A stretch of 64,000 nt of DNA from Prochlorococcus marinus CUG1438 (GTDB taxonomy: Bacteria; Cyanobacteriota; Cyanobacteriia; PCC-6307; Cyanobiaceae): positions 62,001 through 126,000 of the forward strand of contig JAEPLS010000002.1 of assembly GCA_017644325.1 (NCBI GenBank), read 5' to 3'. Below, in pieces: positions 1 through 64,000 of this stretch (within the stretch, counting starts at the first letter, position 1; each line of letters opens with the position of its first letter). A model generated the notes under the pieces. It ran no database searches and was not told the origin of the DNA. It was given only the letters and a program-made list of their open reading frames with translations. The translations under genes were made by a program, and so were the position numbers.

Positions 1-716
<716 letters not shown>

Positions 717-806
717 TTAGTTGATTGTAGACTGATTCAGTACATTTCGTTGATATCCTCTCCAATTTTATGCTTATATTACTCATGAATGTATTCAATA
801 TTATTA

Positions 807-1016
807 ATGAAATTTGAGATAAGAGATAAAGTAAAATTGATCGCACCCGTTTCATACTTAAAGACTTCAGATAATATGCCGATGTTAAGACCTCCTGATC
901 TAGTTGCAATTGATGAAGTTGGAGAAATCCTTTCAATAAAATCTCCAGATACCGTTGAAGTAAAGTTCCGAAGAGGTTCTTTTTTAATAGATACTGATAA
1001 AATTGAGAAAATCTAA
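807..1016 (+). CDS. sipA: SipA-like regulatory protein (DUF3148)
   Basis: A 69-residue protein carrying the hallmark string YLKTSDNMPMLRPPDL, then GEILSIKSPDTVEVKFRRGSFLID. This matches the cyanobacterial SipA/DUF3148 family of small SH3-like beta-barrel proteins. SipA was described as a partner that stimulates the histidine kinase NblS (stress and high-light signalling); that function is family knowledge, not seen here. I chose the ATG at 807 because the upstream in-frame ATG at 789 adds only six residues that do not fit the family start. It is divergent from ftsH, and its stop sits one base before the convergent M16 peptidase gene ends. Confidence 0.8.
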   Translation: MKFEIRDKVKLIAPVSYLKTSDNMPMLRPPDLVAIDEVGEILSIKSPDTVEVKFRRGSFLIDTDKIEKI

Positions 1017-1017
1017 T

Positions 1018-2235
1018 TTAGAAGTTTTTTTCCCACTTTGAAGAAATATCTAAACATATTTTTTTATTGCCAGAAATACTCAAAAAAGGTTTTTTAAAGT
1101 ACTTATTTGTTATGTGAAAAATTTCTAAAGAAGATATTTCCTCTATTTTTAAATTTAAATCGTTCTCAGAAATTGGTGAAATACCGTAACTTACTAACTG
1201 TATCTTTCTCTGTAAAATTTCATCAAGTGATTGATTTCCTAATAAAAAAGAACCTTTTAGTTTTTCTTTTGCTAAAAATATTTCAGCATCAGTCAACGGG
1301 TTAAAAAGTAAATTTTTCCATAGTGTTGATAAAAGTTCAAAAGCAAAAAGTGCTTGCTCATTAGATACGGATAAATAAATTAAAAATGGGGCATTCCCAC
1401 TCCTAATAGGATAGTAAACACCTAAATCATAGGTGATACCATGTTTTTCTCTAAAAAGTTTAAATAAAGCAGCGCTCATTCCATATGATAAATATGACTC
1501 CAAAACCTTAAGAGGAAAATATTCATTACTTCTGCGCGAACAAGTTTGGTCCCCCATCATTATTATTGTTTGATTTGAGTCATTATTAATGTAATCATAT
1601 CTATTCGTAGTATTTAAATTATGATTTAAATGATCTGATTGTTCTTTTAAAAATTTTTTTTCTAATGTTCCAAAATTTTCTCCATTTATTTCGGGATTAT
1701 TTGAAATTAAATACTTTTCTCTATTTTTTAAATTTTTAAACTCAAGCAAAACATCTTTATAGGTAATCTTTGAGACATCTTTAGCATTGCCAATTGTGTT
1801 GAAAGCATAAGGATGATTTGAGTAAACAATTTTTCTCCATTTTTCAAAGCAGATATTGAATGGATTCTCTTTATCTTTTTTAATTTGATTAATTGAAGAT
1901 TTTTTTACTTTTTTAAATTCTGTTTCCGAGAGGATTGGCTTATTAATTATTAAATCTAATAAAGGGAATAATTTGCTGAAATGTTCATTTAGGGATTTAA
2001 TACTTATTGAAATACCATCTTCAAATATTTCTTGATTTAATTCTGCGCCATAAGACTCAATATACTCAGAGAGAGTGAAATTGTTAAAACCTTCACATCC
2101 TCTGGTAAGTAGTGAACAAAGGATTTTGTTTATCCCTTTTTTGCCAATACTATCCATGTCACTCCCCCCTTTAATCCAAATTGAAGCAGTTGAAAAATTT
2201 CTTTTTTTATTATTTAAAAAATATTTTTTTAACAT
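1018..2235 (-). CDS. M16-family peptidase-like subunit, catalytic motif lost
   Basis: A 405-residue protein with the M16 (pitrilysin/insulinase) fold. The start resembles M16B proteins (SIWIKGGSDMDSIGKKGINKILCSLL), with later blocks typical of the second domain (MSAALFKLFREKHGITYDLGVYY). Where an active enzyme has HxxEH, this one reads INKIL, so it should not bind the catalytic zinc. It lies three bases downstream of the intact M16 gene on the same strand, so the two probably form an active/inactive pair, as in two-subunit M16B peptidases. The substrate is unknown; bacterial M16B proteins degrade or process peptides. The ATG start is at 2233-2235. Confidence 0.85.
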   Translation of the reverse strand: MLKKYFLNNKKRNFSTASIWIKGGSDMDSIGKKGINKILCSLLTRGCEGFNNFTLSEYIESYGAELNQEIFEDGISISIKSLNEHFSKLFPLLDLIINKPILSETEFKKVKKSSINQIKKDKENPFNICFEKWRKIVYSNHPYAFNTIGNAKDVSKITYKDVLLEFKNLKNREKYLISNNPEINGENFGTLEKKFLKEQSDHLNHNLNTTNRYDYINNDSNQTIIMMGDQTCSRRSNEYFPLKVLESYLSYGMSAALFKLFREKHGITYDLGVYYPIRSGNAPFLIYLSVSNEQALFAFELLSTLWKNLLFNPLTDAEIFLAKEKLKGSFLLGNQSLDEILQRKIQLVSYGISPISENDLNLKIEEISSLEIFHITNKYFKKPFLSISGNKKICLDISSKWEKNF

Positions 2236-2238
2236 TTA

Positions 2239-3480
2239 CTAGGGGGATGCAACTAAAGTAAATCTCTCTCCACGGATATATTTTGTTATCTCTTTGAAGT
2301 TATCCAAGTCATTCCAATATTCTAAATGACTCTCTAAATTATTTATTGAAGATTTTCTCCCCCAAAGAAGTTCATTTCCAAAGAACGAAGAGAGTTGTGT
2401 AGATGTCTCTAAATTAAAGATATAATTACTTTTCACAATATTTATTGCTTTTTTTATTTCATCCAAAGCCAAGTTTTTACAATTTGAGATCTCATTTATT
2501 GTTTTATTAATTTTCTTTTCTACTAAGTCAATATCTTTGGACTCACAACTTGCTTCCATTATAAATAATCCTCCTAATTCTCCAGCATTTACATCTACAT
2601 ATACTGATTCAACAAGATTACTATCTTCTTTTAAAATTTTAACTAATCTGCTGTTTCTTCCAACAGAAAGTATTGTTGCTAATATCTCAAGCCCAATAAT
2701 ATTTTTTTGATCATTTAGGTTTGGGATAAACCAAGCCATAAATATTCTTGAGAACTCTAAATTATCAAACTTAACTGACTCTCTACCATTCCTAATTTTT
2801 AAAGAAGGTATATTTTTTAGATCTATTAAATTTGGACTTTCTTTTATGCCAGATAGATCACTTTTTTCAAAAATTTTATAAATTTCTTCAGAGAGATTCC
2901 CGGCAATAGCAATACAAATTTTTTCAGTAGTGTAATGTTTGCTGTGAAATTTCACAAGCTCATTTATCTCTAAGCTTTTAATACTATGTTCAGTTCCTAG
3001 AATCGAATTGGCATAATTCGGACTTAACCAAACCCTTTTTAAAAAATAATTAAATAATCTTTCTTCAGGCTGATCATTTTGTTGTTTTATTTCATCAATA
3101 ACTACCCCTTTTTCTTTTATAAATTCATCTGGATTAAAAACTGGAGCAACGACAATATTTGTCAAAAGAGCAAGTGATTCTCTAAAGTTATTGGGTGGAA
3201 CTAATACATGGTAATGTACATCATCATAACCAGTTGAAGCGTTACTTAATCCGCCTAGTGATTCAATTTTATGGTCAAACTCACCTGGCATTATTTTGTT
3301 AGATCCTTTAAAAATCATATGTTCTAGAAAATGAGCAGTGCCGTTTTTATCAACATCCTCGAATGAAGAACCTGCTTTGCACCAAATATCAATGCTTATA
3401 AGCGGCAATTCTTTATTATCCACAAACACACATCTAGTTTTGCTTGAATGGGTGTAGTAAATAACATCTCCTACGTTCAT
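2239..3480 (-). CDS. M16-family zinc metallopeptidase, catalytic subunit
   Basis: A 413-residue insulinase-family peptidase. The inverted zinc motif HFLEH is at residues 50-54, with a third ligand, E130 (VIDE), at the expected distance of about 75 residues. The N-terminal block IWCKAGSSFEDVDKNGTAHF and the C-terminal half (NSRLVKILKEDSNLVESVY) are typical of mitochondrial-processing-peptidase-like M16B proteins. It has no signal peptide, so it is presumably cytosolic. It is the first gene of a two-gene unit with the motif-less homologue downstream. It is divergent from pcyA with only 41 bp between start codons, so the two promoters must overlap. Confidence 0.92.
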   Translation of the reverse strand: MNVGDVIYYTHSSKTRCVFVDNKELPLISIDIWCKAGSSFEDVDKNGTAHFLEHMIFKGSNKIMPGEFDHKIESLGGLSNASTGYDDVHYHVLVPPNNFRESLALLTNIVVAPVFNPDEFIKEKGVVIDEIKQQNDQPEERLFNYFLKRVWLSPNYANSILGTEHSIKSLEINELVKFHSKHYTTEKICIAIAGNLSEEIYKIFEKSDLSGIKESPNLIDLKNIPSLKIRNGRESVKFDNLEFSRIFMAWFIPNLNDQKNIIGLEILATILSVGRNSRLVKILKEDSNLVESVYVDVNAGELGGLFIMEASCESKDIDLVEKKINKTINEISNCKNLALDEIKKAINIVKSNYIFNLETSTQLSSFFGNELLWGRKSSINNLESHLEYWNDLDNFKEITKYIRGERFTLVASP

Positions 3481-3497
3481 TTCGGTTCTCTCTTTAA

Positions 3498-4246
<749 letters not shown>

Positions 4247-4247
<1 letters not shown>

Positions 4248-5161
4248 TGAAATTAAAAATATTCAAAAATTTAATTATTTATCTACTAATGTTTGCACCA
4301 TTATCATTAGGACTCCTTTCCTGTTCTAGCAATAATAAATCTAATTCCAAATTAAAGGATGAAAAAACTGCAGATTTCATTCCAACTGTTACAGCCGTTG
4401 CCGCACTGGGGACACTTTCACCATCTGGAGAGATTAGGCAATTAGCAGCCCCGATAAGTCAGTTCGGCTCGTCTCCTCGAATAGTTGAAATTTTAGTAAA
4501 TGAAGGAGATTTCGTAAAAAAAGGTGATGTTTTGGCGATTTTTGAAAATAGAGAAAAGTTGATTTCTGATCTTGAAAGGAATGAAGAACTAATCAATACA
4601 ATTAACGAAGAAATTGACCTAAAGAAAGAGCAAATTAAAAGGTATAAACTAGCTTTGAGCAAAGATGTATATTCATTTGTACAGTTTTCGCAGAGAAAAG
4701 ATGAACTATTAAAGTTGCAAAAACAAAAAATAAACCTCATAGGGGATCAAAAAAATATCAAGATAGATCTGTTTAATTCAAAACTTAGGAGTCCAATTGA
4801 TGGTTTTATACTTGGAATAAATACTAGAGTAGGGGAGAGACCTAAAAATGAAGGGATATTAGATATTGGTTCTAGTCAAAAGATGGAAGCTCTAATAGAG
4901 GTTTATGAATCTGATATTGATAGAGTCTTTATTTCTCAGAATGTCCAATTGAGCAGTGAGAATGGTGGTTTTCAAAAAATTCTCAAAGGTAAGGTAATTA
5001 GAATAAGTCCTCAGGTAAAACAAAGAAAAGTTCTATCGACTGATCCAACAGGGGATGCTGATTCAAGAATTATTGAGGTACAAGTAAAACTAGATCAAGA
5101 TTCTATAGATATCGTTCAAAACTATGCAGGAATGAAAGTGATTGCAAAATTTATTCCTTAA
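4247..5161 (+). CDS. devB: DevB-like membrane fusion protein of an ABC exporter
   Basis: A 304-residue HlyD-family periplasmic adaptor. It has an N-terminal membrane segment with a lipobox-like stretch (SLGLLSCSS, Cys near residue 26), so it may be a lipoprotein. A biotinyl-lipoyl-like half (VNEGDFVKKGDVLAIFENREKL) is followed by a coiled-coil hairpin at about 110-170 and the second lipoyl half (LRSPIDGFILGINTRVGERP). A beta-barrel domain ends the protein. It is named after heterocyst DevBCA, which exports glycolipids with TolC; here only the architecture and the B-C-A gene order support the name. It overlaps the pcyA stop and the devC start by single bases, implying translational coupling. 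Confidence 0.85.
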
Positions 5162-6333
5162 TGAGTTTTTCTTTTTTAAAATTCAGAAAAATACCATTAG
5201 CTTGGTTGTTATTAACTAGGCAACCATTAAGGCTGGCTGTTGCCATAGCTGGAATCAGTTTTGCAGGGATTTTGATGTTTATGCAATTAGGTTTTAGAGA
5301 TGGTTTATTTGACACGAGCGTAACTATTCATAAACTGCTAGATGCCGATCTTGTTTTGATAAGTCCCAGATCAAAAAGTTCTATAAGTATGAGTGGATTC
5401 CCAAAAAGAAGATTAATTCAAACTCTCGCATTGGAGGATGTTGAAAAAACTGCTCCCGTTAATCTAAATTATTTACTTTGGAGAAATCCTGAAAATCTTA
5501 AAACTAGATCAATACTTGCATTAGGTTTTAATCCCTCCGATTCACTACTTTTAGATGAGGGATTCTCAAAGAAAGCTTATAAATTGAGAAATCCATCAAG
5601 AGTTCTTTTTGACAAATTATCTAGACCTGAATTTGGACCGATTGAAGAATGGTTCTTATCCGCAAAAAAAGTTGAGACTGAGGTTGCTGGAAAAAGAGTA
5701 ATTGTTGAGGGGCTTGTGGAGTTGGGACCATCTTTTGGTGCAGATGGTAATTTGATAACTAGTCGAGAAACCTTCTTAAGACTTTTCCCTGCTAATCCTC
5801 CTGGTAGTATAGAAATCGGTTTGGTAAAGCTAAAAAAAGAATCTGATCCTGAATTAATTGCAAGGATATTAAATAACTCACTCCCAAATGATGTAAGGGT
5901 TCTTACAAAAAATCAATTTATAGAATTTGAGAAGAATTATTGGAAAAATAGTACTGCAATAGGTTTTATATTTAGTTTGGGAGCACTGATGGGTTTCGTT
6001 GTAGGGTGTGTGGTTGTTTATCAAATTCTTTATAGTGACGTTACAGATCACCTCCCAGAGTACGCCACCTTATTGGCAATGGGGTATAGACTTAAGTCTC
6101 TTTTCTTTGTTGTAGCTAGAGAGGGTTTTTTATTGGCATTGTTTGGTTATTTACCTGCTTATTTCTCTGGTCAAATACTTTACTCAGTTATAAGAAGTTC
6201 TACTAAACTTCCAATAATAATGGATGCAGAAAAAACGATTTTAATTTTCGTTTTAGTTTTAGTTATGTGTATGGGGTCCGCCGCTGTTGCGATGCGTAAA
6301 TTAGTTGATGCTGACCCTGCTGAAATTTTTTAA
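5161..6333 (+). CDS. devC: DevC-like ABC exporter permease
   Basis: A 390-residue membrane protein of the DevC/MacB (FtsX-like) permease class. It has one N-terminal helix (LRLAVAIAGISFAGILMFMQLGF), a large extracytoplasmic domain from about 45 to 265, and three C-terminal helices starting near IGFIFSLGALMGFVVGCVVVYQ. The cytoplasmic loop between helices (LPEYATLLAMGYRLKSLFFVV) is the FtsX-type coupling region. It starts with ATG overlapping the devB stop. With devB and devA it should form a tripartite exporter. The cargo cannot be deduced; heterocyst glycolipid is excluded by lifestyle if the assignment to Prochlorococcus is right. Confidence 0.88.
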   Translation: MSFSFLKFRKIPLAWLLLTRQPLRLAVAIAGISFAGILMFMQLGFRDGLFDTSVTIHKLLDADLVLISPRSKSSISMSGFPKRRLIQTLALEDVEKTAPVNLNYLLWRNPENLKTRSILALGFNPSDSLLLDEGFSKKAYKLRNPSRVLFDKLSRPEFGPIEEWFLSAKKVETEVAGKRVIVEGLVELGPSFGADGNLITSRETFLRLFPANPPGSIEIGLVKLKKESDPELIARILNNSLPNDVRVLTKNQFIEFEKNYWKNSTAIGFIFSLGALMGFVVGCVVVYQILYSDVTDHLPEYATLLAMGYRLKSLFFVVAREGFLLALFGYLPAYFSGQILYSVIRSSTKLPIIMDAEKTILIFVLVLVMCMGSAAVAMRKLVDADPAEIF

Positions 6334-6346
6334 CAATTGAAGATAA

Positions 6347-7075
6347 ATGATTAAAGCTAATAAATCAAAAAAAAATGTCAATAACCTTAAAACAGTCTCA
6401 ATAAATAATTTGAGTCACTTTTATGGAAAAAATGAGAATAAAAAACAAGTTCTTAATGACGTTAATTTAAATATTGATAAAGGCGAGTTGGTTCTTTTGA
6501 AAGGACCTTCTGGATGTGGTAAAACAACTCTTCTAACATTAATTGGGGCCTTGAGAACCTGTCAAAGTGGAGATTTAACTGTATTAAATAATCAGTTAAA
6601 TGGAGCATCAAGGAAAACTCGTCAGATTCTTAGAAGAAGTATTGGAATGATTTTTCAAGGTCACAATCTTTTGAGATGTTTAACAGCAGAACAAAATGTT
6701 CAGATGGGCGCCGATTTAATAAAAGGTTTAACATATTTGCAAAGACGTGAAATAGCACGTAATTGGTTGTCAGCAGTAGGATTAGAAGAACATCATAAAA
6801 AGTTGCCAAATGACTTATCTGGTGGGCAGAAACAGAGAGTAGCAATTGCTCGAGCTTTATCAGCTAACCCAAAACTTTTATTAGCTGATGAGCCCACTTC
6901 TGCATTAGATAGCGTCACAGGAAGAGAAATAGTAACCCTTTTAAGGAAACTAGCAAAAGAGCAAAATTGTTCTGTACTTATGGTGACGCATGATCCAAGA
7001 ATTTCTGATATGGCTGATAGGATATTAAATATGGAAGATGGTAAAATATTTAGTGCTCATAGTGAGCTAATATAA
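6347..7075 (+). CDS. devA: DevA-like ABC exporter ATP-binding protein
   Basis: A 242-residue ATPase of the LolD/MacB/DevA class. Walker A is GPSGCGKTT near residues 56-64, the signature is LSGGQKQRVAIARAL, Walker B is LLLADEPTSALD, and the H-loop is VMVTHDPR. The N-terminal 20 residues are Lys/Asn-rich and may be start-site slack; ATG 6347 is the first start after the devC stop, with a 13-base gap. It energises the DevC permease. The continuous arrangement pcyA-devB-devC-devA suggests one transcript. Confidence 0.93.
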   Translation: MIKANKSKKNVNNLKTVSINNLSHFYGKNENKKQVLNDVNLNIDKGELVLLKGPSGCGKTTLLTLIGALRTCQSGDLTVLNNQLNGASRKTRQILRRSIGMIFQGHNLLRCLTAEQNVQMGADLIKGLTYLQRREIARNWLSAVGLEEHHKKLPNDLSGGQKQRVAIARALSANPKLLLADEPTSALDSVTGREIVTLLRKLAKEQNCSVLMVTHDPRISDMADRILNMEDGKIFSAHSELI

Positions 7076-7093
7076 TTAAAAGTTAAAAATTTT

Positions 7094-7243
7094 ATGTCTA
7101 AGAGAAGGAATCTAAAAAAAGAAAAGCAGGAACGTAATAGAGCCTATGCTAGAAAATTTAAAAAAAGGAAATTAAGAACTGATGGAAGACCTGATGGTGG
7201 AAACGTTACAGGTACAGCAAATAATGGCGGTGCAGCTGACTAG
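7094..7243 (+). CDS. Small basic protein, 49 residues, unknown function
   Basis: An unannotated-looking short gene starting ATG 7094, 18 bases after devA. The protein begins MSKRRNLKKEKQERNRAYAR and runs on with FKKRKLRTDGRPDGG, then a Gly/Asn/Ala-rich acidic-ended tail. The N-terminal two thirds is almost entirely Lys/Arg-rich and predicted helical, like nucleic-acid or ribosome-associated small proteins of picocyanobacteria. Support is a clean frame with residue composition far from the local AT-driven Ile/Asn/Phe bias, and codon usage that gives Gly/Ala at its end. Function is not recognised. Confidence 0.65.
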   Translation: MSKRRNLKKEKQERNRAYARKFKKRKLRTDGRPDGGNVTGTANNGGAAD

Positions 7244-7303
7244 GGAATATCTCTTATTTTTTCTTTTAGAGTTCAATATATTATGAATAATTAAGACATA
7301 ATC

Positions 7304-8215
7304 ATGAATGTAAGTATTATTATACCGACTTACAATAGGTTACCTATATTAGAGAAATGTCTATTTGCGCTTGAGAATCAAAAATTAAATACAAATATTG
7401 GAAATTATGAAGTAATAGTAGTTGATGATGGATCAACTGATGGAACAACCTCATGGATAAATAAAAACAAAGCTAATCTCCCACACGTTATTCTTTTTCA
7501 GCAAGAACATGGAGGGCCTGCACTTGGAAGAAATCTGGGAGTAATTAAATCAAAATATGAAATTATTATATTCATTGATAGTGATCTTATTGTTTTAGAC
7601 AATTTTATAAATTGCCACGTAGAAAAATTACTTGCCTCTTGGAGAAAAAATGATAAAAAATGTTTTACCTATGGATCGGTAGTCAATACATCTAATTTTC
7701 TAAATCCTCAGAGTGAAAAACATAAAATAATGGACACTTCTTTTGCATACTTTGCTACTGGTAATGTAGCGATATCAAAAGAATTGATTTTAAGTGTGGG
7801 ATTATTTGATACTTCATTTAGTCTTTACGGTTGGGAGGATTTAGAACTTGGAGAAAGATTAAAAAAAATTGGGACAAAATTAATTAAATGCCCAAATGCG
7901 GTAGGTTTTCATTGGCATCCACCATTTAATTGCGAACAAATAGATTCATTAATAACTCAAGAAAAAGAGAGAGCAAAAATGGCTTTGGTTTTTTATAAGA
8001 AACACCCAAATTTAAGGGTTAGATTTATGATTCAATTAACTCCTCTACATAATTTACTCTGGCAAATTCTTTGCTTGGGAGGACTAATCAGTGTTGATAG
8101 AATCCTTCCTTTATTAAGATTCCTAGTTAATAAAAGAAGAAATAGACTTGCACTTGAGATATTTAGGATCCCTCTAAATATGATTTACATTAAACAGTTA
8201 ACCAAATCAAGATGA
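7304..8215 (+). CDS. Glycosyltransferase family 2
   Basis: A 303-residue GT-A fold enzyme transferring a sugar from a nucleotide donor, probably in surface polysaccharide or lipid glycosylation. It opens with SIIIPTYNRLPILEKCL, then VDDGSTDGT (donor-binding), the metal-binding DxD in FIDSDLIV, and a galactosyltransferase-like C-terminal block GWEDLELGERLKKIGTKL that supplies the catalytic base region. A hydrophobic stretch near residues 245-262 may associate with membrane. It stands alone between the small basic gene and the rpsB leader. Donor and acceptor are unknown. Confidence 0.9.
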   Translation: MNVSIIIPTYNRLPILEKCLFALENQKLNTNIGNYEVIVVDDGSTDGTTSWINKNKANLPHVILFQQEHGGPALGRNLGVIKSKYEIIIFIDSDLIVLDNFINCHVEKLLASWRKNDKKCFTYGSVVNTSNFLNPQSEKHKIMDTSFAYFATGNVAISKELILSVGLFDTSFSLYGWEDLELGERLKKIGTKLIKCPNAVGFHWHPPFNCEQIDSLITQEKERAKMALVFYKKHPNLRVRFMIQLTPLHNLLWQILCLGGLISVDRILPLLRFLVNKRRNRLALEIFRIPLNMIYIKQLTKSR

Positions 8216-8243
8216 AAAACTTTTAGAAATACACATAACTTGC

Positions 8244-8249
8244 TAGAAT
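8244..8249 (+). promoter_or_regulatory. Probable -10 box of the rpsB-tsf transcript
   Basis: TAGAAT at 8244-8249 resembles a sigma-70 -10 element. Transcription would start near 8256, just before the structured leader at 8269. No good -35 is seen, which is usual in this genome type. Weak call by position and match only. Confidence 0.35.
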
Positions 8250-8268
8250 AATTCAAACAAATTTCACA

Positions 8269-8332
8269 CATCTGACAGTTTCGGGTGAATTATTAATATT
8301 AATTCCCCGTCAGATGGAGGCTAACCCGAAAC
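8269..8332 (+). promoter_or_regulatory. Structured rpsB 5' leader with H-type pseudoknot
   Basis: Two perfect helices interleave. Bases 8269-8276 (CATCTGAC) pair with 8309-8316 (GTCAGATG). Bases 8278-8286 (GTTTCGGGT) lie inside that first loop and pair with 8324-8332 (ACCCGAAAC), outside it. The order A-B-A'-B' is a pseudoknot. A third hairpin, GAATTA 8287-8292 with TAATTC 8300-8305, can extend through GGG/CCC (8283-8285 with 8306-8308) and would then compete with helix B, offering a two-state switch. A GGAGG Shine-Dalgarno-like motif at 8316-8320 touches the end of helix A', 25 bases from the ATG. The position suggests autoregulation by ribosomal protein S2, which is inference. Confidence 0.65.
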
Positions 8333-8345
8333 CCTTTTTTAAATT

Positions 8346-9050
8346 ATGGCTGTTGTATCACTATCAGAAATGATGGAAGCAGGTGCTCATTTTGGGCATC
8401 AAACTAGACGTTGGAATCCCAAGATGTCTAAGTATATATATTGCGCGAGAAATGGAGTTCATATTATTGATCTTGTTAAAACAGCATTGTGTATGAACAA
8501 CGCGTATAAATGGACGAGAAACGCTGCAAAAAGCGGTAAACGTTTCCTATTTGTAGGCACAAAGAAACAAGCATCAGATGTAGTTGCTCAGGAAGCTACA
8601 CGATGCGGAGCTGCATATGTAAATCAAAGATGGCTAGGAGGGATGTTGACTAATTGGACAACAATGAAAGCTAGGATTGAAAGATTAAAGGATCTAGAAA
8701 GAATGGAAAGTAGTGGTTCTATAGCAATGAGACCTAAAAAAGAAGCCGCAGTATTAAGGAGAGAACTTGAAAGATTACAAAAATACTTAGGTGGACTTAA
8801 GGGTATGAGAAGATTACCAGATGTAGTTGTATTGGTTGATCAGAGAAGAGAATCTAATGCAGTATTAGAAGCTAGAAAATTAGATATCTCATTAGTATCA
8901 ATGTTGGATACAAATTGCGATCCAGATTTGTGTGAAGTCCCAATTCCTTGTAACGATGATGCCGTTAGATCAGTGCAACTTATTTTAGGAAGACTAGCAG
9001 ATGCCATAAATGAGGGTAGAAAGGGCTCTAATGCCGAAAGAAAAAATTAA
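8346..9050 (+). CDS. rpsB: 30S ribosomal protein S2
   Basis: A 234-residue ribosomal protein uS2, a late-assembling small-subunit protein next to S1 that is needed for translation initiation. The start [27 protein letters not shown] and internal motifs [22 protein letters not shown] and [12 protein letters not shown] are diagnostic. It is the first gene of the conserved rpsB-tsf pair and is preceded by the pseudoknot leader. The ATG at 8346 lacks a nearby Shine-Dalgarno sequence. Confidence 0.98.
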
Positions 9051-9094
9051 ATTCCAATTTAAAACTTACTATTCACTATTTTTTATTACTTCAA

Positions 9095-9751
9095 ATGGGA
9101 AACATTACAGCAAAACTTGTAAAAGATCTTAGAGACAAAACTGGCGCAGGAATGATGGACTGCAAAAAAGCACTTAACGAAACTGAAGGAAATCTAGATA
9201 AAGCTTTGGAATGGTTAAGAAAGAAAGGCATAGCTAGTGCTGAAAAGAAATCAGGAAGAGTAGCAGCCGAAGGGTCAATTGGTAGTTATATACATACTGG
9301 ATCAAGAGTTGGAGTTTTACTAGAGTTGAATTGTGAAACTGATTTCGTTGCTAGAGGTGATATATTTCAATCTCTGTTGAAGGATGTCTCAATGCAAGTA
9401 GCAGCATGCCCAAATGTTGAGTATGTATCAATTGATGAAATACCAGAAGATGTTGTTGAAAAAGAAAAGCAGATTGAAATGGGTAGGGATGATTTATCAG
9501 GCAAACCAGAACAAATTAAAGAAAAAATAGTTGAAGGGAGAATAGCAAAAAGACTTAATGAGCTTGTTTTGCTTTCACAACCCTACATTAAAGATAGTTC
9601 TCTAACAGTTGAGGATCTTGTTAAACAAGCCGCTGCAAAAATTGGGGAAAATATCAAAGTAAGACGTTTTACAAGATATACATTAGGTGAAGGTATCGAA
9701 AAAAATCAGATGGACTTTGCTGAAGAGGTCGCATCAATGCAAACAAACTAG
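9095..9751 (+). CDS. tsf: Translation elongation factor Ts
   Basis: Nucleotide exchange factor that regenerates EF-Tu-GTP. It has 218 residues, the short cyanobacterial form. The N-terminal UBA-like domain with [20 protein letters not shown] is followed by the core motif [13 protein letters not shown] (the TDFV contact with EF-Tu) and the C-terminal [19 protein letters not shown]. It follows rpsB by 44 bases, the near-universal order. Confidence 0.98.
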
Positions 9752-9755
9752 TCAC

Positions 9756-10841
9756 TTGAATGATTTGAATAATTTCAATAATTACATAGATATAGATAAA
9801 ATTAATTCTCAATTAGACAGAGCAAACATACAAAAAAGAATATTAATTAGAAATATCTATAGTGAATATGAACTTTATCTTAATCTAGTAAGAGATCAAC
9901 TTTTCATTTCTGCAGAAAAAGGCCTTAATCAAATATATAGTTATCCAACAATAAATGATAATTTCTTAAATGAAAATGAATTCTATACTCTTTTTGAAAA
10001 AAAAATAAGTAAATTAATATCTACAAATTTGCCCTTTTTTACATTAGAGCAATTAAAGATAAATGAAATTGAAAAAAATATAGATAAGGAAATTAATTTT
10101 ACTATTTTTGAAAGTTACACAAAAATAAAGGATGATCAAAAAGAAAAATTTCAATATGAAGATGGTTTTCAATTAAAAGAATCTACTCAGTTTGAGATTA
10201 CTGAAGACTTACCAAATACCCCTGAATATTATCCATCTCATAATTATGAGAGATTCGTATCACTTGATTTAGATAATAACCACGATAATAATTATTCATC
10301 TAATAACAATTTTTTTGAAAATTTAGGAGTTAAGAAACAATTTATTTCCTCCTTAATTGAATTAATAGGAGAAGAAAAGGTGGAAAAAATAAGACATCAA
10401 GAAAAAGAAAATATCAATCAAATGGATAATTTAGCAAAAAATCAGATTCTTAATAGTTTTGATTTAATAGATAATTCATTGGAAAATTTACTATTGAATC
10501 TTTCTTACAACATTAACCAAGAATTATTCAAGGCAAATCTCATAAAAAAGATGATATCTAAGGACTCCTTTGATTACTTAGTGGGCAAAAATTTTATGAT
10601 AAAACATCCATATCCTTTTGTTATTAATTTCGAATTAAACTTAAATCAGACATCATTAATCGGCAATGATTTTCCAAGCATTATTTTCTTCAATATATCC
10701 ACTGTTGAGTTAGAGTTTAATAATCTAAATCTTTCTATTCAAAGGAAAAAAATAAATGAGCTAAAATATCAATTTCAGCGTTTGATTAAAAAAGAGAAAT
10801 ATTGGAGGCAAAAAGAAATAACTTTGAATAAAATACGATGA
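9756..10841 (+). CDS. Hypothetical protein between tsf and recG
   Basis: About 361 residues, not recognised. It is Asn/Lys/Ile/Glu-rich, mostly helical, soluble and without cysteine motifs. A middle part at about 130-205 (EDGFQLKE to NNNFFENLGV) looks disordered. The C-terminal 100 residues (FMIKHPYPFVINFELNLNQTS, then LEFNNLNLSIQRKKINELKYQFQRLIKKEKYWRQKE) look folded with a terminal coiled-coil helix. A longer frame opens at 9687 inside tsf but would overlap it by 65 bases. I prefer TTG at 9756, four bases after the tsf stop. It is presumably cotranscribed with tsf and recG. Confidence 0.7.
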   Translation: MNDLNNFNNYIDIDKINSQLDRANIQKRILIRNIYSEYELYLNLVRDQLFISAEKGLNQIYSYPTINDNFLNENEFYTLFEKKISKLISTNLPFFTLEQLKINEIEKNIDKEINFTIFESYTKIKDDQKEKFQYEDGFQLKESTQFEITEDLPNTPEYYPSHNYERFVSLDLDNNHDNNYSSNNNFFENLGVKKQFISSLIELIGEEKVEKIRHQEKENINQMDNLAKNQILNSFDLIDNSLENLLLNLSYNINQELFKANLIKKMISKDSFDYLVGKNFMIKHPYPFVINFELNLNQTSLIGNDFPSIIFFNISTVELEFNNLNLSIQRKKINELKYQFQRLIKKEKYWRQKEITLNKIR

Positions 10842-10863
10842 AAAAATAACTCTTTTTTCAGAT

Positions 10864-13320
10864 GTGACTATTAGCGGGAATAATAATAATTTAATAAAAA
10901 ACTGGATAAGACTACTTCAAAAGTCTCTAACTATTGAGACTGAAAACAAATTTATTAATACCTTAGGAAGAGAAAAATATTTTAATGATTATTTGCATGA
11001 ATCATTAAAAAAACTAGATAATCTAAATCTCTCAGACGAATATTTAATGATATTTTATGAATTTTCTAAAAAATATAATGGATATAATAAATTAGATGTA
11101 AATCAAAGAAAACGATTAATTATAGATACAAGAAAAAATCTTTATAAATTAGGAAAAACTCTAGAAATAGAAAGTTCTTATAATATTTCCAGCAATGTTT
11201 TTCTGAATAAAGCAGATTCAAGTTTGTCTTTTGATTCAGATATTTCATTAATAAAAAATGTAGGAAAAGTTTATAAAAATAAGCTTAATGAATTAGGGAT
11301 ATTTCATATAAAGGATCTAATTAATTATTTCCCACGAACATATCTAGACTATACGAATAGAGTCAAGATAATAAATTTAAAACCAGAAAATTTATATACG
11401 TGCATCGCTAACGTTAAAAGATTTTATATTCATAAGAGTAAAAAAAATAGTAATTTATCAATAATGAATATTGTAGTTTCTGATGAAACGTCTTCAATAA
11501 AGGTTACAAAATTTTTTTTAGGAAGAAGATTTAGATCTTACTCCTTCTTCACATCTCAAAAATCTTTGTATACTTTTGGAACCAAATTAGCAATTTCCGG
11601 TAAGGTTAAATTGACAGATTATGGCAAAACTTTTGTAGATCCGCAGATTGAAATTCTTAAGGATAACAATGATAATTTTAATTTCTCAGGCAAAATATTA
11701 CCCTTGTATTCATTAGGTGAAGCTTTATCAAATATGAGTTTTATAAAACTTATGAAAAAGGTACTAATTTATGCAAAGCAATATCCAGAAATTTTAAATA
11801 AGAAGCAACTTGATTCATTATCTTTATTATCAAAAGGAGAGTCGTTGATTAATATTCATTTTCCTCCAACTCAACAGGCACTTATTGAGTCAAAGAAACG
11901 TTTGGTTTTTGATGAGTTATTCCTACTTCAAATAAAGTTCCTACTTAGAAAAAGAAAGACGAATATGAATGTAATTTCCCAACAATTACCTCAAAAGAAA
12001 TCTTTATTAAAAGAATTTTTAAATAATTTTCCTTTTGAATTAACGAAATCTCAACAAAATGTTTTAAATGAAATTAAGAAAGATTTATCTAATCCCGTGC
12101 CAATGTCTAGATTGCTTCAGGGAGATGTGGGAAGCGGTAAAACCATAATTGCAATAGCGTCTCTTTTACTTGTTATTGAAAAAAACCTGCAAGGTGCATT
12201 TATGGTGCCAACTGAGGTATTGGCAGAACAGCATTATAAAAATTTATTAAAATATTTGAATCCCCTTTTAGTTTCTGTTGAACTACTTACTGGCAATACT
12301 CCTCAAAAAAAGAGAAAAGAAATCTTCTCTAATTTGAAAAATGGATTAGTTGATATCATCGTAGGCACACATGCATTATTTGAGGATAAAGTCATCTTTA
12401 ATGCATTAGGTATGGTCGTAATTGATGAACAACATAGATTTGGAGTAACTCAAAGAAATAGATTACTAAATAAAGGAGAAAATACTAACTTGTTATCAAT
12501 GACAGCAACACCAATTCCAAGAACTCTTGCGCTTTCTATTTATGGTGATTTAGATGTGAGTCAAATTACAGAACTCCCCCCTGGGAGAGTTCCAATAACA
12601 ACAAAAATAATTTCAGAAGATGATTTAACTAACCTGTTCAAGATTGTTGAAGATGAGATCAATAAGGGAAAGCAAGCTTATGTGATTCTGCCACTTATAG
12701 AAGATTCAGAAAAAATGAATTTAAGCTCAGCAAAGAAAATATTCAAACATTTATCAGAAAAGGTCTTTTTTAACAAAAAAGTTGGATTATTACATGGCAA
12801 ATTAAGTTCACAAGAAAAGAATGAAGTAATTAATTCTTTTTTAAAGAATGAAATTAATATATTGGTTTCAACCACAGTAATTGAGGTTGGCATTGATGTG
12901 CCTAACGCCACAATTATGATTATTTATAATTCGGACAGATTTGGATTGTCCCAGCTACATCAATTAAGAGGCAGAGTTGGTAGAGGATCAACAAAATCTT
13001 TTTGTTATCTCGTAACCCCCGATAAAAATGGTTTAGAAAATAAAAGACTTTGTGTTTTGCAAAAATCTAATGATGGCTTTTATATTGCTGAAAAAGACTT
13101 GGAGCTTAGAGGACCAGGCCAGATTTTAGGATATAGACAATCCGGATTGCCTGATTTTGTGCTGGACAATTTACCTAACAATAAATTTCTTATTGATAAG
13201 GCTCGTGAAGAGGCTATTAAGATTGTTAGTGATGATCCTGATTTTAAAGAAAATATTGTTTTAAAGAATATACTTATTGATAATTCTGATAATAAATTCA
13301 TTCATGATTTCTTAAATTGA
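10864..13320 (+). CDS. recG: ATP-dependent DNA helicase RecG
   Basis: Branch-migration helicase that remodels stalled forks and Holliday junctions. It has 818 residues, including about 110 extra N-terminal residues as in other cyanobacterial RecG. The wedge OB-fold domain lies near 130-260 (GVGKVYKNKLNELGIF-like helix-hairpin-helix entry, then the OB region). The helicase core has Walker A GDVGSGKTIIA, Walker B/DEQH in VVIDEQHRFGVTQR, motif III SMTATPIPRTLAL, and motif VI HQLRGRVGRG. The C-terminal block DLELRGPGQILGYRQSG is RecG-specific. The start is GTG at 10864. Confidence 0.96.
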   Translation: MTISGNNNNLIKNWIRLLQKSLTIETENKFINTLGREKYFNDYLHESLKKLDNLNLSDEYLMIFYEFSKKYNGYNKLDVNQRKRLIIDTRKNLYKLGKTLEIESSYNISSNVFLNKADSSLSFDSDISLIKNVGKVYKNKLNELGIFHIKDLINYFPRTYLDYTNRVKIINLKPENLYTCIANVKRFYIHKSKKNSNLSIMNIVVSDETSSIKVTKFFLGRRFRSYSFFTSQKSLYTFGTKLAISGKVKLTDYGKTFVDPQIEILKDNNDNFNFSGKILPLYSLGEALSNMSFIKLMKKVLIYAKQYPEILNKKQLDSLSLLSKGESLINIHFPPTQQALIESKKRLVFDELFLLQIKFLLRKRKTNMNVISQQLPQKKSLLKEFLNNFPFELTKSQQNVLNEIKKDLSNPVPMSRLLQGDVGSGKTIIAIASLLLVIEKNLQGAFMVPTEVLAEQHYKNLLKYLNPLLVSVELLTGNTPQKKRKEIFSNLKNGLVDIIVGTHALFEDKVIFNALGMVVIDEQHRFGVTQRNRLLNKGENTNLLSMTATPIPRTLALSIYGDLDVSQITELPPGRVPITTKIISEDDLTNLFKIVEDEINKGKQAYVILPLIEDSEKMNLSSAKKIFKHLSEKVFFNKKVGLLHGKLSSQEKNEVINSFLKNEINILVSTTVIEVGIDVPNATIMIIYNSDRFGLSQLHQLRGRVGRGSTKSFCYLVTPDKNGLENKRLCVLQKSNDGFYIAEKDLELRGPGQILGYRQSGLPDFVLDNLPNNKFLIDKAREEAIKIVSDDPDFKENIVLKNILIDNSDNKFIHDFLN

Positions 13321-13321
13321 A

Positions 13322-13347
13322 AAATATCATTGTAATTTTTGATATTT
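13322..13347 (+). terminator. AT-only hairpin at recG 3' end
   Basis: AAATATCA at 13322-13329 is the exact inverse complement of TGATATTT at 13340-13347, giving an 8-bp stem with a 10-base loop directly after the recG stop. No U-tract follows, so at best it is a weak terminator or 3'-end stabiliser. In DNA this AT-rich, chance is a real possibility. Confidence 0.3.
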
Positions 13348-13377
13348 ATGCGACTATAAATCAATTGCAAATTTCAA

Positions 13378-14061
13378 TTGAAAATTTGGAATAAAATACC
13401 AATTAAGGATAATGGAGATAAATTGATAGCTATTCCTAGCTACCTAAAGTTTTTAGATCCACACCCTTACTCTCATTTAGGAGCACCTTACAAAGATAAA
13501 ACTTCTATTTGGAAATTAAGAGAGGAGGTTGTAAATAGATTATTAAAAGTAAATGATTATTTTATATCAAAGAGTAGTTTTAACCTCTTAATTTATGACA
13601 GTTGGCGACCTTTAGAAGTCCAGGAATTTATGTTTAAAAGAGCATTTTTATTAGAGTGTGAAAAATCGGATGTTGATATTTCTTTTGAAAATATAAAATC
13701 TTATCCATCCATTTTAAAAAAAATTGAAAAATTTTGGGCATATCCTTCTTATGACACTAGGTATCCTCCCCCTCATTCAACTGGGGGTGCATTGGATGTT
13801 TGTTTATTAGATAAAGAGGGAAATCTTGTTGAAATGGGAGGTATGGTTGATCAAATGGATGAGACCTCAAATCCTAATTTTTATGCCAATATGAAGAATG
13901 AAGAAGCAATTATTTGGAATAGGAGAAGAAATTTATTAAGGAAAATTATGACTAAATTCGGATTCGCTCAACATCCTAATGAATGGTGGCACTTTAGTTA
14001 TGGTGATCAATTATGGGCTTGGAAAAATAAAAAAGCAAATGCCCTATATGGAAAAATTTAA
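13378..14061 (+). CDS. VanX-like D-alanyl-D-alanine dipeptidase (M15D)
   Basis: A 227-residue zinc dipeptidase family protein. The zinc motif HxxGxAxD is present as HSTGGALDV, with the catalytic/zinc block EWWHFSYGD near the C-terminus. The substrate-stabilising arginine lies in YDSWRPLEVQEFMF. These match the VanX/DdpX class, which cleaves D-Ala-D-Ala; in organisms without vancomycin resistance such enzymes recycle peptidoglycan dipeptides. No signal peptide is seen, so a cytosolic location is likely. The start TTG at 13378 begins MKIWNKIPI. It ends three bases before the convergent sulfite reductase gene. Confidence 0.88.
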   Translation: MKIWNKIPIKDNGDKLIAIPSYLKFLDPHPYSHLGAPYKDKTSIWKLREEVVNRLLKVNDYFISKSSFNLLIYDSWRPLEVQEFMFKRAFLLECEKSDVDISFENIKSYPSILKKIEKFWAYPSYDTRYPPPHSTGGALDVCLLDKEGNLVEMGGMVDQMDETSNPNFYANMKNEEAIIWNRRRNLLRKIMTKFGFAQHPNEWWHFSYGDQLWAWKNKKANALYGKI

Positions 14062-14064
14062 ATT

Positions 14065-15852
14065 CTATTGATTTTCATTTAGTAAATTCAATATATAATT
14101 TTCATCTTGAGTATTTATAAAATCTCCGAAATCCAAATTCATATTACTCTTCCAATTATCAAATAGTGGTTGAAGAGTTTTTTCTAAATCGTTAAGTTCC
14201 ATTTTTTGTAAGAATGGTTTAGCAAGCCTTTGTAGATTTTTACTTCCCCCCAACCATAATTGGTATTTGTTTTGCCCACTTCCGACAAGTGCTAATTCGG
14301 CCATGTAAGGCCTGGTACATCCATTCGGACATCCTGTCATTCTGAATAATATTGTCTTTTGTATTTTTAGATCTAATAGTAAATTTTCAATCCTTTTTAA
14401 TACATCAGGTAATATTCTTTCAGCTTCAGTCATTGCAAGACCACAAAGTGGTAAAGCAGGACAAGCTAAAGCGTGTCTTTGTATTTCATTAATGTTTTCT
14501 AAATTTTCGTATCCAATTTTTGATAGAGATTTTTGAATTTCACCTTTGTTTTTATTGGCGATATTACAAAGTAAAATATCTTGATTAGGTGTGAGTCTTA
14601 AATCTAAATTATATTTTTTAACAATACTTGTGATGGTATTCTTCTTCTCTCCAGATAATCTCCCTGATAATAATGGTAAACCTACGAAATGGGAGGTTTT
14701 ATTTTGTTTATGCCAACCAAGGTAATCAATAAGAACCTTATCAGGTTCTTTTCTAATTTTTTTTATTTCTTTTTTGAAATACTTATCAGAAAGAATTTTT
14801 TTGAACCATTTAATACCTTTTCTATGAAGAAGATATTTCATTCTCGAATTTTTCCTTGATTTTCTATCACCATAATCTCTTTGTATAGCAACAATGCTTT
14901 GTATTAATTCATAGACATCAGGTTCTTCAACATATCCAAGTGGATCTGCAATTCTGGCAAAGGTCTCTTCATTATTATGTGTGCGACCCATTCCTCCTCC
15001 AACATAGAAGTTGCAACCTTCTAACTTTCCATCTTTAGAGGTAAAGGCAACTATTCCTATGTCATTTGTAAGAAGATCAACAGAATTGTCCCCAGGAACT
15101 GTAACAGCACATTTGAATTTTCTCGGTAAATAAGTTGAACCATATAGAGGTTCATCTTTTATCCCACTAAAAACATTATCTTTGAATTGGAGCTTCCTAA
15201 TTGCTTCAATATCTTTGTCAGGCTTTATGGTGTACTCTAAATCCCCATCAGCCCAAAGCTCTAAAAAAGTGCCTTGGCCAGCCATTGGCGTGAGAAGATC
15301 TGCAACTTTTTTTGCCAATGTTCTTGCAATATTATAGTCTGGCGAATCAAATGGAGCCGCGGGGGCCATAACGTTTCTATTTATGTCTCCACATGCGGCT
15401 AATGTGGAGCCCATTGAATTTACTATTGTTTGAATTACTTCTTTTAGGTTCTCCTTTCTAATTCCATGCATTTGAAAGGCTTGTCTTGTAGTGGCCCTAA
15501 GTGTTCCATTACCTAGTTTGTCAGATAATTCATCTAATGCTAAAAATAATTTCCCAGGGACTTCACCGCCAGGATTTCTTAACCTAAGCATCATTTGCCA
15601 ATCTTTACTTTTGCCAGGCTTTCTATTTTCCCTATTATCTTGTTGATAACTACCATGAAATTTCAACAACTGTACTGCATCATTAGTGAAATGATCGCTC
15701 TCATTGATTAATTCCGTTGCAAGTGGTTCCTTAAGGAATTGGCTACTTTTTTTAAAATTTTCAAATTTAGAAACTTCTAATCCATTTGCCAAACAAACAG
15801 TTTCTTCTTTGGCAGAATTTTTTTTCTTTTTTACTTTCTCAATCTTGATCAA
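14065..15852 (-). CDS. sir: Ferredoxin-sulfite reductase
   Basis: Six-electron reduction of sulfite to sulfide from photosynthetic ferredoxin, feeding cysteine synthesis. The 595-residue protein has the duplicated nitrite/sulfite-reductase ferredoxin-like half domains. The coupled 4Fe-4S/siroheme cysteines are seen as ACPALPLCGLA (C-x5-C) and GCPNGC (C-x3-C). Siroheme/substrate residues appear in RATTRQAFQMHGI and ACGDINRNVMAPAAP. The length, and lack of an NADPH-flavoprotein partner nearby, favour the ferredoxin-dependent plant/cyanobacterial type over CysI. The start is TTG at 15850-15852. It is divergent from glyS. Confidence 0.95.
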   Translation of the reverse strand: MIKIEKVKKKKNSAKEETVCLANGLEVSKFENFKKSSQFLKEPLATELINESDHFTNDAVQLLKFHGSYQQDNRENRKPGKSKDWQMMLRLRNPGGEVPGKLFLALDELSDKLGNGTLRATTRQAFQMHGIRKENLKEVIQTIVNSMGSTLAACGDINRNVMAPAAPFDSPDYNIARTLAKKVADLLTPMAGQGTFLELWADGDLEYTIKPDKDIEAIRKLQFKDNVFSGIKDEPLYGSTYLPRKFKCAVTVPGDNSVDLLTNDIGIVAFTSKDGKLEGCNFYVGGGMGRTHNNEETFARIADPLGYVEEPDVYELIQSIVAIQRDYGDRKSRKNSRMKYLLHRKGIKWFKKILSDKYFKKEIKKIRKEPDKVLIDYLGWHKQNKTSHFVGLPLLSGRLSGEKKNTITSIVKKYNLDLRLTPNQDILLCNIANKNKGEIQKSLSKIGYENLENINEIQRHALACPALPLCGLAMTEAERILPDVLKRIENLLLDLKIQKTILFRMTGCPNGCTRPYMAELALVGSGQNKYQLWLGGSKNLQRLAKPFLQKMELNDLEKTLQPLFDNWKSNMNLDFGDFINTQDENYILNLLNENQ

Positions 15853-15939
15853 AGGACCAAAAAATATCTCTTTTTATACATTAGCGAAAAGCTTATTTAA
15901 CTGGTAGTAAATTATAGTAATAGAAGTCATAATTTTCTC

Positions 15940-18102
15940 TTGTCTAAATATTTACTTGAGATAGGAACCGAAGAGTTGCCAGCAAAATTTTCTCATTCTG
16001 TTCTAGATCAATTTAAATCTCTTATAGAATTTGAATTGCATAAAAAATTAATCAAATACAACAATATAGTTGTTACCTCTACACCGAGAAGGATAGTTCT
16101 ACTTATCGAAGGCTTAGTCGATTACGCAGAAGATAAGATAGTAGTGAGAAAAGGACCTAATGCAAGTTCGGCTTTTTTAAATGGATCTCCTACTAATGCT
16201 GCTTTAGGATTTGCAAAGAGTTTAGGAATTGATGTAGACAATCTAGAAATAAAAAATACAGAAAAGGGTGATTTTGTTTTTGGTACAAAAATTGAGCAAG
16301 GACAATCAACAAGAATTTCTTTGTCTTCAATTATTCCTAAAGTAGTAAAGAGTCTTCAAGGGCCTCGATTTATGAAGTGGGGCGCAGGGAACATAAAATT
16401 TTCAAGACCTATTCGGTGGATTACTTCTATTTACAATGATGAGATTCTTGATTTCGCGTTTGATGAATGTGATCCAAAAGTCGAAATAAGTAACAAATCT
16501 TTAAGCCATAGACTAATAAATGAAGTTTTTGAAGTTCAGAATCCTGATGATTTTTTTGCATTACTGAAACAAAATAGGGTATTAGTTAAGCGAAAAGAAA
16601 GAAAAGAAAAAATTAGAAGTTTAATAAATGAGGCGTCTAAATCACTAACTCTTGATGCTGACCTCTCTGAAGAATTACTTAATGAACTAACTGATTTAGT
16701 TGAATGGCCAGACTTGATTATTGGTAAATTTAGTGAAGAATTTCTAGATCTTCCTGTTGAAGTTCTTTCAACAGTTATGAAAACTCATCAGAGATATGTA
16801 CCTCTATTATTAAAAAATAATACTTTTTCAAAACTTGATTTAAGTTCTGAAAAAAACATTAGTACTAATTTTTTTGTTATTTCAAATGGTCTTGAAGAAT
16901 CAAATAGCAATATTGCCAAAGGTAATGAGAAAGTACTGAAGGCGAGGTTTTCAGATGCAAAGTTTTTTGTAGAAAGTGATAAAAAAGTTTCCTCAATACA
17001 AAGAAATGAAAAACTTAAATCTGTCTCTTATTTGAAAGGATTTGGAAATATTTTTCAAAGAGTTGAGAGAATAGAGGAAGTTACTAAAAAAATTCTCATA
17101 TTTTTAAACGATAAGTCTTTAGATGATAAAAAATTAATAGAAGCAGCTAGATATTGTAAAAACGACTTGTGTAGTGAAATTGTTTTTGAATTCCCTGAGT
17201 TGCAAGGAATAATGGGTGGTAAATATCTTAAAAATGAGGGATTTAGTAAGGATGTTTGTTTGGCGGTAGCTGAACATTATTTACCTTCTTTTTATAAGGA
17301 TGCTTTACCTTCTACAAAATATGGCGCAATAATTTCTATCGCAGATAAGATTGAAACTTTAATAAGTATTTTTATTTCAGGAAAGCGTCCAAGTGGATCA
17401 TCTGATCCATATGCTTTAAGAAGAAATTTGAATGGAGTGATTAAAATAATTTGGAATTATGAATTTGATTTGCCTTTAGATAATCTATTTAAAGAACTAA
17501 TCGATTCTTGGAAAATCTCCTTCCCTAATTTTAACTTCTCAAAAGAGGAAGTTTTAAATGATTTAAATGATTTTTTAGTTCAAAGAATTTTTAGTCATCT
17601 TGAAGAAATATCACTCAATAAAGAATTAATAAAAGCCGTTTTTACTTCTGATGAAGTTTCTCAAAAAAGAATATTAAATCTTATTGATCTAAAAAATAGA
17701 ATTAAGTGTATTGTCGATTATAAAGAAAAGGAAATTTTTGTTGATATCCAGAAAATTATTACCAGGGTAAGCAAATTAGCTAATAATAACAATCTTTCAA
17801 CAGAAGTTCTCTCAACAAGAGATTATGTAAATACAAAACTTTTTGAAAAAGATTGTGAATTGAAAGTTTTTGAATTTATTAAAGAATTAGAAAAACTTTT
17901 CCAAAAAGAATATTGCAATTATTTGAAACTTCTAAATTTGTTTGAAATTAATATAAAGACTATTGAAAATATGTTTGATAGTGAGAAGGGAGTTCTCGTA
18001 ATGGCAGAGGATTTAGAAATAAGAAATAATAGACTTAATTTGTTGAGCTTAATTAGAAATTATTCTCTAAAAATAGCTGATTTTACACTTTTTAACTCTT
18101 AA
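15940..18102 (+). CDS. glyS: Glycyl-tRNA synthetase beta subunit
   Basis: Tetrameric alpha2-beta2 GlyRS charges tRNA-Gly; the beta chain binds tRNA. It has 720 residues. The N-terminus LLEIGTEELPAKFSHSVLDQ, the block GPRFMKWGAGNIKFSRPIRWI, VVTSTPRRIVLLIEGL and HQRYVPL are family signatures. The HD-like region AARYCKNDLCSEIVFEFPELQGIMG and the C-terminal anticodon-binding-like domain follow. The start is TTG at 15940. Its last 11 bases overlap the 3' end of convergent chlP. The alpha subunit gene is not in the window. Confidence 0.97.
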   Translation: MSKYLLEIGTEELPAKFSHSVLDQFKSLIEFELHKKLIKYNNIVVTSTPRRIVLLIEGLVDYAEDKIVVRKGPNASSAFLNGSPTNAALGFAKSLGIDVDNLEIKNTEKGDFVFGTKIEQGQSTRISLSSIIPKVVKSLQGPRFMKWGAGNIKFSRPIRWITSIYNDEILDFAFDECDPKVEISNKSLSHRLINEVFEVQNPDDFFALLKQNRVLVKRKERKEKIRSLINEASKSLTLDADLSEELLNELTDLVEWPDLIIGKFSEEFLDLPVEVLSTVMKTHQRYVPLLLKNNTFSKLDLSSEKNISTNFFVISNGLEESNSNIAKGNEKVLKARFSDAKFFVESDKKVSSIQRNEKLKSVSYLKGFGNIFQRVERIEEVTKKILIFLNDKSLDDKKLIEAARYCKNDLCSEIVFEFPELQGIMGGKYLKNEGFSKDVCLAVAEHYLPSFYKDALPSTKYGAIISIADKIETLISIFISGKRPSGSSDPYALRRNLNGVIKIIWNYEFDLPLDNLFKELIDSWKISFPNFNFSKEEVLNDLNDFLVQRIFSHLEEISLNKELIKAVFTSDEVSQKRILNLIDLKNRIKCIVDYKEKEIFVDIQKIITRVSKLANNNNLSTEVLSTRDYVNTKLFEKDCELKVFEFIKELEKLFQKEYCNYLKLLNLFEINIKTIENMFDSEKGVLVMAEDLEIRNNRLNLLSLIRNYSLKIADFTLFNS

Positions 18103-19423
18103 CTTTAATGCCCCCTTTTATTGAATAGTTTTCAAGCATCTTTTCTACTTCTTTATTTTCCCTTACAGCACTATCAACAGGTTTATAGCTTTGAGGTGCT
18201 AAAGCTTTTCCTCTTAAGATGGAACCAAGTGTAAGCATTGTAATTTTAAGTTGTTGTAATGGTTTCATAGAGACAACTCTTTTGTATAAGTAACTATCAA
18301 AAGTAAGTCTTTGAACATCCATGTCATCACACATCTCAACAAAGGCTTCTCTTGCAGAATCATTTCTGTAGAAAATATTTTGGAGGATTTCTAGTACCTT
18401 ATAAGTTGTTCCATATTTTTTATCCCATTTTTTAAGATAGTTTTTTAGATCTTTTTCTGATGGAATTACTTGGCCGTTTTTTGATGCCTCAACAATTTCT
18501 TCAGCACACATTCTCCCGCTCTTTGCCGCAAAATAAATACCCTCACCAGAACTCTTTGTAACATAACCTGCTGCATCACCAACCAAAGCCATTCTCCCAA
18601 CAACTCTTCTTGGTCTTGGATGCTCAGGGATAGGATGTGCTTCTACCTTTATAACTTCACCATTAACAAGTCTTTTCTTTGCCCTATTTCTTACTCCCTC
18701 TTGAAGACCTTTAATTAATGACTGATTCTTTTGCATTGTTCCAGTACCCACTGCAACATGATCATATTTAGGAAATACCCACCCATAAAAATCCGGAGAA
18801 ACATCAGTGCCTACATACATTTCAGCAAGATCTTCGTAGTAACTCATTTCTTCTTTAGGTAGTTTAATTCTCTCCTGAAATGCAATAGCAACTTTGTAAT
18901 CCCCTGCATCCATTGCTTTTGCTACTCTGCTGTTAGCTCCATCAGCTCCGATTAAAAGGTCAACGGTAAGCTCCTTAAGTTCTCCTTTTTTATCTCCATT
19001 CGTAAAATCTGAATAGGAGAGTTTATAAGGCCCTTGATTATTGTTACCAGTTTCAATAGAAGTAACTAATCCATTTATTAATGTTGCCCCAAGATCTGAT
19101 GCTCTATTACGCATAAAAGCATCCATAACTTCTCTTCTACACATCCCAATAAACTCATTATCGCTTTCCCCATATACTCTATCTAGACTTATGTCTACCT
19201 CTCTATTTGATGGAGATATCATTCTCATATGCCTTACTTTCCTATCGATAATTGACTCTGGTAAATCAAATTCTTCTACCATGCAGAGAGGAATAGCACC
19301 TCCACATGGTTTCGCATTATCTAATTTTCTCTCGAAGAGCCACGTTTTTATCCCAGCTTTAGCAAGTATTTCTGCAGCACATGAACCACTTGGACCTCCT
19401 CCAATAACAGCTACTCTCAACAT
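18092..19423 (-). CDS. chlP: Geranylgeranyl diphosphate/chlorophyll reductase
   Basis: Flavoprotein that reduces three double bonds of the geranylgeranyl chain to phytyl for chlorophyll and tocopherol. It has 443 residues. The FAD-binding Rossmann start VAVIGGGPSGSCAAEILAKAG is followed by the GGR signature KPCGGAIPLCMVEEFDLP, a second FAD block LVGDAAGYVTKSSGEGIYFA, and LLIGADGANSRVAKAM. It lies on thylakoid or plasma membrane in the family. The ATG start is at 19421-19423. It is convergent with and overlaps glyS by 11 bases. Confidence 0.97.
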   Translation of the reverse strand: MLRVAVIGGGPSGSCAAEILAKAGIKTWLFERKLDNAKPCGGAIPLCMVEEFDLPESIIDRKVRHMRMISPSNREVDISLDRVYGESDNEFIGMCRREVMDAFMRNRASDLGATLINGLVTSIETGNNNQGPYKLSYSDFTNGDKKGELKELTVDLLIGADGANSRVAKAMDAGDYKVAIAFQERIKLPKEEMSYYEDLAEMYVGTDVSPDFYGWVFPKYDHVAVGTGTMQKNQSLIKGLQEGVRNRAKKRLVNGEVIKVEAHPIPEHPRPRRVVGRMALVGDAAGYVTKSSGEGIYFAAKSGRMCAEEIVEASKNGQVIPSEKDLKNYLKKWDKKYGTTYKVLEILQNIFYRNDSAREAFVEMCDDMDVQRLTFDSYLYKRVVSMKPLQQLKITMLTLGSILRGKALAPQSYKPVDSAVRENKEVEKMLENYSIKGGIKVKS

Positions 19424-19535
19424 ACGAAAAAAAATAATACTGTATATAAAAGCTACATCTTTTTTGCTTATAAAAGTGCATTTCTTAAAATAATAGTTAA
19501 TATCGAAATATGTTTTTTAAATTCACCGCTAAATA

Positions 19536-20246
19536 TTGGAACAAGAAAAAGATTTAACTGATTACGATATACCTATAGCTAGAAGAACTCACTTAAATAA
19601 TCCCAATTCAATAGTATTAAAAAAATTATTAATATTTTCACCATTTCTTTTCCTCTTTTTTTCTATTTTTGCTTTTCGATTAATAAGAAATATAGAAAAT
19701 GGATCCCTTGATAATCCAAATTTTCAGGCCCAAATAAATCAAGATCATAGAATTTTGGGCCATCTACCCTATTCCGAAATTCCCAATGAGAAACTAGTTG
19801 TAATTGAGCCCAATATTGAAGTTCATATTGATATGCGTGATTCTTTATTAAAGATGAGGGACGAAGCAAAAAAGGATGGGATATACTTAGTCTTCTTGAG
19901 TGGTTATAGGTCAATAAATTTGCAAAACGAAATCTTCTATTCTCTTAAATCTTCTAGAAATCAGGAAGCTGTTGAAAGAGCCAGAGTTTCAGCGCCCCCT
20001 GGATATTCTGAACATAGTACTGGTTTTGCAATTGATATTGGTGATGCTACTCAAAGAGAAACAGACTTTGAGACTGAATTCGAAAATACTGGTGCCTTTA
20101 AATGGTTAATAAAAAATGCAGCTAAATTTCACTTTAAGTTATCGTTCACCAAAGATAATAAATATATAGATTATGAACCTTGGCATTGGAGGTATGAGGG
20201 ATCAATTGAAGCTTTAAGAGTTTTTGAAAGTTCAAATAGAGAATAA
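19536..20246 (+). CDS. VanY-like D-alanyl-D-alanine carboxypeptidase (M15B), membrane anchored
   Basis: A 236-residue zinc carboxypeptidase that removes the terminal D-Ala of peptidoglycan stem peptides. A single membrane anchor sits at about residues 29-47 (LLIFSPFLFLFFSIFAFRL), so the catalytic domain should be periplasmic. Zinc motif SEHSTGFAIDIG (SxHxxGxAxD), catalytic EPWHWRYEG, and the substrate block LSGYRSINLQNEIFY are all present. The start is TTG at 19536. Codon use matches its neighbours. It is distinct from the VanX-like dipeptidase 5.5 kb upstream. Confidence 0.92.
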   Translation: MEQEKDLTDYDIPIARRTHLNNPNSIVLKKLLIFSPFLFLFFSIFAFRLIRNIENGSLDNPNFQAQINQDHRILGHLPYSEIPNEKLVVIEPNIEVHIDMRDSLLKMRDEAKKDGIYLVFLSGYRSINLQNEIFYSLKSSRNQEAVERARVSAPPGYSEHSTGFAIDIGDATQRETDFETEFENTGAFKWLIKNAAKFHFKLSFTKDNKYIDYEPWHWRYEGSIEALRVFESSNRE

Positions 20247-20356
20247 AAAATTTAAATGATTATATTTTTCAAAGTCTTTGAGAGAAAATACTCATAATAA
20301 GCATTCTTTGAGTTAGCCTTAATAGGTTCAATACAATATTTATATAAATTTTATAA

Positions 20357-22153
20357 ATGTCATCTTCGATAAAAGAAATTAGGAATGTCGCAATTATTGC
20401 CCATGTAGATCATGGGAAGACAACTCTTGTGGATGCATTATTATCTCAATCGGGAATATTTAGGGATAATGAAGTCATCCCTACATGCGTAATGGATTCA
20501 AATGATCTTGAAAGAGAAAGAGGAATTACAATACTCTCTAAAAATACTGCAGTTAATTATAAAGACACCAGAATCAATATAATAGATACTCCGGGTCACG
20601 CAGATTTTGGAGGAGAAGTAGAGAGGGTTTTGGGAATGGTTGATGGTTGTCTGCTTATCGTTGATGCAAACGAGGGGCCAATGCCTCAAACACGATTTGT
20701 TTTAAAAAAAGCTTTAGAAAAAGGGCTTAGGCCTATAGTTTTTGTAAATAAAATTGATAGACCAAGAGTAGTACCAGAAATTGCAATTGATAAGGTTCTG
20801 GATTTGTTTTTAGAATTAGGAGCCGATGATGATCAATGTGATTTTCCCTATCTTTTTGGAAGTGGCCTATCTGGGTTCGCAAAAGAAGAGATGGAATCTA
20901 ATAGTGATAATATGATGCCTCTTTTTGAAGCTATTATCAGACATGTTCCGCCTCCAGTGGGTGATGCAAATAAGCCTCTTCAACTACAAATAACTACTTT
21001 GGACTATTCTGATTTTTTAGGCAGAATTGTAATTGGAAAAATTCATAATGGAACTATAAAAAATGGTCAACAAGCTAGTTTAATTAAAGAAAATGGAAAA
21101 ACTATTAAAGGTAAGGTTGGTAAACTATTAGGATTCCAAGGATTACAAAGGATTGACATAAATGAAGCATTCGCAGGAGATATCGTTGCCGTTTCTGGTT
21201 TCGATGACGTCAATATTGGTGAGACCATAGCATGTCCCGACTCTCCACATCCACTTCCATTAATCAAAGTTGATGAACCTACTTTAAATATGACTTTTGT
21301 TGTAAACGACTCACCATTTGCAGGTAAAGAAGGGAAATTTGTTACTAGTAGACAGTTGAAAAATAGATTGGAAAGGGAACTTTTAACAAATGTAGCCCTT
21401 AGGGTCGAAGAAACTGATTCACCAGATAGGTTTTCAGTTTCAGGAAGAGGAGAATTACATTTAGGAATTTTGATTGAAACTATGCGGAGAGAAGGGTTCG
21501 AGTTCCAAATCTCTCAACCTCAAGTAATTTTTAGAAAAATTGATGATGTTGAATGTGAGCCTATAGAGACTTTGGTCCTAGATGTGCCTGAAGTGTCAGT
21601 TGGCTCTTGTATAGAGAAACTTGGATCGAGAAAGGCGGAGATGAAAAATATGCAGACAAGTGCAGATGGGAGAACTCAATTAGAATTTCTTGTCCCATCA
21701 AGAGGATTAATTGGATTTCGTGGAGAATTTGTTCGGATAACAAGAGGTGAAGGTATCATGAGTCACTCATTTTATGAATATAAACCTAAAACAGGAGATT
21801 TTGAAACCAGGAGAAATGGAGTCCTGATTGCTTTTGAGGAAGGTGTGGCAACATTTTATGCATTAAAGAATGCAGAAGATAGGGGAGTCTATTTCATTAA
21901 ACCTGGAGTTAAAGTTTATAAGGGAATGATAATTGGAGAGAATAATCGACCCCAAGATCTTGAGTTAAATATATGTAAAACTAAGCAATTGACTAACATG
22001 AGGTCTGCAGGGGCAGAAGAACTTGATACTTTGCAGTCACCTGTTGATATTACTCTTGAAAGAGCACTCGAATATATTGGTCCAGATGAAATGCTAGAGG
22101 TAACACCGGATTCAATAAGAATGAGAAAAATAAATAAAAAGAAAAAAAATTAA
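20357..22153 (+). CDS. typA: Translational GTPase TypA/BipA
   Basis: Ribosome-binding GTPase linked to stress adaptation and 50S assembly. It has 598 residues. G1 is AHVDHGKTTLVDALL, G2 lies in ERERGITILSKNTAV, G3 is DTPGHADFGGEVERVL, G4 is NKIDRP and G5 is GSGLSG. EF-G-like domains III and V and the BipA-specific C-terminal domain (KPKTGDFETRRNGVLIAFEEG, TLQSPVDITLERALEYI) complete it. It ends in a poly-lysine tail. DUF309 follows 11 bases after the stop. Confidence 0.97.
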   Translation: MSSSIKEIRNVAIIAHVDHGKTTLVDALLSQSGIFRDNEVIPTCVMDSNDLERERGITILSKNTAVNYKDTRINIIDTPGHADFGGEVERVLGMVDGCLLIVDANEGPMPQTRFVLKKALEKGLRPIVFVNKIDRPRVVPEIAIDKVLDLFLELGADDDQCDFPYLFGSGLSGFAKEEMESNSDNMMPLFEAIIRHVPPPVGDANKPLQLQITTLDYSDFLGRIVIGKIHNGTIKNGQQASLIKENGKTIKGKVGKLLGFQGLQRIDINEAFAGDIVAVSGFDDVNIGETIACPDSPHPLPLIKVDEPTLNMTFVVNDSPFAGKEGKFVTSRQLKNRLERELLTNVALRVEETDSPDRFSVSGRGELHLGILIETMRREGFEFQISQPQVIFRKIDDVECEPIETLVLDVPEVSVGSCIEKLGSRKAEMKNMQTSADGRTQLEFLVPSRGLIGFRGEFVRITRGEGIMSHSFYEYKPKTGDFETRRNGVLIAFEEGVATFYALKNAEDRGVYFIKPGVKVYKGMIIGENNRPQDLELNICKTKQLTNMRSAGAEELDTLQSPVDITLERALEYIGPDEMLEVTPDSIRMRKINKKKKN

Positions 22154-22164
22154 TAATTAGTTTT

Positions 22165-22533
22165 ATGCACGAAGAAAGTACAAAAAGTTTTAAAGACTCC
22201 CTTTTCACAGCTTTAAATCTTTTTAACAATCAAGAATGGTATGAGGCTCATGATGCTTTTGAAGAAATTTGGAATTCGGTTGATGGTGATGAAAGACAAG
22301 TCATCCAGGGAATTTTACAAGTATCTGTTTCTCAGTTTCACTTGACTAAGGGTAATTTAAATGGAGCTACTATTTTGCTTGGAGAGGGTTTAGGTAGAAT
22401 AAAAACAAGAACCAAGATTAATTTAGGAATTGATCTTGAATCCTTCTGCCAATGTTTAGAAGATTTATTGAGGAAATTACAGAATAAAGAGCTACTAAAT
22501 GAGAACGATAAGCCTTTTTTGAGACCTCTTTGA
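22165..22533 (+). CDS. DUF309 domain protein
   Basis: A 122-residue all-helical protein with the DUF309 signature: EWYEAHDAFEEIWNSVDGDERQVIQGILQ and later GNLNGATILLGEGLGRI. The conserved acidic and His residues (EAHDAFEEIW) recall a TPR-like/metal-coordinating helical bundle; no activity is known to me. It lies in a likely operon after typA and before lptB. Its stop TGA overlaps the ATG of a 32-codon frame leading to lptB. Confidence 0.85.
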   Translation: MHEESTKSFKDSLFTALNLFNNQEWYEAHDAFEEIWNSVDGDERQVIQGILQVSVSQFHLTKGNLNGATILLGEGLGRIKTRTKINLGIDLESFCQCLEDLLRKLQNKELLNENDKPFLRPL

Positions 22534-22631
22534 TGAATATGAATATTTTTTTTTCTCCAATTAAATTATTAATTCTTGATTCATTTTTTTTAAAAGAAAA
22601 AAAGAAAACCAAACGATCTCAAGAAAAATGA
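22533..22631 (+). CDS. Tiny ORF coupling DUF309 to lptB (possible remnant)
   Basis: A 32-residue frame, MNMNIFFSPIKLLILDSFFL then a Lys/Arg-rich tail, exactly bridges the gap. Its ATG overlaps the DUF309 stop (TGATG) and its TGA overlaps the lptB ATG (ATGA). It may be a translated coupling peptide or a decayed gene. The hydrophobic-then-basic pattern fits a tiny membrane peptide, but DNA this AT-rich makes such frames by chance. Confidence 0.25.
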   Translation: MNMNIFFSPIKLLILDSFFLKEKKKTKRSQEK

Positions 22632-23356
22632 ACCTAAGAATTCATAATGTATCTCTTTCAATTAAAGGAAGATTAATCGTAAATAATGTTTCTATAACTG
22701 TAAATCCAGGGGAAGTTGTAGGTTTGATGGGACCAAATGGTGCAGGGAAAACTACAACTTTTAATCTTGCAGTTGGGAATATAAAACCTGATAGAGGTGA
22801 AATTTTAATGAATGGTAAAAATATAACCAATCTTCCTCTCCCAATTAGATCAAGACTTGGGTTGGGATATTTAACTCAGGAAGCGAGTATATTTAGAGAC
22901 CTCACAGTTAAGGACAATATAGATTTGGCTTTGCAGAATTCTTCTTATAGTAGAGCAGCAATTAGAAACAGAAGAGAACAATTAATTAATGAATTTAATT
23001 TGAATAATTTTGTAGATAATTTTGGTTATCAACTTTCAGGTGGTGAGAGGAGGAGATGTGAAATAGCTAGGGCTCTTACTGTAGGCAGAAAAGGACCTAA
23101 ATATTTGTTGTTAGACGAACCGTTTGCAGGAATTGATCCTCTAGCTGTAAATGATTTAAAGAAACTAATTCTTAAATTAAGTAGTGACGGGGTAGGTATT
23201 CTTATTACTGACCATAATGTAAGGGAAACACTTTTAATTACAAACAAATCATATGTATTAAGTGAAGGAAAAATTTTAGCTGAGGGATCATCAATTGAGT
23301 TAGCTGATAATCCCATAGTCAAAAAGTATTATCTAGGTCGTAATTTCAAACTTTGA
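22628..23356 (+). CDS. lptB: LptB-like lipopolysaccharide export ATPase
   Basis: ATPase of the LptB2FG machine that extracts LPS from the inner membrane. It has 242 residues. Walker A is GPNGAGKTTTFN, the signature LSGGERRRCEIARAL is LptB-typical, Walker B is LLLDEPFAGIDP and the H-loop is ITDHNVRETL. The compact branched-chain-transporter-like subtype (no extra domains) fits LptB. Partner permeases (lptF/G) and the OstA-like lptA are not adjacent here. The ATG overlaps the stop of the preceding tiny frame. Confidence 0.88.
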   Translation: MNLRIHNVSLSIKGRLIVNNVSITVNPGEVVGLMGPNGAGKTTTFNLAVGNIKPDRGEILMNGKNITNLPLPIRSRLGLGYLTQEASIFRDLTVKDNIDLALQNSSYSRAAIRNRREQLINEFNLNNFVDNFGYQLSGGERRRCEIARALTVGRKGPKYLLLDEPFAGIDPLAVNDLKKLILKLSSDGVGILITDHNVRETLLITNKSYVLSEGKILAEGSSIELADNPIVKKYYLGRNFKL

Positions 23357-23466
23357 AATCCTTTTGTAAAATAAATTAAAACTTTATTATTAAAAATTTT
23401 CTCACAAAGGAATGATTTAAATTATTATTTGGTTGTTATTGAAAATAAAAACGTATAAATTCTTGG

Positions 23467-24396
23467 ATGATATTAAATAAACTTCTTGAAAATTTAATTT
23501 ATGATCCAGTTTCGGTCTTAGGTCTTTTAGTATTTTATTTTTTATTAATTAATTTACCAATTTCTTTAAGTGCAGTTTTCAAAAAAAAGTCTTCATTAAC
23601 GGTGAGACTTCTAACGATTCTAGTAAATTTACTTATATCATTTCAATTACTTTTTAGGTGGTCAATTTCTGGACACTTTCCTATTAGCAATTTGTATGAA
23701 TCTCTTTATTTCCTTACTTGGGGGATCACAATGGGACAATTATTTATTGAAAGGGAATACCAATCTCCAATAATCCCCTCAATTGCAATATCTATTGAGT
23801 TACTGACTGTGGCATTTGCTTGTTTTGTTTTGCCCGAGGATTTGAAATTATCATCTAATTTGGTTCCAGCTTTAAGATCTAGTTGGTTGGTAATGCATGT
23901 TAGCGTTGTAATGCTTAGTTATGCAGCATTAATAATAGGTTCTTTACTTTCGGTTCCTGTTTTGTTCATTGATAAGGATAAGCCCCTTCAAATAAGAAGT
24001 AGTTCTACAGGTATTGGTGGTTTTAAAATTTCTAATAACTATTCTTTAAGTAATTTAGTTGAACCTATTGAATTTTCTCATTCAGAGGAATTAGATACAT
24101 TAAGTTATCGTTATATATTAATAGGTTTTGTTCTTTTGACTCTCGGTTTAATTTCAGGTGCGGTCTGGGCTAACGAGGCATGGGGCACATGGTGGAGTTG
24201 GGACCCAAAAGAAACATGGGCATTTATTTCTTGGTTGTTTTATGCAGCTTATCTGCATATGAGAATAAGTAAAGGTTGGCAAGGACGTAAACCAGCATTA
24301 TTAGCATCTATAGGTTTTTTAGTGGTCTTAATATGTTATTTAGGAGTTAATTTCTTAGGAATAGGTTTACATAGTTATGGCTGGATATTTGGGTGA
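23467..24396 (+). CDS. ccsA: Cytochrome c biogenesis protein CcsA
   Basis: System II heme-handling membrane protein that, with CcsB, delivers heme to apocytochromes c (f, c6) on the lumen side. It has 309 residues and about eight helices. The heme-binding tryptophan-rich WWD motif is [20 protein letters not shown]. Conserved histidines are seen in [18 protein letters not shown] and GLHSYGW. The length equals the chloroplast CcsA class (called ResC elsewhere). It is convergent with rpe, 21 bases apart. Confidence 0.93.
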
Positions 24397-24417
24397 TTTG
24401 ATAATCGTTAGTGATGT

Positions 24418-25176
24418 TTATTTGGGTTCTGAAAGAACGATACCTTTTTGAGCCTCTTGCGCAACTTTTCTCAAGTCATCACATCCCTCTTTTAATGTTT
24501 GGTAAGCAAACATTCCACTCCCTGCAATAAAACAATTAGCACCAGCATCGGCACATTGTGAAATAGTCCAATTCGCTTTTATTCCCCCATCAACCTCAAT
24601 GTCGACATTTAAGTTTTTTTCGATAATAAAGTTTCTTATTTCTCTTATTTTATTAAGCATTGTTGGTATATAAGCCTGTCCACCAAAGCCGGGATTAACT
24701 GTCATAACCAGTACATGATCAACCATATCCATAATGTTTTTAATCATTTCAAAAGGAGTATGAGGGTTTAATGCAACAGATGGAGACCCTCCTAGGTCTC
24801 TTATTTTTCCAAGAACTCTATGTAAATGAATATTTGCTTCGGCATGAGCTATTACAACTCCTGGTTCACCATTTGCTCCTTTTGTAGCGTTTACATAAGA
24901 TTCAAGCATAGTTTCACAATTGTATTGGCTAACCATTAATTGAGTTTCAAAAGGGACATTGCAATATTTCCTACATGCAGAAATCATTTCAGGGCCAAAT
25001 GTAAGATTTGGAACGAAATTTCCATCCATTACATCAAATTGAATTCTATCTACCCCAGCTTCTTCTAGCTCTTTCACACATGCACCCATATTTGCCCAAT
25101 CTGCTGGTAATACTGAAGGAATTATTTGAATTGGTCTGTTAACACCAACTAATTTTGTTTGATCTAACTCGGTCAT
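24418..25176 (-). CDS. rpe: Ribulose-phosphate 3-epimerase
   Basis: Interconverts ribulose-5-P and xylulose-5-P in the Calvin and pentose phosphate pathways. It is a 252-residue TIM barrel. The signatures are QIIPSVLPADWANMG, IQFDVMDGNFVPNLTFGP, MTVNPGFGGQAYIP and VDGGIKANWTIS. It has the metal ligands H/D expected of the family (DVMDG, and VDGG). It is divergent from glpX over about 185 bp, so two Calvin-cycle genes may share control. Confidence 0.97.
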   Translation of the reverse strand: MTELDQTKLVGVNRPIQIIPSVLPADWANMGACVKELEEAGVDRIQFDVMDGNFVPNLTFGPEMISACRKYCNVPFETQLMVSQYNCETMLESYVNATKGANGEPGVVIAHAEANIHLHRVLGKIRDLGGSPSVALNPHTPFEMIKNIMDMVDHVLVMTVNPGFGGQAYIPTMLNKIREIRNFIIEKNLNVDIEVDGGIKANWTISQCADAGANCFIAGSGMFAYQTLKEGCDDLRKVAQEAQKGIVLSEPK

Positions 25177-25361
25177 TTTATTTTTAAATATTTAATAAAG
25201 ATACTATATTTAGTTGTTTATTCCTAATTTCAAGTCACGGCCTGATAAAGTAACAGCTGTAAAGAGTTAAAAAAAGCTTTTTAGCATAATATTTCTCATA
25301 AAAATGATGTTTTTTGTGAGATCATACTCAAAACCTATTAGAAAATCCTCAAAATTTAATT

Positions 25362-26363
25362 GTGAATCAAACATTAATTCAAGAAATTCTCGAAGTTGTA
25401 GAGCAAGCTGCAATTGCCTCAGCAAAACTAACAGGACTAGGTCAAAAAGATGAAGCTGATGCTGCGGCCGTCGAAGCAATGAGATTGCGAATGGGCAAAA
25501 TTGAAATGAAAGGCAAAATAGTTATTGGAGAAGGTGAAAGAGATGAAGCACCTATGCTTTACATAGGAGAAGAAGTAGGTAGTGGAAGTGGTCCAGGGGT
25601 TGACTTTGCTGTAGATCCTTGTGAAGGAACTAATCTTTGTGCTAATAATCAAAGAGGATCTATGGCGGTTTTAGCCGCCTCAGATACTGGCGGTCTTTTT
25701 AACGCACCTGATTTTTATATGAACAAATTAGCGGCTCCTCCCGCTGCTAAAGGAAAAGTAGATATTAGAAATTCAGCTACTGAAAACTTGAAGATTCTAA
25801 GTGATTGCTTGAATCTTTCCATTGATGAGCTTACTGTTGTTGTAATGGATAGAACCAGACATAAAGATTTAATTAAAGAGATTCGAGGATGTGGAGCAAA
25901 AGTACAACCAATTTCTGATGGAGATGTTCAGGCTGCCATTGCATGCGGTTTTGCGGGGACTGGGACACATTGCTTGATGGGTATTGGTGCGGCTCCAGAA
26001 GGTGTTATTTCTGCTGCTGCAATGAGGGCTCTTGGTGGACACTTTCAAGGACAACTAGTTTATGATCCAGCAATCGCTCAAACTTCTGAGTGGGCTGATT
26101 ACACAAAAGAAGGAAATATAAATCGTCTAAATGAAATGGGAATAACCGATATAGATAAGATTTATGAAGCTAATGAATTGGCATCAGGAGAAAATGTTGT
26201 TTTTGCTGGTAGTGGAATAACTGATGGATTATTATTTAACGGTGTTAAATTTGAAAGGGATTGTGTTAGAACAAGCAGTCTAGTAATAAGTACATTAGAT
26301 AGTACTGCAAGATTTACAAATACTGTCCATATAAAAGATGGTGCTAAGAGTATCAGCCTTTAA
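25362..26363 (+). CDS. glpX: Class II fructose-1,6-/sedoheptulose-1,7-bisphosphatase
   Basis: Bifunctional cyanobacterial F/SBPase of the Calvin cycle, 333 residues. The GlpX-type metal site is seen in [20 protein letters not shown] and [14 protein letters not shown], and the substrate region in [18 protein letters not shown]-terminal [15 protein letters not shown] is typical. The start is GTG at 25362 ([10 protein letters not shown]). It is transcribed toward hemA with an 18-base gap, so the two may share a transcript. Confidence 0.96.
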
Positions 26364-26381
26364 AAATTCACTTTTAATTTT

Positions 26382-27692
26382 ATGCATATCGTTGTCGTCG
26401 GACTAAGTCATCGCACGGCACCCGTTGAAGTGCGTGAGAAGTTAAGTATTCCTGACCAATCCATAACACAATCATTGGAAGCATTAAAAGCTTTTTCTGA
26501 TGTTTTAGAGGTTTCAATTTTAAGTACTTGTAATAGGTTAGAAATATATGCGCTAGTAAAAGATAAAAATACTGGTATTTCATCAATTAAAGAATTTATA
26601 TCAGAATATTCCGGAATTATTTTTGAAGATTTAAATCCTCATCTTTTTTGCTTTAGACAAGAAGATGCAGTTTTGCATTTAATGAAAGTTTCTGCAGGAC
26701 TAGATAGTCTCGTTTTAGGCGAAGGTCAAATCCTTTCTCAGGTAAAAAAAATGATGAGATTAGGTCAAGAGAATCAATCTACTGGGCCTATTCTTAATAG
26801 ACTGTTAACCCAATCTGTTAGTACAGGTAAAAAAGTTAGATCTGAAACAAATTTAGGCACTGGAGCTGTATCAATCAGTTCAGCAGCGGTAGAACTCGCT
26901 CAATTAAAAATTGGACAAGAAAAGGGTGTTGATACTCTTGTGAGTTTGGAATCAGAGAAAGTTCTTGTAGTTGGCGCTGGACGAATGAGTAGGCTTTTAA
27001 TTACTCATCTGAAATCAAAAGGATGTCATAAACTTATCCTAGTTAATAGAAATATTGATAGAGCATCAAATCTTGCTGCTGATTTCCCAGACATAGAAAT
27101 TGTTTGTAAAGGTTTAAAAGAATTAGATAACAATATATCAATATCTACTCTTGTTTTCACTAGTACAGCCTCAGAAGAACCAATAATTGATCTTGCTAGA
27201 ATTGAAAAATTAAATTTAAGTAATAAACTTAAATTTATTGATATTGGCGTACCAAGGAATATATCTAATGATGTTAAACAACATCAATCTGTAAAATCAT
27301 TTGATGTTGATGACCTTCAAGAGGTCGTTTCAAGAAATCAAGAATTTAGACAGAAAATAGCAAAGGAAGCCGAATTATTAGTAGAAGAAGAAAGAATCAT
27401 TTTTTTAGAATGGTGGGCAAGTTTAGAGGCAGTTCCAGTAATTAATAAACTTAGATCAGATTTGGAGTTAATTAGAAAAGAGGAATTACAAAAAGCTCTT
27501 AGTAGGATGGGACCAGATTTTTCTGCTAGAGAGAGAAAAGTTGTAGAAGCTCTAACTAAAGGAATCATCAATAAAATACTTCACACACCTGTTACTAAGT
27601 TGAGAAGCCCTCAATCAAGAGAAGAAAGACAAGCTTCTTTAAAAATCGTTGAAAAATTGTTTTCTTTGGTTGATGAAGATAAAAATAGTTAA
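26382..27692 (+). CDS. hemA: Glutamyl-tRNA reductase
   Basis: First committed step of tetrapyrrole synthesis: reduces Glu-tRNA to glutamate-1-semialdehyde with NADPH. It has 436 residues. The N-terminal LSHRTAPVEVREKLS, catalytic cysteine in LSTCNRLEIYA, and SAGLDSLVLGEGQILSQVK are diagnostic. The NADPH Rossmann motif is VVGAGRMSRLL, and the C-terminal helical dimerisation domain follows. Being directly downstream of glpX places heme/chlorophyll entry beside carbon fixation genes. Confidence 0.97.
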   Translation: MHIVVVGLSHRTAPVEVREKLSIPDQSITQSLEALKAFSDVLEVSILSTCNRLEIYALVKDKNTGISSIKEFISEYSGIIFEDLNPHLFCFRQEDAVLHLMKVSAGLDSLVLGEGQILSQVKKMMRLGQENQSTGPILNRLLTQSVSTGKKVRSETNLGTGAVSISSAAVELAQLKIGQEKGVDTLVSLESEKVLVVGAGRMSRLLITHLKSKGCHKLILVNRNIDRASNLAADFPDIEIVCKGLKELDNNISISTLVFTSTASEEPIIDLARIEKLNLSNKLKFIDIGVPRNISNDVKQHQSVKSFDVDDLQEVVSRNQEFRQKIAKEAELLVEEERIIFLEWWASLEAVPVINKLRSDLELIRKEELQKALSRMGPDFSARERKVVEALTKGIINKILHTPVTKLRSPQSREERQASLKIVEKLFSLVDEDKNS

Positions 27693-27821
27693 TATTGTCC
27701 ACTTATATTAAGTTTTTATATTGATTTATCGAAATACCTTCGTAAACTGACCATTCCTATTTCTAAATTTGCCCATAATCAGTTACTTTAAATAGTTGTA
27801 TCTCTACCTCCATTAGATTGA

Positions 27822-29117
27822 ATGAAGCGTGTGTTGGCCATCATCCTCGGAGGAGGAAAAGGTTCTAGACTTTACCCTCTAACAAAAATGAGGGCTAAAC
27901 CTGCTGTTCCATTGGCAGGAAAGTATCGTTTAATAGATATTCCAATTAGTAACTGTATTAATTCAGGCATAGAAAAAATGTACGTATTGACTCAGTTCAA
28001 TAGTGCATCTCTAAATAGACATATAGGAAGAACGTATAATTTAAATGGCCCTTTTGGTCAAGGATTTGTGGAGGTTTTAGCCGCGCAACAGACTCCTGAC
28101 AGCCCGAAGTGGTTCGAAGGTACTGCTGATGCTGTAAGAAAATACCAATGGTTATTTCAAGAATGGGATGTTGATGAGTATTTAATATTGTCTGGTGATC
28201 AATTGTATAGGATGGATTACAGTTTATTTGTTCAGCATCATAGAGATAACGGAGCGGATTTAACTGTTGCAGCATTACCTGTTGATGAAGCTCAAGCAGA
28301 AGGTTTTGGCCTAATGAGAACAGATGATTTAGGGAATATTAAAGAATTCAGTGAAAAGCCTACTGGAGAGAAGCTGAAGGCAATGGCAGTGGACACCTCA
28401 AAATTTGGATTGACAAAGGAATCGGCTGCAGAAAAACCATATCTTGCCTCAATGGGGATTTACGTTTTTAGTAGAAATACTCTTTTTGATCTTTTAAACA
28501 AATTTCCAAATTATACAGATTTTGGTAAAGACATAATTCCTGAAGCTCTAAAAAGGGGGGATACTCTTAAGAGTTATGTCTTCGATGATTATTGGGAAGA
28601 TATTGGAACGATTGGAGCTTTCTTTGAATCAAACTTGGCATTAACAGAGCAACCAAAACCTCCATTCAGTTTTTATGATGAAAAATTTCCAATTTATACA
28701 AGACCTAGATTTCTTCCTCCTTCTAAACTAGTAGATGCTCAGATTACTAATTCAATAGTCTGTGAAGGTACAATCTTGAAGTCATGTAGTATTTTACATT
28801 GTGTTTTAGGTGTAAGAAGTAGAATTGAAAGTGATTCTGTTCTTGAAGATACTTTGGTAATGGGTGCAGATTTCTTTGAATCGCCTGAAGAGAGGATTGA
28901 ATTAAGAAAAGGAGGTGGAACACCCCTTGGAGTAGGTGAAGGAACTACTGTAAAAAGAGCAATACTTGATAAGAATACGAGGATTGGTGATAATGTTGTG
29001 ATAATTAATAAAGATCGAGTAGAAGAAGCAGATAAGCCAGAATTAGGCTTCTATATAAGAAACGGGATTGTCGTAGTAGTTAAAAATGCAACTATTGCAA
29101 ACGGAACTGTTATTTAA
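27822..29117 (+). CDS. glgC: Glucose-1-phosphate adenylyltransferase
   Basis: Makes ADP-glucose for glycogen and is the control step of carbon storage. It has 431 residues. The nucleotidyltransferase start [31 protein letters not shown], the [10 protein letters not shown] motif, [11 protein letters not shown] (metal Asp) and the left-handed beta-helix C-terminus ([18 protein letters not shown]) are all there. Lys residues near both ends (RAKPAV; the GIVVVVKNA region) fit 3-PGA-activated cyanobacterial enzymes. The gene stands alone with a 129-bp upstream gap. Confidence 0.98.
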
Positions 29118-29212
29118 ATCTTTTCGATCATTTTTCGCTGACATAAGTTCTTTTTTTGAGCAATTTTGTTGAGTTAAAGGCACACTATATTTATTGAGTT
29201 TTTTAATTTTTT

Positions 29213-30631
29213 ATGTCCAAGGCACATTTCGGTTTAATAGGTCTTGGTGTTATGGGCGAAAATTTAGTTCTTAACGCAGAGAGAAATGGATTTTCTAGTG
29301 TAGTTTTTAATAGAACGTTCTCAAAAACTGAAGAATTTTTGCAAGGTCGCGGTCTTGGAAAAAATATAGAGGGAGCTGAAACTCTTCAAGAATTTGTTAA
29401 CAAGCTCGAGAGACCTAGAAGAATTCTAATGATGGTAAAAGCTGGACCCGCAACAGATGCAGTGATAGACAATATTTCTGGATATCTTGAGGAAGGAGAT
29501 TTATTAATAGATGGTGGTAATTCTCAATTTAAAGATACAGAAAGAAGGGTAAATACCCTTGAAAGTAAAAGTTTTGGATACATAGGAATGGGAGTCTCAG
29601 GTGGCGCCAAAGGTGCTCTTGAGGGCCCAAGTATGATGCCTGGGGGTACTAAGGCTTCATATGATGCAATAGAAAGCTTATTAACTAAGATGGCGGCCAA
29701 AGTTGAAGACGGCCCATGCGTAGCATATGTTGGGCCAGGAGGCTCAGGTCATTTTGTAAAAACTGTTCATAACGGAATCGAATATGGAATTGAACAAATA
29801 CTTGCAGAAGCTTATGACCTTATGAAGAGAGTTAAAGGTATGAATGGACAGCAGATGTCAGAGGTATTTGGTATTTGGAATAATACTGATGAATTAGCTT
29901 CTTATCTTGTCGAGATAACAGAGATTTGTCTAAATACAAAAGATGAGATAACTGGAGATGATGTTGTAGAAAAAATATTAGATAAAGCTGGCCAGAAAGG
30001 TACTGGTTTATGGACTGTTGTAAGTGCTCTAGAACTGGGGGTATCAGTCCCAACTATTTATGCATCTTTAAATGCCAGAGTAATGAGTTCTTTAAAAGAG
30101 CAACGTAGTGAGATTGAAAAAACTATTCCATCTAAAGAGATAGAGGATTTTGATTTAGGAAATATATCAGATGGAATGAAACCTTTATTTGATGCTGTAG
30201 TCCTTTCCACCATCGCTAGCTATGCCCAAGGTATGGATATTTTAAGAGAAGCATCTGCAGTATATAACTATGGTTTGAATATGCCGTCAATTGCTCAAAT
30301 ATGGAAAGGTGGCTGCATAATTAGATCAAAATTATTAAGTAAAATTCAAGATGCTTATAATAAAGACCCTAATCTAAAAAATTTAATTTTTGATGATTGG
30401 TTCAATAATGATATTGCGAGTAGATTAGATAACTTAGCTAAAGTAGTCTCTTTATCTACAAAAGCTGGTATACCAGTACCATGCCTATCCAGTACTTTAG
30501 ATTACTTGAATAGTTATAGAACCAATAGACTTCCCCAGAATCTTGTTCAGGCTATGAGGGACTGTTTTGGATCTCATACTTATGAAAGAATTGATAAGGA
30601 AGGTAGTTTTCATACTGAATGGATGAAATGA
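29213..30631 (+). CDS. gnd: 6-Phosphogluconate dehydrogenase (decarboxylating)
   Basis: Oxidative pentose phosphate enzyme giving ribulose-5-P, CO2 and NADPH; the main dark NADPH source in cyanobacteria. It has 472 residues. The Rossmann start HFGLIGLGVMGENLVLNAERNG, signature GVSGGAKGALEGPSMMPGG, catalytic block GHFVKTVHNGIEYGIEQ and LWTVVSALELGVSVP are clear. Its stop overlaps the start of pgl (ATGA), so the two are translationally coupled consecutive-step enzymes. Confidence 0.98.
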   Translation: MSKAHFGLIGLGVMGENLVLNAERNGFSSVVFNRTFSKTEEFLQGRGLGKNIEGAETLQEFVNKLERPRRILMMVKAGPATDAVIDNISGYLEEGDLLIDGGNSQFKDTERRVNTLESKSFGYIGMGVSGGAKGALEGPSMMPGGTKASYDAIESLLTKMAAKVEDGPCVAYVGPGGSGHFVKTVHNGIEYGIEQILAEAYDLMKRVKGMNGQQMSEVFGIWNNTDELASYLVEITEICLNTKDEITGDDVVEKILDKAGQKGTGLWTVVSALELGVSVPTIYASLNARVMSSLKEQRSEIEKTIPSKEIEDFDLGNISDGMKPLFDAVVLSTIASYAQGMDILREASAVYNYGLNMPSIAQIWKGGCIIRSKLLSKIQDAYNKDPNLKNLIFDDWFNNDIASRLDNLAKVVSLSTKAGIPVPCLSSTLDYLNSYRTNRLPQNLVQAMRDCFGSHTYERIDKEGSFHTEWMK

Positions 30632-31356
30632 TTGAAAAGGTCAAAAATGGATACACCATAAATATATACAAAGACAAATTAGAACTATCAACAGCTGTTT
30701 TTAAGTTTATTGAGAGTCAAATTATTCGTAATTTAAAAAATAAAGAAAGGTTCAAATTTTGTGTAAGTGGAGGCTCAACTCCTAAAGCCGTCTACAAGCT
30801 CTTATCTAATAGTGATCTTAGATGGGATATGGTTGATGTCTTTTTAGGAGATGAAAGATGTGTTGATCCAAATTCAGAATTAAGTAATACGTTGATGTTG
30901 AAAAATACATTGTTAACTAATTTTGGATCTAAAGCTTTTTTTTATGAAATTTTCAATAATTTAAATGCTGATGATGAAACGATAAAAAATCAATTTATTT
31001 CTAAATTATTTGAAAAATGTGGATCAAACCACCCCTCCTTTGATTTAACTTTATTAGGTCTTGGAGACGATGGTCATACAGCTTCACTATTCCCTTATCA
31101 AAAAAATAATAATCTAGATGATTTCGTGATTTTTAATGAGGGTAAAGGATTAAAAAGAATTTCATTAACTCCTAAGGTCCTTTCAGCCTCATCAAAGATA
31201 GTATTTTTAGTTAGTGGAGCTTCTAAAAGAATTGCTCTTGAGAGGTTATTAGATGAAAAAGAGCCACCAGATAGAACACCATCAAAATTAATAAAATCTA
31301 TTAATCAAATTTCAATATTTTGTGATCAGGAATCAGCAAAAGAATTAGAAATTTAG
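30628..31356 (+). CDS. pgl: 6-Phosphogluconolactonase
   Basis: Hydrolyses 6-phosphogluconolactone, the step before gnd. About 242 residues of the DevB-type (NagB fold) lactonase family. Motifs are FCVSGGSTPKAVYKLL, VFLGDERCVD, LGLGDDGHTASLFP and FLVSGASKRIALERLL. An in-frame ATG at 30619 would give three more residues; I prefer 30628 because it overlaps the gnd stop as ATGA. This arrangement supports a gnd-pgl operon. Confidence 0.93.
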   Translation: MIEKVKNGYTINIYKDKLELSTAVFKFIESQIIRNLKNKERFKFCVSGGSTPKAVYKLLSNSDLRWDMVDVFLGDERCVDPNSELSNTLMLKNTLLTNFGSKAFFYEIFNNLNADDETIKNQFISKLFEKCGSNHPSFDLTLLGLGDDGHTASLFPYQKNNNLDDFVIFNEGKGLKRISLTPKVLSASSKIVFLVSGASKRIALERLLDEKEPPDRTPSKLIKSINQISIFCDQESAKELEI

Positions 31357-31386
31357 TTAAAGTTATTTAATAATTTAAATTATTTA

Positions 31387-31935
31387 ATGAGTAAGAAAAA
31401 ATTTTTATTCCAAAAAAAGGAGTTTGATGGTTGGAAAACATTAAATGATACTGTTATGGGCGGATCAAGTTCAGCTTTTTGTGAAATTTCAAATTCGGGT
31501 TTGATATTAAAGGGTAATATTGTCGAGAAAGCAGGAGGATTTGTTAGTTGTAGATCGTCTATATATAAACCTTCTTTAAATGTATCTGAGTATTCATCCT
31601 TTGAATTAAATATTGATGGACAAGGAAGAACTTTTAAATTTGCTGTTGCTTGTGAAGATGATCTACTAGGACTAACCGAATTTATTCCGGGTGGACTTAG
31701 ATGGATTAAATCATTCCCAACAAAGAAATTCGGGACAACAAATGTTCAAATTCCTTTTAGTGAGTTAAAACCTTCAGTAAGAGCTAATAAAGTACGTTTC
31801 CCATTTAAATTCAAGCCATCTAAAATTAAAAGATTGCAACTACTACACTCTAAGTTCGGTGATGATGGATTACTTAATAATGAGTTTAAACAGGGTTCAA
31901 TAAAAGTTTTAATTAAATCAATAAGTGTTATTTGA
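31387..31935 (+). CDS. CIA30-family (NADH dehydrogenase assembly factor-like) protein
   Basis: A 182-residue single-domain beta-sandwich protein. FDGWKTLNDTVMGGSSSAF is the CIA30 hallmark (W..lnD.vMGG.S), followed by GFVSCRSS and the middle FELNIDGQGRTFKFAV. In mitochondria CIA30 (NDUFAF1) is a complex I assembly chaperone; in cyanobacteria relatives may serve NDH-1 or other complexes, unproven. It follows pgl by 30 bases and its last 11 bases overlap the next gene. Confidence 0.85.
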   Translation: MSKKKFLFQKKEFDGWKTLNDTVMGGSSSAFCEISNSGLILKGNIVEKAGGFVSCRSSIYKPSLNVSEYSSFELNIDGQGRTFKFAVACEDDLLGLTEFIPGGLRWIKSFPTKKFGTTNVQIPFSELKPSVRANKVRFPFKFKPSKIKRLQLLHSKFGDDGLLNNEFKQGSIKVLIKSISVI

Positions 31936-32311
31936 AAATCCACCAAAAAATATAGAGAGCTTAATCGCTAAGTCAGCAGATCTAACAAATAAACCTTTTG
32001 TTCATTCTGTAGTAAAAATAAATGGTGAATACGAATTTGAAGATGAAGATATTGATTTAACAGTTAATATCTTATGTCGAGATAAAGAAGGTAAAAGATT
32101 AGAAATTTATGATCTTGAATTAGAACTTTTTAAATCAAATAAAGATTTGGTTTTAGTAATCTCTAAGCTTAACTTCCCTGATGCACCAATATTATGGTGT
32201 GGAGTTAAAACATTATGGATGGATAGCAATAATGGGAAAAAATGCGACTCACCAAAATATAGCGCTAGATTGGAAAATTTAGCAAATAGGATAAAAAGTT
32301 TTATTGATTAA
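31925..32311 (+). CDS. Hypothetical protein overlapping the CIA30 gene
   Basis: A 128-residue protein from GTG 31925, beginning MLFENPPKNIESLIAKSADL. Not recognised. It is compact with alternating beta (KINGEYEFEDEDIDLTVNIL, DLVLVISKLNFPDAPILWCGV), one cysteine pair spread out, and a helical end. No signal or membrane segment. Overlap with the upstream gene by 11 bases suggests coupled expression and perhaps a shared role. It ends before convergent ilvD. Confidence 0.7.
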   Translation: MLFENPPKNIESLIAKSADLTNKPFVHSVVKINGEYEFEDEDIDLTVNILCRDKEGKRLEIYDLELELFKSNKDLVLVISKLNFPDAPILWCGVKTLWMDSNNGKKCDSPKYSARLENLANRIKSFID

Positions 32312-32332
32312 AAAAATAAAATTTGAGCTGAT

Positions 32333-34006
32333 TTATAAATCAGTAACAGCCCCTAAACTTGATGAACTTACGATTCTCGAATATTTTGAAAGAATTCCTC
32401 TTTTGTATTTTTGAATAGGTTTTACCCAATCTTTTTTTCTTTTTTCTAATTCTTCGTCAGATAAATGAACTTCAATTAGTTGTTTTACAGCATCTACTGT
32501 AATTAAATCTCCTTGTTTTATTAGAGCAATATTTCCTCCTACAGCAGCCTCTGGAGCTATGTGACCCACAACAAGACCATATGTACCACCGCTAAATCTG
32601 CCATCGGTAATTAAAGCCACCTTCTCTCCTAGCCCTTGACCAACAATCGCAGATGTTGGTGCTAACATTTCTCTCATGCCTGGACCTCCTACAGGACCTT
32701 CGTTTCTAATAACAACAACATCACCAGCTTTTATATCGTTATTTAATATCGATTTTAAACAATCCTCTTCACTTTCAAAAATCTTTGCAGGACCTGTTAA
32801 TACAGGGTTTTTTACTCCGCTAATTTTGGCTACAGAACCTTCGCTCGCTAAGTTACCTTTTAATATCGCTAGATGTCCTTTTTTATAAAGAGGATCATCT
32901 ATGTCTCTTATGACATTTTGATTTGTTGGAGGCTTATCTGGAATATTCTGTAAGTATTCTGAGATGGTTTTGCCTTCAATGTTTTTGCAATCGCCATGAA
33001 TTAATCCTGCATTCAAAAGTATTTTCATTACTTGTGGAATCCCACCTGCCTTATGAAGATCCACAGTCACATATTTACCGCTCGGTTTAAGGTCACAAAT
33101 AACGGGCACTTTCTGTCTGATTCTCTCAAAATCATTAATGTTGATATCTATTCCTGCAGTATTCGCAATAGCTAAGATGTGCAATACCGCATTTGTTGAT
33201 CCGCCAATTGCCATAATTACTGATATTGCATTTTCAAATGCTTTCTTTGTCATTAGGTCTAGAGGTCTTATATCTTTTTCTATTGCAGAGACTAATATCT
33301 CAGCACTTTTATCTGCACTGAGTTCTTTTTCAAGATCTTCAGCAGCCATAGTGGAACTGTGAGGAAGACTTAACCCTAATACTTCAATAACCGCAGACAT
33401 TGTATTAGCTGTAAACATTCCTCCACAGCTACCAGCACCAGGAATACAATTTTTCTCAACTTGGATTAGCCTTTCTTCATTAATTTTGCCTGATGTTAAT
33501 TGTCCAACAGCTTCAAATGCACTAACAACAGTAAGATCTTCTCCATGCAATTTCCCAGGCTTTATTGTCCCTCCATAAATGAAAATTGAAGGAATATTCA
33601 TTCTCGCAATCGCAATCATGGCACCCGGCATATTTTTATCACATCCACCTATAGCAAGTACTCCATCCATACTCTGAGCGTTGCATGCTGTTTCAATTGA
33701 ATCAGCAATAACTTCTCTTGAAACTAGGGAATATTTCATGCCCTCTGTTCCCATAGAAATCCCATCACTTACTGTTATAGTCCCAAAAATCTGAGGCATC
33801 CCACCTGATCTTTTTATTGACTCTTCAGCTTTTAGAGCTAACTTATTTAAACCCATATTGCATGGTGTTATGGTGCTGTATCCATTTGCAACTCCAATAA
33901 TAGGTTTATTAAAATCTTCATCATTAAATCCAACAGCTCTTAACATCGATCTGTTGGGGGATCTTTGCACACCTTGGGTTATTGCAGATGATCTTAGTTT
34001 ATTCAT
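32333..34006 (-). CDS. ilvD: Dihydroxy-acid dehydratase
   Basis: Iron-sulfur dehydratase in valine, leucine and isoleucine synthesis. It has 557 residues. Fe-S cysteines lie in [27 protein letters not shown] and [15 protein letters not shown]. The C-terminal block [26 protein letters not shown] is diagnostic. The ATG start is near 34006; the 96-residue membrane protein gene lies upstream on the same strand, 23 bases away. Confidence 0.98.
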
Positions 34007-34029
34007 ATTATTTGAGAACCTTTTTTATT

Positions 34030-34320
34030 CTATTGTCCCAACTCTTCAAGTTGCTTCCTGACATCAGCAATTGCAGAATTAAGTTGCTCAACTTTCTTCT
34101 CCAAATTCTCTCCTTCAACTTCATTTATATTTTCATTTGAATCAATAGCTTCTGAGCCGTCTTGAATTCTGGAAGAATACATCATTGCTTTTTGTTTTTT
34201 TTCCTCCTTTCTTTTGTCTGCTTCGGATATTAACCACCAAGCTAGACCTGCTGCTCCAATAAAAGCACCGCTTATTAATGATAAAAGATTATTTGAAGAG
34301 GAATCTCTGTATTCAGACAT
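34030..34320 (-). CDS. Small membrane-anchored coiled-coil protein, unknown
   Basis: A 96-residue protein. One membrane helix near residues 12-29 (LLSLISGAFIGAAGLAWWLI), then a charged segment, and a C-terminal coiled coil (NEVEGENLEKKVEQLNSAIADVRKQLEELG) with a heptad pattern. It is likely a bitopic membrane protein exposing the coil to the cytoplasm. Members of this type are common in picocyanobacteria, but I do not recognise a named family. It lies between ilvD and the UPRT-like gene on the same strand. Confidence 0.75.
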   Translation of the reverse strand: MSEYRDSSSNNLLSLISGAFIGAAGLAWWLISEADKRKEEKKQKAMMYSSRIQDGSEAIDSNENINEVEGENLEKKVEQLNSAIADVRKQLEELGQ

Positions 34321-34349
34321 TGGTAAAATATTTACTCCTATATTCTATA

Positions 34350-34967
34350 TTAGTTCTTATCTTGAAATATAGTACTTAAACGCGATAGAGGATTCCCAAT
34401 ACCCGGTAGTAATTGTTGTGTTTTTTCGTCTTCCTCATCTATGCAAGAAGTGTAAATTACCTGATTAGGGAGTATTTTCGCAATTTCATTTAACCCTTTA
34501 TTTGAGCAAATAGCAGTTATTAAAAGAATCCTATTTGAATCAACACCTAATTCCTTTAATTTAATTAAAGTTTCTAATGTTGCTGATTTTGTTGTTATTT
34601 GTTCTGAATAAAATATAACTCCTTCATTTGATTCAATAGTTTTAGGAAGTTCTCCTAATGAGAGGGTTGAATTAGGAATTACTTCTTTAGATCCAAACCA
34701 AAGAGATAACCCTTCGGGCAACATTGCGAGCACTTTTATTGGATAATCATTATTAATAAAAAATCCATCTGCGTCTCCATTATCAGTATTTACTATTTCT
34801 TTTTTATATGGGAGCCAATTACGTAATGCTTCATATGTAAGCCATTTCCCTAATTGCTCATATCCTGTTGAGTACAAAATATTTGGAGTATTTTTTTCTC
34901 GCAATATTGAAAGCCAATGTTTTATTAATGGATGAGGAGGAACAATAACCTTTAGTGACATTGCCAT
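34350..34967 (-). CDS. Uracil phosphoribosyltransferase-like protein, PRPP loop degenerate
   Basis: A 205-residue homologue of uracil phosphoribosyltransferase: VPPHPLIKHWLSILREKNTP matches the Upp start, LLPGIGNPLSRLSTI matches the C-terminal PGIGDaGDR(L/I) block. The central PRPP-binding loop, normally DPMLATGGT, reads FYSEQITTKSATLETLIKLK here, so the diphosphate-binding Asp and Gly residues are missing. It may therefore not be an active UPRT. It is annotated as Upp in related genomes by homology only; I would call it UPRT-like. ATG 34967 or 34961 are both possible starts. Confidence 0.75.
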   Translation of the reverse strand: MAMSLKVIVPPHPLIKHWLSILREKNTPNILYSTGYEQLGKWLTYEALRNWLPYKKEIVNTDNGDADGFFINNDYPIKVLAMLPEGLSLWFGSKEVIPNSTLSLGELPKTIESNEGVIFYSEQITTKSATLETLIKLKELGVDSNRILLITAICSNKGLNEIAKILPNQVIYTSCIDEEDEKTQQLLPGIGNPLSRLSTIFQDKN

Positions 34968-35030
34968 ATATTTTCCTTTAAGATACTCTTACAGACTTTA
35001 AATACTTAAGTTCTAAAATACAGTCTTATT

Positions 35031-35543
35031 ATGATTAAATCAATTGTTTTTCCCTCACTAAAGAATGCATTAATTACTTTGTTATTCGTGGGGATTTTAT
35101 TTTTTAATTCTGTAAATTCTGCATGGGCTAAAAGACCTCCTGAGATTAGAAACCAGCAAGACCTTAATTTAGAGCCAGATATGCATGGTCAAGACTTAAG
35201 CGGTAACGAATATGTTAAGTTTGATTTGAATGGGTTTAATTTCAGTCAAAGTAATTTAGAAGGGGCGGTGTTCAATAATAGTAAATTGCATAACTCAAAG
35301 TTTACTGGAGCAAATTTAAGAGATGCACTAGCTTATGCAACAGACTTTACAGATGCTGATCTTTCGGATGTTAATTTTACTAATGCTTTATTAATGGAGA
35401 GTAATTTTGAAGGTGCAAAAATAGATGGTGCAGATTTTACTGATGCTGTTCTTAGTCGTACACAACAAAAACAATTATGTGAGATTGCTAAGGGCACAAA
35501 TAGTTCTACAGGAGAGAGTACAGAATATAGCTTAGGTTGTTAA
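35031..35543 (+). CDS. Secreted/lumenal pentapeptide-repeat protein
   Basis: A 170-residue protein with a Sec-type signal peptide (basic MIKSIVFPSLK, hydrophobic core, cleavage near VNSAWA/KR, about residue 33). The mature part is a right-handed quadrilateral helix of A(D/N)LXX pentapeptides: DLSGNEYVKFDLNGFNFSQSNLEG to FTDADLSDVNFTNALLMESN. A C-terminal tail with two cysteines (QLCEIAKGT, YSLGC) may form a disulfide. The pattern resembles the thylakoid-lumen pentapeptide proteins of plants and cyanobacteria. The cobW-like gene starts 9 bases after the stop. Confidence 0.88.
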   Translation: MIKSIVFPSLKNALITLLFVGILFFNSVNSAWAKRPPEIRNQQDLNLEPDMHGQDLSGNEYVKFDLNGFNFSQSNLEGAVFNNSKLHNSKFTGANLRDALAYATDFTDADLSDVNFTNALLMESNFEGAKIDGADFTDAVLSRTQQKQLCEIAKGTNSSTGESTEYSLGC

Positions 35544-35552
35544 TTATCAAAG

Positions 35553-36617
35553 ATGAAAAAAAAAATTCCAGTTATTGTTGTTTCGGGATTTCTTGGTTCA
35601 GGTAAAACAACTTTTCTAAGATATCTATTAAAAGAGAGTAATAAAAAATATGGTTTAATAATCAATGAATTTGGGGATGTTGGAATTGACGGTGATTTGA
35701 TTAAAAGTTGTGATAAATGTGATGAATCTGAAGAAGACTGCGTTATCGAATTAAACAATGGATGTTTATGTTGTACTGTTCAAGATGATTTTGTTCCATC
35801 AATAAAAGCTCTCCTAGAATTTAATCCACCTATCGAATCAATAGTTATCGAAACGAGTGGCTTGGCACTACCAATTCCCTTAATTCAAGCACTTAACTGG
35901 CCTGAGATTAGGTCTTCCATATATCTTGATGTAGTTGTTGGCATCGTTAATGGAGAATCAATGCTTAATGGTTCACCAATTAATGATTTAAATAAAATAA
36001 CAAAACAATATAATGATACAGATAGAATTGATCACAACGCCTCTATTGAAGAACTTTTTGAGGAACAACTTGAAGTTTCTGATATCGTTTTAGTCTCTAG
36101 ATCAGATATCTTAAATGATCATCAGTTTGATTTTGTAAAAAATAAAATCCAGGGAAGTCTAAACTCATCTACACCAGTCCTTAAATCCAAGAATGGCAAA
36201 ATTGATTTAAATTATATATTTGATTCTAATTTTAAAAAAGAGACTTATAAAGAATTTTTAACTGAAGAACATGACCATAATCATGCAGAGCTTGTATCAG
36301 ATTCAATTAAATCAAATTATTTCCTTGAAAAAAATGAATTTGAAAAAGAGATGTCAAAAATCTTGGCTGAATTAAACATTCTTCGAATAAAAGGACGTAT
36401 TTGGATACCAAATAAATCATTGCCTTTACAAATACAAATTGTTGGAAAGAAAATTAATACTTGGTTTGAAGAAGCTCCAGATAATTGTTGGAGACCAAGT
36501 GATAATGCTGGGCTTGAATTAGTAATAATTTCCTTTGATGAAAAATCTATAAAAACTTTTAATGAAAAAATTAAAGAGAAATTTAAGATTTTAAGTGAAC
36601 CAAACATAGCAATTTGA
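35553..36617 (+). CDS. CobW/G3E-family GTPase (metallochaperone type)
   Basis: A 354-residue G3E GTPase. Walker A is GFLGSGKTT (residues 10-18), the metal-binding CxCC motif is NNGCLCCTVQDDF, and the guanine motif region is VLVSRSDIL. A histidine stretch EEHDHNHAE near residue 230 and the CobW C-terminal domain (LRIKGRIWIPNKSLPLQIQIVG) follow. Family members insert or traffic Zn, Co or Ni. A second cysteine cluster (SCDKCDESEEDC) lies just before the CxCC motif. Which metal is served is not readable; the nearby zinc-finger protein makes zinc plausible. Confidence 0.9.
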   Translation: MKKKIPVIVVSGFLGSGKTTFLRYLLKESNKKYGLIINEFGDVGIDGDLIKSCDKCDESEEDCVIELNNGCLCCTVQDDFVPSIKALLEFNPPIESIVIETSGLALPIPLIQALNWPEIRSSIYLDVVVGIVNGESMLNGSPINDLNKITKQYNDTDRIDHNASIEELFEEQLEVSDIVLVSRSDILNDHQFDFVKNKIQGSLNSSTPVLKSKNGKIDLNYIFDSNFKKETYKEFLTEEHDHNHAELVSDSIKSNYFLEKNEFEKEMSKILAELNILRIKGRIWIPNKSLPLQIQIVGKKINTWFEEAPDNCWRPSDNAGLELVIISFDEKSIKTFNEKIKEKFKILSEPNIAI

Positions 36618-36628
36618 CATTATAGTTA

Positions 36629-36657
36629 GCTGTCGGGATACTAAAACAGTAGACAGC
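36629..36657 (+). promoter_or_regulatory. Hairpin upstream of the 54-residue zinc-finger gene
   Basis: GCTGTC at 36629-36634 pairs with GACAGC at 36652-36657, and TACT 36639-36642 with AGTA 36648-36651, leaving a GGGA bulge and an AAAAC loop. It ends six bases before the ATG at 36663 with no U-tract. It therefore looks more like a leader element or RNA-processing site than a terminator for the gene before it. Confidence 0.35.
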
Positions 36658-36662
36658 CCAAG

Positions 36663-36827
36663 ATGGAAAATCCAAAAATTGTATTAAAACAAATAATCTC
36701 TGACGAAGTTACATCAATTGATAAATTAAAATGTTCAAAATGTGGTGGGGCAGGAAACTTTAAAACTCATCATAATTCAAGAAGAACTTGCTTAGTTTGT
36801 TTTGGTAGAGGCTACATAAATATCTAA
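36663..36827 (+). CDS. Small DnaJ-type zinc-finger protein, 54 residues
   Basis: A short gene from ATG 36663 encoding 54 residues. Two CxxC(x)GxG-type knuckles, CSKCGGAGN and CLVCFGRGY, are separated by 18 residues, enough to build one DnaJ-like zinc site. It lacks a J domain. Stand-alone proteins of this sort occur in cyanobacteria and plastids (for example BSD2-like or PSA2-like chaperones), but those have more repeats, so that link is only analogy. It lies 45 bases after a CobW metallochaperone gene. Confidence 0.75.
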   Translation: MENPKIVLKQIISDEVTSIDKLKCSKCGGAGNFKTHHNSRRTCLVCFGRGYINI

Positions 36828-36924
36828 TAACTAGGAGAACCTTAAAGTAAAAATATTTGTTTATTAATCAATAGTACTTTTTATTAAAATTTAAACTAAT
36901 CTTCTAGTAGAAATTAATTTTTAA

Positions 36925-37179
36925 TTGGACCAATTTGCTGTAAAAGTTTTTGTAAGACTAAGACCCTCAGTTTTAGATCCAGCAGGGGAAGCTACCAAAT
37001 CTGCCTCTATAAAACTTGGAGCCGAGGGAATAAAATCATTACGCATAGGAAAAATGATTGAGGTAAAAATAGAAGGTAATAGTGAAAACGAGGTAAGAGA
37101 AAAAATTGATTTATTGTGTGATAGGTTATTCGCAAACACTGTTATAGAAGATTATGAGTATTCACTAGAAAAATTATAA
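36925..37179 (+). CDS. purS: Phosphoribosylformylglycinamidine synthase subunit PurS
   Basis: Small subunit of the three-part FGAM synthase (PurS-PurQ-PurL) of purine synthesis; it bridges the glutaminase and synthetase subunits. It has 84 residues: [21 protein letters not shown], then [16 protein letters not shown] and [10 protein letters not shown]-like end ([16 protein letters not shown]). The start is TTG at 36925. PurQ starts one base after the stop. Confidence 0.95.
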
Positions 37180-37180
37180 G

Positions 37181-37846
37181 ATGGATAATTTTACTGTAGG
37201 AGTTGTTGTCTTTCCTGGTTCTAATTGTGATCGTGATGTTTCATGGGCATTGGAAGGTTGTTTAGACATAAGAACAAAATACTTGTGGCATGAGTCTTCA
37301 GATTTAAGCGATGTAGATGCAATAGTTTTACCTGGAGGATTTAGCTATGGTGATTATTTAAGATGCGGCGCAATTGCAAGATTCTCTCCATTAATAAATG
37401 CCTTGGATGAGTTTGTTAAAAGCGGAAAAAGAGTTTTAGGAATTTGTAATGGCTTTCAAATTTTAACAGAATCAGGCTTTTTGCCTGGTGCCCTTACTGC
37501 AAATAAAAATCTTAATTTCATCTGTGATGATGTTGAACTTGATATCGTTTCTTCAAAAGGAGGTTGGTTTAATAATGAAGGTGAAAAACAAACTATTAAG
37601 TTGCCAATAGCGCATGGGGAAGGAAGATATCATTGTGATTCTGATACTTTAAAAAAACTTTTAGATAATGAATTGATCGCTTTGAGATATAAAAATAATC
37701 CTAATGGATCCTCATTCGATATTGCAGGCATAACTAATGAAAAGGGAAATGTTCTAGGTTTAATGCCTCATCCAGAGCGTGCATGTGACGAGACAATTGG
37801 TGGGACTGATGGTCTCTTTACATTAAAATCATTAATATTGAAATAA
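37181..37846 (+). CDS. purQ: Phosphoribosylformylglycinamidine synthase subunit PurQ
   Basis: Class I glutamine amidotransferase subunit supplying ammonia to PurL. It has 221 residues. [17 protein letters not shown] opens the fold, the oxyanion region is [17 protein letters not shown], the nucleophile cysteine lies in [15 protein letters not shown], and the His-Glu pair in [10 protein letters not shown]. It is directly coupled to purS. A strong bidirectional terminator follows the stop. Confidence 0.97.
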
Positions 37847-37877
37847 AAAAAGACCCCCAATTTTGGAGGTCTTTTTT
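37847..37877. terminator. Bidirectional intrinsic terminator between purQ and the class II aldolase gene
   Basis: The left arm AAAAAGACCCCC (37847-37858) pairs with GGAGGTCTTTTTT (37865-37877) with one C/A mismatch and a six-base AATTTT loop. GC-rich core plus a T-run on the plus strand, and the A-run that becomes a T-run on the minus strand, make it usable by both convergent genes. Confidence 0.85.
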
Positions 37878-37895
37878 ATTTAATTTGGGAATAAA

Positions 37896-38969
37896 TTAAA
37901 CAGTAGCTTTTACTTTTGGATCTAAATCCCCTTTAGCGTAAAGATCAGCAAAGTAATTGGTGCTGTTTTGCTTGATCTTACTTGCTTGACCTTCGCACCA
38001 GAACTGCTTGTATCTGTCAAGACAAACTTGCTTCATGTATTTTCTAGCAGGTTTGTTGAAATGTCTTGGATCAAAGTTTGCCTTGTCAGCAAATGCCGCC
38101 TCTCTTACCGCGGCAGTGAAAGCAAGTCTGTTATCGGTATCAATGTTGACTTTCCTAACTCCATTTCTTATTCCCTCTTGAATCTCTTCAACAGGAACTC
38201 CGTATGTTTGAGGGATTTCACCACCATATTTGTTAATGATATCCAACCATTCCTGAGGCACTGAACTAGAACCATGCATTACAAGATGTGTATTTGGAAG
38301 TGCTTTATGGATTTCAGCAATTCTGCTTATTGCAAGAACTTCTCCTGTAGGCTTTCTTGTGAATTTATATGCACCATGACTTGTACCTATAGCGATCGCT
38401 AATGCATCAACTTTTGTTTTAGCAACAAAATCTGCTGCTTCTTGAGGATCAGTCAAAAGCATATCTGTAGAAAGTTCACCTTCAAATCCATGACCATCTT
38501 CTGCTTCACCTTTCCCTGTTTCTAATGAGCCTAGGCAACCTAATTCTCCTTCAACACTAACTCCAACTGAATGAGCAAAATCTACTACTTTTTTTGTAAC
38601 TGCAACATTATATTCGTAACTAGCGGGTGTCTTTGCATCTGCCTCTAGAGAACCATCCATCATTACTGATGTGAAACCATTTATTGCTGCTGAATAGCAT
38701 GTAGACGGCTCATTACCATGGTCTTGGTGCATTACTACTGGAATATTAGGATATGTTTCTGTAGCGGCAAGTATTAGATGACGTAGGAAAATTTCTCCTG
38801 CATAATTTCTTGCCCCTCTTGAAGCTTGGAGGATTACAGGACTATCAGTTTCATATGCTGCTTCCATAATTGCTTGAACTTGCTCAAGATTATTAACATT
38901 GAAAGCTGGAATACCGTAACCATTCTCAGCAGCGTGATCTAAAAGTAGTCTTAGTGGAACGAGAGCCAT
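37896..38969 (-). CDS. fba: Fructose-bisphosphate aldolase class II
   Basis: Zinc-dependent aldolase joining or splitting fructose-1,6-bisP (and sedoheptulose-bisP) in the Calvin cycle and gluconeogenesis. It has 357 residues. [21 protein letters not shown] starts the CbbA-type subfamily. Zinc ligands lie in [16 protein letters not shown] and [11 protein letters not shown], with the GTSHGAYKF and [11 protein letters not shown] phosphate-site blocks. The start is ATG near 38969. It lies next to a class I aldolase on the same strand, 147 bp apart. Confidence 0.97.
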
Positions 38970-39116
38970 AATTAAAATAAGTTAAATGCTATATAAAGCA
39001 TATGTTTCCGAGAGTTTAGTATAAAGAGGTATCAAATGTCACGTCATTAGATATACAAAATACTAAATTAAAGGAACTAAATTTATGACCCAGAGTATAT
39101 TTTTAGAATTTTTTTG

Positions 39117-40184
39117 TTAGTAAGTGTAGCCTGCTACAAACAATTGCTCATCAGATGAAGGTTGAGATCCTCCTACGTAAGCACCTTTTGATGCTTCAGA
39201 GTTTGCTTGAGCTCTTGCTATTAATGCTTTTTGACCTCCTTCAACGTCGCTTCCTTTCCAGGCCTTTAAACATGAGTGCTGTAATGCTCTTCCATAGGAG
39301 AATGAAACATTCCATAAAGCTTTCCTGTAAAGAGTGTTCATATTATTTAAATAAATAGAAGCAGCTTCTTCGCTTAACCCCCCTGATAAGAAAACTATTC
39401 CAGGAACAGATGCAGGAACGCATCTTTCCATAGTTCTGATTGTCATTTCAGCAATTTTCATAGGATCAGCCTTTTTTGGACAATCTGCTCCATTAACCGT
39501 CATAGATGGTTTTAATAGAGTTCCTTCTAGAAAAACTCCATTTGCTTGACAGGCAATATAAACCTGCTTTATTACCTCTTCTTGGACTTCAGCAGTTTTT
39601 TCAATAGTATGATCGCCGTCCATTAAGATTTCAGGTTCAATAATTGGTACCAAACCAGATTCTTGAACTGATCTTGCATACCTTGCTAATCCCCAAGCAT
39701 TTTCTTGAATTGATAGTTTTGAAGGACTACCATCATTTGTAATTTGAAGAACTGCTCTCCACTTTGCAAATCTTGCACCTTGTTCATAATATTTTGCCGC
39801 TCTTTCAACTAACCCATCTAGGCCAGAGCAAAAAGTTTCTAAATCTCCTCCTCCTGGAAGTGGATTTAGCCCTTTATCGACCTTTATACCTGGAATAATA
39901 CCTAAATTATTTAGTTTCTCAACCATTGACTCACCATCTTGGTGATTCTGATAAAGAGTTTCCTCGAAGAGGATTGCACCACTTATATATTTGCCAAGAC
40001 CTTCTGTGGTAAAAAGCATTCCTCTATATGCCTTCCGATTGTCTTCAGTATTCTCAACGCCAATACCAGCAAGTCTTTTACCTATTGTTTTTGTGGATTC
40101 ATCTACAGCTAATATCCCTTTCCCTTTAGAAGCTAGTAATTGAGCATTTTCTTTAAGCTCATTTTTGTAATAATTTAAAGCCAT
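39117..40184 (-). CDS. Fructose-bisphosphate aldolase class I
   Basis: Metal-free Schiff-base aldolase of 355 residues: ALNYYKNELKENAQLLASKGKGILAVDEST and ENTEDNRKAYRGMLFTT are classic class I blocks. KWRAVLQITNDGSPS, VPIIEPEILMDGDH and FLSGGLSEEAASIYLNNMN follow. The C-terminal VAGYTY ends in the catalytically important tyrosine. Upstream of the class II gene on the same strand with its own 147-bp gap to it. In the family, class I enzymes differ from class II in metal need and so keep flux when metals are scarce; that is inference here. Confidence 0.96.
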   Translation of the reverse strand: MALNYYKNELKENAQLLASKGKGILAVDESTKTIGKRLAGIGVENTEDNRKAYRGMLFTTEGLGKYISGAILFEETLYQNHQDGESMVEKLNNLGIIPGIKVDKGLNPLPGGGDLETFCSGLDGLVERAAKYYEQGARFAKWRAVLQITNDGSPSKLSIQENAWGLARYARSVQESGLVPIIEPEILMDGDHTIEKTAEVQEEVIKQVYIACQANGVFLEGTLLKPSMTVNGADCPKKADPMKIAEMTIRTMERCVPASVPGIVFLSGGLSEEAASIYLNNMNTLYRKALWNVSFSYGRALQHSCLKAWKGSDVEGGQKALIARAQANSEASKGAYVGGSQPSSDEQLFVAGYTY

Positions 40185-40287
40185 TCTTTAATAATTTAGT
40201 TCTATTGATTTTTCCAGAATATGAAAAAAAAATAAAATTAATCTAATACTTTATCGGGTGATAATTGCTACTTATTAATGTATAGCC

Positions 40288-41385
40288 TTAAATTTTGATA
40301 CTTAATCCACTTTTCGAAGATTCTCTTATGGCTTCGCAAACTTTATGACTAGCGAGTCCCTCACATAAGCCTGGGATTACAGGTGTTTTATTCATTATAC
40401 TCTGAGCCCATAAATTTTGAATTCTCAAAACTGGAGCTATTCTGCCATCAGTCCATGTTTTTTTAAAATTAAAACTTGAATCTGCAGTTAGATTTTGTAC
40501 TTTATTTTCGTTGTTTGAATATTTCAAATTAAAACCATGTACATAATCTTTTTGGTTTTCGCTTTTAAGAATAAGTGAACCTTCGCTTCCATATATTTCT
40601 AAACTAAATCCCCTACCGTTTTTAGAAATCGATGATAAAGATACCTGACATGGAATAAGATTCGAGCTGTAGTTTGATATTTCTATATTGGCTAAACATA
40701 CATCTTCACTCGTAACATAATTTAAATCAGATGAATTAGGTAAAGGTCTTTTTTTTATTGATGTTGCTAACTTGCCATTCACGTTTATTGCTTCTCCAAA
40801 AAACCAATTCAACATATCGAATGCATGAGTACCCAAGGCGCCAATAACTCCTCCACCTTTTTCTTCCAATGAATACCAATTCCAGGATCTTTTGGGATCG
40901 GATCTACTGCCCATTAACCAATCTAATTTGACTAAATATATATCTCCTAAGATATTTTCATCAATAAGTTTTTTTGTCTGAAGGAAAAGAGGTACTGCTC
41001 TATATTCAAAATCAACACATACGCTTAAATTATTAATCAAAGATATTCTCTGAAGCTCTTCAATTTCTGAGGAGGATATTGAAACGGGTTTTTCTAGGAG
41101 CAAATTTTTATTATTCTCGAGAGCTTGTTTTGCTAACTTAAATCTTGATTCAGGAGGGGTGGCAATAATAATTCCATCAATTTTTGGAGATTTAACTAAT
41201 TCTTCCCAATTATGAAAAAAATCTAAGCCCGTTTCTTTTTCTAATATCGATTTTTGCTTTTTCTCGTAATGATAAATAGCTACAGGAGTTAAGTGATCAG
41301 ACTGCTTTAATGCCTCTAAATGAACTTTTTTCCCAAACCCAAGACCAGCGATTGCTATTTTTAATTTTTTATTTTTAGTATTCAT
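40288..41385 (-). CDS. Gfo/Idh/MocA-family NAD(P)-dependent oxidoreductase
   Basis: A 365-residue sugar or tetrapyrrole-type dehydrogenase. The N-terminal Rossmann motif IAIAGLGFGKKVHLEAL is followed by IIATPPESRFKLAKQALENNKNLLLEKPVS (the EKP motif) and the C-terminal domain with GGGVIGALGTHAFDMLNWFFG. The substrate is unknown. It starts just downstream of the 130-residue secreted protein gene (2-base gap), which itself follows accD, so all three may be cotranscribed. Confidence 0.9.
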   Translation of the reverse strand: MNTKNKKLKIAIAGLGFGKKVHLEALKQSDHLTPVAIYHYEKKQKSILEKETGLDFFHNWEELVKSPKIDGIIIATPPESRFKLAKQALENNKNLLLEKPVSISSSEIEELQRISLINNLSVCVDFEYRAVPLFLQTKKLIDENILGDIYLVKLDWLMGSRSDPKRSWNWYSLEEKGGGVIGALGTHAFDMLNWFFGEAINVNGKLATSIKKRPLPNSSDLNYVTSEDVCLANIEISNYSSNLIPCQVSLSSISKNGRGFSLEIYGSEGSLILKSENQKDYVHGFNLKYSNNENKVQNLTADSSFNFKKTWTDGRIAPVLRIQNLWAQSIMNKTPVIPGLCEGLASHKVCEAIRESSKSGLSIKI

Positions 41386-41387
41386 TC

Positions 41388-41780
41388 TTATCCATCAATA
41401 AACTCTGAACAGCTATTTTCAATAACAACATCTATAAGTTCATCATTATTAGAAGTTTGCCATTTTGAATTGAATTGAGGAATTCCATTAATTGATGTAT
41501 CTTTGAACTTTTTTTCGTTGCAATTAATTCTCATTACATAAAGTGATAACTCTCCATCATCATCAGAATTAGTGGGATTCTTAAAGAACTTTGTTAATAC
41601 ACTTATTTCACCATTTGGGAGCGGCTTAATACTCCCTTTATCAAGCCATTCTTTCCCATCACTATTCTCTTTAAGGAGAACCCAATCAACATTTCCTAAC
41701 GCATATGAATAGGAGGCAAAGTTTAAAATAAAGAGTAAAAGGCTTAAAGAAAAATAAAATAAATTAGAAATTATTCTCAT
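41388..41780 (-). CDS. Secreted protein, unknown (surface-adhesin-E-like pattern)
   Basis: 130 residues from an ATG at 41778-41780, one base after the accD stop; a TTG start at 41801 would overlap accD. A signal peptide (MRIISNLFYFSLSLLLFILN, cleavage after YSYA) leads a beta-rich domain. The layout NVDWVLLKENSDGKEWLDKGSI, then VLTKFFKN, then SLYVMRINCNEKKFKD resembles the surface-adhesin-E-like family, where a Trp start and a Y/W-rich sheet are common. That is a pattern impression, not a firm call. Two cysteines (NCNE, ENSCSE) could form a disulfide. Confidence 0.7.
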   Translation of the reverse strand: MRIISNLFYFSLSLLLFILNFASYSYALGNVDWVLLKENSDGKEWLDKGSIKPLPNGEISVLTKFFKNPTNSDDDGELSLYVMRINCNEKKFKDTSINGIPQFNSKWQTSNNDELIDVVIENSCSEFIDG

Positions 41781-41781
41781 T

Positions 41782-42711
41782 TTATATATTTGCTTCTGCA
41801 AGTTCTTTTACTCCATGGATTTTTAAAATTTTAGTCAAAGTAGTCTTGAGATCTTTCCTTTTCACTATTACATCAACAAAACCATGCTCAAGAAGATATT
41901 CAGCTGTTTGAAAATTATCGGGTAATTTTTCTCTTAATGTTTGTTCAATAACCCTTCTTCCCGCAAATCCAATAAGTGCTTTAGGTTCCGCCAAAATTAA
42001 ATCACCTAACATCGCAAAGCTGGCTGTTACACCTCCAGTGGTTGGATGAGTTAATAATGGCATATATAGGAGATTTTTCTCTTTATGTTTTTTTAGTGCT
42101 CCAGATATTTTTGCCATTTGCATTAGACTTAACATACCTTCTTGCATTCTTGCCCCACCTGATGCACAAACAATAAGAATTGGGTAATTTTCTAAAGTTG
42201 CTCTCTCAATTATCCTTGTAATTTTTTCACCAACTACTGAACCCATAGATCCTCCCATAAATCTAAAATCCATAACAGCTAATGCTAAAGGCATTGAATT
42301 TACAGAACAAAAACCTGTTATGACACCATCTCTTAAACCTGTACCTGCTTGACTTTCTTTAATTCGGTCAGCATAAGACCTTCTATCTTTAAAACCTAAA
42401 GGATCTGTAGGACTTAGTGAACTATCAAATTCTTTAAATGAATTTTTATCAGCAATTATATTTATCCTTTCATCACTATTAATTCTATTATGGTGACCAC
42501 AATTACTACAAACATTGAAATTTGAAATTAGGTCTTTTCTATAGGCTACTTGCGAACACTCTGAACATTTAACCCACAAACCATCTCCTTCGTCAGTATC
42601 TTGGGATACTTTCCCAACAAATTGATCTTTACGCCTTGCGGCAAACCAGTCGATTAATGACACAACGTTTCCTTTTTTTCTATTTAAATCTAAGTTAGGT
42701 ACTTTTATCAA
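41782..42711 (-). CDS. accD: Acetyl-CoA carboxylase carboxyltransferase subunit beta
   Basis: Part of the carboxyltransferase that makes malonyl-CoA for fatty acids. It has 309 residues. A four-cysteine zinc ribbon [20 protein letters not shown] followed by SNCGHH lies near residues 50-76. The crotonase-fold core follows: [62 protein letters not shown]. Length and zinc domain are typical of AccD. It is transcribed ahead of the secreted-protein and Gfo/Idh genes. Confidence 0.98.
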
Positions 42712-42801
42712 GAAAGATATATAAATATTTGAGATTTTCTAAATTAGAAACTCCTCAAAGTTAGAAATATAATTATTTGAGTTAATAATCGAAATTAATT
42801 A

Positions 42802-43698
42802 TTATTTATTTTTCTCCTCAATCATTTTATGAATTATTGGAGTAAGAATTAGTTCCATTGCAAAACCCATTTTCCCACCATTTACAACGATACTTGTTGG
42901 ACTTGACATAAATGAATCGTTAATCATTCCAAGCAAGTATTGAAAATCAATACCCCATTTCTCTCTTGCACCTTTCCTGAAATGTATTATCACAAAGCTC
43001 TCATCAGGAGTTGGGATATTTCTGCATATGAAAGGATTTGAAGTGTCAATTGTGGGAATTCTTTGGAAATTAATATCGGTTTTGCTGAATTGTGGGCAGA
43101 TGTGATTTATATAATCAGGCATTCTTCTCAATATCGTATCCACAATGGTTTCCGCTGAGTAACCTCTCTCTGCGTTATCTCTATGGATTTTTTGAATCCA
43201 CTCTAAATTTGTTATTGGAACAACGCCAACAAGTAAATCAGCATATGACGCCACATTGTATCCATCACCTTCTACCCCGCCATGCAAACCTTCATAAAAA
43301 AGTACATCTGTTCCCTCAGGAATATCTTCCCATGGAGTAAATTGCCCAGGTTCTAGGGATGTCCCAAGTCTTGTATTATGTTCTTCTGCTTCTTCAAGAC
43401 TATGTAGATAATATCTTTTCTTTCCTCCTCCAGTTTCACCATAGATTTTAAAAAGTTCTTCTAACTTGTCAAAAAGATTAGCTTCTGGACCAAAATGAGA
43501 GAAATTTTCACCTTTTGCAAGAGCGTCTGCCATAGCTTTTTTCATAGGCATTCTTTCAAATCTGTGGTAACTATCACCTTCTACAACTGCTGGAACAATA
43601 TCTTCTCTGGCAAAAATATGCTCAAAGGCTCTTTTTACTGTACTTGTTCCTGCTCCTGAAGATCCTGTTACAGCGACTACTGGATGACGTTTTGACAT
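42802..43698 (-). CDS. prk: Phosphoribulokinase
   Basis: Calvin-cycle kinase making ribulose-1,5-bisphosphate. It has 298 residues, the shorter type. The P-loop is GSSGAGTSTV near residues 12-21; EGDSYHRFERMPMKKAMA, HFGPEANLFDKLEELF and DVLFYEGLHGGV (Walker B) follow. The short length and lack of a cysteine-regulated N-terminal loop resemble the bacterial-type PRK rather than the plant-type with CP12 control. I cannot see CP12 in the window. Confidence 0.95.
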   Translation of the reverse strand: MSKRHPVVAVTGSSGAGTSTVKRAFEHIFAREDIVPAVVEGDSYHRFERMPMKKAMADALAKGENFSHFGPEANLFDKLEELFKIYGETGGGKKRYYLHSLEEAEEHNTRLGTSLEPGQFTPWEDIPEGTDVLFYEGLHGGVEGDGYNVASYADLLVGVVPITNLEWIQKIHRDNAERGYSAETIVDTILRRMPDYINHICPQFSKTDINFQRIPTIDTSNPFICRNIPTPDESFVIIHFRKGAREKWGIDFQYLLGMINDSFMSSPTSIVVNGGKMGFAMELILTPIIHKMIEEKNK

Positions 43699-43787
43699 TT
43701 TTTAAAAACAATATCTAATGATTCTGACAGGTCATATGCCAACTTTATGTTTTACTTAAAAATATTTTTTTATTTATTAATTTTTTT

Positions 43788-44861
43788 TTAAATTTCATCC
43801 ATTATTTTATCTCCGATTTCACTGCAAGATAAAACTTGAGTAGACCCATCAGCTAAATCTGCTGTTCTAAATCCTTTTGATAAAACCTTATCAATGGCAG
43901 TTTCTAAATTTTCCGCAGCTTCTTCTTCATTTAATCCAATTTTTAGCATCATGGAAGCAGATAAAAGCATTGCAATAGGATTAGCTATGTTTTTACCAGC
44001 TATATCAGGAGCTGAACCATGAACAGGTTCAAAAACACCTGGCCCATTATTGTTTAAAGAAGCAGATGGAAGCATACCAATAGAACCAGTTAACATTGCG
44101 GCTAAATCGCTTAATATATCTCCAAATAAATTACTAGTTAAAATCACATCAAATTGACCAGGATCTCTAACTAATTGCATTGCGGCATTATCAACGTACA
44201 TATTGCTTAGAGATATATTTTTATCTTTTGAGGTGATATTTAAAACTGTATCTCTCCACAATTGACTAACCTCAAGAACGTTTGATTTATCAACAGAACA
44301 TATTTTTTTATTTCTTTGGTTAGCAATTTTTATTGCTATTTCAGTTATTCTTTCTATTTCGGTCGAATCATAAACCATCGTATTGAAAGCTTTTGGGATT
44401 TTTGTATTTGTTATATGTCCTCTTGGTTTTCCAAAATAAATTCCCCCTATTAATTCTCTTACAACAATAAGATCTACATGCTCAACGATTTCTTTTTTTA
44501 ATGTACTTGCTCCCAAGAGAGATTTTCTTATTTTAACAGGCCTGATATTTGCGAAAAGGTTTAGGGCAGATCTTAACTTTAGTAACCCACTTTCTGGCCT
44601 TAATTCTCTTGCAAGAGAATCATATTTTATATCTCCAACACATGCTAAAAGTACTGCATCACTTTTTTTGCATTGATCTAGTGTTTCTTCTGGAGCAGGA
44701 GTACCATATTTTTCATATGCTATCCCTCCAAATAATTTTTCAATAATCTCAATATCGAAATTATGATTTTTTGAAAGCTTTTTTAGAACTTTTTTTGAAA
44801 CTTCTGAAATCTCTGGTCCAATTCCGTCACCTGACAATAAAACAATCTTATATTTCTTCAT
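43788..44861 (-). CDS. leuB: 3-Isopropylmalate dehydrogenase
   Basis: Leucine synthesis: oxidises and decarboxylates 3-isopropylmalate with NAD. It has 357 residues. IVLLSGDGIGPEISEVSKKVL opens it; the substrate residues lie in LRPESGLLKLRSALNLFANIRP and VVRELIGGIYFG; the metal Asp residues lie in YVDNAAMQLVRDPGQFDVILTSNLFGDILSD; and NAD-binding GSAPDIAGKNIANP. It is the last gene of the long minus-strand train. Confidence 0.97.
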   Translation of the reverse strand: MKKYKIVLLSGDGIGPEISEVSKKVLKKLSKNHNFDIEIIEKLFGGIAYEKYGTPAPEETLDQCKKSDAVLLACVGDIKYDSLARELRPESGLLKLRSALNLFANIRPVKIRKSLLGASTLKKEIVEHVDLIVVRELIGGIYFGKPRGHITNTKIPKAFNTMVYDSTEIERITEIAIKIANQRNKKICSVDKSNVLEVSQLWRDTVLNITSKDKNISLSNMYVDNAAMQLVRDPGQFDVILTSNLFGDILSDLAAMLTGSIGMLPSASLNNNGPGVFEPVHGSAPDIAGKNIANPIAMLLSASMMLKIGLNEEEAAENLETAIDKVLSKGFRTADLADGSTQVLSCSEIGDKIMDEI

Positions 44862-44889
44862 TTAAATTTTTGTTTAATAGAACAATAAA

Positions 44890-45924
44890 TTATTGCTTGT
44901 CTAATTGTCTAAGTTTTTTTGCTAATTCTGGTAATTTTTTAAAAATACTTGAACTTCTTAGCCATGATTTATTTTCCATCGCGGGGAAACCACTAATCAC
45001 CTTGCCATCTTCTATGTCACAATGGATTCCGCATTTTGAACTCGCAATGACATTATTACCAACTTTTACCCTATTATTGACTCCTACTTGCCCTGCCAAA
45101 ATAACACCATCTCCAATATTTGCTCCTCCAGCAATACCAACTTGAGCTGCAAATGCACAATTCTTTCCAATTTTTACGCCATGACCTATTTGTATTAAAT
45201 TATCCAACTTAGTTCCCTCATCAATAAATGTAAATCCAACTGCGGGTCTATCAATACAACAATTAGTTCCAATTTCTACAAAACTCATTATTTTTACACC
45301 ACCTTTTTGCGGCATCTTTACCCATTTGCCATTTTCAGGAATAAAACCAAATCCCTCTGATCCAATAACAGAATTTGAATTAATTACACAATTATTTTTT
45401 AAAGTGGTATTTTCGTAAATAACACAATTTGGATGAATTATATTATTATTTCCTATTCGAACATTGCCTAAAATTGATGATCCAGGAAGTATATGATTAT
45501 TATCTCCAATTACAGTATTTTCTCCAATATAGACATTAGGACCAATATGGCAATCTATTCCAATTATTGCTGTTTTATCTATAACTGCTGAAGGATGAAT
45601 ACCTGGTTTGAAATTAATGGTTTTATATAAACAATCCAATACTTCTGCAAATGCAATTCTTGGATTTTTAACGATTATGTTTGATATATTGAGTTTCTTT
45701 AGGGCACTAACGATTTCATCGTTGTTAGTGGTTATTATTGCTGATGCTTTAGTTTGATCTAATTTTTCTTTAAGAATATTATTTTCTTCTAAAAAAGATA
45801 TTTGATGTTTAACTGCAGCATCTAATGAGGCAGCATCATCTATATTTAAATCATCGAAAATATTGGCACTAATAAAATTTGAATTTCCTTTTTTTATTAG
45901 ATCAACTAAATCACTTAAAAGCAT
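44890..45924 (-). CDS. lpxD: UDP-3-O-acylglucosamine N-acyltransferase
   Basis: Third step of lipid A synthesis: adds a 3-hydroxyacyl chain to the glucosamine amine. It has 344 residues. The N-terminal uridine-binding domain is followed by a left-handed beta helix of hexapeptide repeats (IHPSAVIDKTAIIGIDCHIGPNVYIG onward). The catalytic His is in QIGHGVKIGKN, with GFGFIPENGKWVKMPQKGG as the family loop. With lptB elsewhere in the window this supports an outer membrane carrying LPS. Confidence 0.95.
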   Translation of the reverse strand: MLLSDLVDLIKKGNSNFISANIFDDLNIDDAASLDAAVKHQISFLEENNILKEKLDQTKASAIITTNNDEIVSALKKLNISNIIVKNPRIAFAEVLDCLYKTINFKPGIHPSAVIDKTAIIGIDCHIGPNVYIGENTVIGDNNHILPGSSILGNVRIGNNNIIHPNCVIYENTTLKNNCVINSNSVIGSEGFGFIPENGKWVKMPQKGGVKIMSFVEIGTNCCIDRPAVGFTFIDEGTKLDNLIQIGHGVKIGKNCAFAAQVGIAGGANIGDGVILAGQVGVNNRVKVGNNVIASSKCGIHCDIEDGKVISGFPAMENKSWLRSSSIFKKLPELAKKLRQLDKQ

Positions 45925-45944
45925 TTTTCAGTTTTAATTTTTTT

Positions 45945-47027
45945 CTAAGAGAGAGCAAGAACATCTCTATGTACGACAATTATCGAGGAGTTGTTATTTT
46001 CTTTATTATTTAAGATACTTCTTAATTTGTCACTACTTATTGATACTAAACCTTTTGCAACTTCTTTATCATTTATATTTACGATTTTAACTGCCTGATT
46101 AATCGTAAAGTTTCCTTCTACATTCTTAACACCAACCGCTAAAAGTGAGGCACCTTTTTTTTTAATTGCAAAAGAAGCGCCATCATCTAAAGTAATTTTT
46201 CCTACTGTTTGAATTGCATGTGAAAGCCAACTTTTTTTGTTTCCAATAGGTTTTTCTACAGGATAAAATAAAGTTCCAATTTTATTATCATTAAATATTT
46301 CAATTAAGTTTTTTTTATTAGTACCATCAACTAGTTGGACTTCGACTCCTCCTTTTGTTGCTATTTCTGCAGAAATTAATTTTGTTGAGATTCCTCCTGT
46401 TCCCCATTCATTATTTGAGTTTTGAATATTTTTATCTTTAATTTCCTTTAATTCACTATTATGAACTTCTTTAATAGGATGCGCATCTTTATTATTACGT
46501 GGATCTTTTGAATATAGATTTTCAATATCGGTTAATAAAATAAGCTTGTTAGCATTTATAGCTAAGGCAACTAAAGCAGAGAGGGTATCATTATCTCCAT
46601 ATTTAAGCTCTTCATTTGCTACGGTATCATTTTCATTTACTATTGGAATAACATTCAAATCGATTAATCTTTTTAAAGTTTTTGAAGCGTTATTAAAGGA
46701 TTCTCGTGAATTGAAATCAGCTTTAGTAATTAAAATTTGAGCAATATTAAGACCTAATTTATTAAATACTTTATCGTATAAGGACATTAAATTAACTTGA
46801 CCTACTGCGGCAGTAGCTTGAAGGGTACTTAAGTCATTTGGTCTTGTTTTAATATTTAACTTTTGGCAACCTAATCCAACGGCTCCACTAGTTACTAAAA
46901 TTAACTTGTTTCCTTTTGAAAGAAAACTTGTAAATGATCTAGAAAGGTTTTCAATAACTTCTTCTGTAGATATTTCCTCTGTTCCTCTTAAAATACTAGT
47001 ACCAATTTTTATAACCCAAGTTTTCAT
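45945..47027 (-). CDS. proB: Glutamate 5-kinase
   Basis: First step of proline synthesis: phosphorylates glutamate. It has 360 residues. The kinase domain has [36 protein letters not shown] (substrate) and [24 protein letters not shown]. The C-terminal PUA domain ([35 protein letters not shown]) completes the full-length form. Its ATG overlaps the yqeG stop by four bases (ATGA). Confidence 0.97.
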
Positions 47028-47518
47028 TTTATAAAATTAGAAATTATTTTTTCTATTGTCAAAGTTAAATTAAATTTTATAGGCAAGCCATCTCTATTTA
47101 ATCTCTTAACTAATATTGTTTTTATACCACATCTATTCCCAACAATAATATCTGTAAAAATTCTGTCTCCAATAATGGCTATATTTTTTGGCTCTCTGCC
47201 AATTTCTTTGATAGCAGACAAAGTTACTTTTTTTCTAGGTTTTGATGCATTGTATTTATACCTTAAATTTAATTCATTCGCTATTTTTACGATTCTTTTT
47301 TTTGATGGATTATTACTTATTAGATATAAGGAGAAAAGTTTTTTAGATTCTATGATCCAATCTTTTACAGCTTTTGGGATCATATTTGATTTTCTATTTA
47401 CTAGAGTCCCATCCACGTCTAGCAATAAAGAATTAACTCCTTTTTTTTGCAACTCAGATTGAGAAATATTATATATTGGTAAGTTTGAATCCCAATTGAC
47501 TTTTAGGATAGATCTCAT
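47024..47518 (-). CDS. YqeG-family HAD phosphatase
   Basis: A 164-residue HAD superfamily IIIA phosphatase. Motif I is [12 protein letters not shown], motif II is [12 protein letters not shown], and motif III/IV is [24 protein letters not shown]. These are the YqeG/PGP-like features; members dephosphorylate phosphatidylglycerophosphate in plants and cyanobacteria (PGP phosphatase), or have unknown roles in Firmicutes. pgsA, which makes that phosphate, lies 7 kb away, so a PGP phosphatase role is plausible but unproven. It overlaps proB by four bases. Confidence 0.85.
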
Positions 47519-47523
47519 TTATT

Positions 47524-48060
47524 TTAATAACTACTTTTTTCAAGCTCAGTTTCAATCAAAGGTTGAATTTTGTCGAACTCATCATCTTCAACTAATAAGG
47601 CACCTTTGTCTTTTAATCTACCCACAATAAAAAAAGGATCTAGTGGTATGTATAAGCCATATTCTTGGTCAAAAAGATTAAAGTTAACGAGCAATTCATA
47701 ACTCTCACTATCATCATCGACGTAATCTTCTTCTAATTCATCGTAAATTGATTCTTCAAGTTCTCCTGATACTGTTAGTGTAACTGCTGATCTGATAAGT
47801 CTTAAATCATGTTCTTGAAGGACTGCTTCAGCATTTTTTAGTATTTGTTCATTTTTATCTATTTTCTCAATTAGTTCAGGTTCATCTTTTTCATTTATCT
47901 TAAAAAGACTTACTGGTGTATCAACTGGCGTTAATAAAGCATATTCTTGGCCTTCAACACTTACTAATTGTTCAAGATAACAAAATAGCTCGTTTCCATT
48001 TGAGTCAAATAATAAAAGAGTCTGTGCATCATAATTATCATTTGAATTGGCTTCTTTCAT
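47524..48060 (-). CDS. DUF3727 protein (cyanobacterial/plastid family)
   Basis: A 178-residue protein: TLLLFDSNGNELFCYLEQLVSVEGQEYALLTPVDTPVSLF is the N-terminal domain typical of DUF3727 proteins, followed by an acidic hinge (ELEEDYVDDDSESYELL) and a C-terminal half LYIPLDPFFIVGRLKDKGALLVEDDEFDKIQPLIETEL. No catalytic motif is known to me. The location between yqeG and ruvX is a recurring order in cyanobacteria as I recall, but I could not check it. Confidence 0.82.
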   Translation of the reverse strand: MKEANSNDNYDAQTLLLFDSNGNELFCYLEQLVSVEGQEYALLTPVDTPVSLFKINEKDEPELIEKIDKNEQILKNAEAVLQEHDLRLIRSAVTLTVSGELEESIYDELEEDYVDDDSESYELLVNFNLFDQEYGLYIPLDPFFIVGRLKDKGALLVEDDEFDKIQPLIETELEKSSY

Positions 48061-48086
48061 TTAAAAATTATCTATCCTTTTTAATA

Positions 48087-48548
48087 CTAATATTTTATCT
48101 GATGTTTACCAGCTATTTCTTCTAATTCAGGACCTTCTTCAATCCATTGTTCAAGTATTATTTTTGCTGAAAAACTATCAATCAATCCGGATTTATCTTT
48201 TTTTATTCCAAATCTATCTGAAGATTCCCAAGTTGAACTATGTTCGTTGACGAAAGAAAAAGGCAGTTTTAATTCATTTGAAAGTAATTGGCCGTAATTC
48301 TTACAGTCAATAGCTTGGGTGGTCATAAGACCTTTCTCATCAAGAGGAATACCCACAATAAAACCAGTCAAATTTAATTCATCTATATGATTTCTAATAA
48401 TTTTAATCTCTTGATTATTTTCAACCCTTTTTACCGCTGGAAGTATATTTGTTGTAATGCATAGGGGATCACAATAGGCTAATCCTACTCTTTTGGTGCC
48501 AACATCCAAACTCAGAATTGACTTGGGTTTGGGTTTGCAAAATTTCAC
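48087..48548 (-). CDS. ruvX: Putative pre-16S rRNA nuclease / Holliday junction resolvase YqgF (RuvX)
   Basis: A 153-residue RNase H-like fold enzyme: [18 protein letters not shown] (catalytic Asp), [12 protein letters not shown] (family G-P block), [10 protein letters not shown] with Glu, and a final Asp in [22 protein letters not shown]. It is the YqgF family that processes the 16S rRNA 5' end. It starts with GTG overlapping the stop of the GNAT-like gene (GTGA). Confidence 0.92.
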
Positions 48549-49600
48549 TTTGTTTTTAATGGAAAAGGGGATGGATATGGATTACCTTGTGGACTTAATT
48601 TTTCAAAGATTGATTCCAAAGATTGATTTATTTTATTTACTTGTTTGGCTTCATTTTTAACAATTGTGTTTCTTATAAGAATAATTTCTTGATTTTTTTC
48701 TTTGAGATTACATTCTTCGAGAAAAAAATTTAATTGTGAATTCTCTTTATATGTTTTTAAATATGAAACAGGAGATTTTTCAAAAAATCTTTTTATAAAT
48801 TCTTTTAAAATAGGATTAAATCTCTTATCCCAATATCTGCTTATTGTTAAAGTATAAATTTCTTCGTTTTGATAATTTATATCTTTTAAAATTGTACATA
48901 AGATTGAATTTTCATATATTAAGGCACCACTTTTAGAGTTATTTCTTTTAAGGATGTCGTCTTGATCAAAATCTAAAATATTTCTTATTAGAGGAGATTG
49001 ATTCGATCTTATGAAATTCACTATTTTTAATATATTTTGCTTATTAATCTTATGGAATTCATTAATTAATGCATAGGAATTGGAATTTTGCTTTATATGT
49101 TTATTGAGAGCAGAACCATCCCAAAGGATTATCTCACCTAACGGTTGAAAGCCTAATTCTCTTGAGGTTGATATGAGGTCAACATTATTTATATCAGCGT
49201 TAATTATCCAACTTGAAGTTTTGATATCTTTTATTGAGATAGATTTTTTTATCAATCCTAAAGTTAATTGTTTATCTGTTAACGAACACTTGCCGTTAAT
49301 CAATTTGGGCTTAGATATTTTTAAGCAAGTCTCTTTTTTGTTTAAAGGAAAAATATTTAAATAACCAATAATTTCGTTTCCATATATAGCAATTATGCAT
49401 TTATTTTTATTTTTCTTAAGATTATTTAAAAAAATTTTTAAGTCATCAAAGGTATTTATAATTGCCATCTTTAAAAACCAATTATTCAATTCCTTATTTT
49501 TAATATCTATTAAAAGGTTTAAGTGCCTTATGTGGAGTTCTTCAAAAGTTACTTCCATTCCTTTTTTAGATTGAAAAGAATAAGAGATATCTTTTTTCAT
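48545..49600 (-). CDS. Uncharacterised protein with GNAT-like layout
   Basis: A 351-residue protein, not firmly recognised. The N-terminal half ([27 protein letters not shown], then [20 protein letters not shown]) looks like a GNAT acetyltransferase N-domain, followed by [10 protein letters not shown] and [16 protein letters not shown] as in GNAT ends. The acetyl-CoA loop Q/RxxGxG/A is not obvious. A second half (residues about 190-325) repeats a helix-strand layout with [22 protein letters not shown]. It may be a degenerate tandem GNAT. It is adjacent to CofE-like (0-base gap) and overlaps ruvX by four bases. Confidence 0.65.
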
Positions 49601-50767
49601 TTACTTTTTTTCTCTTATTAATACTATAGGGGTTTTTTCATCTCCATTGCCAGCAGGATTAGAGATTAAGTTTTTTTTGAGTATTTTATTTACTGTTTTA
49701 TTTGAACTAGCTAAGACTTTCACACCACCAAGATCATTAACATCGACTACAGCAACATCTATATTCAGATATTTCGAGACCTCCTTACAAAATAAATCCG
49801 CATTTAGAGGACCCATAACTATACTTTTGTCGTAAGGTGTAACTGTACCGCTTATATCATCAATGAGAGAAGATTCTGAACCAGTTAACCTATAAAACAT
49901 ACCCTTAATACCAACTAATTTGAAGAGAAATCCAACTAATAGCGCAAATGTTATTCTTGTGACTCCGATTCTATTTATTAATAATTGCATGCCGCAAGCT
50001 GTTGCAAGACTGCTTGTAGGGTGAAAAAAGTAACATAAAGCTTTCGTAAATAAACTATATTTTAAATTTTGAGGGGAAATATATCTATTTTGCATAATCG
50101 CTAGAGGACTCTCACCGATAGTTAAAATATCATTTTCTTCTACAATTCCTTTACAATATTTAATCACAGTATTTACTGGGTTATCAAAGCAACCAAGTAA
50201 ATCAGTTTTAATAGCAAAAGCCTCATATTTATCATTTAAAGGAATTTCAAAAACTTCTTTCGGTCTTTGCTTTTGACCATCTAAATTAATTAACAAACAA
50301 TCCTTATTATTTGAAATACCAAAATGTCCATAGTTCTCCCAAAATACTTTTAACCATAGATATTTTATTTTGTTTCTGAAATTATTATTGCTAAATTTAT
50401 ATATGATTCTTACAAATAATTCTGAATTTGACTTGATAATTGTGGTTGGCCAATAATTATTTAGATTCTGTATTTTATTATTATTTTGTATATAAATATC
50501 TTCTTGATAGTCTAAATTCTGGCAATATTCGTTATCTTTACTTTTGAAAAAATCTAATTCAAAATTTATATTTGATACCATCGTCTCTTTGGTTTTACTT
50601 GTATTTATTATTTTTAAATCAATAATTAATTCATTTAAACCATCCTTTTTTTTGATTTTGTAATTTATGGGTACGAGATTTAACTTTGATTTCGGTGATT
50701 TTTTAATATATAAATCTGAAAGAATTAAAATAATTAAAAGAACTAAGAGGATATTTATTAGTATCAT
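49601..50767 (-). CDS. Coenzyme F420:gamma-glutamyl ligase (CofE)-like membrane protein
   Basis: A 388-residue protein. A membrane anchor is at residues 2-21 (ILINILLVLLIILILSDLYI). Residues 30-175 form a beta-rich domain of unknown type. From about 180 the C-terminal half resembles CofE: DKYEAFAIKTDLLGCFDNPVNTVIKYCKGIVEENDILTIGESPLAIMQN is the start of the ligase-like core, later DDISGTVTPYDKSIVMGPLNADLFCKEVS and VAVVDVNDLGGVKVLA. The organism type is not known to make F420, so the substrate must differ. Adjacent to a GNAT-like protein and a thioredoxin-like protein. Confidence 0.75.
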   Translation of the reverse strand: MILINILLVLLIILILSDLYIKKSPKSKLNLVPINYKIKKKDGLNELIIDLKIINTSKTKETMVSNINFELDFFKSKDNEYCQNLDYQEDIYIQNNNKIQNLNNYWPTTIIKSNSELFVRIIYKFSNNNFRNKIKYLWLKVFWENYGHFGISNNKDCLLINLDGQKQRPKEVFEIPLNDKYEAFAIKTDLLGCFDNPVNTVIKYCKGIVEENDILTIGESPLAIMQNRYISPQNLKYSLFTKALCYFFHPTSSLATACGMQLLINRIGVTRITFALLVGFLFKLVGIKGMFYRLTGSESSLIDDISGTVTPYDKSIVMGPLNADLFCKEVSKYLNIDVAVVDVNDLGGVKVLASSNKTVNKILKKNLISNPAGNGDEKTPIVLIREKK

Positions 50768-50774
50768 TTTTTTT

Positions 50775-51326
50775 TTACTTAATTATCTTTTGATCTTTTT
50801 TTTCAGAAATGATACTGTTGTATTCATTAAAACTTTCTATAGAAAATTCCGTTTCATTTATATCAATTCCTTTTAATTCTCCTATAACTTTGTTTAATTC
50901 ATCGATATTAATCATTCCATTTTGATCATATTTAACTTCACCATCACTGTTTATAATAATTGTTTGTGGAATTAAACCGTTCCAATAATAAATAGGTTCA
51001 TTTCTCAGTTCAGACTTTTCTTTATCCTGTAATTCATCAGTAGTTAGAGCAATGATATCAATATTATTTCTCCATATCAAATCTAAACCAGATATTATCG
51101 GAGCCATAGCTTTACTATCTGAACTGTCGTCAAGATAAAAAAATAAAACTGCGACTCTTTTATTCTTTAATGATTCCTGAAGAGTTGTCTGGGGAGGAAC
51201 TATAGCCCCATTACCTGCGTATATGGGAAAGATGTTTCCATCGTAACTATTAGTATCTCTGGAGGCATTTACTTTGTATGGACTTAAAAAAATTAATGCT
51301 ATTAGAACCCATTGAATTATTTTCAT
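50775..51326 (-). CDS. Secreted thioredoxin-fold protein lacking cysteines
   Basis: A 183-residue protein with an N-terminal signal peptide (MKIIQWVLIALIFLSPYKVNA, cleavage near residue 21). The mature part has a thioredoxin-like fold: RVAVLFFYLDDSSDSKAMAPI, then a strand IDIIALTT, and the cis-Pro strand LIPQTIIINSDGEV. The CxxC of redox-active thioredoxins is replaced by DDSSDSK, and there is no cysteine anywhere in the protein. It is therefore probably structural or a binding protein of the lumen or periplasm. It sits between ycf55-like and CofE-like genes. Confidence 0.75.
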   Translation of the reverse strand: MKIIQWVLIALIFLSPYKVNASRDTNSYDGNIFPIYAGNGAIVPPQTTLQESLKNKRVAVLFFYLDDSSDSKAMAPIISGLDLIWRNNIDIIALTTDELQDKEKSELRNEPIYYWNGLIPQTIIINSDGEVKYDQNGMINIDELNKVIGELKGIDINETEFSIESFNEYNSIISEKKDQKIIK

Positions 51327-51340
51327 TAAAGTTTAAAAAC

Positions 51341-52957
51341 TTACTTTGAACTTGATCTTCCTAATCCTTGAAGGATTCCTTTGCCCACTAAACCGATAGC
51401 TTTGCCAACGACCCTTGTAAGGAAAGTTACGAAAAGATTACCAATGTATTTTACCGCAACTTCTATCTGAGGTGCTAAGGCATCTCTTATCTCAACTAAC
51501 AATGTAACTTGTTTTTGTAGCCATTCTAGATTCTCTAATTCTTTCTCCCTATTTTCATTTTTAAAGTAACGGGTAAATTTTTTATCGATAATATCAATAT
51601 ATTCTCTTTTACTCTCATACAAGTAGATGGGCATATAAATATAGTCATGCCATCGATTATAGTTATTAATATTATTTCTAAATCTTTCAAAATTTCTTGT
51701 CGATTGTAATTCGGGATTTATAAGTACAGTTCTTAATTCAGGCCAAGAAGAACAAATATTAAAGATTTCAGAAGCTAATAAATTACAGTTCCTTATTGTC
51801 CAATTTGAAATTATATTTTCAAGGATCAAAAACGATTCTGTTTCATATAGAGGGAGTAATTTCCCATCATAGTCAAGAGCTTCATTTTTAATAATTGGCT
51901 CAATAAACATTATTGATTCATGCGATTCTCTATCTATCTCTTCGCAACTTACTTCACTATAAATAAAATCATTTATTGAAATAGATTCACTTCCTTTTTT
52001 TAAACGAAAATAGCTGTCTGTGATATTTGAAATTGTATTAACTTTAAGTTCTTTTATAAGAGAATTTAAATCATCTTTAAAATCTTTCTCCTTATAGTTT
52101 TCCATAATATTTTTTACTAAATTATCTAACTCATTTAACATTCTGCAAATTAGTCGTGAAATAAATTCTTTCTTTATCCCAGAGAGAATTATTGATGAAT
52201 TATTAAATTCAACTTGTAAGTTAGTTGAGCCATACCTTTCTTTTAATCTATCTAAAATTAAATTCCATATTTCTGCATTGTTTTTATCTTTAATGAATAC
52301 AGTATTCTTATTTTCAAGATTAATATTAGTTTCAGTATAAACTGCCTCTGTATAAAGCTCTAATGAATTACCCCATAAGAAAATTAGAAATGATTTTGCA
52401 GTAATAAGTTCTCTTAATCTTCCTTTTAATATGAATTTATAAAATTCTGGTGTTGAATCAGAGTTAACATATTTAAATATATAATTGATTTCAGAATCTA
52501 TTTGTTTAAGGCCTGAAGTTAGAATTTTTTGACTAAAAGAGAGAGGCTTATCTTTGTTTAATTGTACTCTTGAATTATTTTCAATATCAAATACCCTTCC
52601 TCCATTTAAAATGGTATCAATAGATTTAAGAACTTTTTCTGCACAGGGATTTAAGAGAAAACCTTCAGTATTTAATGATGGAGGGGTATTTGCTTCATAA
52701 ACAAGTTCGCCAGAGAGAATTATAAGAAACTTTGAATCATCATATCTTTCTCTTAATTTTAATAATTCTAACCTTACAAGATCTTCTGATTGGAAATTAA
52801 GAACATTCCATATAACTAAATCCGGAGTTTTATCACCTGTCCCATTATTAAAATTAATGTCTAAATTTTGGTCTAGTGATGTTAACTTAAGCGATAAAGA
52901 TTCTGCTATTAAGCTTGGTGCAATAATTAATATCGATTTTTTTGAAATTAATTCCAA
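51341..52957 (-). CDS. DUF3685 / Ycf55-like protein
   Basis: A 538-residue protein. The first ~130 residues resemble a response-regulator receiver fold (SILIIAPSLIAESLSLKL; DLVIWNVLNFQSEDL; FLIILSGE) but without the phospho-acceptor set I would expect. The rest is a long helical DUF3685 region (SEINYIFKYVN, later WLQKQVTLLVEIRDALAPQIEVAVKYIGNLFVTFLTRVVGKAIGL) known as Ycf55 in red-algal plastids. Function is unknown. It lies 14 bases upstream of the thioredoxin-like gene. Confidence 0.75.
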   Translation of the reverse strand: MELISKKSILIIAPSLIAESLSLKLTSLDQNLDINFNNGTGDKTPDLVIWNVLNFQSEDLVRLELLKLRERYDDSKFLIILSGELVYEANTPPSLNTEGFLLNPCAEKVLKSIDTILNGGRVFDIENNSRVQLNKDKPLSFSQKILTSGLKQIDSEINYIFKYVNSDSTPEFYKFILKGRLRELITAKSFLIFLWGNSLELYTEAVYTETNINLENKNTVFIKDKNNAEIWNLILDRLKERYGSTNLQVEFNNSSIILSGIKKEFISRLICRMLNELDNLVKNIMENYKEKDFKDDLNSLIKELKVNTISNITDSYFRLKKGSESISINDFIYSEVSCEEIDRESHESIMFIEPIIKNEALDYDGKLLPLYETESFLILENIISNWTIRNCNLLASEIFNICSSWPELRTVLINPELQSTRNFERFRNNINNYNRWHDYIYMPIYLYESKREYIDIIDKKFTRYFKNENREKELENLEWLQKQVTLLVEIRDALAPQIEVAVKYIGNLFVTFLTRVVGKAIGLVGKGILQGLGRSSSK

Positions 52958-53035
52958 GACTAGATTTCTTATCTCTTATACAAAATTAACTAACAATTAC
53001 TGCAAATACCAGCCTTAAATAAATTTTTATTATTT

Positions 53036-53803
53036 TTATGCGTAAAAATTGTTGTTTAAATCAAAGTCAGTAAGTCTCTCTGATGACAAAACATTATTTG
53101 CTTCGGATATTGTAAATTTATTTTCATATAGAGCTTTACCTACGATTACTCCAAAGAGTCCAGAATTCTCAAATTTAACTAAGGATAATAAATCAGAAAT
53201 CGAGCCAACTCCTCCTGATGCAATTACTGGAATATCTGTAATTTCAAGTATGCTTTTTATGAATTCTTCATTTGTTCCTTTTAACGTTCCATCTGTATTT
53301 ATATCCGTAACAATAAAACTAGCTATTTTAAATGATGAAAACTCCTTTACTACATCTGTGGCTAAAATATCAGATTGCTCAAGCCATCCCCTTGTACTAA
53401 CTTTTCCATCTTTTGCATCTATGCCAACAATTATCCTTCCTGGAAATTTATTTGATAAGTCTTTAACTAATTCTTTATTTTCTATTACAGAGGTCCCCAT
53501 GATAACTTTCTTAATACCATAAGAAAATAATTGTTCTATCCTTTCTTGAGACCTTATCCCACCTCCTATTTGAATAGGTATATTAACTGTTTCTGCAATC
53601 TTTTTTATTGATTTATCGTTTGTTGGCGATCCAGTTTTTGCAGCATCCAAATCAACTATATGTATATATTTTGCTCCTTCGTCTTCCCAAAATTTAGCCT
53701 GTTTATGAGGCTCTTTTGTGAAGTATTTTTTTTTATTAAAGTCGCCCTTAAAAAGCCTTACACATTTACCGTTCATTAAATCAATTGCTGGTATTAGTTC
53801 CAT
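53036..53803 (-). CDS. hisA: HisA: phosphoribosylformimino-AICAR-phosphate isomerase
   Basis: Histidine synthesis: opens the ribose of ProFAR. It is a 255-residue TIM barrel with two phosphate-site halves. ELIPAIDLMNGKCVRLFKGDF has the catalytic Asp, IQIGGGIRSQERIEQLF and VIASGGVGSISDLLSL are the phosphate loops, and IVTDINTDGTLKG has the second catalytic Asp. It heads the minus-strand train and is divergent from the epimerase. Confidence 0.97.
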   Translation of the reverse strand: MELIPAIDLMNGKCVRLFKGDFNKKKYFTKEPHKQAKFWEDEGAKYIHIVDLDAAKTGSPTNDKSIKKIAETVNIPIQIGGGIRSQERIEQLFSYGIKKVIMGTSVIENKELVKDLSNKFPGRIIVGIDAKDGKVSTRGWLEQSDILATDVVKEFSSFKIASFIVTDINTDGTLKGTNEEFIKSILEITDIPVIASGGVGSISDLLSLVKFENSGLFGVIVGKALYENKFTISEANNVLSSERLTDFDLNNNFYA

Positions 53804-53897
53804 AGCATCATCCTTTTCATTAATTACTTCTTAGTAGTACTATTCAATATGTAATTCTATTTAAGATTACTACTTCAATTAAATATTTTTTTTGAAT

Positions 53898-54818
53898 ATG
53901 AAAATTCTTGTAATGGGTGGAACTAGATTTGTTGGCAAGTCTTTGGTGGGAAAGTTATTAAATCTAAATCATCAAATTGATATTTTTACAAGAGGCAATA
54001 AAAGTAATCCTGATAAAACAAATTTAATAAAGGGTGATAGGAATTGTCCAGAAGATATCCTCAAATTAAGAAATGTAAAGTATGACGTTGTCTATGATAT
54101 TTCTGGACGTGAGTTAGAACAGACAAAACTTCTTATAGAAAATATAGACAACTCTTTTCAGAGATATATATATGTTAGCTCTGCAGGTGTTTATAAAGAT
54201 AATTGCGAACTGCCACTATCTGAACAGGATCCAATTGATCCAAATAGTCGGCATAAAGGAAAATTTGAGACAGAAAATTGGTTGATAAATCAGAAGATAC
54301 CTTTTACAAGTTTTAGACCTACATACATTTATGGTCCAGGAAATTACAATAAGATTGAAAATTGGTTTTTTGAGAGATTATTTACCAATAAATCCATCCC
54401 AATGCCAGGTGACGGTTCTTTAATTACTCAGTTAGGCCATGTTTCTGATCTGACTGATGTAATGATTAGGTGCATAAATTTTGAAAATTCCAAAAATAAT
54501 ATTTACAACTGTTCAGGTGAAAAAGGAGTTACGATTAAGGGATTAATTTATTTTTGTGCAGAAGTTCTTGGATTAAATCAAAATGAGATTTCTTTAAGAA
54601 CATTCGATCATCAAAAATTAGATCCAAAATCTCGAAAGGGATTTCCAATTAGATTAAATCATTATCAGACTGAAATCTCTAAAATTAAACGTGATTTAGA
54701 GTGGGTACCAACTTTTGATTTACTTAATGGTTTAAAGGATAGTTTTATCAATGATTTTAACTATAAAAAGAATGAGGGATTTGACGAAAATTCAGATGAG
54801 ATTCTTTTTAATTCTTAA
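53898..54818 (+). CDS. NAD-dependent epimerase/dehydratase, CSP41-like
   Basis: A 306-residue extended SDR: KILVMGGTRFVGKSLVGKLL (Rossmann), YVSSAGVYKDN, FRPTYIYGPGNYNKIENWFFERL, and DLTDVMIRCI as substrate-side blocks. The YIYGPGNY with an atypical active site resembles the chloroplast-stem-loop-binding CSP41 group, which bind RNA, so an enzyme role is not certain. ATG 53898 is preferred over TTG 53892. Its 3' end overlaps convergent pgsA by 27 bases. Confidence 0.82.
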   Translation: MKILVMGGTRFVGKSLVGKLLNLNHQIDIFTRGNKSNPDKTNLIKGDRNCPEDILKLRNVKYDVVYDISGRELEQTKLLIENIDNSFQRYIYVSSAGVYKDNCELPLSEQDPIDPNSRHKGKFETENWLINQKIPFTSFRPTYIYGPGNYNKIENWFFERLFTNKSIPMPGDGSLITQLGHVSDLTDVMIRCINFENSKNNIYNCSGEKGVTIKGLIYFCAEVLGLNQNEISLRTFDHQKLDPKSRKGFPIRLNHYQTEISKIKRDLEWVPTFDLLNGLKDSFINDFNYKKNEGFDENSDEILFNS

Positions 54819-55331
54819 ATAACGCAATAAAGTCACCAAAGTCAGGTAGAAACCTAACCAATAAAAAATTAAAGCTAAATTATTTAATAAGCTTAATTTT
54901 AATGGTGTAAAGAAGGTCATAACTGAAATAAAAAAGAAGAACGTTTTAAATTTGCCTAGCTTAGATGCTGGTAAACCGTCTTTTGTTGAGTTCCTCAAGC
55001 TAGAGATAATTAATTCTCTAAATAAAATTAATGACAAAGACCAGAAAGGTATTAAATTATTTTTACAAAGGAAGATCAAAGGAATTAAATAAAATACTTT
55101 ATCGCTTAAAGGATCAAGGACAGCTCCTAACCTGGTTTTAAGATTAAATTTTCTTGCAATTAATCCGTCAAAATAGTCAGTTAAACCTCCAATTATAATC
55201 AATATAAAAACATAAAAAGGTTTGTTAATTTCTAAAAAGAGTATTAATGGAAATACAAGTAAAAGGCGAGATATTGATAATAAATTGGGAATATTCACTG
55301 CCAAATTTTTAAGATTTTTTCTAAATAGCAA
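54792..55331 (-). CDS. pgsA: CDP-diacylglycerol-glycerol-3-phosphate 3-phosphatidyltransferase
   Basis: Makes phosphatidylglycerophosphate, the precursor of phosphatidylglycerol, which is the essential phospholipid of thylakoids. It has 179 residues and about five membrane helices. The CDP-alcohol phosphotransferase motif is complete: DYFDGLIARKFNLKTRLGAVLDPLSDK (D-x2-DG-x2-AR-x8-G-x3-D-x3-D). The yqeG-type phosphatase in the window could act next. It overlaps the convergent epimerase 3' end by 27 bases. Confidence 0.93.
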   Translation of the reverse strand: MLFRKNLKNLAVNIPNLLSISRLLLVFPLILFLEINKPFYVFILIIIGGLTDYFDGLIARKFNLKTRLGAVLDPLSDKVFYLIPLIFLCKNNLIPFWSLSLILFRELIISSLRNSTKDGLPASKLGKFKTFFFFISVMTFFTPLKLSLLNNLALIFYWLGFYLTLVTLLRYLRIKKNLI

Positions 55332-55516
55332 ATTAGTTTGTGTATATAAAAAATATATTACACTCTCAACAAGCTTAAATTTTCAGTAAGAGGTTTAATT
55401 GATTTTTTAATAGTAGATTCTAAAATCAAATCTAAAACTGAATCCTTAAGATTATAAACTCAACTTTTCTTTATGATTGATGATGTTTTATATTACAAAA
55501 TTATTCCTTATATCTA

Positions 55517-56128
55517 ATGCAGCCTCATAGCCTAAAGCTATCTCCAGAATCTGATTTGATAAATTCAATTAAAGAATATTCTTTATCGAATAATTTATAC
55601 GGGTATGTTTCTGGAGTGGTTGGTAATCTAAGAACAGTTTGTATTCAATGCCCGGGAAATCAAGAGATAAATAAATTCGAAGGGAATTTAGAGATAGTTT
55701 CTTTAAACGGTCATTTTAATAAAGGAGATGTTCATTTGCATTTGAGTTTTGCAGATGAGGGATGTAATGTCTTTGGCGGGCATCTTGAGGAGGGTTGTAT
55801 TGTAAAAAAAGGTACTGATATATTATTACTTTCTTTTGAACAAAAAATTATTAATATCTCAAGTAATGGTTTTTTAAAAAATAAATCACGTGTAAAAGCA
55901 TATATTTTAAAGGATTGTCCTTGGTCTAAAAGAGCAATTAGGTTGCTCAATTCCTTATCTATCCCATATGAAGTTACTTTAATAGACAATGATGAGAGCT
56001 TTCAAAAAATAAAGGCTCAAAGTAGCCATAATACTTTCCCTCAAATATTTTTGGATGATAAATTTTTTGGAGGATATGATGAACTTTCAGAACAATCAAA
56101 ATTCGATAACTTAAGTTCATTTAAGTAA
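55517..56128 (+). CDS. PPC (DUF296) domain fused to a glutaredoxin-like domain
   Basis: 203 residues with two parts. Residues 1-115 are a PPC/DUF296 domain: LYGYVSGVVGNLRTVCIQCPGN, VSLNGHFNKGDVHLHLSFADEGCNVFGGHL, matching the trimeric fold of plant AT-hook proteins and bacterial PCC proteins. Residues 125-200 are glutaredoxin-like: RVKAYILKDCPWSKRAIRLLNSLSIPYEV with a CPWS active site, then TFPQIFLDDKFFGGYDEL holding the cis-Pro and glutathione-side motifs. The single active Cys suggests a monothiol or CPxS type. Fusion of these two domains is unusual to me. Confidence 0.85.
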   Translation: MQPHSLKLSPESDLINSIKEYSLSNNLYGYVSGVVGNLRTVCIQCPGNQEINKFEGNLEIVSLNGHFNKGDVHLHLSFADEGCNVFGGHLEEGCIVKKGTDILLLSFEQKIINISSNGFLKNKSRVKAYILKDCPWSKRAIRLLNSLSIPYEVTLIDNDESFQKIKAQSSHNTFPQIFLDDKFFGGYDELSEQSKFDNLSSFK

Positions 56129-56138
56129 TCTAAATTTT

Positions 56139-56327
56139 TTAACTGTCACGATTAGTAAGTTTTTCAGCAACTAATTCTTCCTCTAACTGCTTTATTAACC
56201 TTGATACAAGACTTTGAAATTCTGGTTGACAGCCTTTAAATGCAGCTTTATGTCTTATTGGCTCATTTCTAGTTCTTAAATCTGTAAGCATTAACTGTAA
56301 TGCGTCGATCTTGGGAGTTATTTTCAT
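56139..56327 (-). CDS. Small conserved-looking helical protein, 62 residues
   Basis: A 62-residue all-helical protein: ITPKIDALQLMLTDLRTRNEPIRHKAAFKG, then CQPEFQSLVSRLIKQLEEELVAEKL. No domain recognised. It has a balanced amino-acid composition for such an AT-rich genome, supporting a real gene. It ends ten bases after the convergent PPC-glutaredoxin gene and lies 26 bases from the SDR gene upstream on the same strand. Confidence 0.65.
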   Translation of the reverse strand: MKITPKIDALQLMLTDLRTRNEPIRHKAAFKGCQPEFQSLVSRLIKQLEEELVAEKLTNRDS

Positions 56328-56353
56328 AGTTTTATAATATATACTTACATCTT

Positions 56354-57013
56354 TTAAATCATTTGCATAGCTTTTTTAAAAGATATCTTTTTATTTTCGA
56401 GAGAACTTGTTACTTCTATTATTTTATTTATGGATTCTTTGTTTCTTAAAGAATCTATACAACATTGTGCTACTAATCTTCTTGGGATTGATCCACTAAT
56501 TTGAGTATCCTCCCTTGAATAATTTATTTTTTCTGATTTAATATCTTCATTTTCTTTTAATCCTCCGGGTCTAATAATAGTCCATTCGAAATTCGAATTT
56601 CTTAGAAAGTTTTCACCTATTTTCTTCCAAATAAGAATTAAACCAAACAAGTTTAATGGGTGAAATAACTTTCCAGTACAAAGAGAACTAACTAAAATAA
56701 CTCTATTAATGCCAACTCTTTTGCAACTTTCCAATTGCTTGTATACCCCTAAGGCATCAACCTTTGCAGGACCGGTTAAATCTAATGATGCTCTAGCACC
56801 AGTAGCAATTACCAATGCATCAATACCTTTAAACGCTTTATCAAGTTCTTTTTTATTATCTAGTGAAACTCTAATTGTTTCCAAACTCTCTAGACCTTCT
56901 GAAACTTTTGAATTCTTTCTAATAATTTGTCTAACTTTATATCCTTTCTTAACGGCCTCTTCGGTAATTCTATAACCTGTTTTTCCAGATGCACCAGTAA
57001 TTGCTATTTTCAT
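56354..57013 (-). CDS. Atypical SDR (NAD(P)-binding) protein
   Basis: A 219-residue atypical short-chain dehydrogenase/reductase. IAITGASGKTGYRITEEAVKKG is the NAD(P) motif, LVIATGARASLDLTGPAKVDALG and RVILVSSLCTGK are family blocks, and WTIIRPGGLKENED ends the active region. Tyr-x3-Lys is not seen in the usual place, as in the plastid Ycf39/HCF173-like or TIC62-like group, which often bind rather than catalyse. It is just after nth on the minus strand. Confidence 0.85.
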   Translation of the reverse strand: MKIAITGASGKTGYRITEEAVKKGYKVRQIIRKNSKVSEGLESLETIRVSLDNKKELDKAFKGIDALVIATGARASLDLTGPAKVDALGVYKQLESCKRVGINRVILVSSLCTGKLFHPLNLFGLILIWKKIGENFLRNSNFEWTIIRPGGLKENEDIKSEKINYSREDTQISGSIPRRLVAQCCIDSLRNKESINKIIEVTSSLENKKISFKKAMQMI

Positions 57014-57048
57014 GATTTAAAAACTAATTAAGTAATTATATTAATTTC

Positions 57049-57702
57049 TTAGGGTTTTTTACATATGAATTTCTTTTTTCTTTTTGGGTAAAGAGTACGA
57101 CATAAATAACATTTTGTTCCATCACAACCTCTTGCTGTGCAGTATTCTCTGCCATAAAAGATTATTTGCAAATGTAACTTATTCCAATCATTAACAGGAA
57201 ATATGTTTTTTAAGTCTTTTTCTGTTTGGACTACGCTATCTCCATTTGATAAACCCCATCTTTGTGACAACCTGTGTATGTGAGTATCGACTGGGAATGA
57301 GGGAATTTTAAAAACTTGAGACATTACAACTGATGCTGTTTTATGACCTACCCCTGGAAGTGATTCAAGCTTCTCAAAAGAATCTGGGACTATACCATTA
57401 TGATTTTCAATCAATAGTTTAGATAAGTTATAGATGTTCTTTGATTTTTGATTAGATAGACCTAAAAATTTTATGTATTCGTAAATACCATTAATACCTA
57501 GCTGCATCATCTTCTCTGGATTATCTGCAACCTTAAATAAACTTTTTGTTAATTCATTAACTTTCTTATCTGTTGATTGTGCACTTAAAACAACGGCGAC
57601 TAGAAGTGTATATGCATTTGTATGATCAAGGGGAATGGGAGGCGATGGATATAGCTTATTTAGTTCCTTGCCTATTATTAATGCTCTTTCAGACTTTCTC
57701 AT
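57049..57702 (-). CDS. nth: Endonuclease III (base-excision repair glycosylase/lyase)
   Basis: Removes oxidised pyrimidines. It has 217 residues. The helix-hairpin-helix with catalytic Lys is LESLPGVGHKTASVV, and the catalytic Asp lies in SFPVDTHIHRLSQRWG. LVAVVLSAQSTDKKVNELT starts the core. The C-terminal iron-sulfur loop is present but unusual: C188, C193, C198, C201 and C214, instead of the usual C-x6-C-x2-C-x5-C. It is divergent from the FutC-like ATPase gene. Confidence 0.95.
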   Translation of the reverse strand: MRKSERALIIGKELNKLYPSPPIPLDHTNAYTLLVAVVLSAQSTDKKVNELTKSLFKVADNPEKMMQLGINGIYEYIKFLGLSNQKSKNIYNLSKLLIENHNGIVPDSFEKLESLPGVGHKTASVVMSQVFKIPSFPVDTHIHRLSQRWGLSNGDSVVQTEKDLKNIFPVNDWNKLHLQIIFYGREYCTARGCDGTKCYLCRTLYPKRKKKFICKKP

Positions 57703-57797
57703 TAAATTTGAAAATTAAATGGTGTATAAAATTATACATGGGATATTTTAGGTGAATATTTTCTGCTAACTTAATATATTTAAATAAGAAGAACTTA

Positions 57798-58856
57798 GTG
57801 AAAAATGATGCGTTAATAATTGATGATCTGCATCATAAATATGATAAGCGAGAATGTTCAAATTGGATATTAACCGAAATTAACCTGAAAATTGAAAATG
57901 GTGAATTTTTAGGTTTGCTTGGTCCCTCTGGTTGCGGAAAAACAACTCTTTTAAGATTAATCGCAGGCTTCGAATACCCCTCTAAAGGAAGGATTTCTTT
58001 AAATGATGAAGAAATTTCAAGTGAAAAAAAAATTCTTAGTCCTGAGAAAAGAAATATTGGTATGGTTTTTCAAGACTATGCACTTTTTCCTCACTTAACT
58101 GTTTTGGAGAATGTAATGTTTGGTTTGAAAAACAAAAAAGATAGATCTAGAGTTGATTATTTACTAAATGTTGTTGGTCTTGATAGTTTAGTTGGAAGGT
58201 ACCCGCACGAATTGTCTGGAGGCCAAAAGCAAAGACTTGCAATTGCGAGAGCTCTCGCTCCAGGTACAAATTTTATTTTATTAGATGAACCTTTTTGTAG
58301 TCTTGACATGCATGTCAAACTAAAATTGAGAAGTGAGCTCCCAAATATTCTAAAAGGTTGTAATGCAAGCGGATTAATGGTTACTCATGATCCGGAGGAA
58401 GCAATGTCAATTTGCGATAAAGTGGCTGTTATGAATGAGGGTAAAATACATCAAATTGATACACCAATTAACCTTCTAAAAAATCCCAAGACCTTATTTG
58501 TGAGTAGTTTTATTTTGGGCAATAATATTATTAATCTCAAAAAAAATGGTAATTCATATATTTCTTGTTTAGGTGAAATAAATAGTTCAGAGTATTTGAA
58601 AAATACAAGTATCAAAAGTATGTCAATTGCGCCTAAATTTATTTCAATTAAAAGATCAGAATCTGGTGAAGCGATTGTTATATCTAAAGAGTTTCTTGGC
58701 GAATTTCTTATATATAAAGTAACTATTAATGGAAACATATTAAGGGTTAGAACTGATATTAATACTCTCCTTAATAATGGTGATAAATGTTCTCTTTCTA
58801 TTAATAAAAATAGTTATTATTTTTTATATCCTGGAGGATATAAGGTATATAAATAG
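57798..58856 (+). CDS. ABC transporter ATP-binding protein, FbpC/FutC-like (ferric iron type)
   Basis: A 352-residue importer ATPase. Walker A is LGPSGCGKTTLLRLIAGF, the signature is LSGGQKQRLAIARALAPG, and Walker B is FILLDEPFCSLDMHVK. EKRNIGMVFQDYALFPHLTV is the CUT1/iron subfamily Q-loop. A C-terminal TOBE-like domain (residues about 245-350) is present. Ferritin and a Fur-boxed regulator nearby support iron as substrate, but this is guilt by association; polyamine or sulfate are alternatives. The start is GTG at 57798. FutA/FutB partners are not in the window. Confidence 0.82.
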   Translation: MKNDALIIDDLHHKYDKRECSNWILTEINLKIENGEFLGLLGPSGCGKTTLLRLIAGFEYPSKGRISLNDEEISSEKKILSPEKRNIGMVFQDYALFPHLTVLENVMFGLKNKKDRSRVDYLLNVVGLDSLVGRYPHELSGGQKQRLAIARALAPGTNFILLDEPFCSLDMHVKLKLRSELPNILKGCNASGLMVTHDPEEAMSICDKVAVMNEGKIHQIDTPINLLKNPKTLFVSSFILGNNIINLKKNGNSYISCLGEINSSEYLKNTSIKSMSIAPKFISIKRSESGEAIVISKEFLGEFLIYKVTINGNILRVRTDINTLLNNGDKCSLSINKNSYYFLYPGGYKVYK

Positions 58857-58862
58857 ATTTTT

Positions 58863-58985
58863 TTATAGGCAATTACACTTGCCCCCCTTCCAATTAGAGC
58901 ATTTTTTCTTTTTACATTTCTTTTTTTTATTTTTATAAATTTTATTAGTTAATATCAGTTCAGAAAAACTGTACTCTAAATTCAT
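58863..58985 (-). CDS. Cys/Lys-rich micropeptide, 40 residues, divergent from ferritin
   Basis: Read on the minus strand from CAT 58983-58985 to the stop complement at 58863-58865. It encodes 40 residues: MNLEYSFSELILTNKIYKN followed by a Lys-rich run and CSNWKGGKCNCL. Four cysteines (residues 24, 29, 37, 39) include C-x4-C and C-N-C, as expected of a metal- or thiol-binding tail. Composition differs sharply from random AT-rich frames (Trp, Gly-Gly, Cys). It is convergent with the FutC-like ATPase, seven bases apart, and divergent from ferritin, with a Fur-like site between. No Shine-Dalgarno is seen. Function is unknown. Confidence 0.55.
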   Translation of the reverse strand: MNLEYSFSELILTNKIYKNKKKKCKKKKCSNWKGGKCNCL

Positions 58986-58995
58986 TTATAGTATT

Positions 58996-59014
58996 GCGAT
59001 TGATTTTCATTATC
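58996..59014 (+). promoter_or_regulatory. Fur-like box between Cys-rich micropeptide and ferritin
   Basis: GCGATTGATTTTCATTATC matches the consensus GATAATGATAATCATTATC at 14 of 19 positions, including an intact TCATTATC half. It is 11 bases upstream of the Cys-rich peptide ATG and 84 bases before the ferritin ATG, so it could regulate either or both. Confidence 0.5.
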
Positions 59015-59098
59015 ATATTATTTAATTTAATTTAAAGGATTAATTAATTACTAATTTATACAAAATGTTGTATTATTTAATTAGTTTCTTATTGAGCA

Positions 59099-59653
59099 AT
59101 GAAAGAAAATAATCTAAAAGTAAAGAAATTAATTAATTTTGGTCCATCTGGAAGAGCTGTAGCACAACCAATTGACAAAAGTTTATTGGATAATATTTTT
59201 GAACATTTAACAATGGAAAGATATGCCAATGTTCAATATTTTTCTATATATCTCTGGTTTCAAGAACGTGATTTAAATGGATTTGCTTCTTATTTTCTAA
59301 GTGAATCACAAGGTGAAATGGAACATGCTCAGAAATTTGCTGATTACTTAATCGCAAGAGGACAAAGAGTAAAATTAGATGAAATCCCTGCGCCAGTTCA
59401 ATCATGGGATTCCATTGAGGATTTGATTTCCTATTCTTTCAACATGGAAGCTGATTTAACTTCATCCCTGCAACAACTTTATTCTATTTCAGAAAGAATT
59501 TCAGATACAAGAACCAACGTATTTTTAGATCCAATCATTGAGGCTCAAACAAAATCAGAGGATGAATTCGCAAACATACTTGGCAAAGTAAAGTTTGCTT
59601 CTAATCAACCTTCTGCAATCTTATTGATAGATAGTGATTTAAAGAAAAAATAG
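59099..59653 (+). CDS. Ferritin
   Basis: Iron-storage protein: a 24-mer shell oxidises and stores Fe. It has 184 residues with the four-helix bundle. Diiron ferroxidase ligands lie in LTMERYANVQYFSIYLWF (Glu, Tyr), ESQGEMEHAQKFADYL (ExxH), and EAQTKSEDEF as the last helix. LDEIPAPVQSWDSIEDLISYSFNMEADL is the middle. It resembles the picocyanobacterial ferritin (SynFtn type). ATG 59099. Its last 15 bases overlap the convergent 96-residue gene. The Fur-like box lies upstream. Confidence 0.95.
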   Translation: MKENNLKVKKLINFGPSGRAVAQPIDKSLLDNIFEHLTMERYANVQYFSIYLWFQERDLNGFASYFLSESQGEMEHAQKFADYLIARGQRVKLDEIPAPVQSWDSIEDLISYSFNMEADLTSSLQQLYSISERISDTRTNVFLDPIIEAQTKSEDEFANILGKVKFASNQPSAILLIDSDLKKK

Positions 59654-59929
59654 ATTACTTTCAAATTTATTTTCATTCAAAGTTCTTTTAGTTTTTTCGA
59701 TAAGTAACTTAGAAAAGTTGATTTTCTCAGTATTATTTTTATTTAAAAGTTCAGCTATTTTATAAATCTCATTAACTCTTTTAAAAATATTTTTGTTTTC
59801 AGAAAATAACCTTCCCTTCAATGCTTTATTTTCTGTAGTTTTGTAGGATTGCTTGATGTTTCTGAGTCTATTAGATAGAACATCAACTTCCATTAACAAG
59901 TTGTTGGTAAATGATTGTGATTCCTTCAT
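59639..59929 (-). CDS. Hypothetical helical protein convergent to ferritin
   Basis: 96 residues from an ATG at 59927-59929, four bases after the crp-type gene ends; a longer in-frame start at 59989 would overlap that gene. The protein is Lys/Asn/Glu-rich and helical, with heptads in NNLLMEVDVLSNRLRNIKQSYKTTENKAL, followed by NIFKRVNEIYKIAELLNKN. No motif recognised. It is likely cotranscribed after the Crp-family gene and overlaps ferritin by 15 bases at the 3' end. Confidence 0.6.
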   Translation of the reverse strand: MKESQSFTNNLLMEVDVLSNRLRNIKQSYKTTENKALKGRLFSENKNIFKRVNEIYKIAELLNKNNTEKINFSKLLIEKTKRTLNENKFESNLFFL

Positions 59930-59933
59930 ATTT

Positions 59934-60521
59934 TTAAAGCGGCGAAGTTTCAATAAAAGAAGGAGCAACACTGACTGTTTGGGTTCCAATAGGAGCTATT
60001 AATAACTCAGATGATCTTAATTTAGAAATTAATCTTGTTGATGTTACTCTTGTAGAACCGATTAATTCACCAATCCTTTCATGAGTTAACCTAAAAGGTA
60101 ACTCACACCATTGACCACATCTTCTTCCTAGACGATTTACTAGTATTGAAAATAAAGCTTGTAACCGCTGTTCTGCATTTCCTAAGTGTCTTATCCTAAG
60201 GAGTTGCAAAGTCCATTCATTTACTGCATCGAAACCAATATTCTCATCAATATTTACATTGCTGTGAAACGACAAATCCGTTAGAGCTTCAACACAGACA
60301 CCTTCGCTACATAGAAGATCAGTTCTTAATTGGTCACCTGCTTGTAAAAATGCAAGTGTCATTCCCTCAGTTTCTTCACAAGGGCAATAAACTCTAGCAA
60401 TTCCACTTTCAACTTCTAGGCATGTACCTTTTGGTCGTGATGAAGGGTCTATCAGAACGGACTGTCCAGTTATAATTCTTACTGTTTTAGAAGGAGATTC
60501 TCCATAACTATGGAAATTCAT
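59934..60521 (-). CDS. Crp/Fnr-family transcriptional regulator
   Basis: 195 residues from ATG 60519-60521; a longer frame from 60554 would translate through a Fur box, so I reject it. The N-terminal part is a reduced cNMP-like beta barrel (SGIARVYCPCEETEGMTLAFLQAGDQLRTDLLC), with two adjacent cysteines in YCPCEE that may be redox-active. The C-terminal winged helix has RLTHERIGELIGSTRVTSTRLISKLRSSELL, the recognition helix. It has no arginine-serine cAMP set, so cAMP binding is doubtful. A 17/19 Fur box lies just upstream, implying iron control. Confidence 0.88.
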   Translation of the reverse strand: MNFHSYGESPSKTVRIITGQSVLIDPSSRPKGTCLEVESGIARVYCPCEETEGMTLAFLQAGDQLRTDLLCSEGVCVEALTDLSFHSNVNIDENIGFDAVNEWTLQLLRIRHLGNAEQRLQALFSILVNRLGRRCGQWCELPFRLTHERIGELIGSTRVTSTRLISKLRSSELLIAPIGTQTVSVAPSFIETSPL

Positions 60522-60533
60522 TACTGCACTCTT

Positions 60534-60552
60534 GATAATGAGAATTATTATC
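60534..60552 (-). promoter_or_regulatory. Strong Fur box upstream of the Crp-family regulator
   Basis: GATAATGAGAATTATTATC matches the 19-bp Fur consensus at 17 of 19 positions and is palindromic. It lies 13 bases from the regulator start, where it would block transcription initiation or early elongation when iron is plentiful. This is the clearest Fur site in the window. Confidence 0.75.
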
Positions 60553-60578
60553 AATTATGCACTAAAAAAACTCTTATT

Positions 60579-60597
60579 GCAATAGATTCTCATTATC
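60579..60597. promoter_or_regulatory. Second, weaker Fur-like site
   Basis: GCAATAGATTCTCATTATC matches the consensus at 12 of 19, with one intact CATTATC half. It is 26 bases from the strong box (start of this site to end of the other) and could extend Fur binding in the shared 147-bp region between the regulator and the zinc-ribbon gene. Confidence 0.35.
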
Positions 60598-60668
60598 ATA
60601 TGGTTTTTGATGTTTTTCTTTACATAGTAATTAGCAATATAATTTAAATAGAATTCAAGATTATTATT

Positions 60669-60860
60669 TTGATAAACGTAAATAGAGTTTGTTTTAATTG
60701 CGGAAGTTCTTCATTCGTTTCAGATCGATCTTTAGGAGGTAAGATTGTATGCTCTAAATGCGGTTCTTCTTCATTTAAAAATAAATCCTCTTCATTTTTA
60801 AAAAGTAAAAAATTAGTATTTCTTGCTATTGCGATAGCTATTTTAATAATTGTTATTTAG
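60669..60860 (+). CDS. Zinc-ribbon membrane peptide, 63 residues
   Basis: From TTG 60669. A four-cysteine zinc ribbon, CFNCGSSSF and CSKCGSSSF (C-x2-C, 17 residues, C-x2-C), is followed by a basic linker and a C-terminal membrane helix (LVFLAIAIAILIIVI). It is presumably tail-anchored with the ribbon in the cytoplasm. No named family recognised. It is divergent from the Crp regulator across the two Fur sites, so it may be in the same regulon. It overlaps the convergent ABC gene by eight bases. Confidence 0.65.
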   Translation: MINVNRVCFNCGSSSFVSDRSLGGKIVCSKCGSSSFKNKSSSFLKSKKLVFLAIAIAILIIVI

Positions 60861-61641
60861 ATAATCTGTTTATATTCCAAATTCCATTCTTTTTTGTAAC
60901 CTCTACTTGTATACCATATAACTTATTAAGATTTTCACTATTTATAACCTTATTTTGATGTCCATCAGCGATTATTTTGCCATCTTTTAGCATAATGACC
61001 CGGTCATATATTTGTGTAATCGTTGAAATATCATGAGTAACGCATAAAATTTTAGTATTTAATTTTGATAATTCATTAACCTTATCAACTACAAAAAATT
61101 TTGATTTATAATCTAAATTTGCAATTGGTTCATCTAGAATTAAGATTTCAGGTTTTTTGATTAATGCCCTTGCAATGAGTGAAATTTGTTTTTCTCCATC
61201 TGATAAATAGGAAAAATTCTTTTCAGATAAATTAGATATATTCATTTTCTTCATAATTTTATCCACCTTATAAGAATCTCTTTCAGATTTATTTTGTACA
61301 TAACAATACCTTCCATAAAGTCCACTTAAAATCAAATCAAAAACTAGTAAATTTGGATTTATTCTATTTTTTATATCATTATTTACGGTACTTATTCTTT
61401 TTCTTATTTCCCATAAATTTATAAGTTCTTTGTTAAATATTTTCAGTTTCGATTCATTAGCTACTACTGGGTATATGTTTCTATTAATCATTTCAATTAA
61501 GGATGATTTCCCTGAACCATTTGGTCCAATTAATATCACATTTTCTGAATACGCTATACGTAAATTTAAATCTTTTATTACTCTAGAGCCATTTTTAAAA
61601 CAATTTATATTTTTTGCGTCAAACCAAAATTTATTCAACAC
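60853..61641 (-). CDS. ABC ATPase (orphan), third gene of the Rieske unit
   Basis: A 262-residue ABC ATPase. Walker A is LIGPNGSGKSSLIEMI, the signature is LSDGEKQISLIARAL (S-D-G in place of S-G-G), Walker B is EILILDEPIANLD, and the H-loop is CVTHDISTITQ. Layout resembles iron-siderophore/ModF-type or metal-import ATPases (KIIADGHQNKVI end). No permease gene lies nearby. The start GTG at 61641-61639 overlaps the stop of a 33-residue membrane peptide (TAGTG), implying coupled translation. Confidence 0.85.
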   Translation of the reverse strand: MLNKFWFDAKNINCFKNGSRVIKDLNLRIAYSENVILIGPNGSGKSSLIEMINRNIYPVVANESKLKIFNKELINLWEIRKRISTVNNDIKNRINPNLLVFDLILSGLYGRYCYVQNKSERDSYKVDKIMKKMNISNLSEKNFSYLSDGEKQISLIARALIKKPEILILDEPIANLDYKSKFFVVDKVNELSKLNTKILCVTHDISTITQIYDRVIMLKDGKIIADGHQNKVINSENLNKLYGIQVEVTKKNGIWNINRLSK

Positions 61642-61742
61642 TAAAACTTATTACTCCAAAATATAATCAATTGAATTGAGCTTAAGATAAATATAAATAG
61701 ATAGAGCCAATTCAGCCATGAAGGTCTATTTGCTTTCTTCAT
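61641..61742 (-). CDS. 33-residue membrane peptide between Rieske and ABC ATPase genes
   Basis: ATG at 61740-61742 (minus) to TAG at 61641-61643, 33 residues: MKKANRPSWLNWLYLFIFIL followed by SSIQLIIFWSNKF. Basic N-terminus then one membrane helix of about 20 residues, flanked by Trp on both sides, is textbook single-pass membrane peptide. It starts three bases after the Rieske gene stop and ends overlapping the ABC start. The fit into both neighbours argues that it is real. It could be a tiny subunit or an assembly factor. Confidence 0.6.
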   Translation of the reverse strand: MKKANRPSWLNWLYLFIFILSSIQLIIFWSNKF

Positions 61743-61745
61743 AAA

Positions 61746-63068
61746 TTATATTATTAACATAAAAAATATAAGCGGAGCAGCAAATCTTACAAATGTTTTC
61801 CTAATAATATCTAAATTATTTGCAATTTCTAACTTCTTTATTTCAGGAGGGTATTTCAATATCACTTTGTCATATACATCAAGATTTTGGATTTTGTAGA
61901 TATTTTTCCATGGTTCATCTTTATCTTCAGACTTCTTGTACCATTTCCAAAAATAATTTATTATCCTATCCTCTCCCAATAATTTTATTTCATCCTTACT
62001 TATAAATCCCATATCGTGATTATATGTTTGTGTTTTTAAAATCATATAATCCTCATCGAATATCTTATAAAAAATTTTTCTTTGAGTCTCTTTAAATAAT
62101 AAGAGGTTATTAAGCAGTTTATTTTGTAGAAATTTTCTATAGTGTCTGACTATTACTCTTGCTTTGTTCTTTCCTAGAGGAATATGATCTAAAACTTGTA
62201 AATATCTTGATGAGGAAGGATCGCCTTTGTAAATTAATATTCTTCCTGGAGGTATATACTTTATCCGTATAAATTCTTTTTTAGGGTCATTCTTGTAATA
62301 ATAAATACTTTCAATGTATTTAGGATTAATATTGATTGTCTGGTTAAAACTAACTAGTACGTTTTTATTAACATCTTTGTCAGGGATTGTATCGCCATGA
62401 ACCCAAAATATATGAAGGATATCCAGGTGATTTTCAATAATCCTTGACCAATCACATTTGAAGTCAACTAATACCTCTTCAAATACATAATCCTTATGTG
62501 AAAACCCATTTTCATATAATTCGTAGTTACTTATAGGTGTGTCTTCTCTAATATTATTTAAATCAGTCTCAGATTCTTTAGAAAAATGTACAAAAATATA
62601 TCCATTTTTTTCTGTAGTTTTGTATTGAGATAAATGAATTCTTTTGGCGTAGTTATCGTAGTTATTATCAACTATATGGCGACATGTTATCCTGTCGAGA
62701 TTTTGGCAACTTCCCCCAGATGAGAACTTAGCTCCATGATATGGGCAGGTTATTACTCCATCTGATAATGTCCCTCCAAAAAAGGAGGCCCCTCTATGCG
62801 GGCAGATATTTTTTATGCACCTAACGTTTTTATTTTCATCTCTATAAAGAACAAGAGGTTCATCATAGAGCGAAAAATAATATAACTTATTTTTTTTTAG
62901 TTCTTTCGAGGGACAAATTGCATACCAACCAAATAATCCTATATTTAATTCTTTTTGATCTTCTCTAATATCGAACGAGTCAATTTTTACTACCGTTCCT
63001 TTTTTAAATGGCTTAAGAACGGTATTAAAGTCTTTTGATTTAAAAAAATTAATTTGTCTGTTTTCCAT
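61746..63068 (-). CDS. Rieske-type non-heme iron oxygenase (PaO/Tic55-like)
   Basis: A 440-residue Rieske oxygenase. The 2Fe-2S ligands are C89, H91 (NICPHRGASF) and C108, H111 (ITCPYHGAKF). The mononuclear iron motif is N213-x2-D216-x2-H219-x4-H224 (IENHLDILHIFWVHGD). The family includes pheophorbide a oxygenase, chlorophyll a oxygenase, Tic55 and Ptc52; all act on tetrapyrroles or hydroxylate plastid substrates. A C-terminal hydrophobic end (RFAAPLIFFMLII) suggests membrane attachment. It is the first gene of a three-gene unit with the membrane peptide and ABC ATPase. The substrate is unknown. Confidence 0.88.
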   Translation of the reverse strand: MENRQINFFKSKDFNTVLKPFKKGTVVKIDSFDIREDQKELNIGLFGWYAICPSKELKKNKLYYFSLYDEPLVLYRDENKNVRCIKNICPHRGASFFGGTLSDGVITCPYHGAKFSSGGSCQNLDRITCRHIVDNNYDNYAKRIHLSQYKTTEKNGYIFVHFSKESETDLNNIREDTPISNYELYENGFSHKDYVFEEVLVDFKCDWSRIIENHLDILHIFWVHGDTIPDKDVNKNVLVSFNQTININPKYIESIYYYKNDPKKEFIRIKYIPPGRILIYKGDPSSSRYLQVLDHIPLGKNKARVIVRHYRKFLQNKLLNNLLLFKETQRKIFYKIFDEDYMILKTQTYNHDMGFISKDEIKLLGEDRIINYFWKWYKKSEDKDEPWKNIYKIQNLDVYDKVILKYPPEIKKLEIANNLDIIRKTFVRFAAPLIFFMLII

Positions 63069-63226
63069 AAATTAATTTCTTTTTTAAAATGACTGTTTAT
63101 CTTTCGGAACTATAACCCAAGTAAATAATCAATTTCTTATAAAAAGAAAATTCTCTATTATTTGTAGCAATAATTATGTAGTTATTGAAAAATATTGACC
63201 CTCAGTCGTTCCTATGTATCTTTATT

Positions 63227-63421
63227 TCATGATTTTTGTATCTTTTGCGATTCTTTCAAATTTTTTATGTAATCAATAGCATCATCAATATTTCTGTGAA
63301 AATTGCATTGTCCCAGATAACATCCTATAAATCTTAAGAATTTTCTCTTACCACCACTAATCTCATATCTATGTATTGTTCCGCCATCTATAGGCGCATA
63401 AATAAGTTCTGGTAGTGCCAT
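63227..63421 (-). CDS. Small hypothetical protein, 64 residues
   Basis: From ATG near 63421: MALPELIYAPIDGGTIHRYEI, then SGGKRKFLRFIGCYLGQCNFHRNIDDAIDYIKNLKES. A beta-start with a helical end, two cysteines near the middle (GCYLGQC). Composition (Gly, Pro, Cys, His) is not that of random AT-rich sequence, which supports a real gene. No family recognised. Confidence 0.65.
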   Translation of the reverse strand: MALPELIYAPIDGGTIHRYEISGGKRKFLRFIGCYLGQCNFHRNIDDAIDYIKNLKESQKIQKS

Positions 63422-63456
63422 ATTTTTGTATTAAATCCTTAATTTAACAATAATTC

Positions 63457-63537
63457 ATGTTGAAATACATTTCCATAGCTCAATACATATATTTAATAAT
63501 TAATTTACTTATTTTTGGAGAATTATTTATTGAATAA
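63457..63537 (+). CDS. Tiny hydrophobic ORF, 26 residues
   Basis: ATG 63457 to TAA 63535-63537 gives MLKYISIAQYIYLIINLLIF and then GELFIE, a single membrane helix with a basic start. No ribosome-binding site is visible. Such peptides occur among photosystem and cytochrome subunits, but AT-rich DNA readily yields hydrophobic frames, so I give it low weight. Confidence 0.25.
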   Translation: MLKYISIAQYIYLIINLLIFGELFIE

Positions 63538-63584
63538 TCAAGTATTATTTGCTATCTATTAAATATTCATACTGATTTTTTATT

Positions 63585-63680
63585 ATGCCAAAAGCATTTA
63601 GGAGGTTTTTTAAAAAACTACCAAAAAAAATTCAAACTATAAAATATTCATTTAGAGAGTTTTTATCTTCCAAAATATGA
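63585..63680 (+). CDS. Tiny basic amphipathic ORF, 31 residues
   Basis: ATG 63585 to TGA 63678-63680 gives MPKAFRRFFKKLPKKIQTIK and YSFREFLSSKI, with hydrophobic residues spaced for an amphipathic helix and net charge about +9. No Shine-Dalgarno is seen. Could be a real small protein or chance. Confidence 0.3.
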   Translation: MPKAFRRFFKKLPKKIQTIKYSFREFLSSKI

Positions 63681-63772
63681 AAAAAAACTTTTGTGGTTAA
63701 TAAATTTTTAATAAATCATAGCCTGCAGAGTTAAATTCTAATCTATATTAAATCTGCAATTTATGAAATATT

Positions 63773-64000
63773 ATGATTAAAAGAGTTTTTTCGATATTAA
63801 TTTTAACTTTTCTTCTCCTATTTAGTAGTCCGGTTTACTCATTAGATAATTCTTCTACAACTCTTGAAAAGTATACAAAAAAGATTTCTAATAAGTTCAC
63901 TAAAACTTACTGCAACACTACCAAATTCGGTATTTCTTATGAAGGAGCTTTGGCTTTTGCTACCGGAGAGACTAATAAGGAATTTAAAAATAATAAACTC
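63773..64000 (+). CDS. Secreted protein, 5' end only (window ends inside)
   Basis: ATG 63773, 76 residues in the window with no stop. A signal peptide, MIKRVFSILILTFLLLFSSP, with likely cleavage after YS (about residue 24), precedes LDNSSTTLEKYTKKISNKFTKTYCNTTKFGISYEGALAFATGE. A cysteine follows in YCNTTKFGIS. Resembles a conserved picocyanobacterial secreted protein by layout, but I do not recognise the family. The rest lies outside. Confidence 0.7.
   Translation, partial: MIKRVFSILILTFLLLFSSPVYSLDNSSTTLEKYTKKISNKFTKTYCNTTKFGISYEGALAFATGETNKEFKNNKL

Follow-up and report, generated by a model that had tools for sequence, protein, structure and literature searches.

A cyanobacterial form of the rpsB motif precedes rpsB-tsf in Prochlorococcus marinus and probably serves repression by ribosomal protein S2

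The rpsB-tsf locus and its leader

The window (the whole stretch of DNA analysed, 64,000 nt from Prochlorococcus marinus CUG1438) carries rpsB, encoding ribosomal protein S2, followed by an open frame that we take, from knowledge of such sequences, to encode elongation factor Ts (tsf) (Table 1). The S2 frame is identical or nearly so to frames in named Prochlorococcus records. Ahead of rpsB, two helices of 8 and 9 bp interlock in the order A-B-A'-B' without a single mismatch, just as an earlier note on this DNA had read them; they are called P1 and the pseudoknot below. In a third hairpin, GGG (8283-8285) and GAATTA (8287-8292) face TAATTC (8300-8305) and CCC (8306-8308), with T8286 bulged. 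Between the end of the pseudoknot and the rpsB ATG at 8346 lie 13 nt, and a GGAGG (8316-8320) touches P1 at a distance of 25 bases upstream of this codon.

The position of the hexamer TAGAAT makes a transcript start near 8256 probable, which would give a leader of about 90 nt, nearly all of it motif. Among relatives, TANNNT peaks 25-29 nt 5' of P1, in a count made without a shuffled control. The minimum free energy of the leader is -20.4 kcal/mol (z -2.77) for nested structures, the folding program being unable to draw pseudoknots.

Table 1. Features of the rpsB-tsf leader and the genes that follow it (positions in the window)
Feature	Position	Strand	Evidence
Promoter -10-like hexamer TAGAAT	8244-8249	+	Consensus match only
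CACA, conserved, immediately 5' of P1	8265-8268	+	Alignment; ACACA 5' of P1 in E. coli
P1 5' strand (earlier helix A), CATCTGAC	8269-8276	+	Two-sided changes at 8/8 pairs
Pseudoknot 5' strand (helix B), GTTTCGGGT	8278-8286	+	Two-sided changes at 4/9 pairs
P3 5' strand, GAATTA	8287-8292	+	Sequence pairing, alignment
P3 3' strand, TAATTC	8300-8305	+	Sequence pairing, alignment
CCC, possible partner of GGG 8283-8285 and hence possible competitor of the pseudoknot	8306-8308	+	C conserved in the family; folding prediction
P1 3' strand, GTCAGATG, 8 bp with 8269-8276	8309-8316	+	Pairing in sequence, covariation
Conserved GGAGG(C) and loop from P1 to pseudoknot; no Shine-Dalgarno role	8316-8323	+	Kept in relatives and E. 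coli
Pseudoknot 3' strand, ACCCGAAAC, 9 bp with 8278-8286	8324-8332	+	Pairing, relatives, covariation
Spacer up to the start codon; no G, no Shine-Dalgarno	8333-8345	+	Sequence, relatives
rpsB, ribosomal protein S2	8346-9050	+	Open frame, relatives
tsf, elongation factor Ts (presumed)	9095-9751	+	Open frame

A published motif below Rfam thresholds

Meyer et al. 2009 (PMC2704228) describe an 'rpsB motif' made of P1, a P2 and a P3 that both vary, and a pseudoknot linking the junction to a strand after P1. Cyanobacteria, in which P2 is lacking or very short, are listed among its carriers, and a pseudoknot of five base pairs is stated for groups other than Firmicutes. The window leader lies in the 5' UTR of rpsB, given the predicted transcript start, and has a long P1 (8 bp) capped by a junction, a P3 of 6 bp, no P2, and a 9-bp pseudoknot joining the junction to the 3' extension that follows P1. 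The leader is a cyanobacterial version of that motif, with which it shares its place upstream of rpsB, P1, P3, the pseudoknot from junction to 3' extension and an absent or very short P2; the motif and its occurrence in Cyanobacteria had already been reported.

Unlike in the motif as published, the pseudoknot in the leaders of the window's family spans 9 bp or more (195/195), with GUUUCGGGU as its 5' strand in every one of the 195, and no Shine-Dalgarno sequence follows it; the pseudoknot of other cyanobacteria is also longer than published, most often 7 bp (21/52). The GGGU of the 5' strand occurs in all 85 rows of the alignment described below.

The best Rfam match of the window leader is t44 (RF00127), at 27.0 bits and E 0.0004, which falls short of the gathering cut-off of 44. 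RF01815 ('rpsB', gathering cut-off 40 bits), presumably the motif of Meyer et al. to judge by its name, did not match the window up to E 10 and, under strict filters, reached its cut-off in none of 60 genomes of the class; ten of these had some match at E <= 1, and at least one such match (in genome G277) lies elsewhere than at rpsB. RF00127 was likewise found in none of 60 relatives at E <= 0.001 under strict filters, while among 14 control genomes it matched in E. coli and Thermotoga maritima. The match in T. maritima is a hint that the S2 leader may be distributed more widely. Among 20 chosen leaders, 11 had a match to RF01815 or t44 below threshold and none had one above it. Rfam annotation misses the leader in the cyanobacteria searched.

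The earlier note had guessed that the leader was new and had named an Rfam family as what might take that novelty away. Rfam supplies a related family, t44, below its threshold, and no match to RF01815; novelty is lost instead to the motif, pseudoknot and cyanobacterial carriers given in the 2009 paper (PMC2704228). A search of openly licensed papers found no experiment on the cyanobacterial leader and no study of it beyond that paper.

Distribution in cyanobacteria

Upstream rpsB DNA was read in 257 genomes or records. The layout is shown by 78 of the 80 close relatives taken from named records, by each of the 117 genomes of the window's family that were read (110 of the 139 with an rpsB match, namely 30 loci and 80 fetched with 29 unread, plus 7 further) and by all 52 genomes read elsewhere in the class. 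Thus, 247 of 249 records of the class have it, and the two misses (L052 and L060) are contigs that start inside or just after the leader. The kinship labels suggest that the class comprises the oxygenic cyanobacteria and that the rest of the phylum is non-oxygenic.

The 60 genomes outside the family consist of the 52 within the class and 8 outside it; among the latter, five lacked the layout and three were parsed without the conserved letters. Because the parser is lenient in this way, a covariance model, built without the pseudoknot, was relied on outside the class. In a phylum search with strict filters, this model gave one match each in 111 of 244 genomes, all 111 ending 2-14 nt upstream of the rpsB match, and none in the 127 genomes outside the class, as judged by list order. 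Six genomes within the class had no match in this search (G367, G229, G233, G311, G313 and G371); in G367 rpsB itself was likewise not found, and the loci of G233, G311 and G371 do fit the model when searched directly. Within the window's family the model matched in 192 of 201 genomes. One of the five outside-class genomes missed by the parser fits the model as well (L261, 21 bits, E 0.0001), and the stretch L261:315-395 is a probable version of the leader with a shorter pseudoknot.

In one genome of the window's family (G082) the leader is matched twice, on different contigs, each time just 5' of one of the genome's two rpsB matches. In the window's own genome, the sole other match of the model up to E 10 (15.5 bits, E 0.65) lacks P1 in the alignment and was taken as chance. 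In viral contigs, the strict motif pattern had no match at all. A loose pattern gave at least 120 stretches, and 58 of the 80 listed loci scanned had a model match at E <= 1, scores that are inflated because the loci were pre-selected by the motif core; the best among the viral matches listed (L313, 28.1 bits) sits within a long open frame. Another cyanobacterium of the same class has a glutamine riboswitch (RF01739, 43.3 bits, cut-off 35) upstream of rpsB, on the opposite strand (L214:390-446).

Covariation

The two GC-containing helices had been called unlikely by chance in DNA so rich in AT. Perfect interlocked helices of 8 and 9 bp within 91 nt are in fact common in such DNA, averaging 3.95 combinations in a simulated 64-kb strand (60 strands, 16 of them without any), and the window itself has further ones, so that improbability rests only on the GC pairs. 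When at least four GC pairs per helix are demanded, the leader is the sole such place in the window (the minus-strand match is simply the leader read in reverse complement), and such an interlock turns up in 1 of 300 simulated strands. The original statement therefore holds with the GC demand and fails without it. For the sequences compared here, the decisive evidence against chance is comparative, namely covariation and conservation.

For the covariation analysis, distinct leaders whose P3 region does not exceed 75 nt (214 in all, those with longer arms being left out) were thinned to 85; the window entered this alignment in place of L084. Over 17 pairs, 95.9% of the cells are paired. Two-sided changes occur in 197 cells and at 12 of the 17 pairs, including all eight of P1 and four of the nine of the pseudoknot. 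None of 500 shuffles, which do not preserve the relatedness of the leaders, equalled the observed paired fraction, two-sided changes or covariation score, and seven of the 500 equalled the number of further pair types. Sliding of the partner strands collapses both pairing and covariation values. The pseudoknot core GGGU/ACCC is invariant except for one G-U cell and, being fixed, gives no covariation; the base of P3 covaries. In L249 and L273 (family f19), the pair next to the core has changed from C-G to U-A. The covariation and the matches ahead of rpsB support the earlier reading of a pseudoknotted rpsB leader and show it to be conserved. In the same two leaders (L249:109-178 and L273:325-394), P1 is kept, the pseudoknot is shortened but compensated (UGGGU/ACCCA), and GGUUGU stands where GGAGG is otherwise common.

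Likeness to the E. coli leader and proposed function

A search of 9.7 kb with the cyanobacterial covariance model recovers the E. coli leader, with a score of 22.3 bits and E 4.4e-5. Like the window, E. coli has, upstream of rpsB and in the same order, ACACA, P1, GGGGU (which pairs with ACCCC), GUGGAGG and ACCCC. The E. coli leader differs in its longer inner arm, its pseudoknot of 5 bp, the 24 nt between pseudoknot and start, and a Shine-Dalgarno sequence (GAGG) lying in that interval. In E. coli, excess S2 acts through this leader, with the help of S1, to repress rpsB-tsf (PMC10931766; PMC3296737), S1 being required along with S2 and the ribosome binding site being no part of the operator (PMC10931766).

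The layout common to the two leaders makes S2 autoregulation likely, as the earlier note had proposed. This cyanobacterial rpsB motif probably allows free S2, likely with S1, to repress translation of rpsB-tsf; S2 as ligand and feedback repression as effect are both likely by analogy with E. coli.

The spacer between pseudoknot and start codon sets the window's family apart. A Shine-Dalgarno-like match (GGAG, GAGG or AGGA) after the pseudoknot occurs in 0 of 195 leaders of the family versus 52 of 52 in other cyanobacteria; a looser pattern gave 7/195 by also catching the pseudoknot strand ACCCGGAAC. The G content of the spacer is about 1% in the family genomes and 0.00 (rounded) in the named close relatives versus 21% in other cyanobacteria, and at least one G occurs in 17 of the 195 family spacers versus all 52 of the others.

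Repression could proceed as follows. The structure at the 5' end of the mRNA, made up of P1, the P3 arm, the pseudoknot and the conserved GGAGG loop, would be bound by free S2, likely with S1. The 9-bp pseudoknot stabilised in this way would, to judge by its geometry, block the loading of 30S subunits. The footprint of the 30S subunit covers a position 13 nt before the AUG, and because the pseudoknot ends there, a stabilised knot would occupy the landing site. Once ribosome assembly has consumed S2, the knot would open, perhaps aided by S1, and the nearly G-free spacer of the opened leader would accept a ribosome without a Shine-Dalgarno sequence; its low G content would suit an unstructured entry site served by S1. 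Direct blocking may nevertheless not be the route of repression, since the E. coli ribosome binding site lies outside the operator.

A possible competing pairing in the window's family

The earlier note had the third hairpin destroying the pseudoknot helix. The hairpin is present, but its upper six pairs amount to the known P3 arm and can form alongside the pseudoknot, so that only GGG/CCC competes. Position -10 (8306) is C in 161 of 161 distinct family leaders versus 21 of 52 other cyanobacteria, and position -9 is C in 153 of 161 versus 36 of 52. A two-state switch could be built on this pairing in picocyanobacteria: GGG would first pair with CC(C) at the foot of P3, so that the 3' strand and the start region stay open, and S2 or slow transcription would then shift GGG into the 9-bp pseudoknot and close the gene. 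Such a switch is possible but doubtful.

In its favour, besides the fixed C residues, folding without the 3' strand predicts GGG as paired (mean above 0.5) in all 161 family leaders, with a mean pairing of 0.98-0.99 versus 0.78-0.84 in shuffles. The computed cost of freeing GGG is about 6-7 kcal/mol and the gain from the pseudoknot helix about 13. A pseudoknot loop carries a penalty of several kcal/mol, and since this and the cost offset the gain, the two states could be close in energy.

Against the switch, shuffled intervening loops still pair GGG above 0.5 in 91-93% of cases. An argument from thermodynamics alone, for which 161/161 had looked strong, was dropped when this control showed most of the effect to be expected; the predicted folding exceeds the control modestly. 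Across the 85 rows, the three pairs in competition are formed in 49, 77 and 65 cases (failing in 36, 8 and 20) and show no two-sided change, although they cannot covary because GGG is fixed. The CC may instead be a protein contact. In other cyanobacteria the mean pairing of GGG (0.66) is below the shuffled level (0.76), and the switch is therefore not general. The switch as first suggested is supported in part only, by the GGG/CCC competition and the C fixed in the family, two-sided changes being absent and the predicted folding only modestly above the shuffled control. The competing state is possibly a refinement in the window's family and no property of the motif.

Other readings of the leader

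The conserved fold might bind a partner other than S2, such as S1 alone or the 30S subunit, in line with the need in E. coli for S1 together with S2 (PMC10931766). This is improbable: in the phylum search each matching genome has a single copy, placed ahead of rpsB, and the related leader of E. coli responds to S2 (PMC10931766).

Slightly less probable still is that GGAGG serves as a stand-by ribosome site with access governed by the fold, as suggested by its being the leader's sole Shine-Dalgarno-like stretch and by its adjoining P1. The exact sequence GGAGG lies between P1 and the 3' strand of the pseudoknot in 188 of 195 family leaders and also in 42 of 52 other cyanobacteria; all 52 have a further match after the pseudoknot, and E. 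coli has a GGAGG in addition to a separate Shine-Dalgarno sequence. Genes of the family, moreover, show little or no Shine-Dalgarno excess: a match precedes 21 of 135 starts, versus 16 of 135 in a control stretch, in a sample of ten 20-kb stretches from 5 genomes in which starts were taken as the longest ATG frames, and the signal is diluted because such calls misplace starts. The corresponding values are 30 of 108 starts versus 10 in the control for other cyanobacteria, and 3 of 52 long open frames versus 5 for the window. A role of GGAGG as a ribosome site was thus rejected, given its retention as a motif part in cyanobacteria and E. coli and the weak Shine-Dalgarno use of the family; with it goes the earlier reading of GGAGG as a distant Shine-Dalgarno sequence controlled by folding. 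A loss of the Shine-Dalgarno sequence peculiar to rpsB found no support, since the family genes sampled show little excess over the control.

Chance complementarity, to which the frequency of unfiltered interlocks in AT-rich DNA lends some colour, is rejected as next to impossible in view of covariation and class-wide conservation.

Significance

The preferred reading remains S2-dependent repression through a cyanobacterial rpsB motif. On the sequences read, the new detail is that the window's family combines a pseudoknot of 9 bp or more (195/195), the absence of a Shine-Dalgarno sequence after it, and an invariant C able to pair with GGG. It is conceivable, though unlikely and a little more so than the switch taken by itself, that the picocyanobacterial family rebuilt an ancestral S2 leader: the pseudoknot would have grown to 9 bp toward the start codon, a near-G-free spacer would have replaced the Shine-Dalgarno sequence, and the CC would have been fixed to pair with GGG, giving a two-state switch in which free S2 gates S1-dependent initiation without a Shine-Dalgarno sequence.

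The leader is a regulatory RNA that spans the cyanobacterial class, is missed there by Rfam thresholds and is tied to the S2 leader of E. coli. The layout common to cyanobacteria and E. coli suggests that this control by a ribosomal protein has been kept over distant phyla. The picocyanobacterial form may offer a route to ask how S2, the docking protein of S1, controls a gene that lacks a Shine-Dalgarno sequence.
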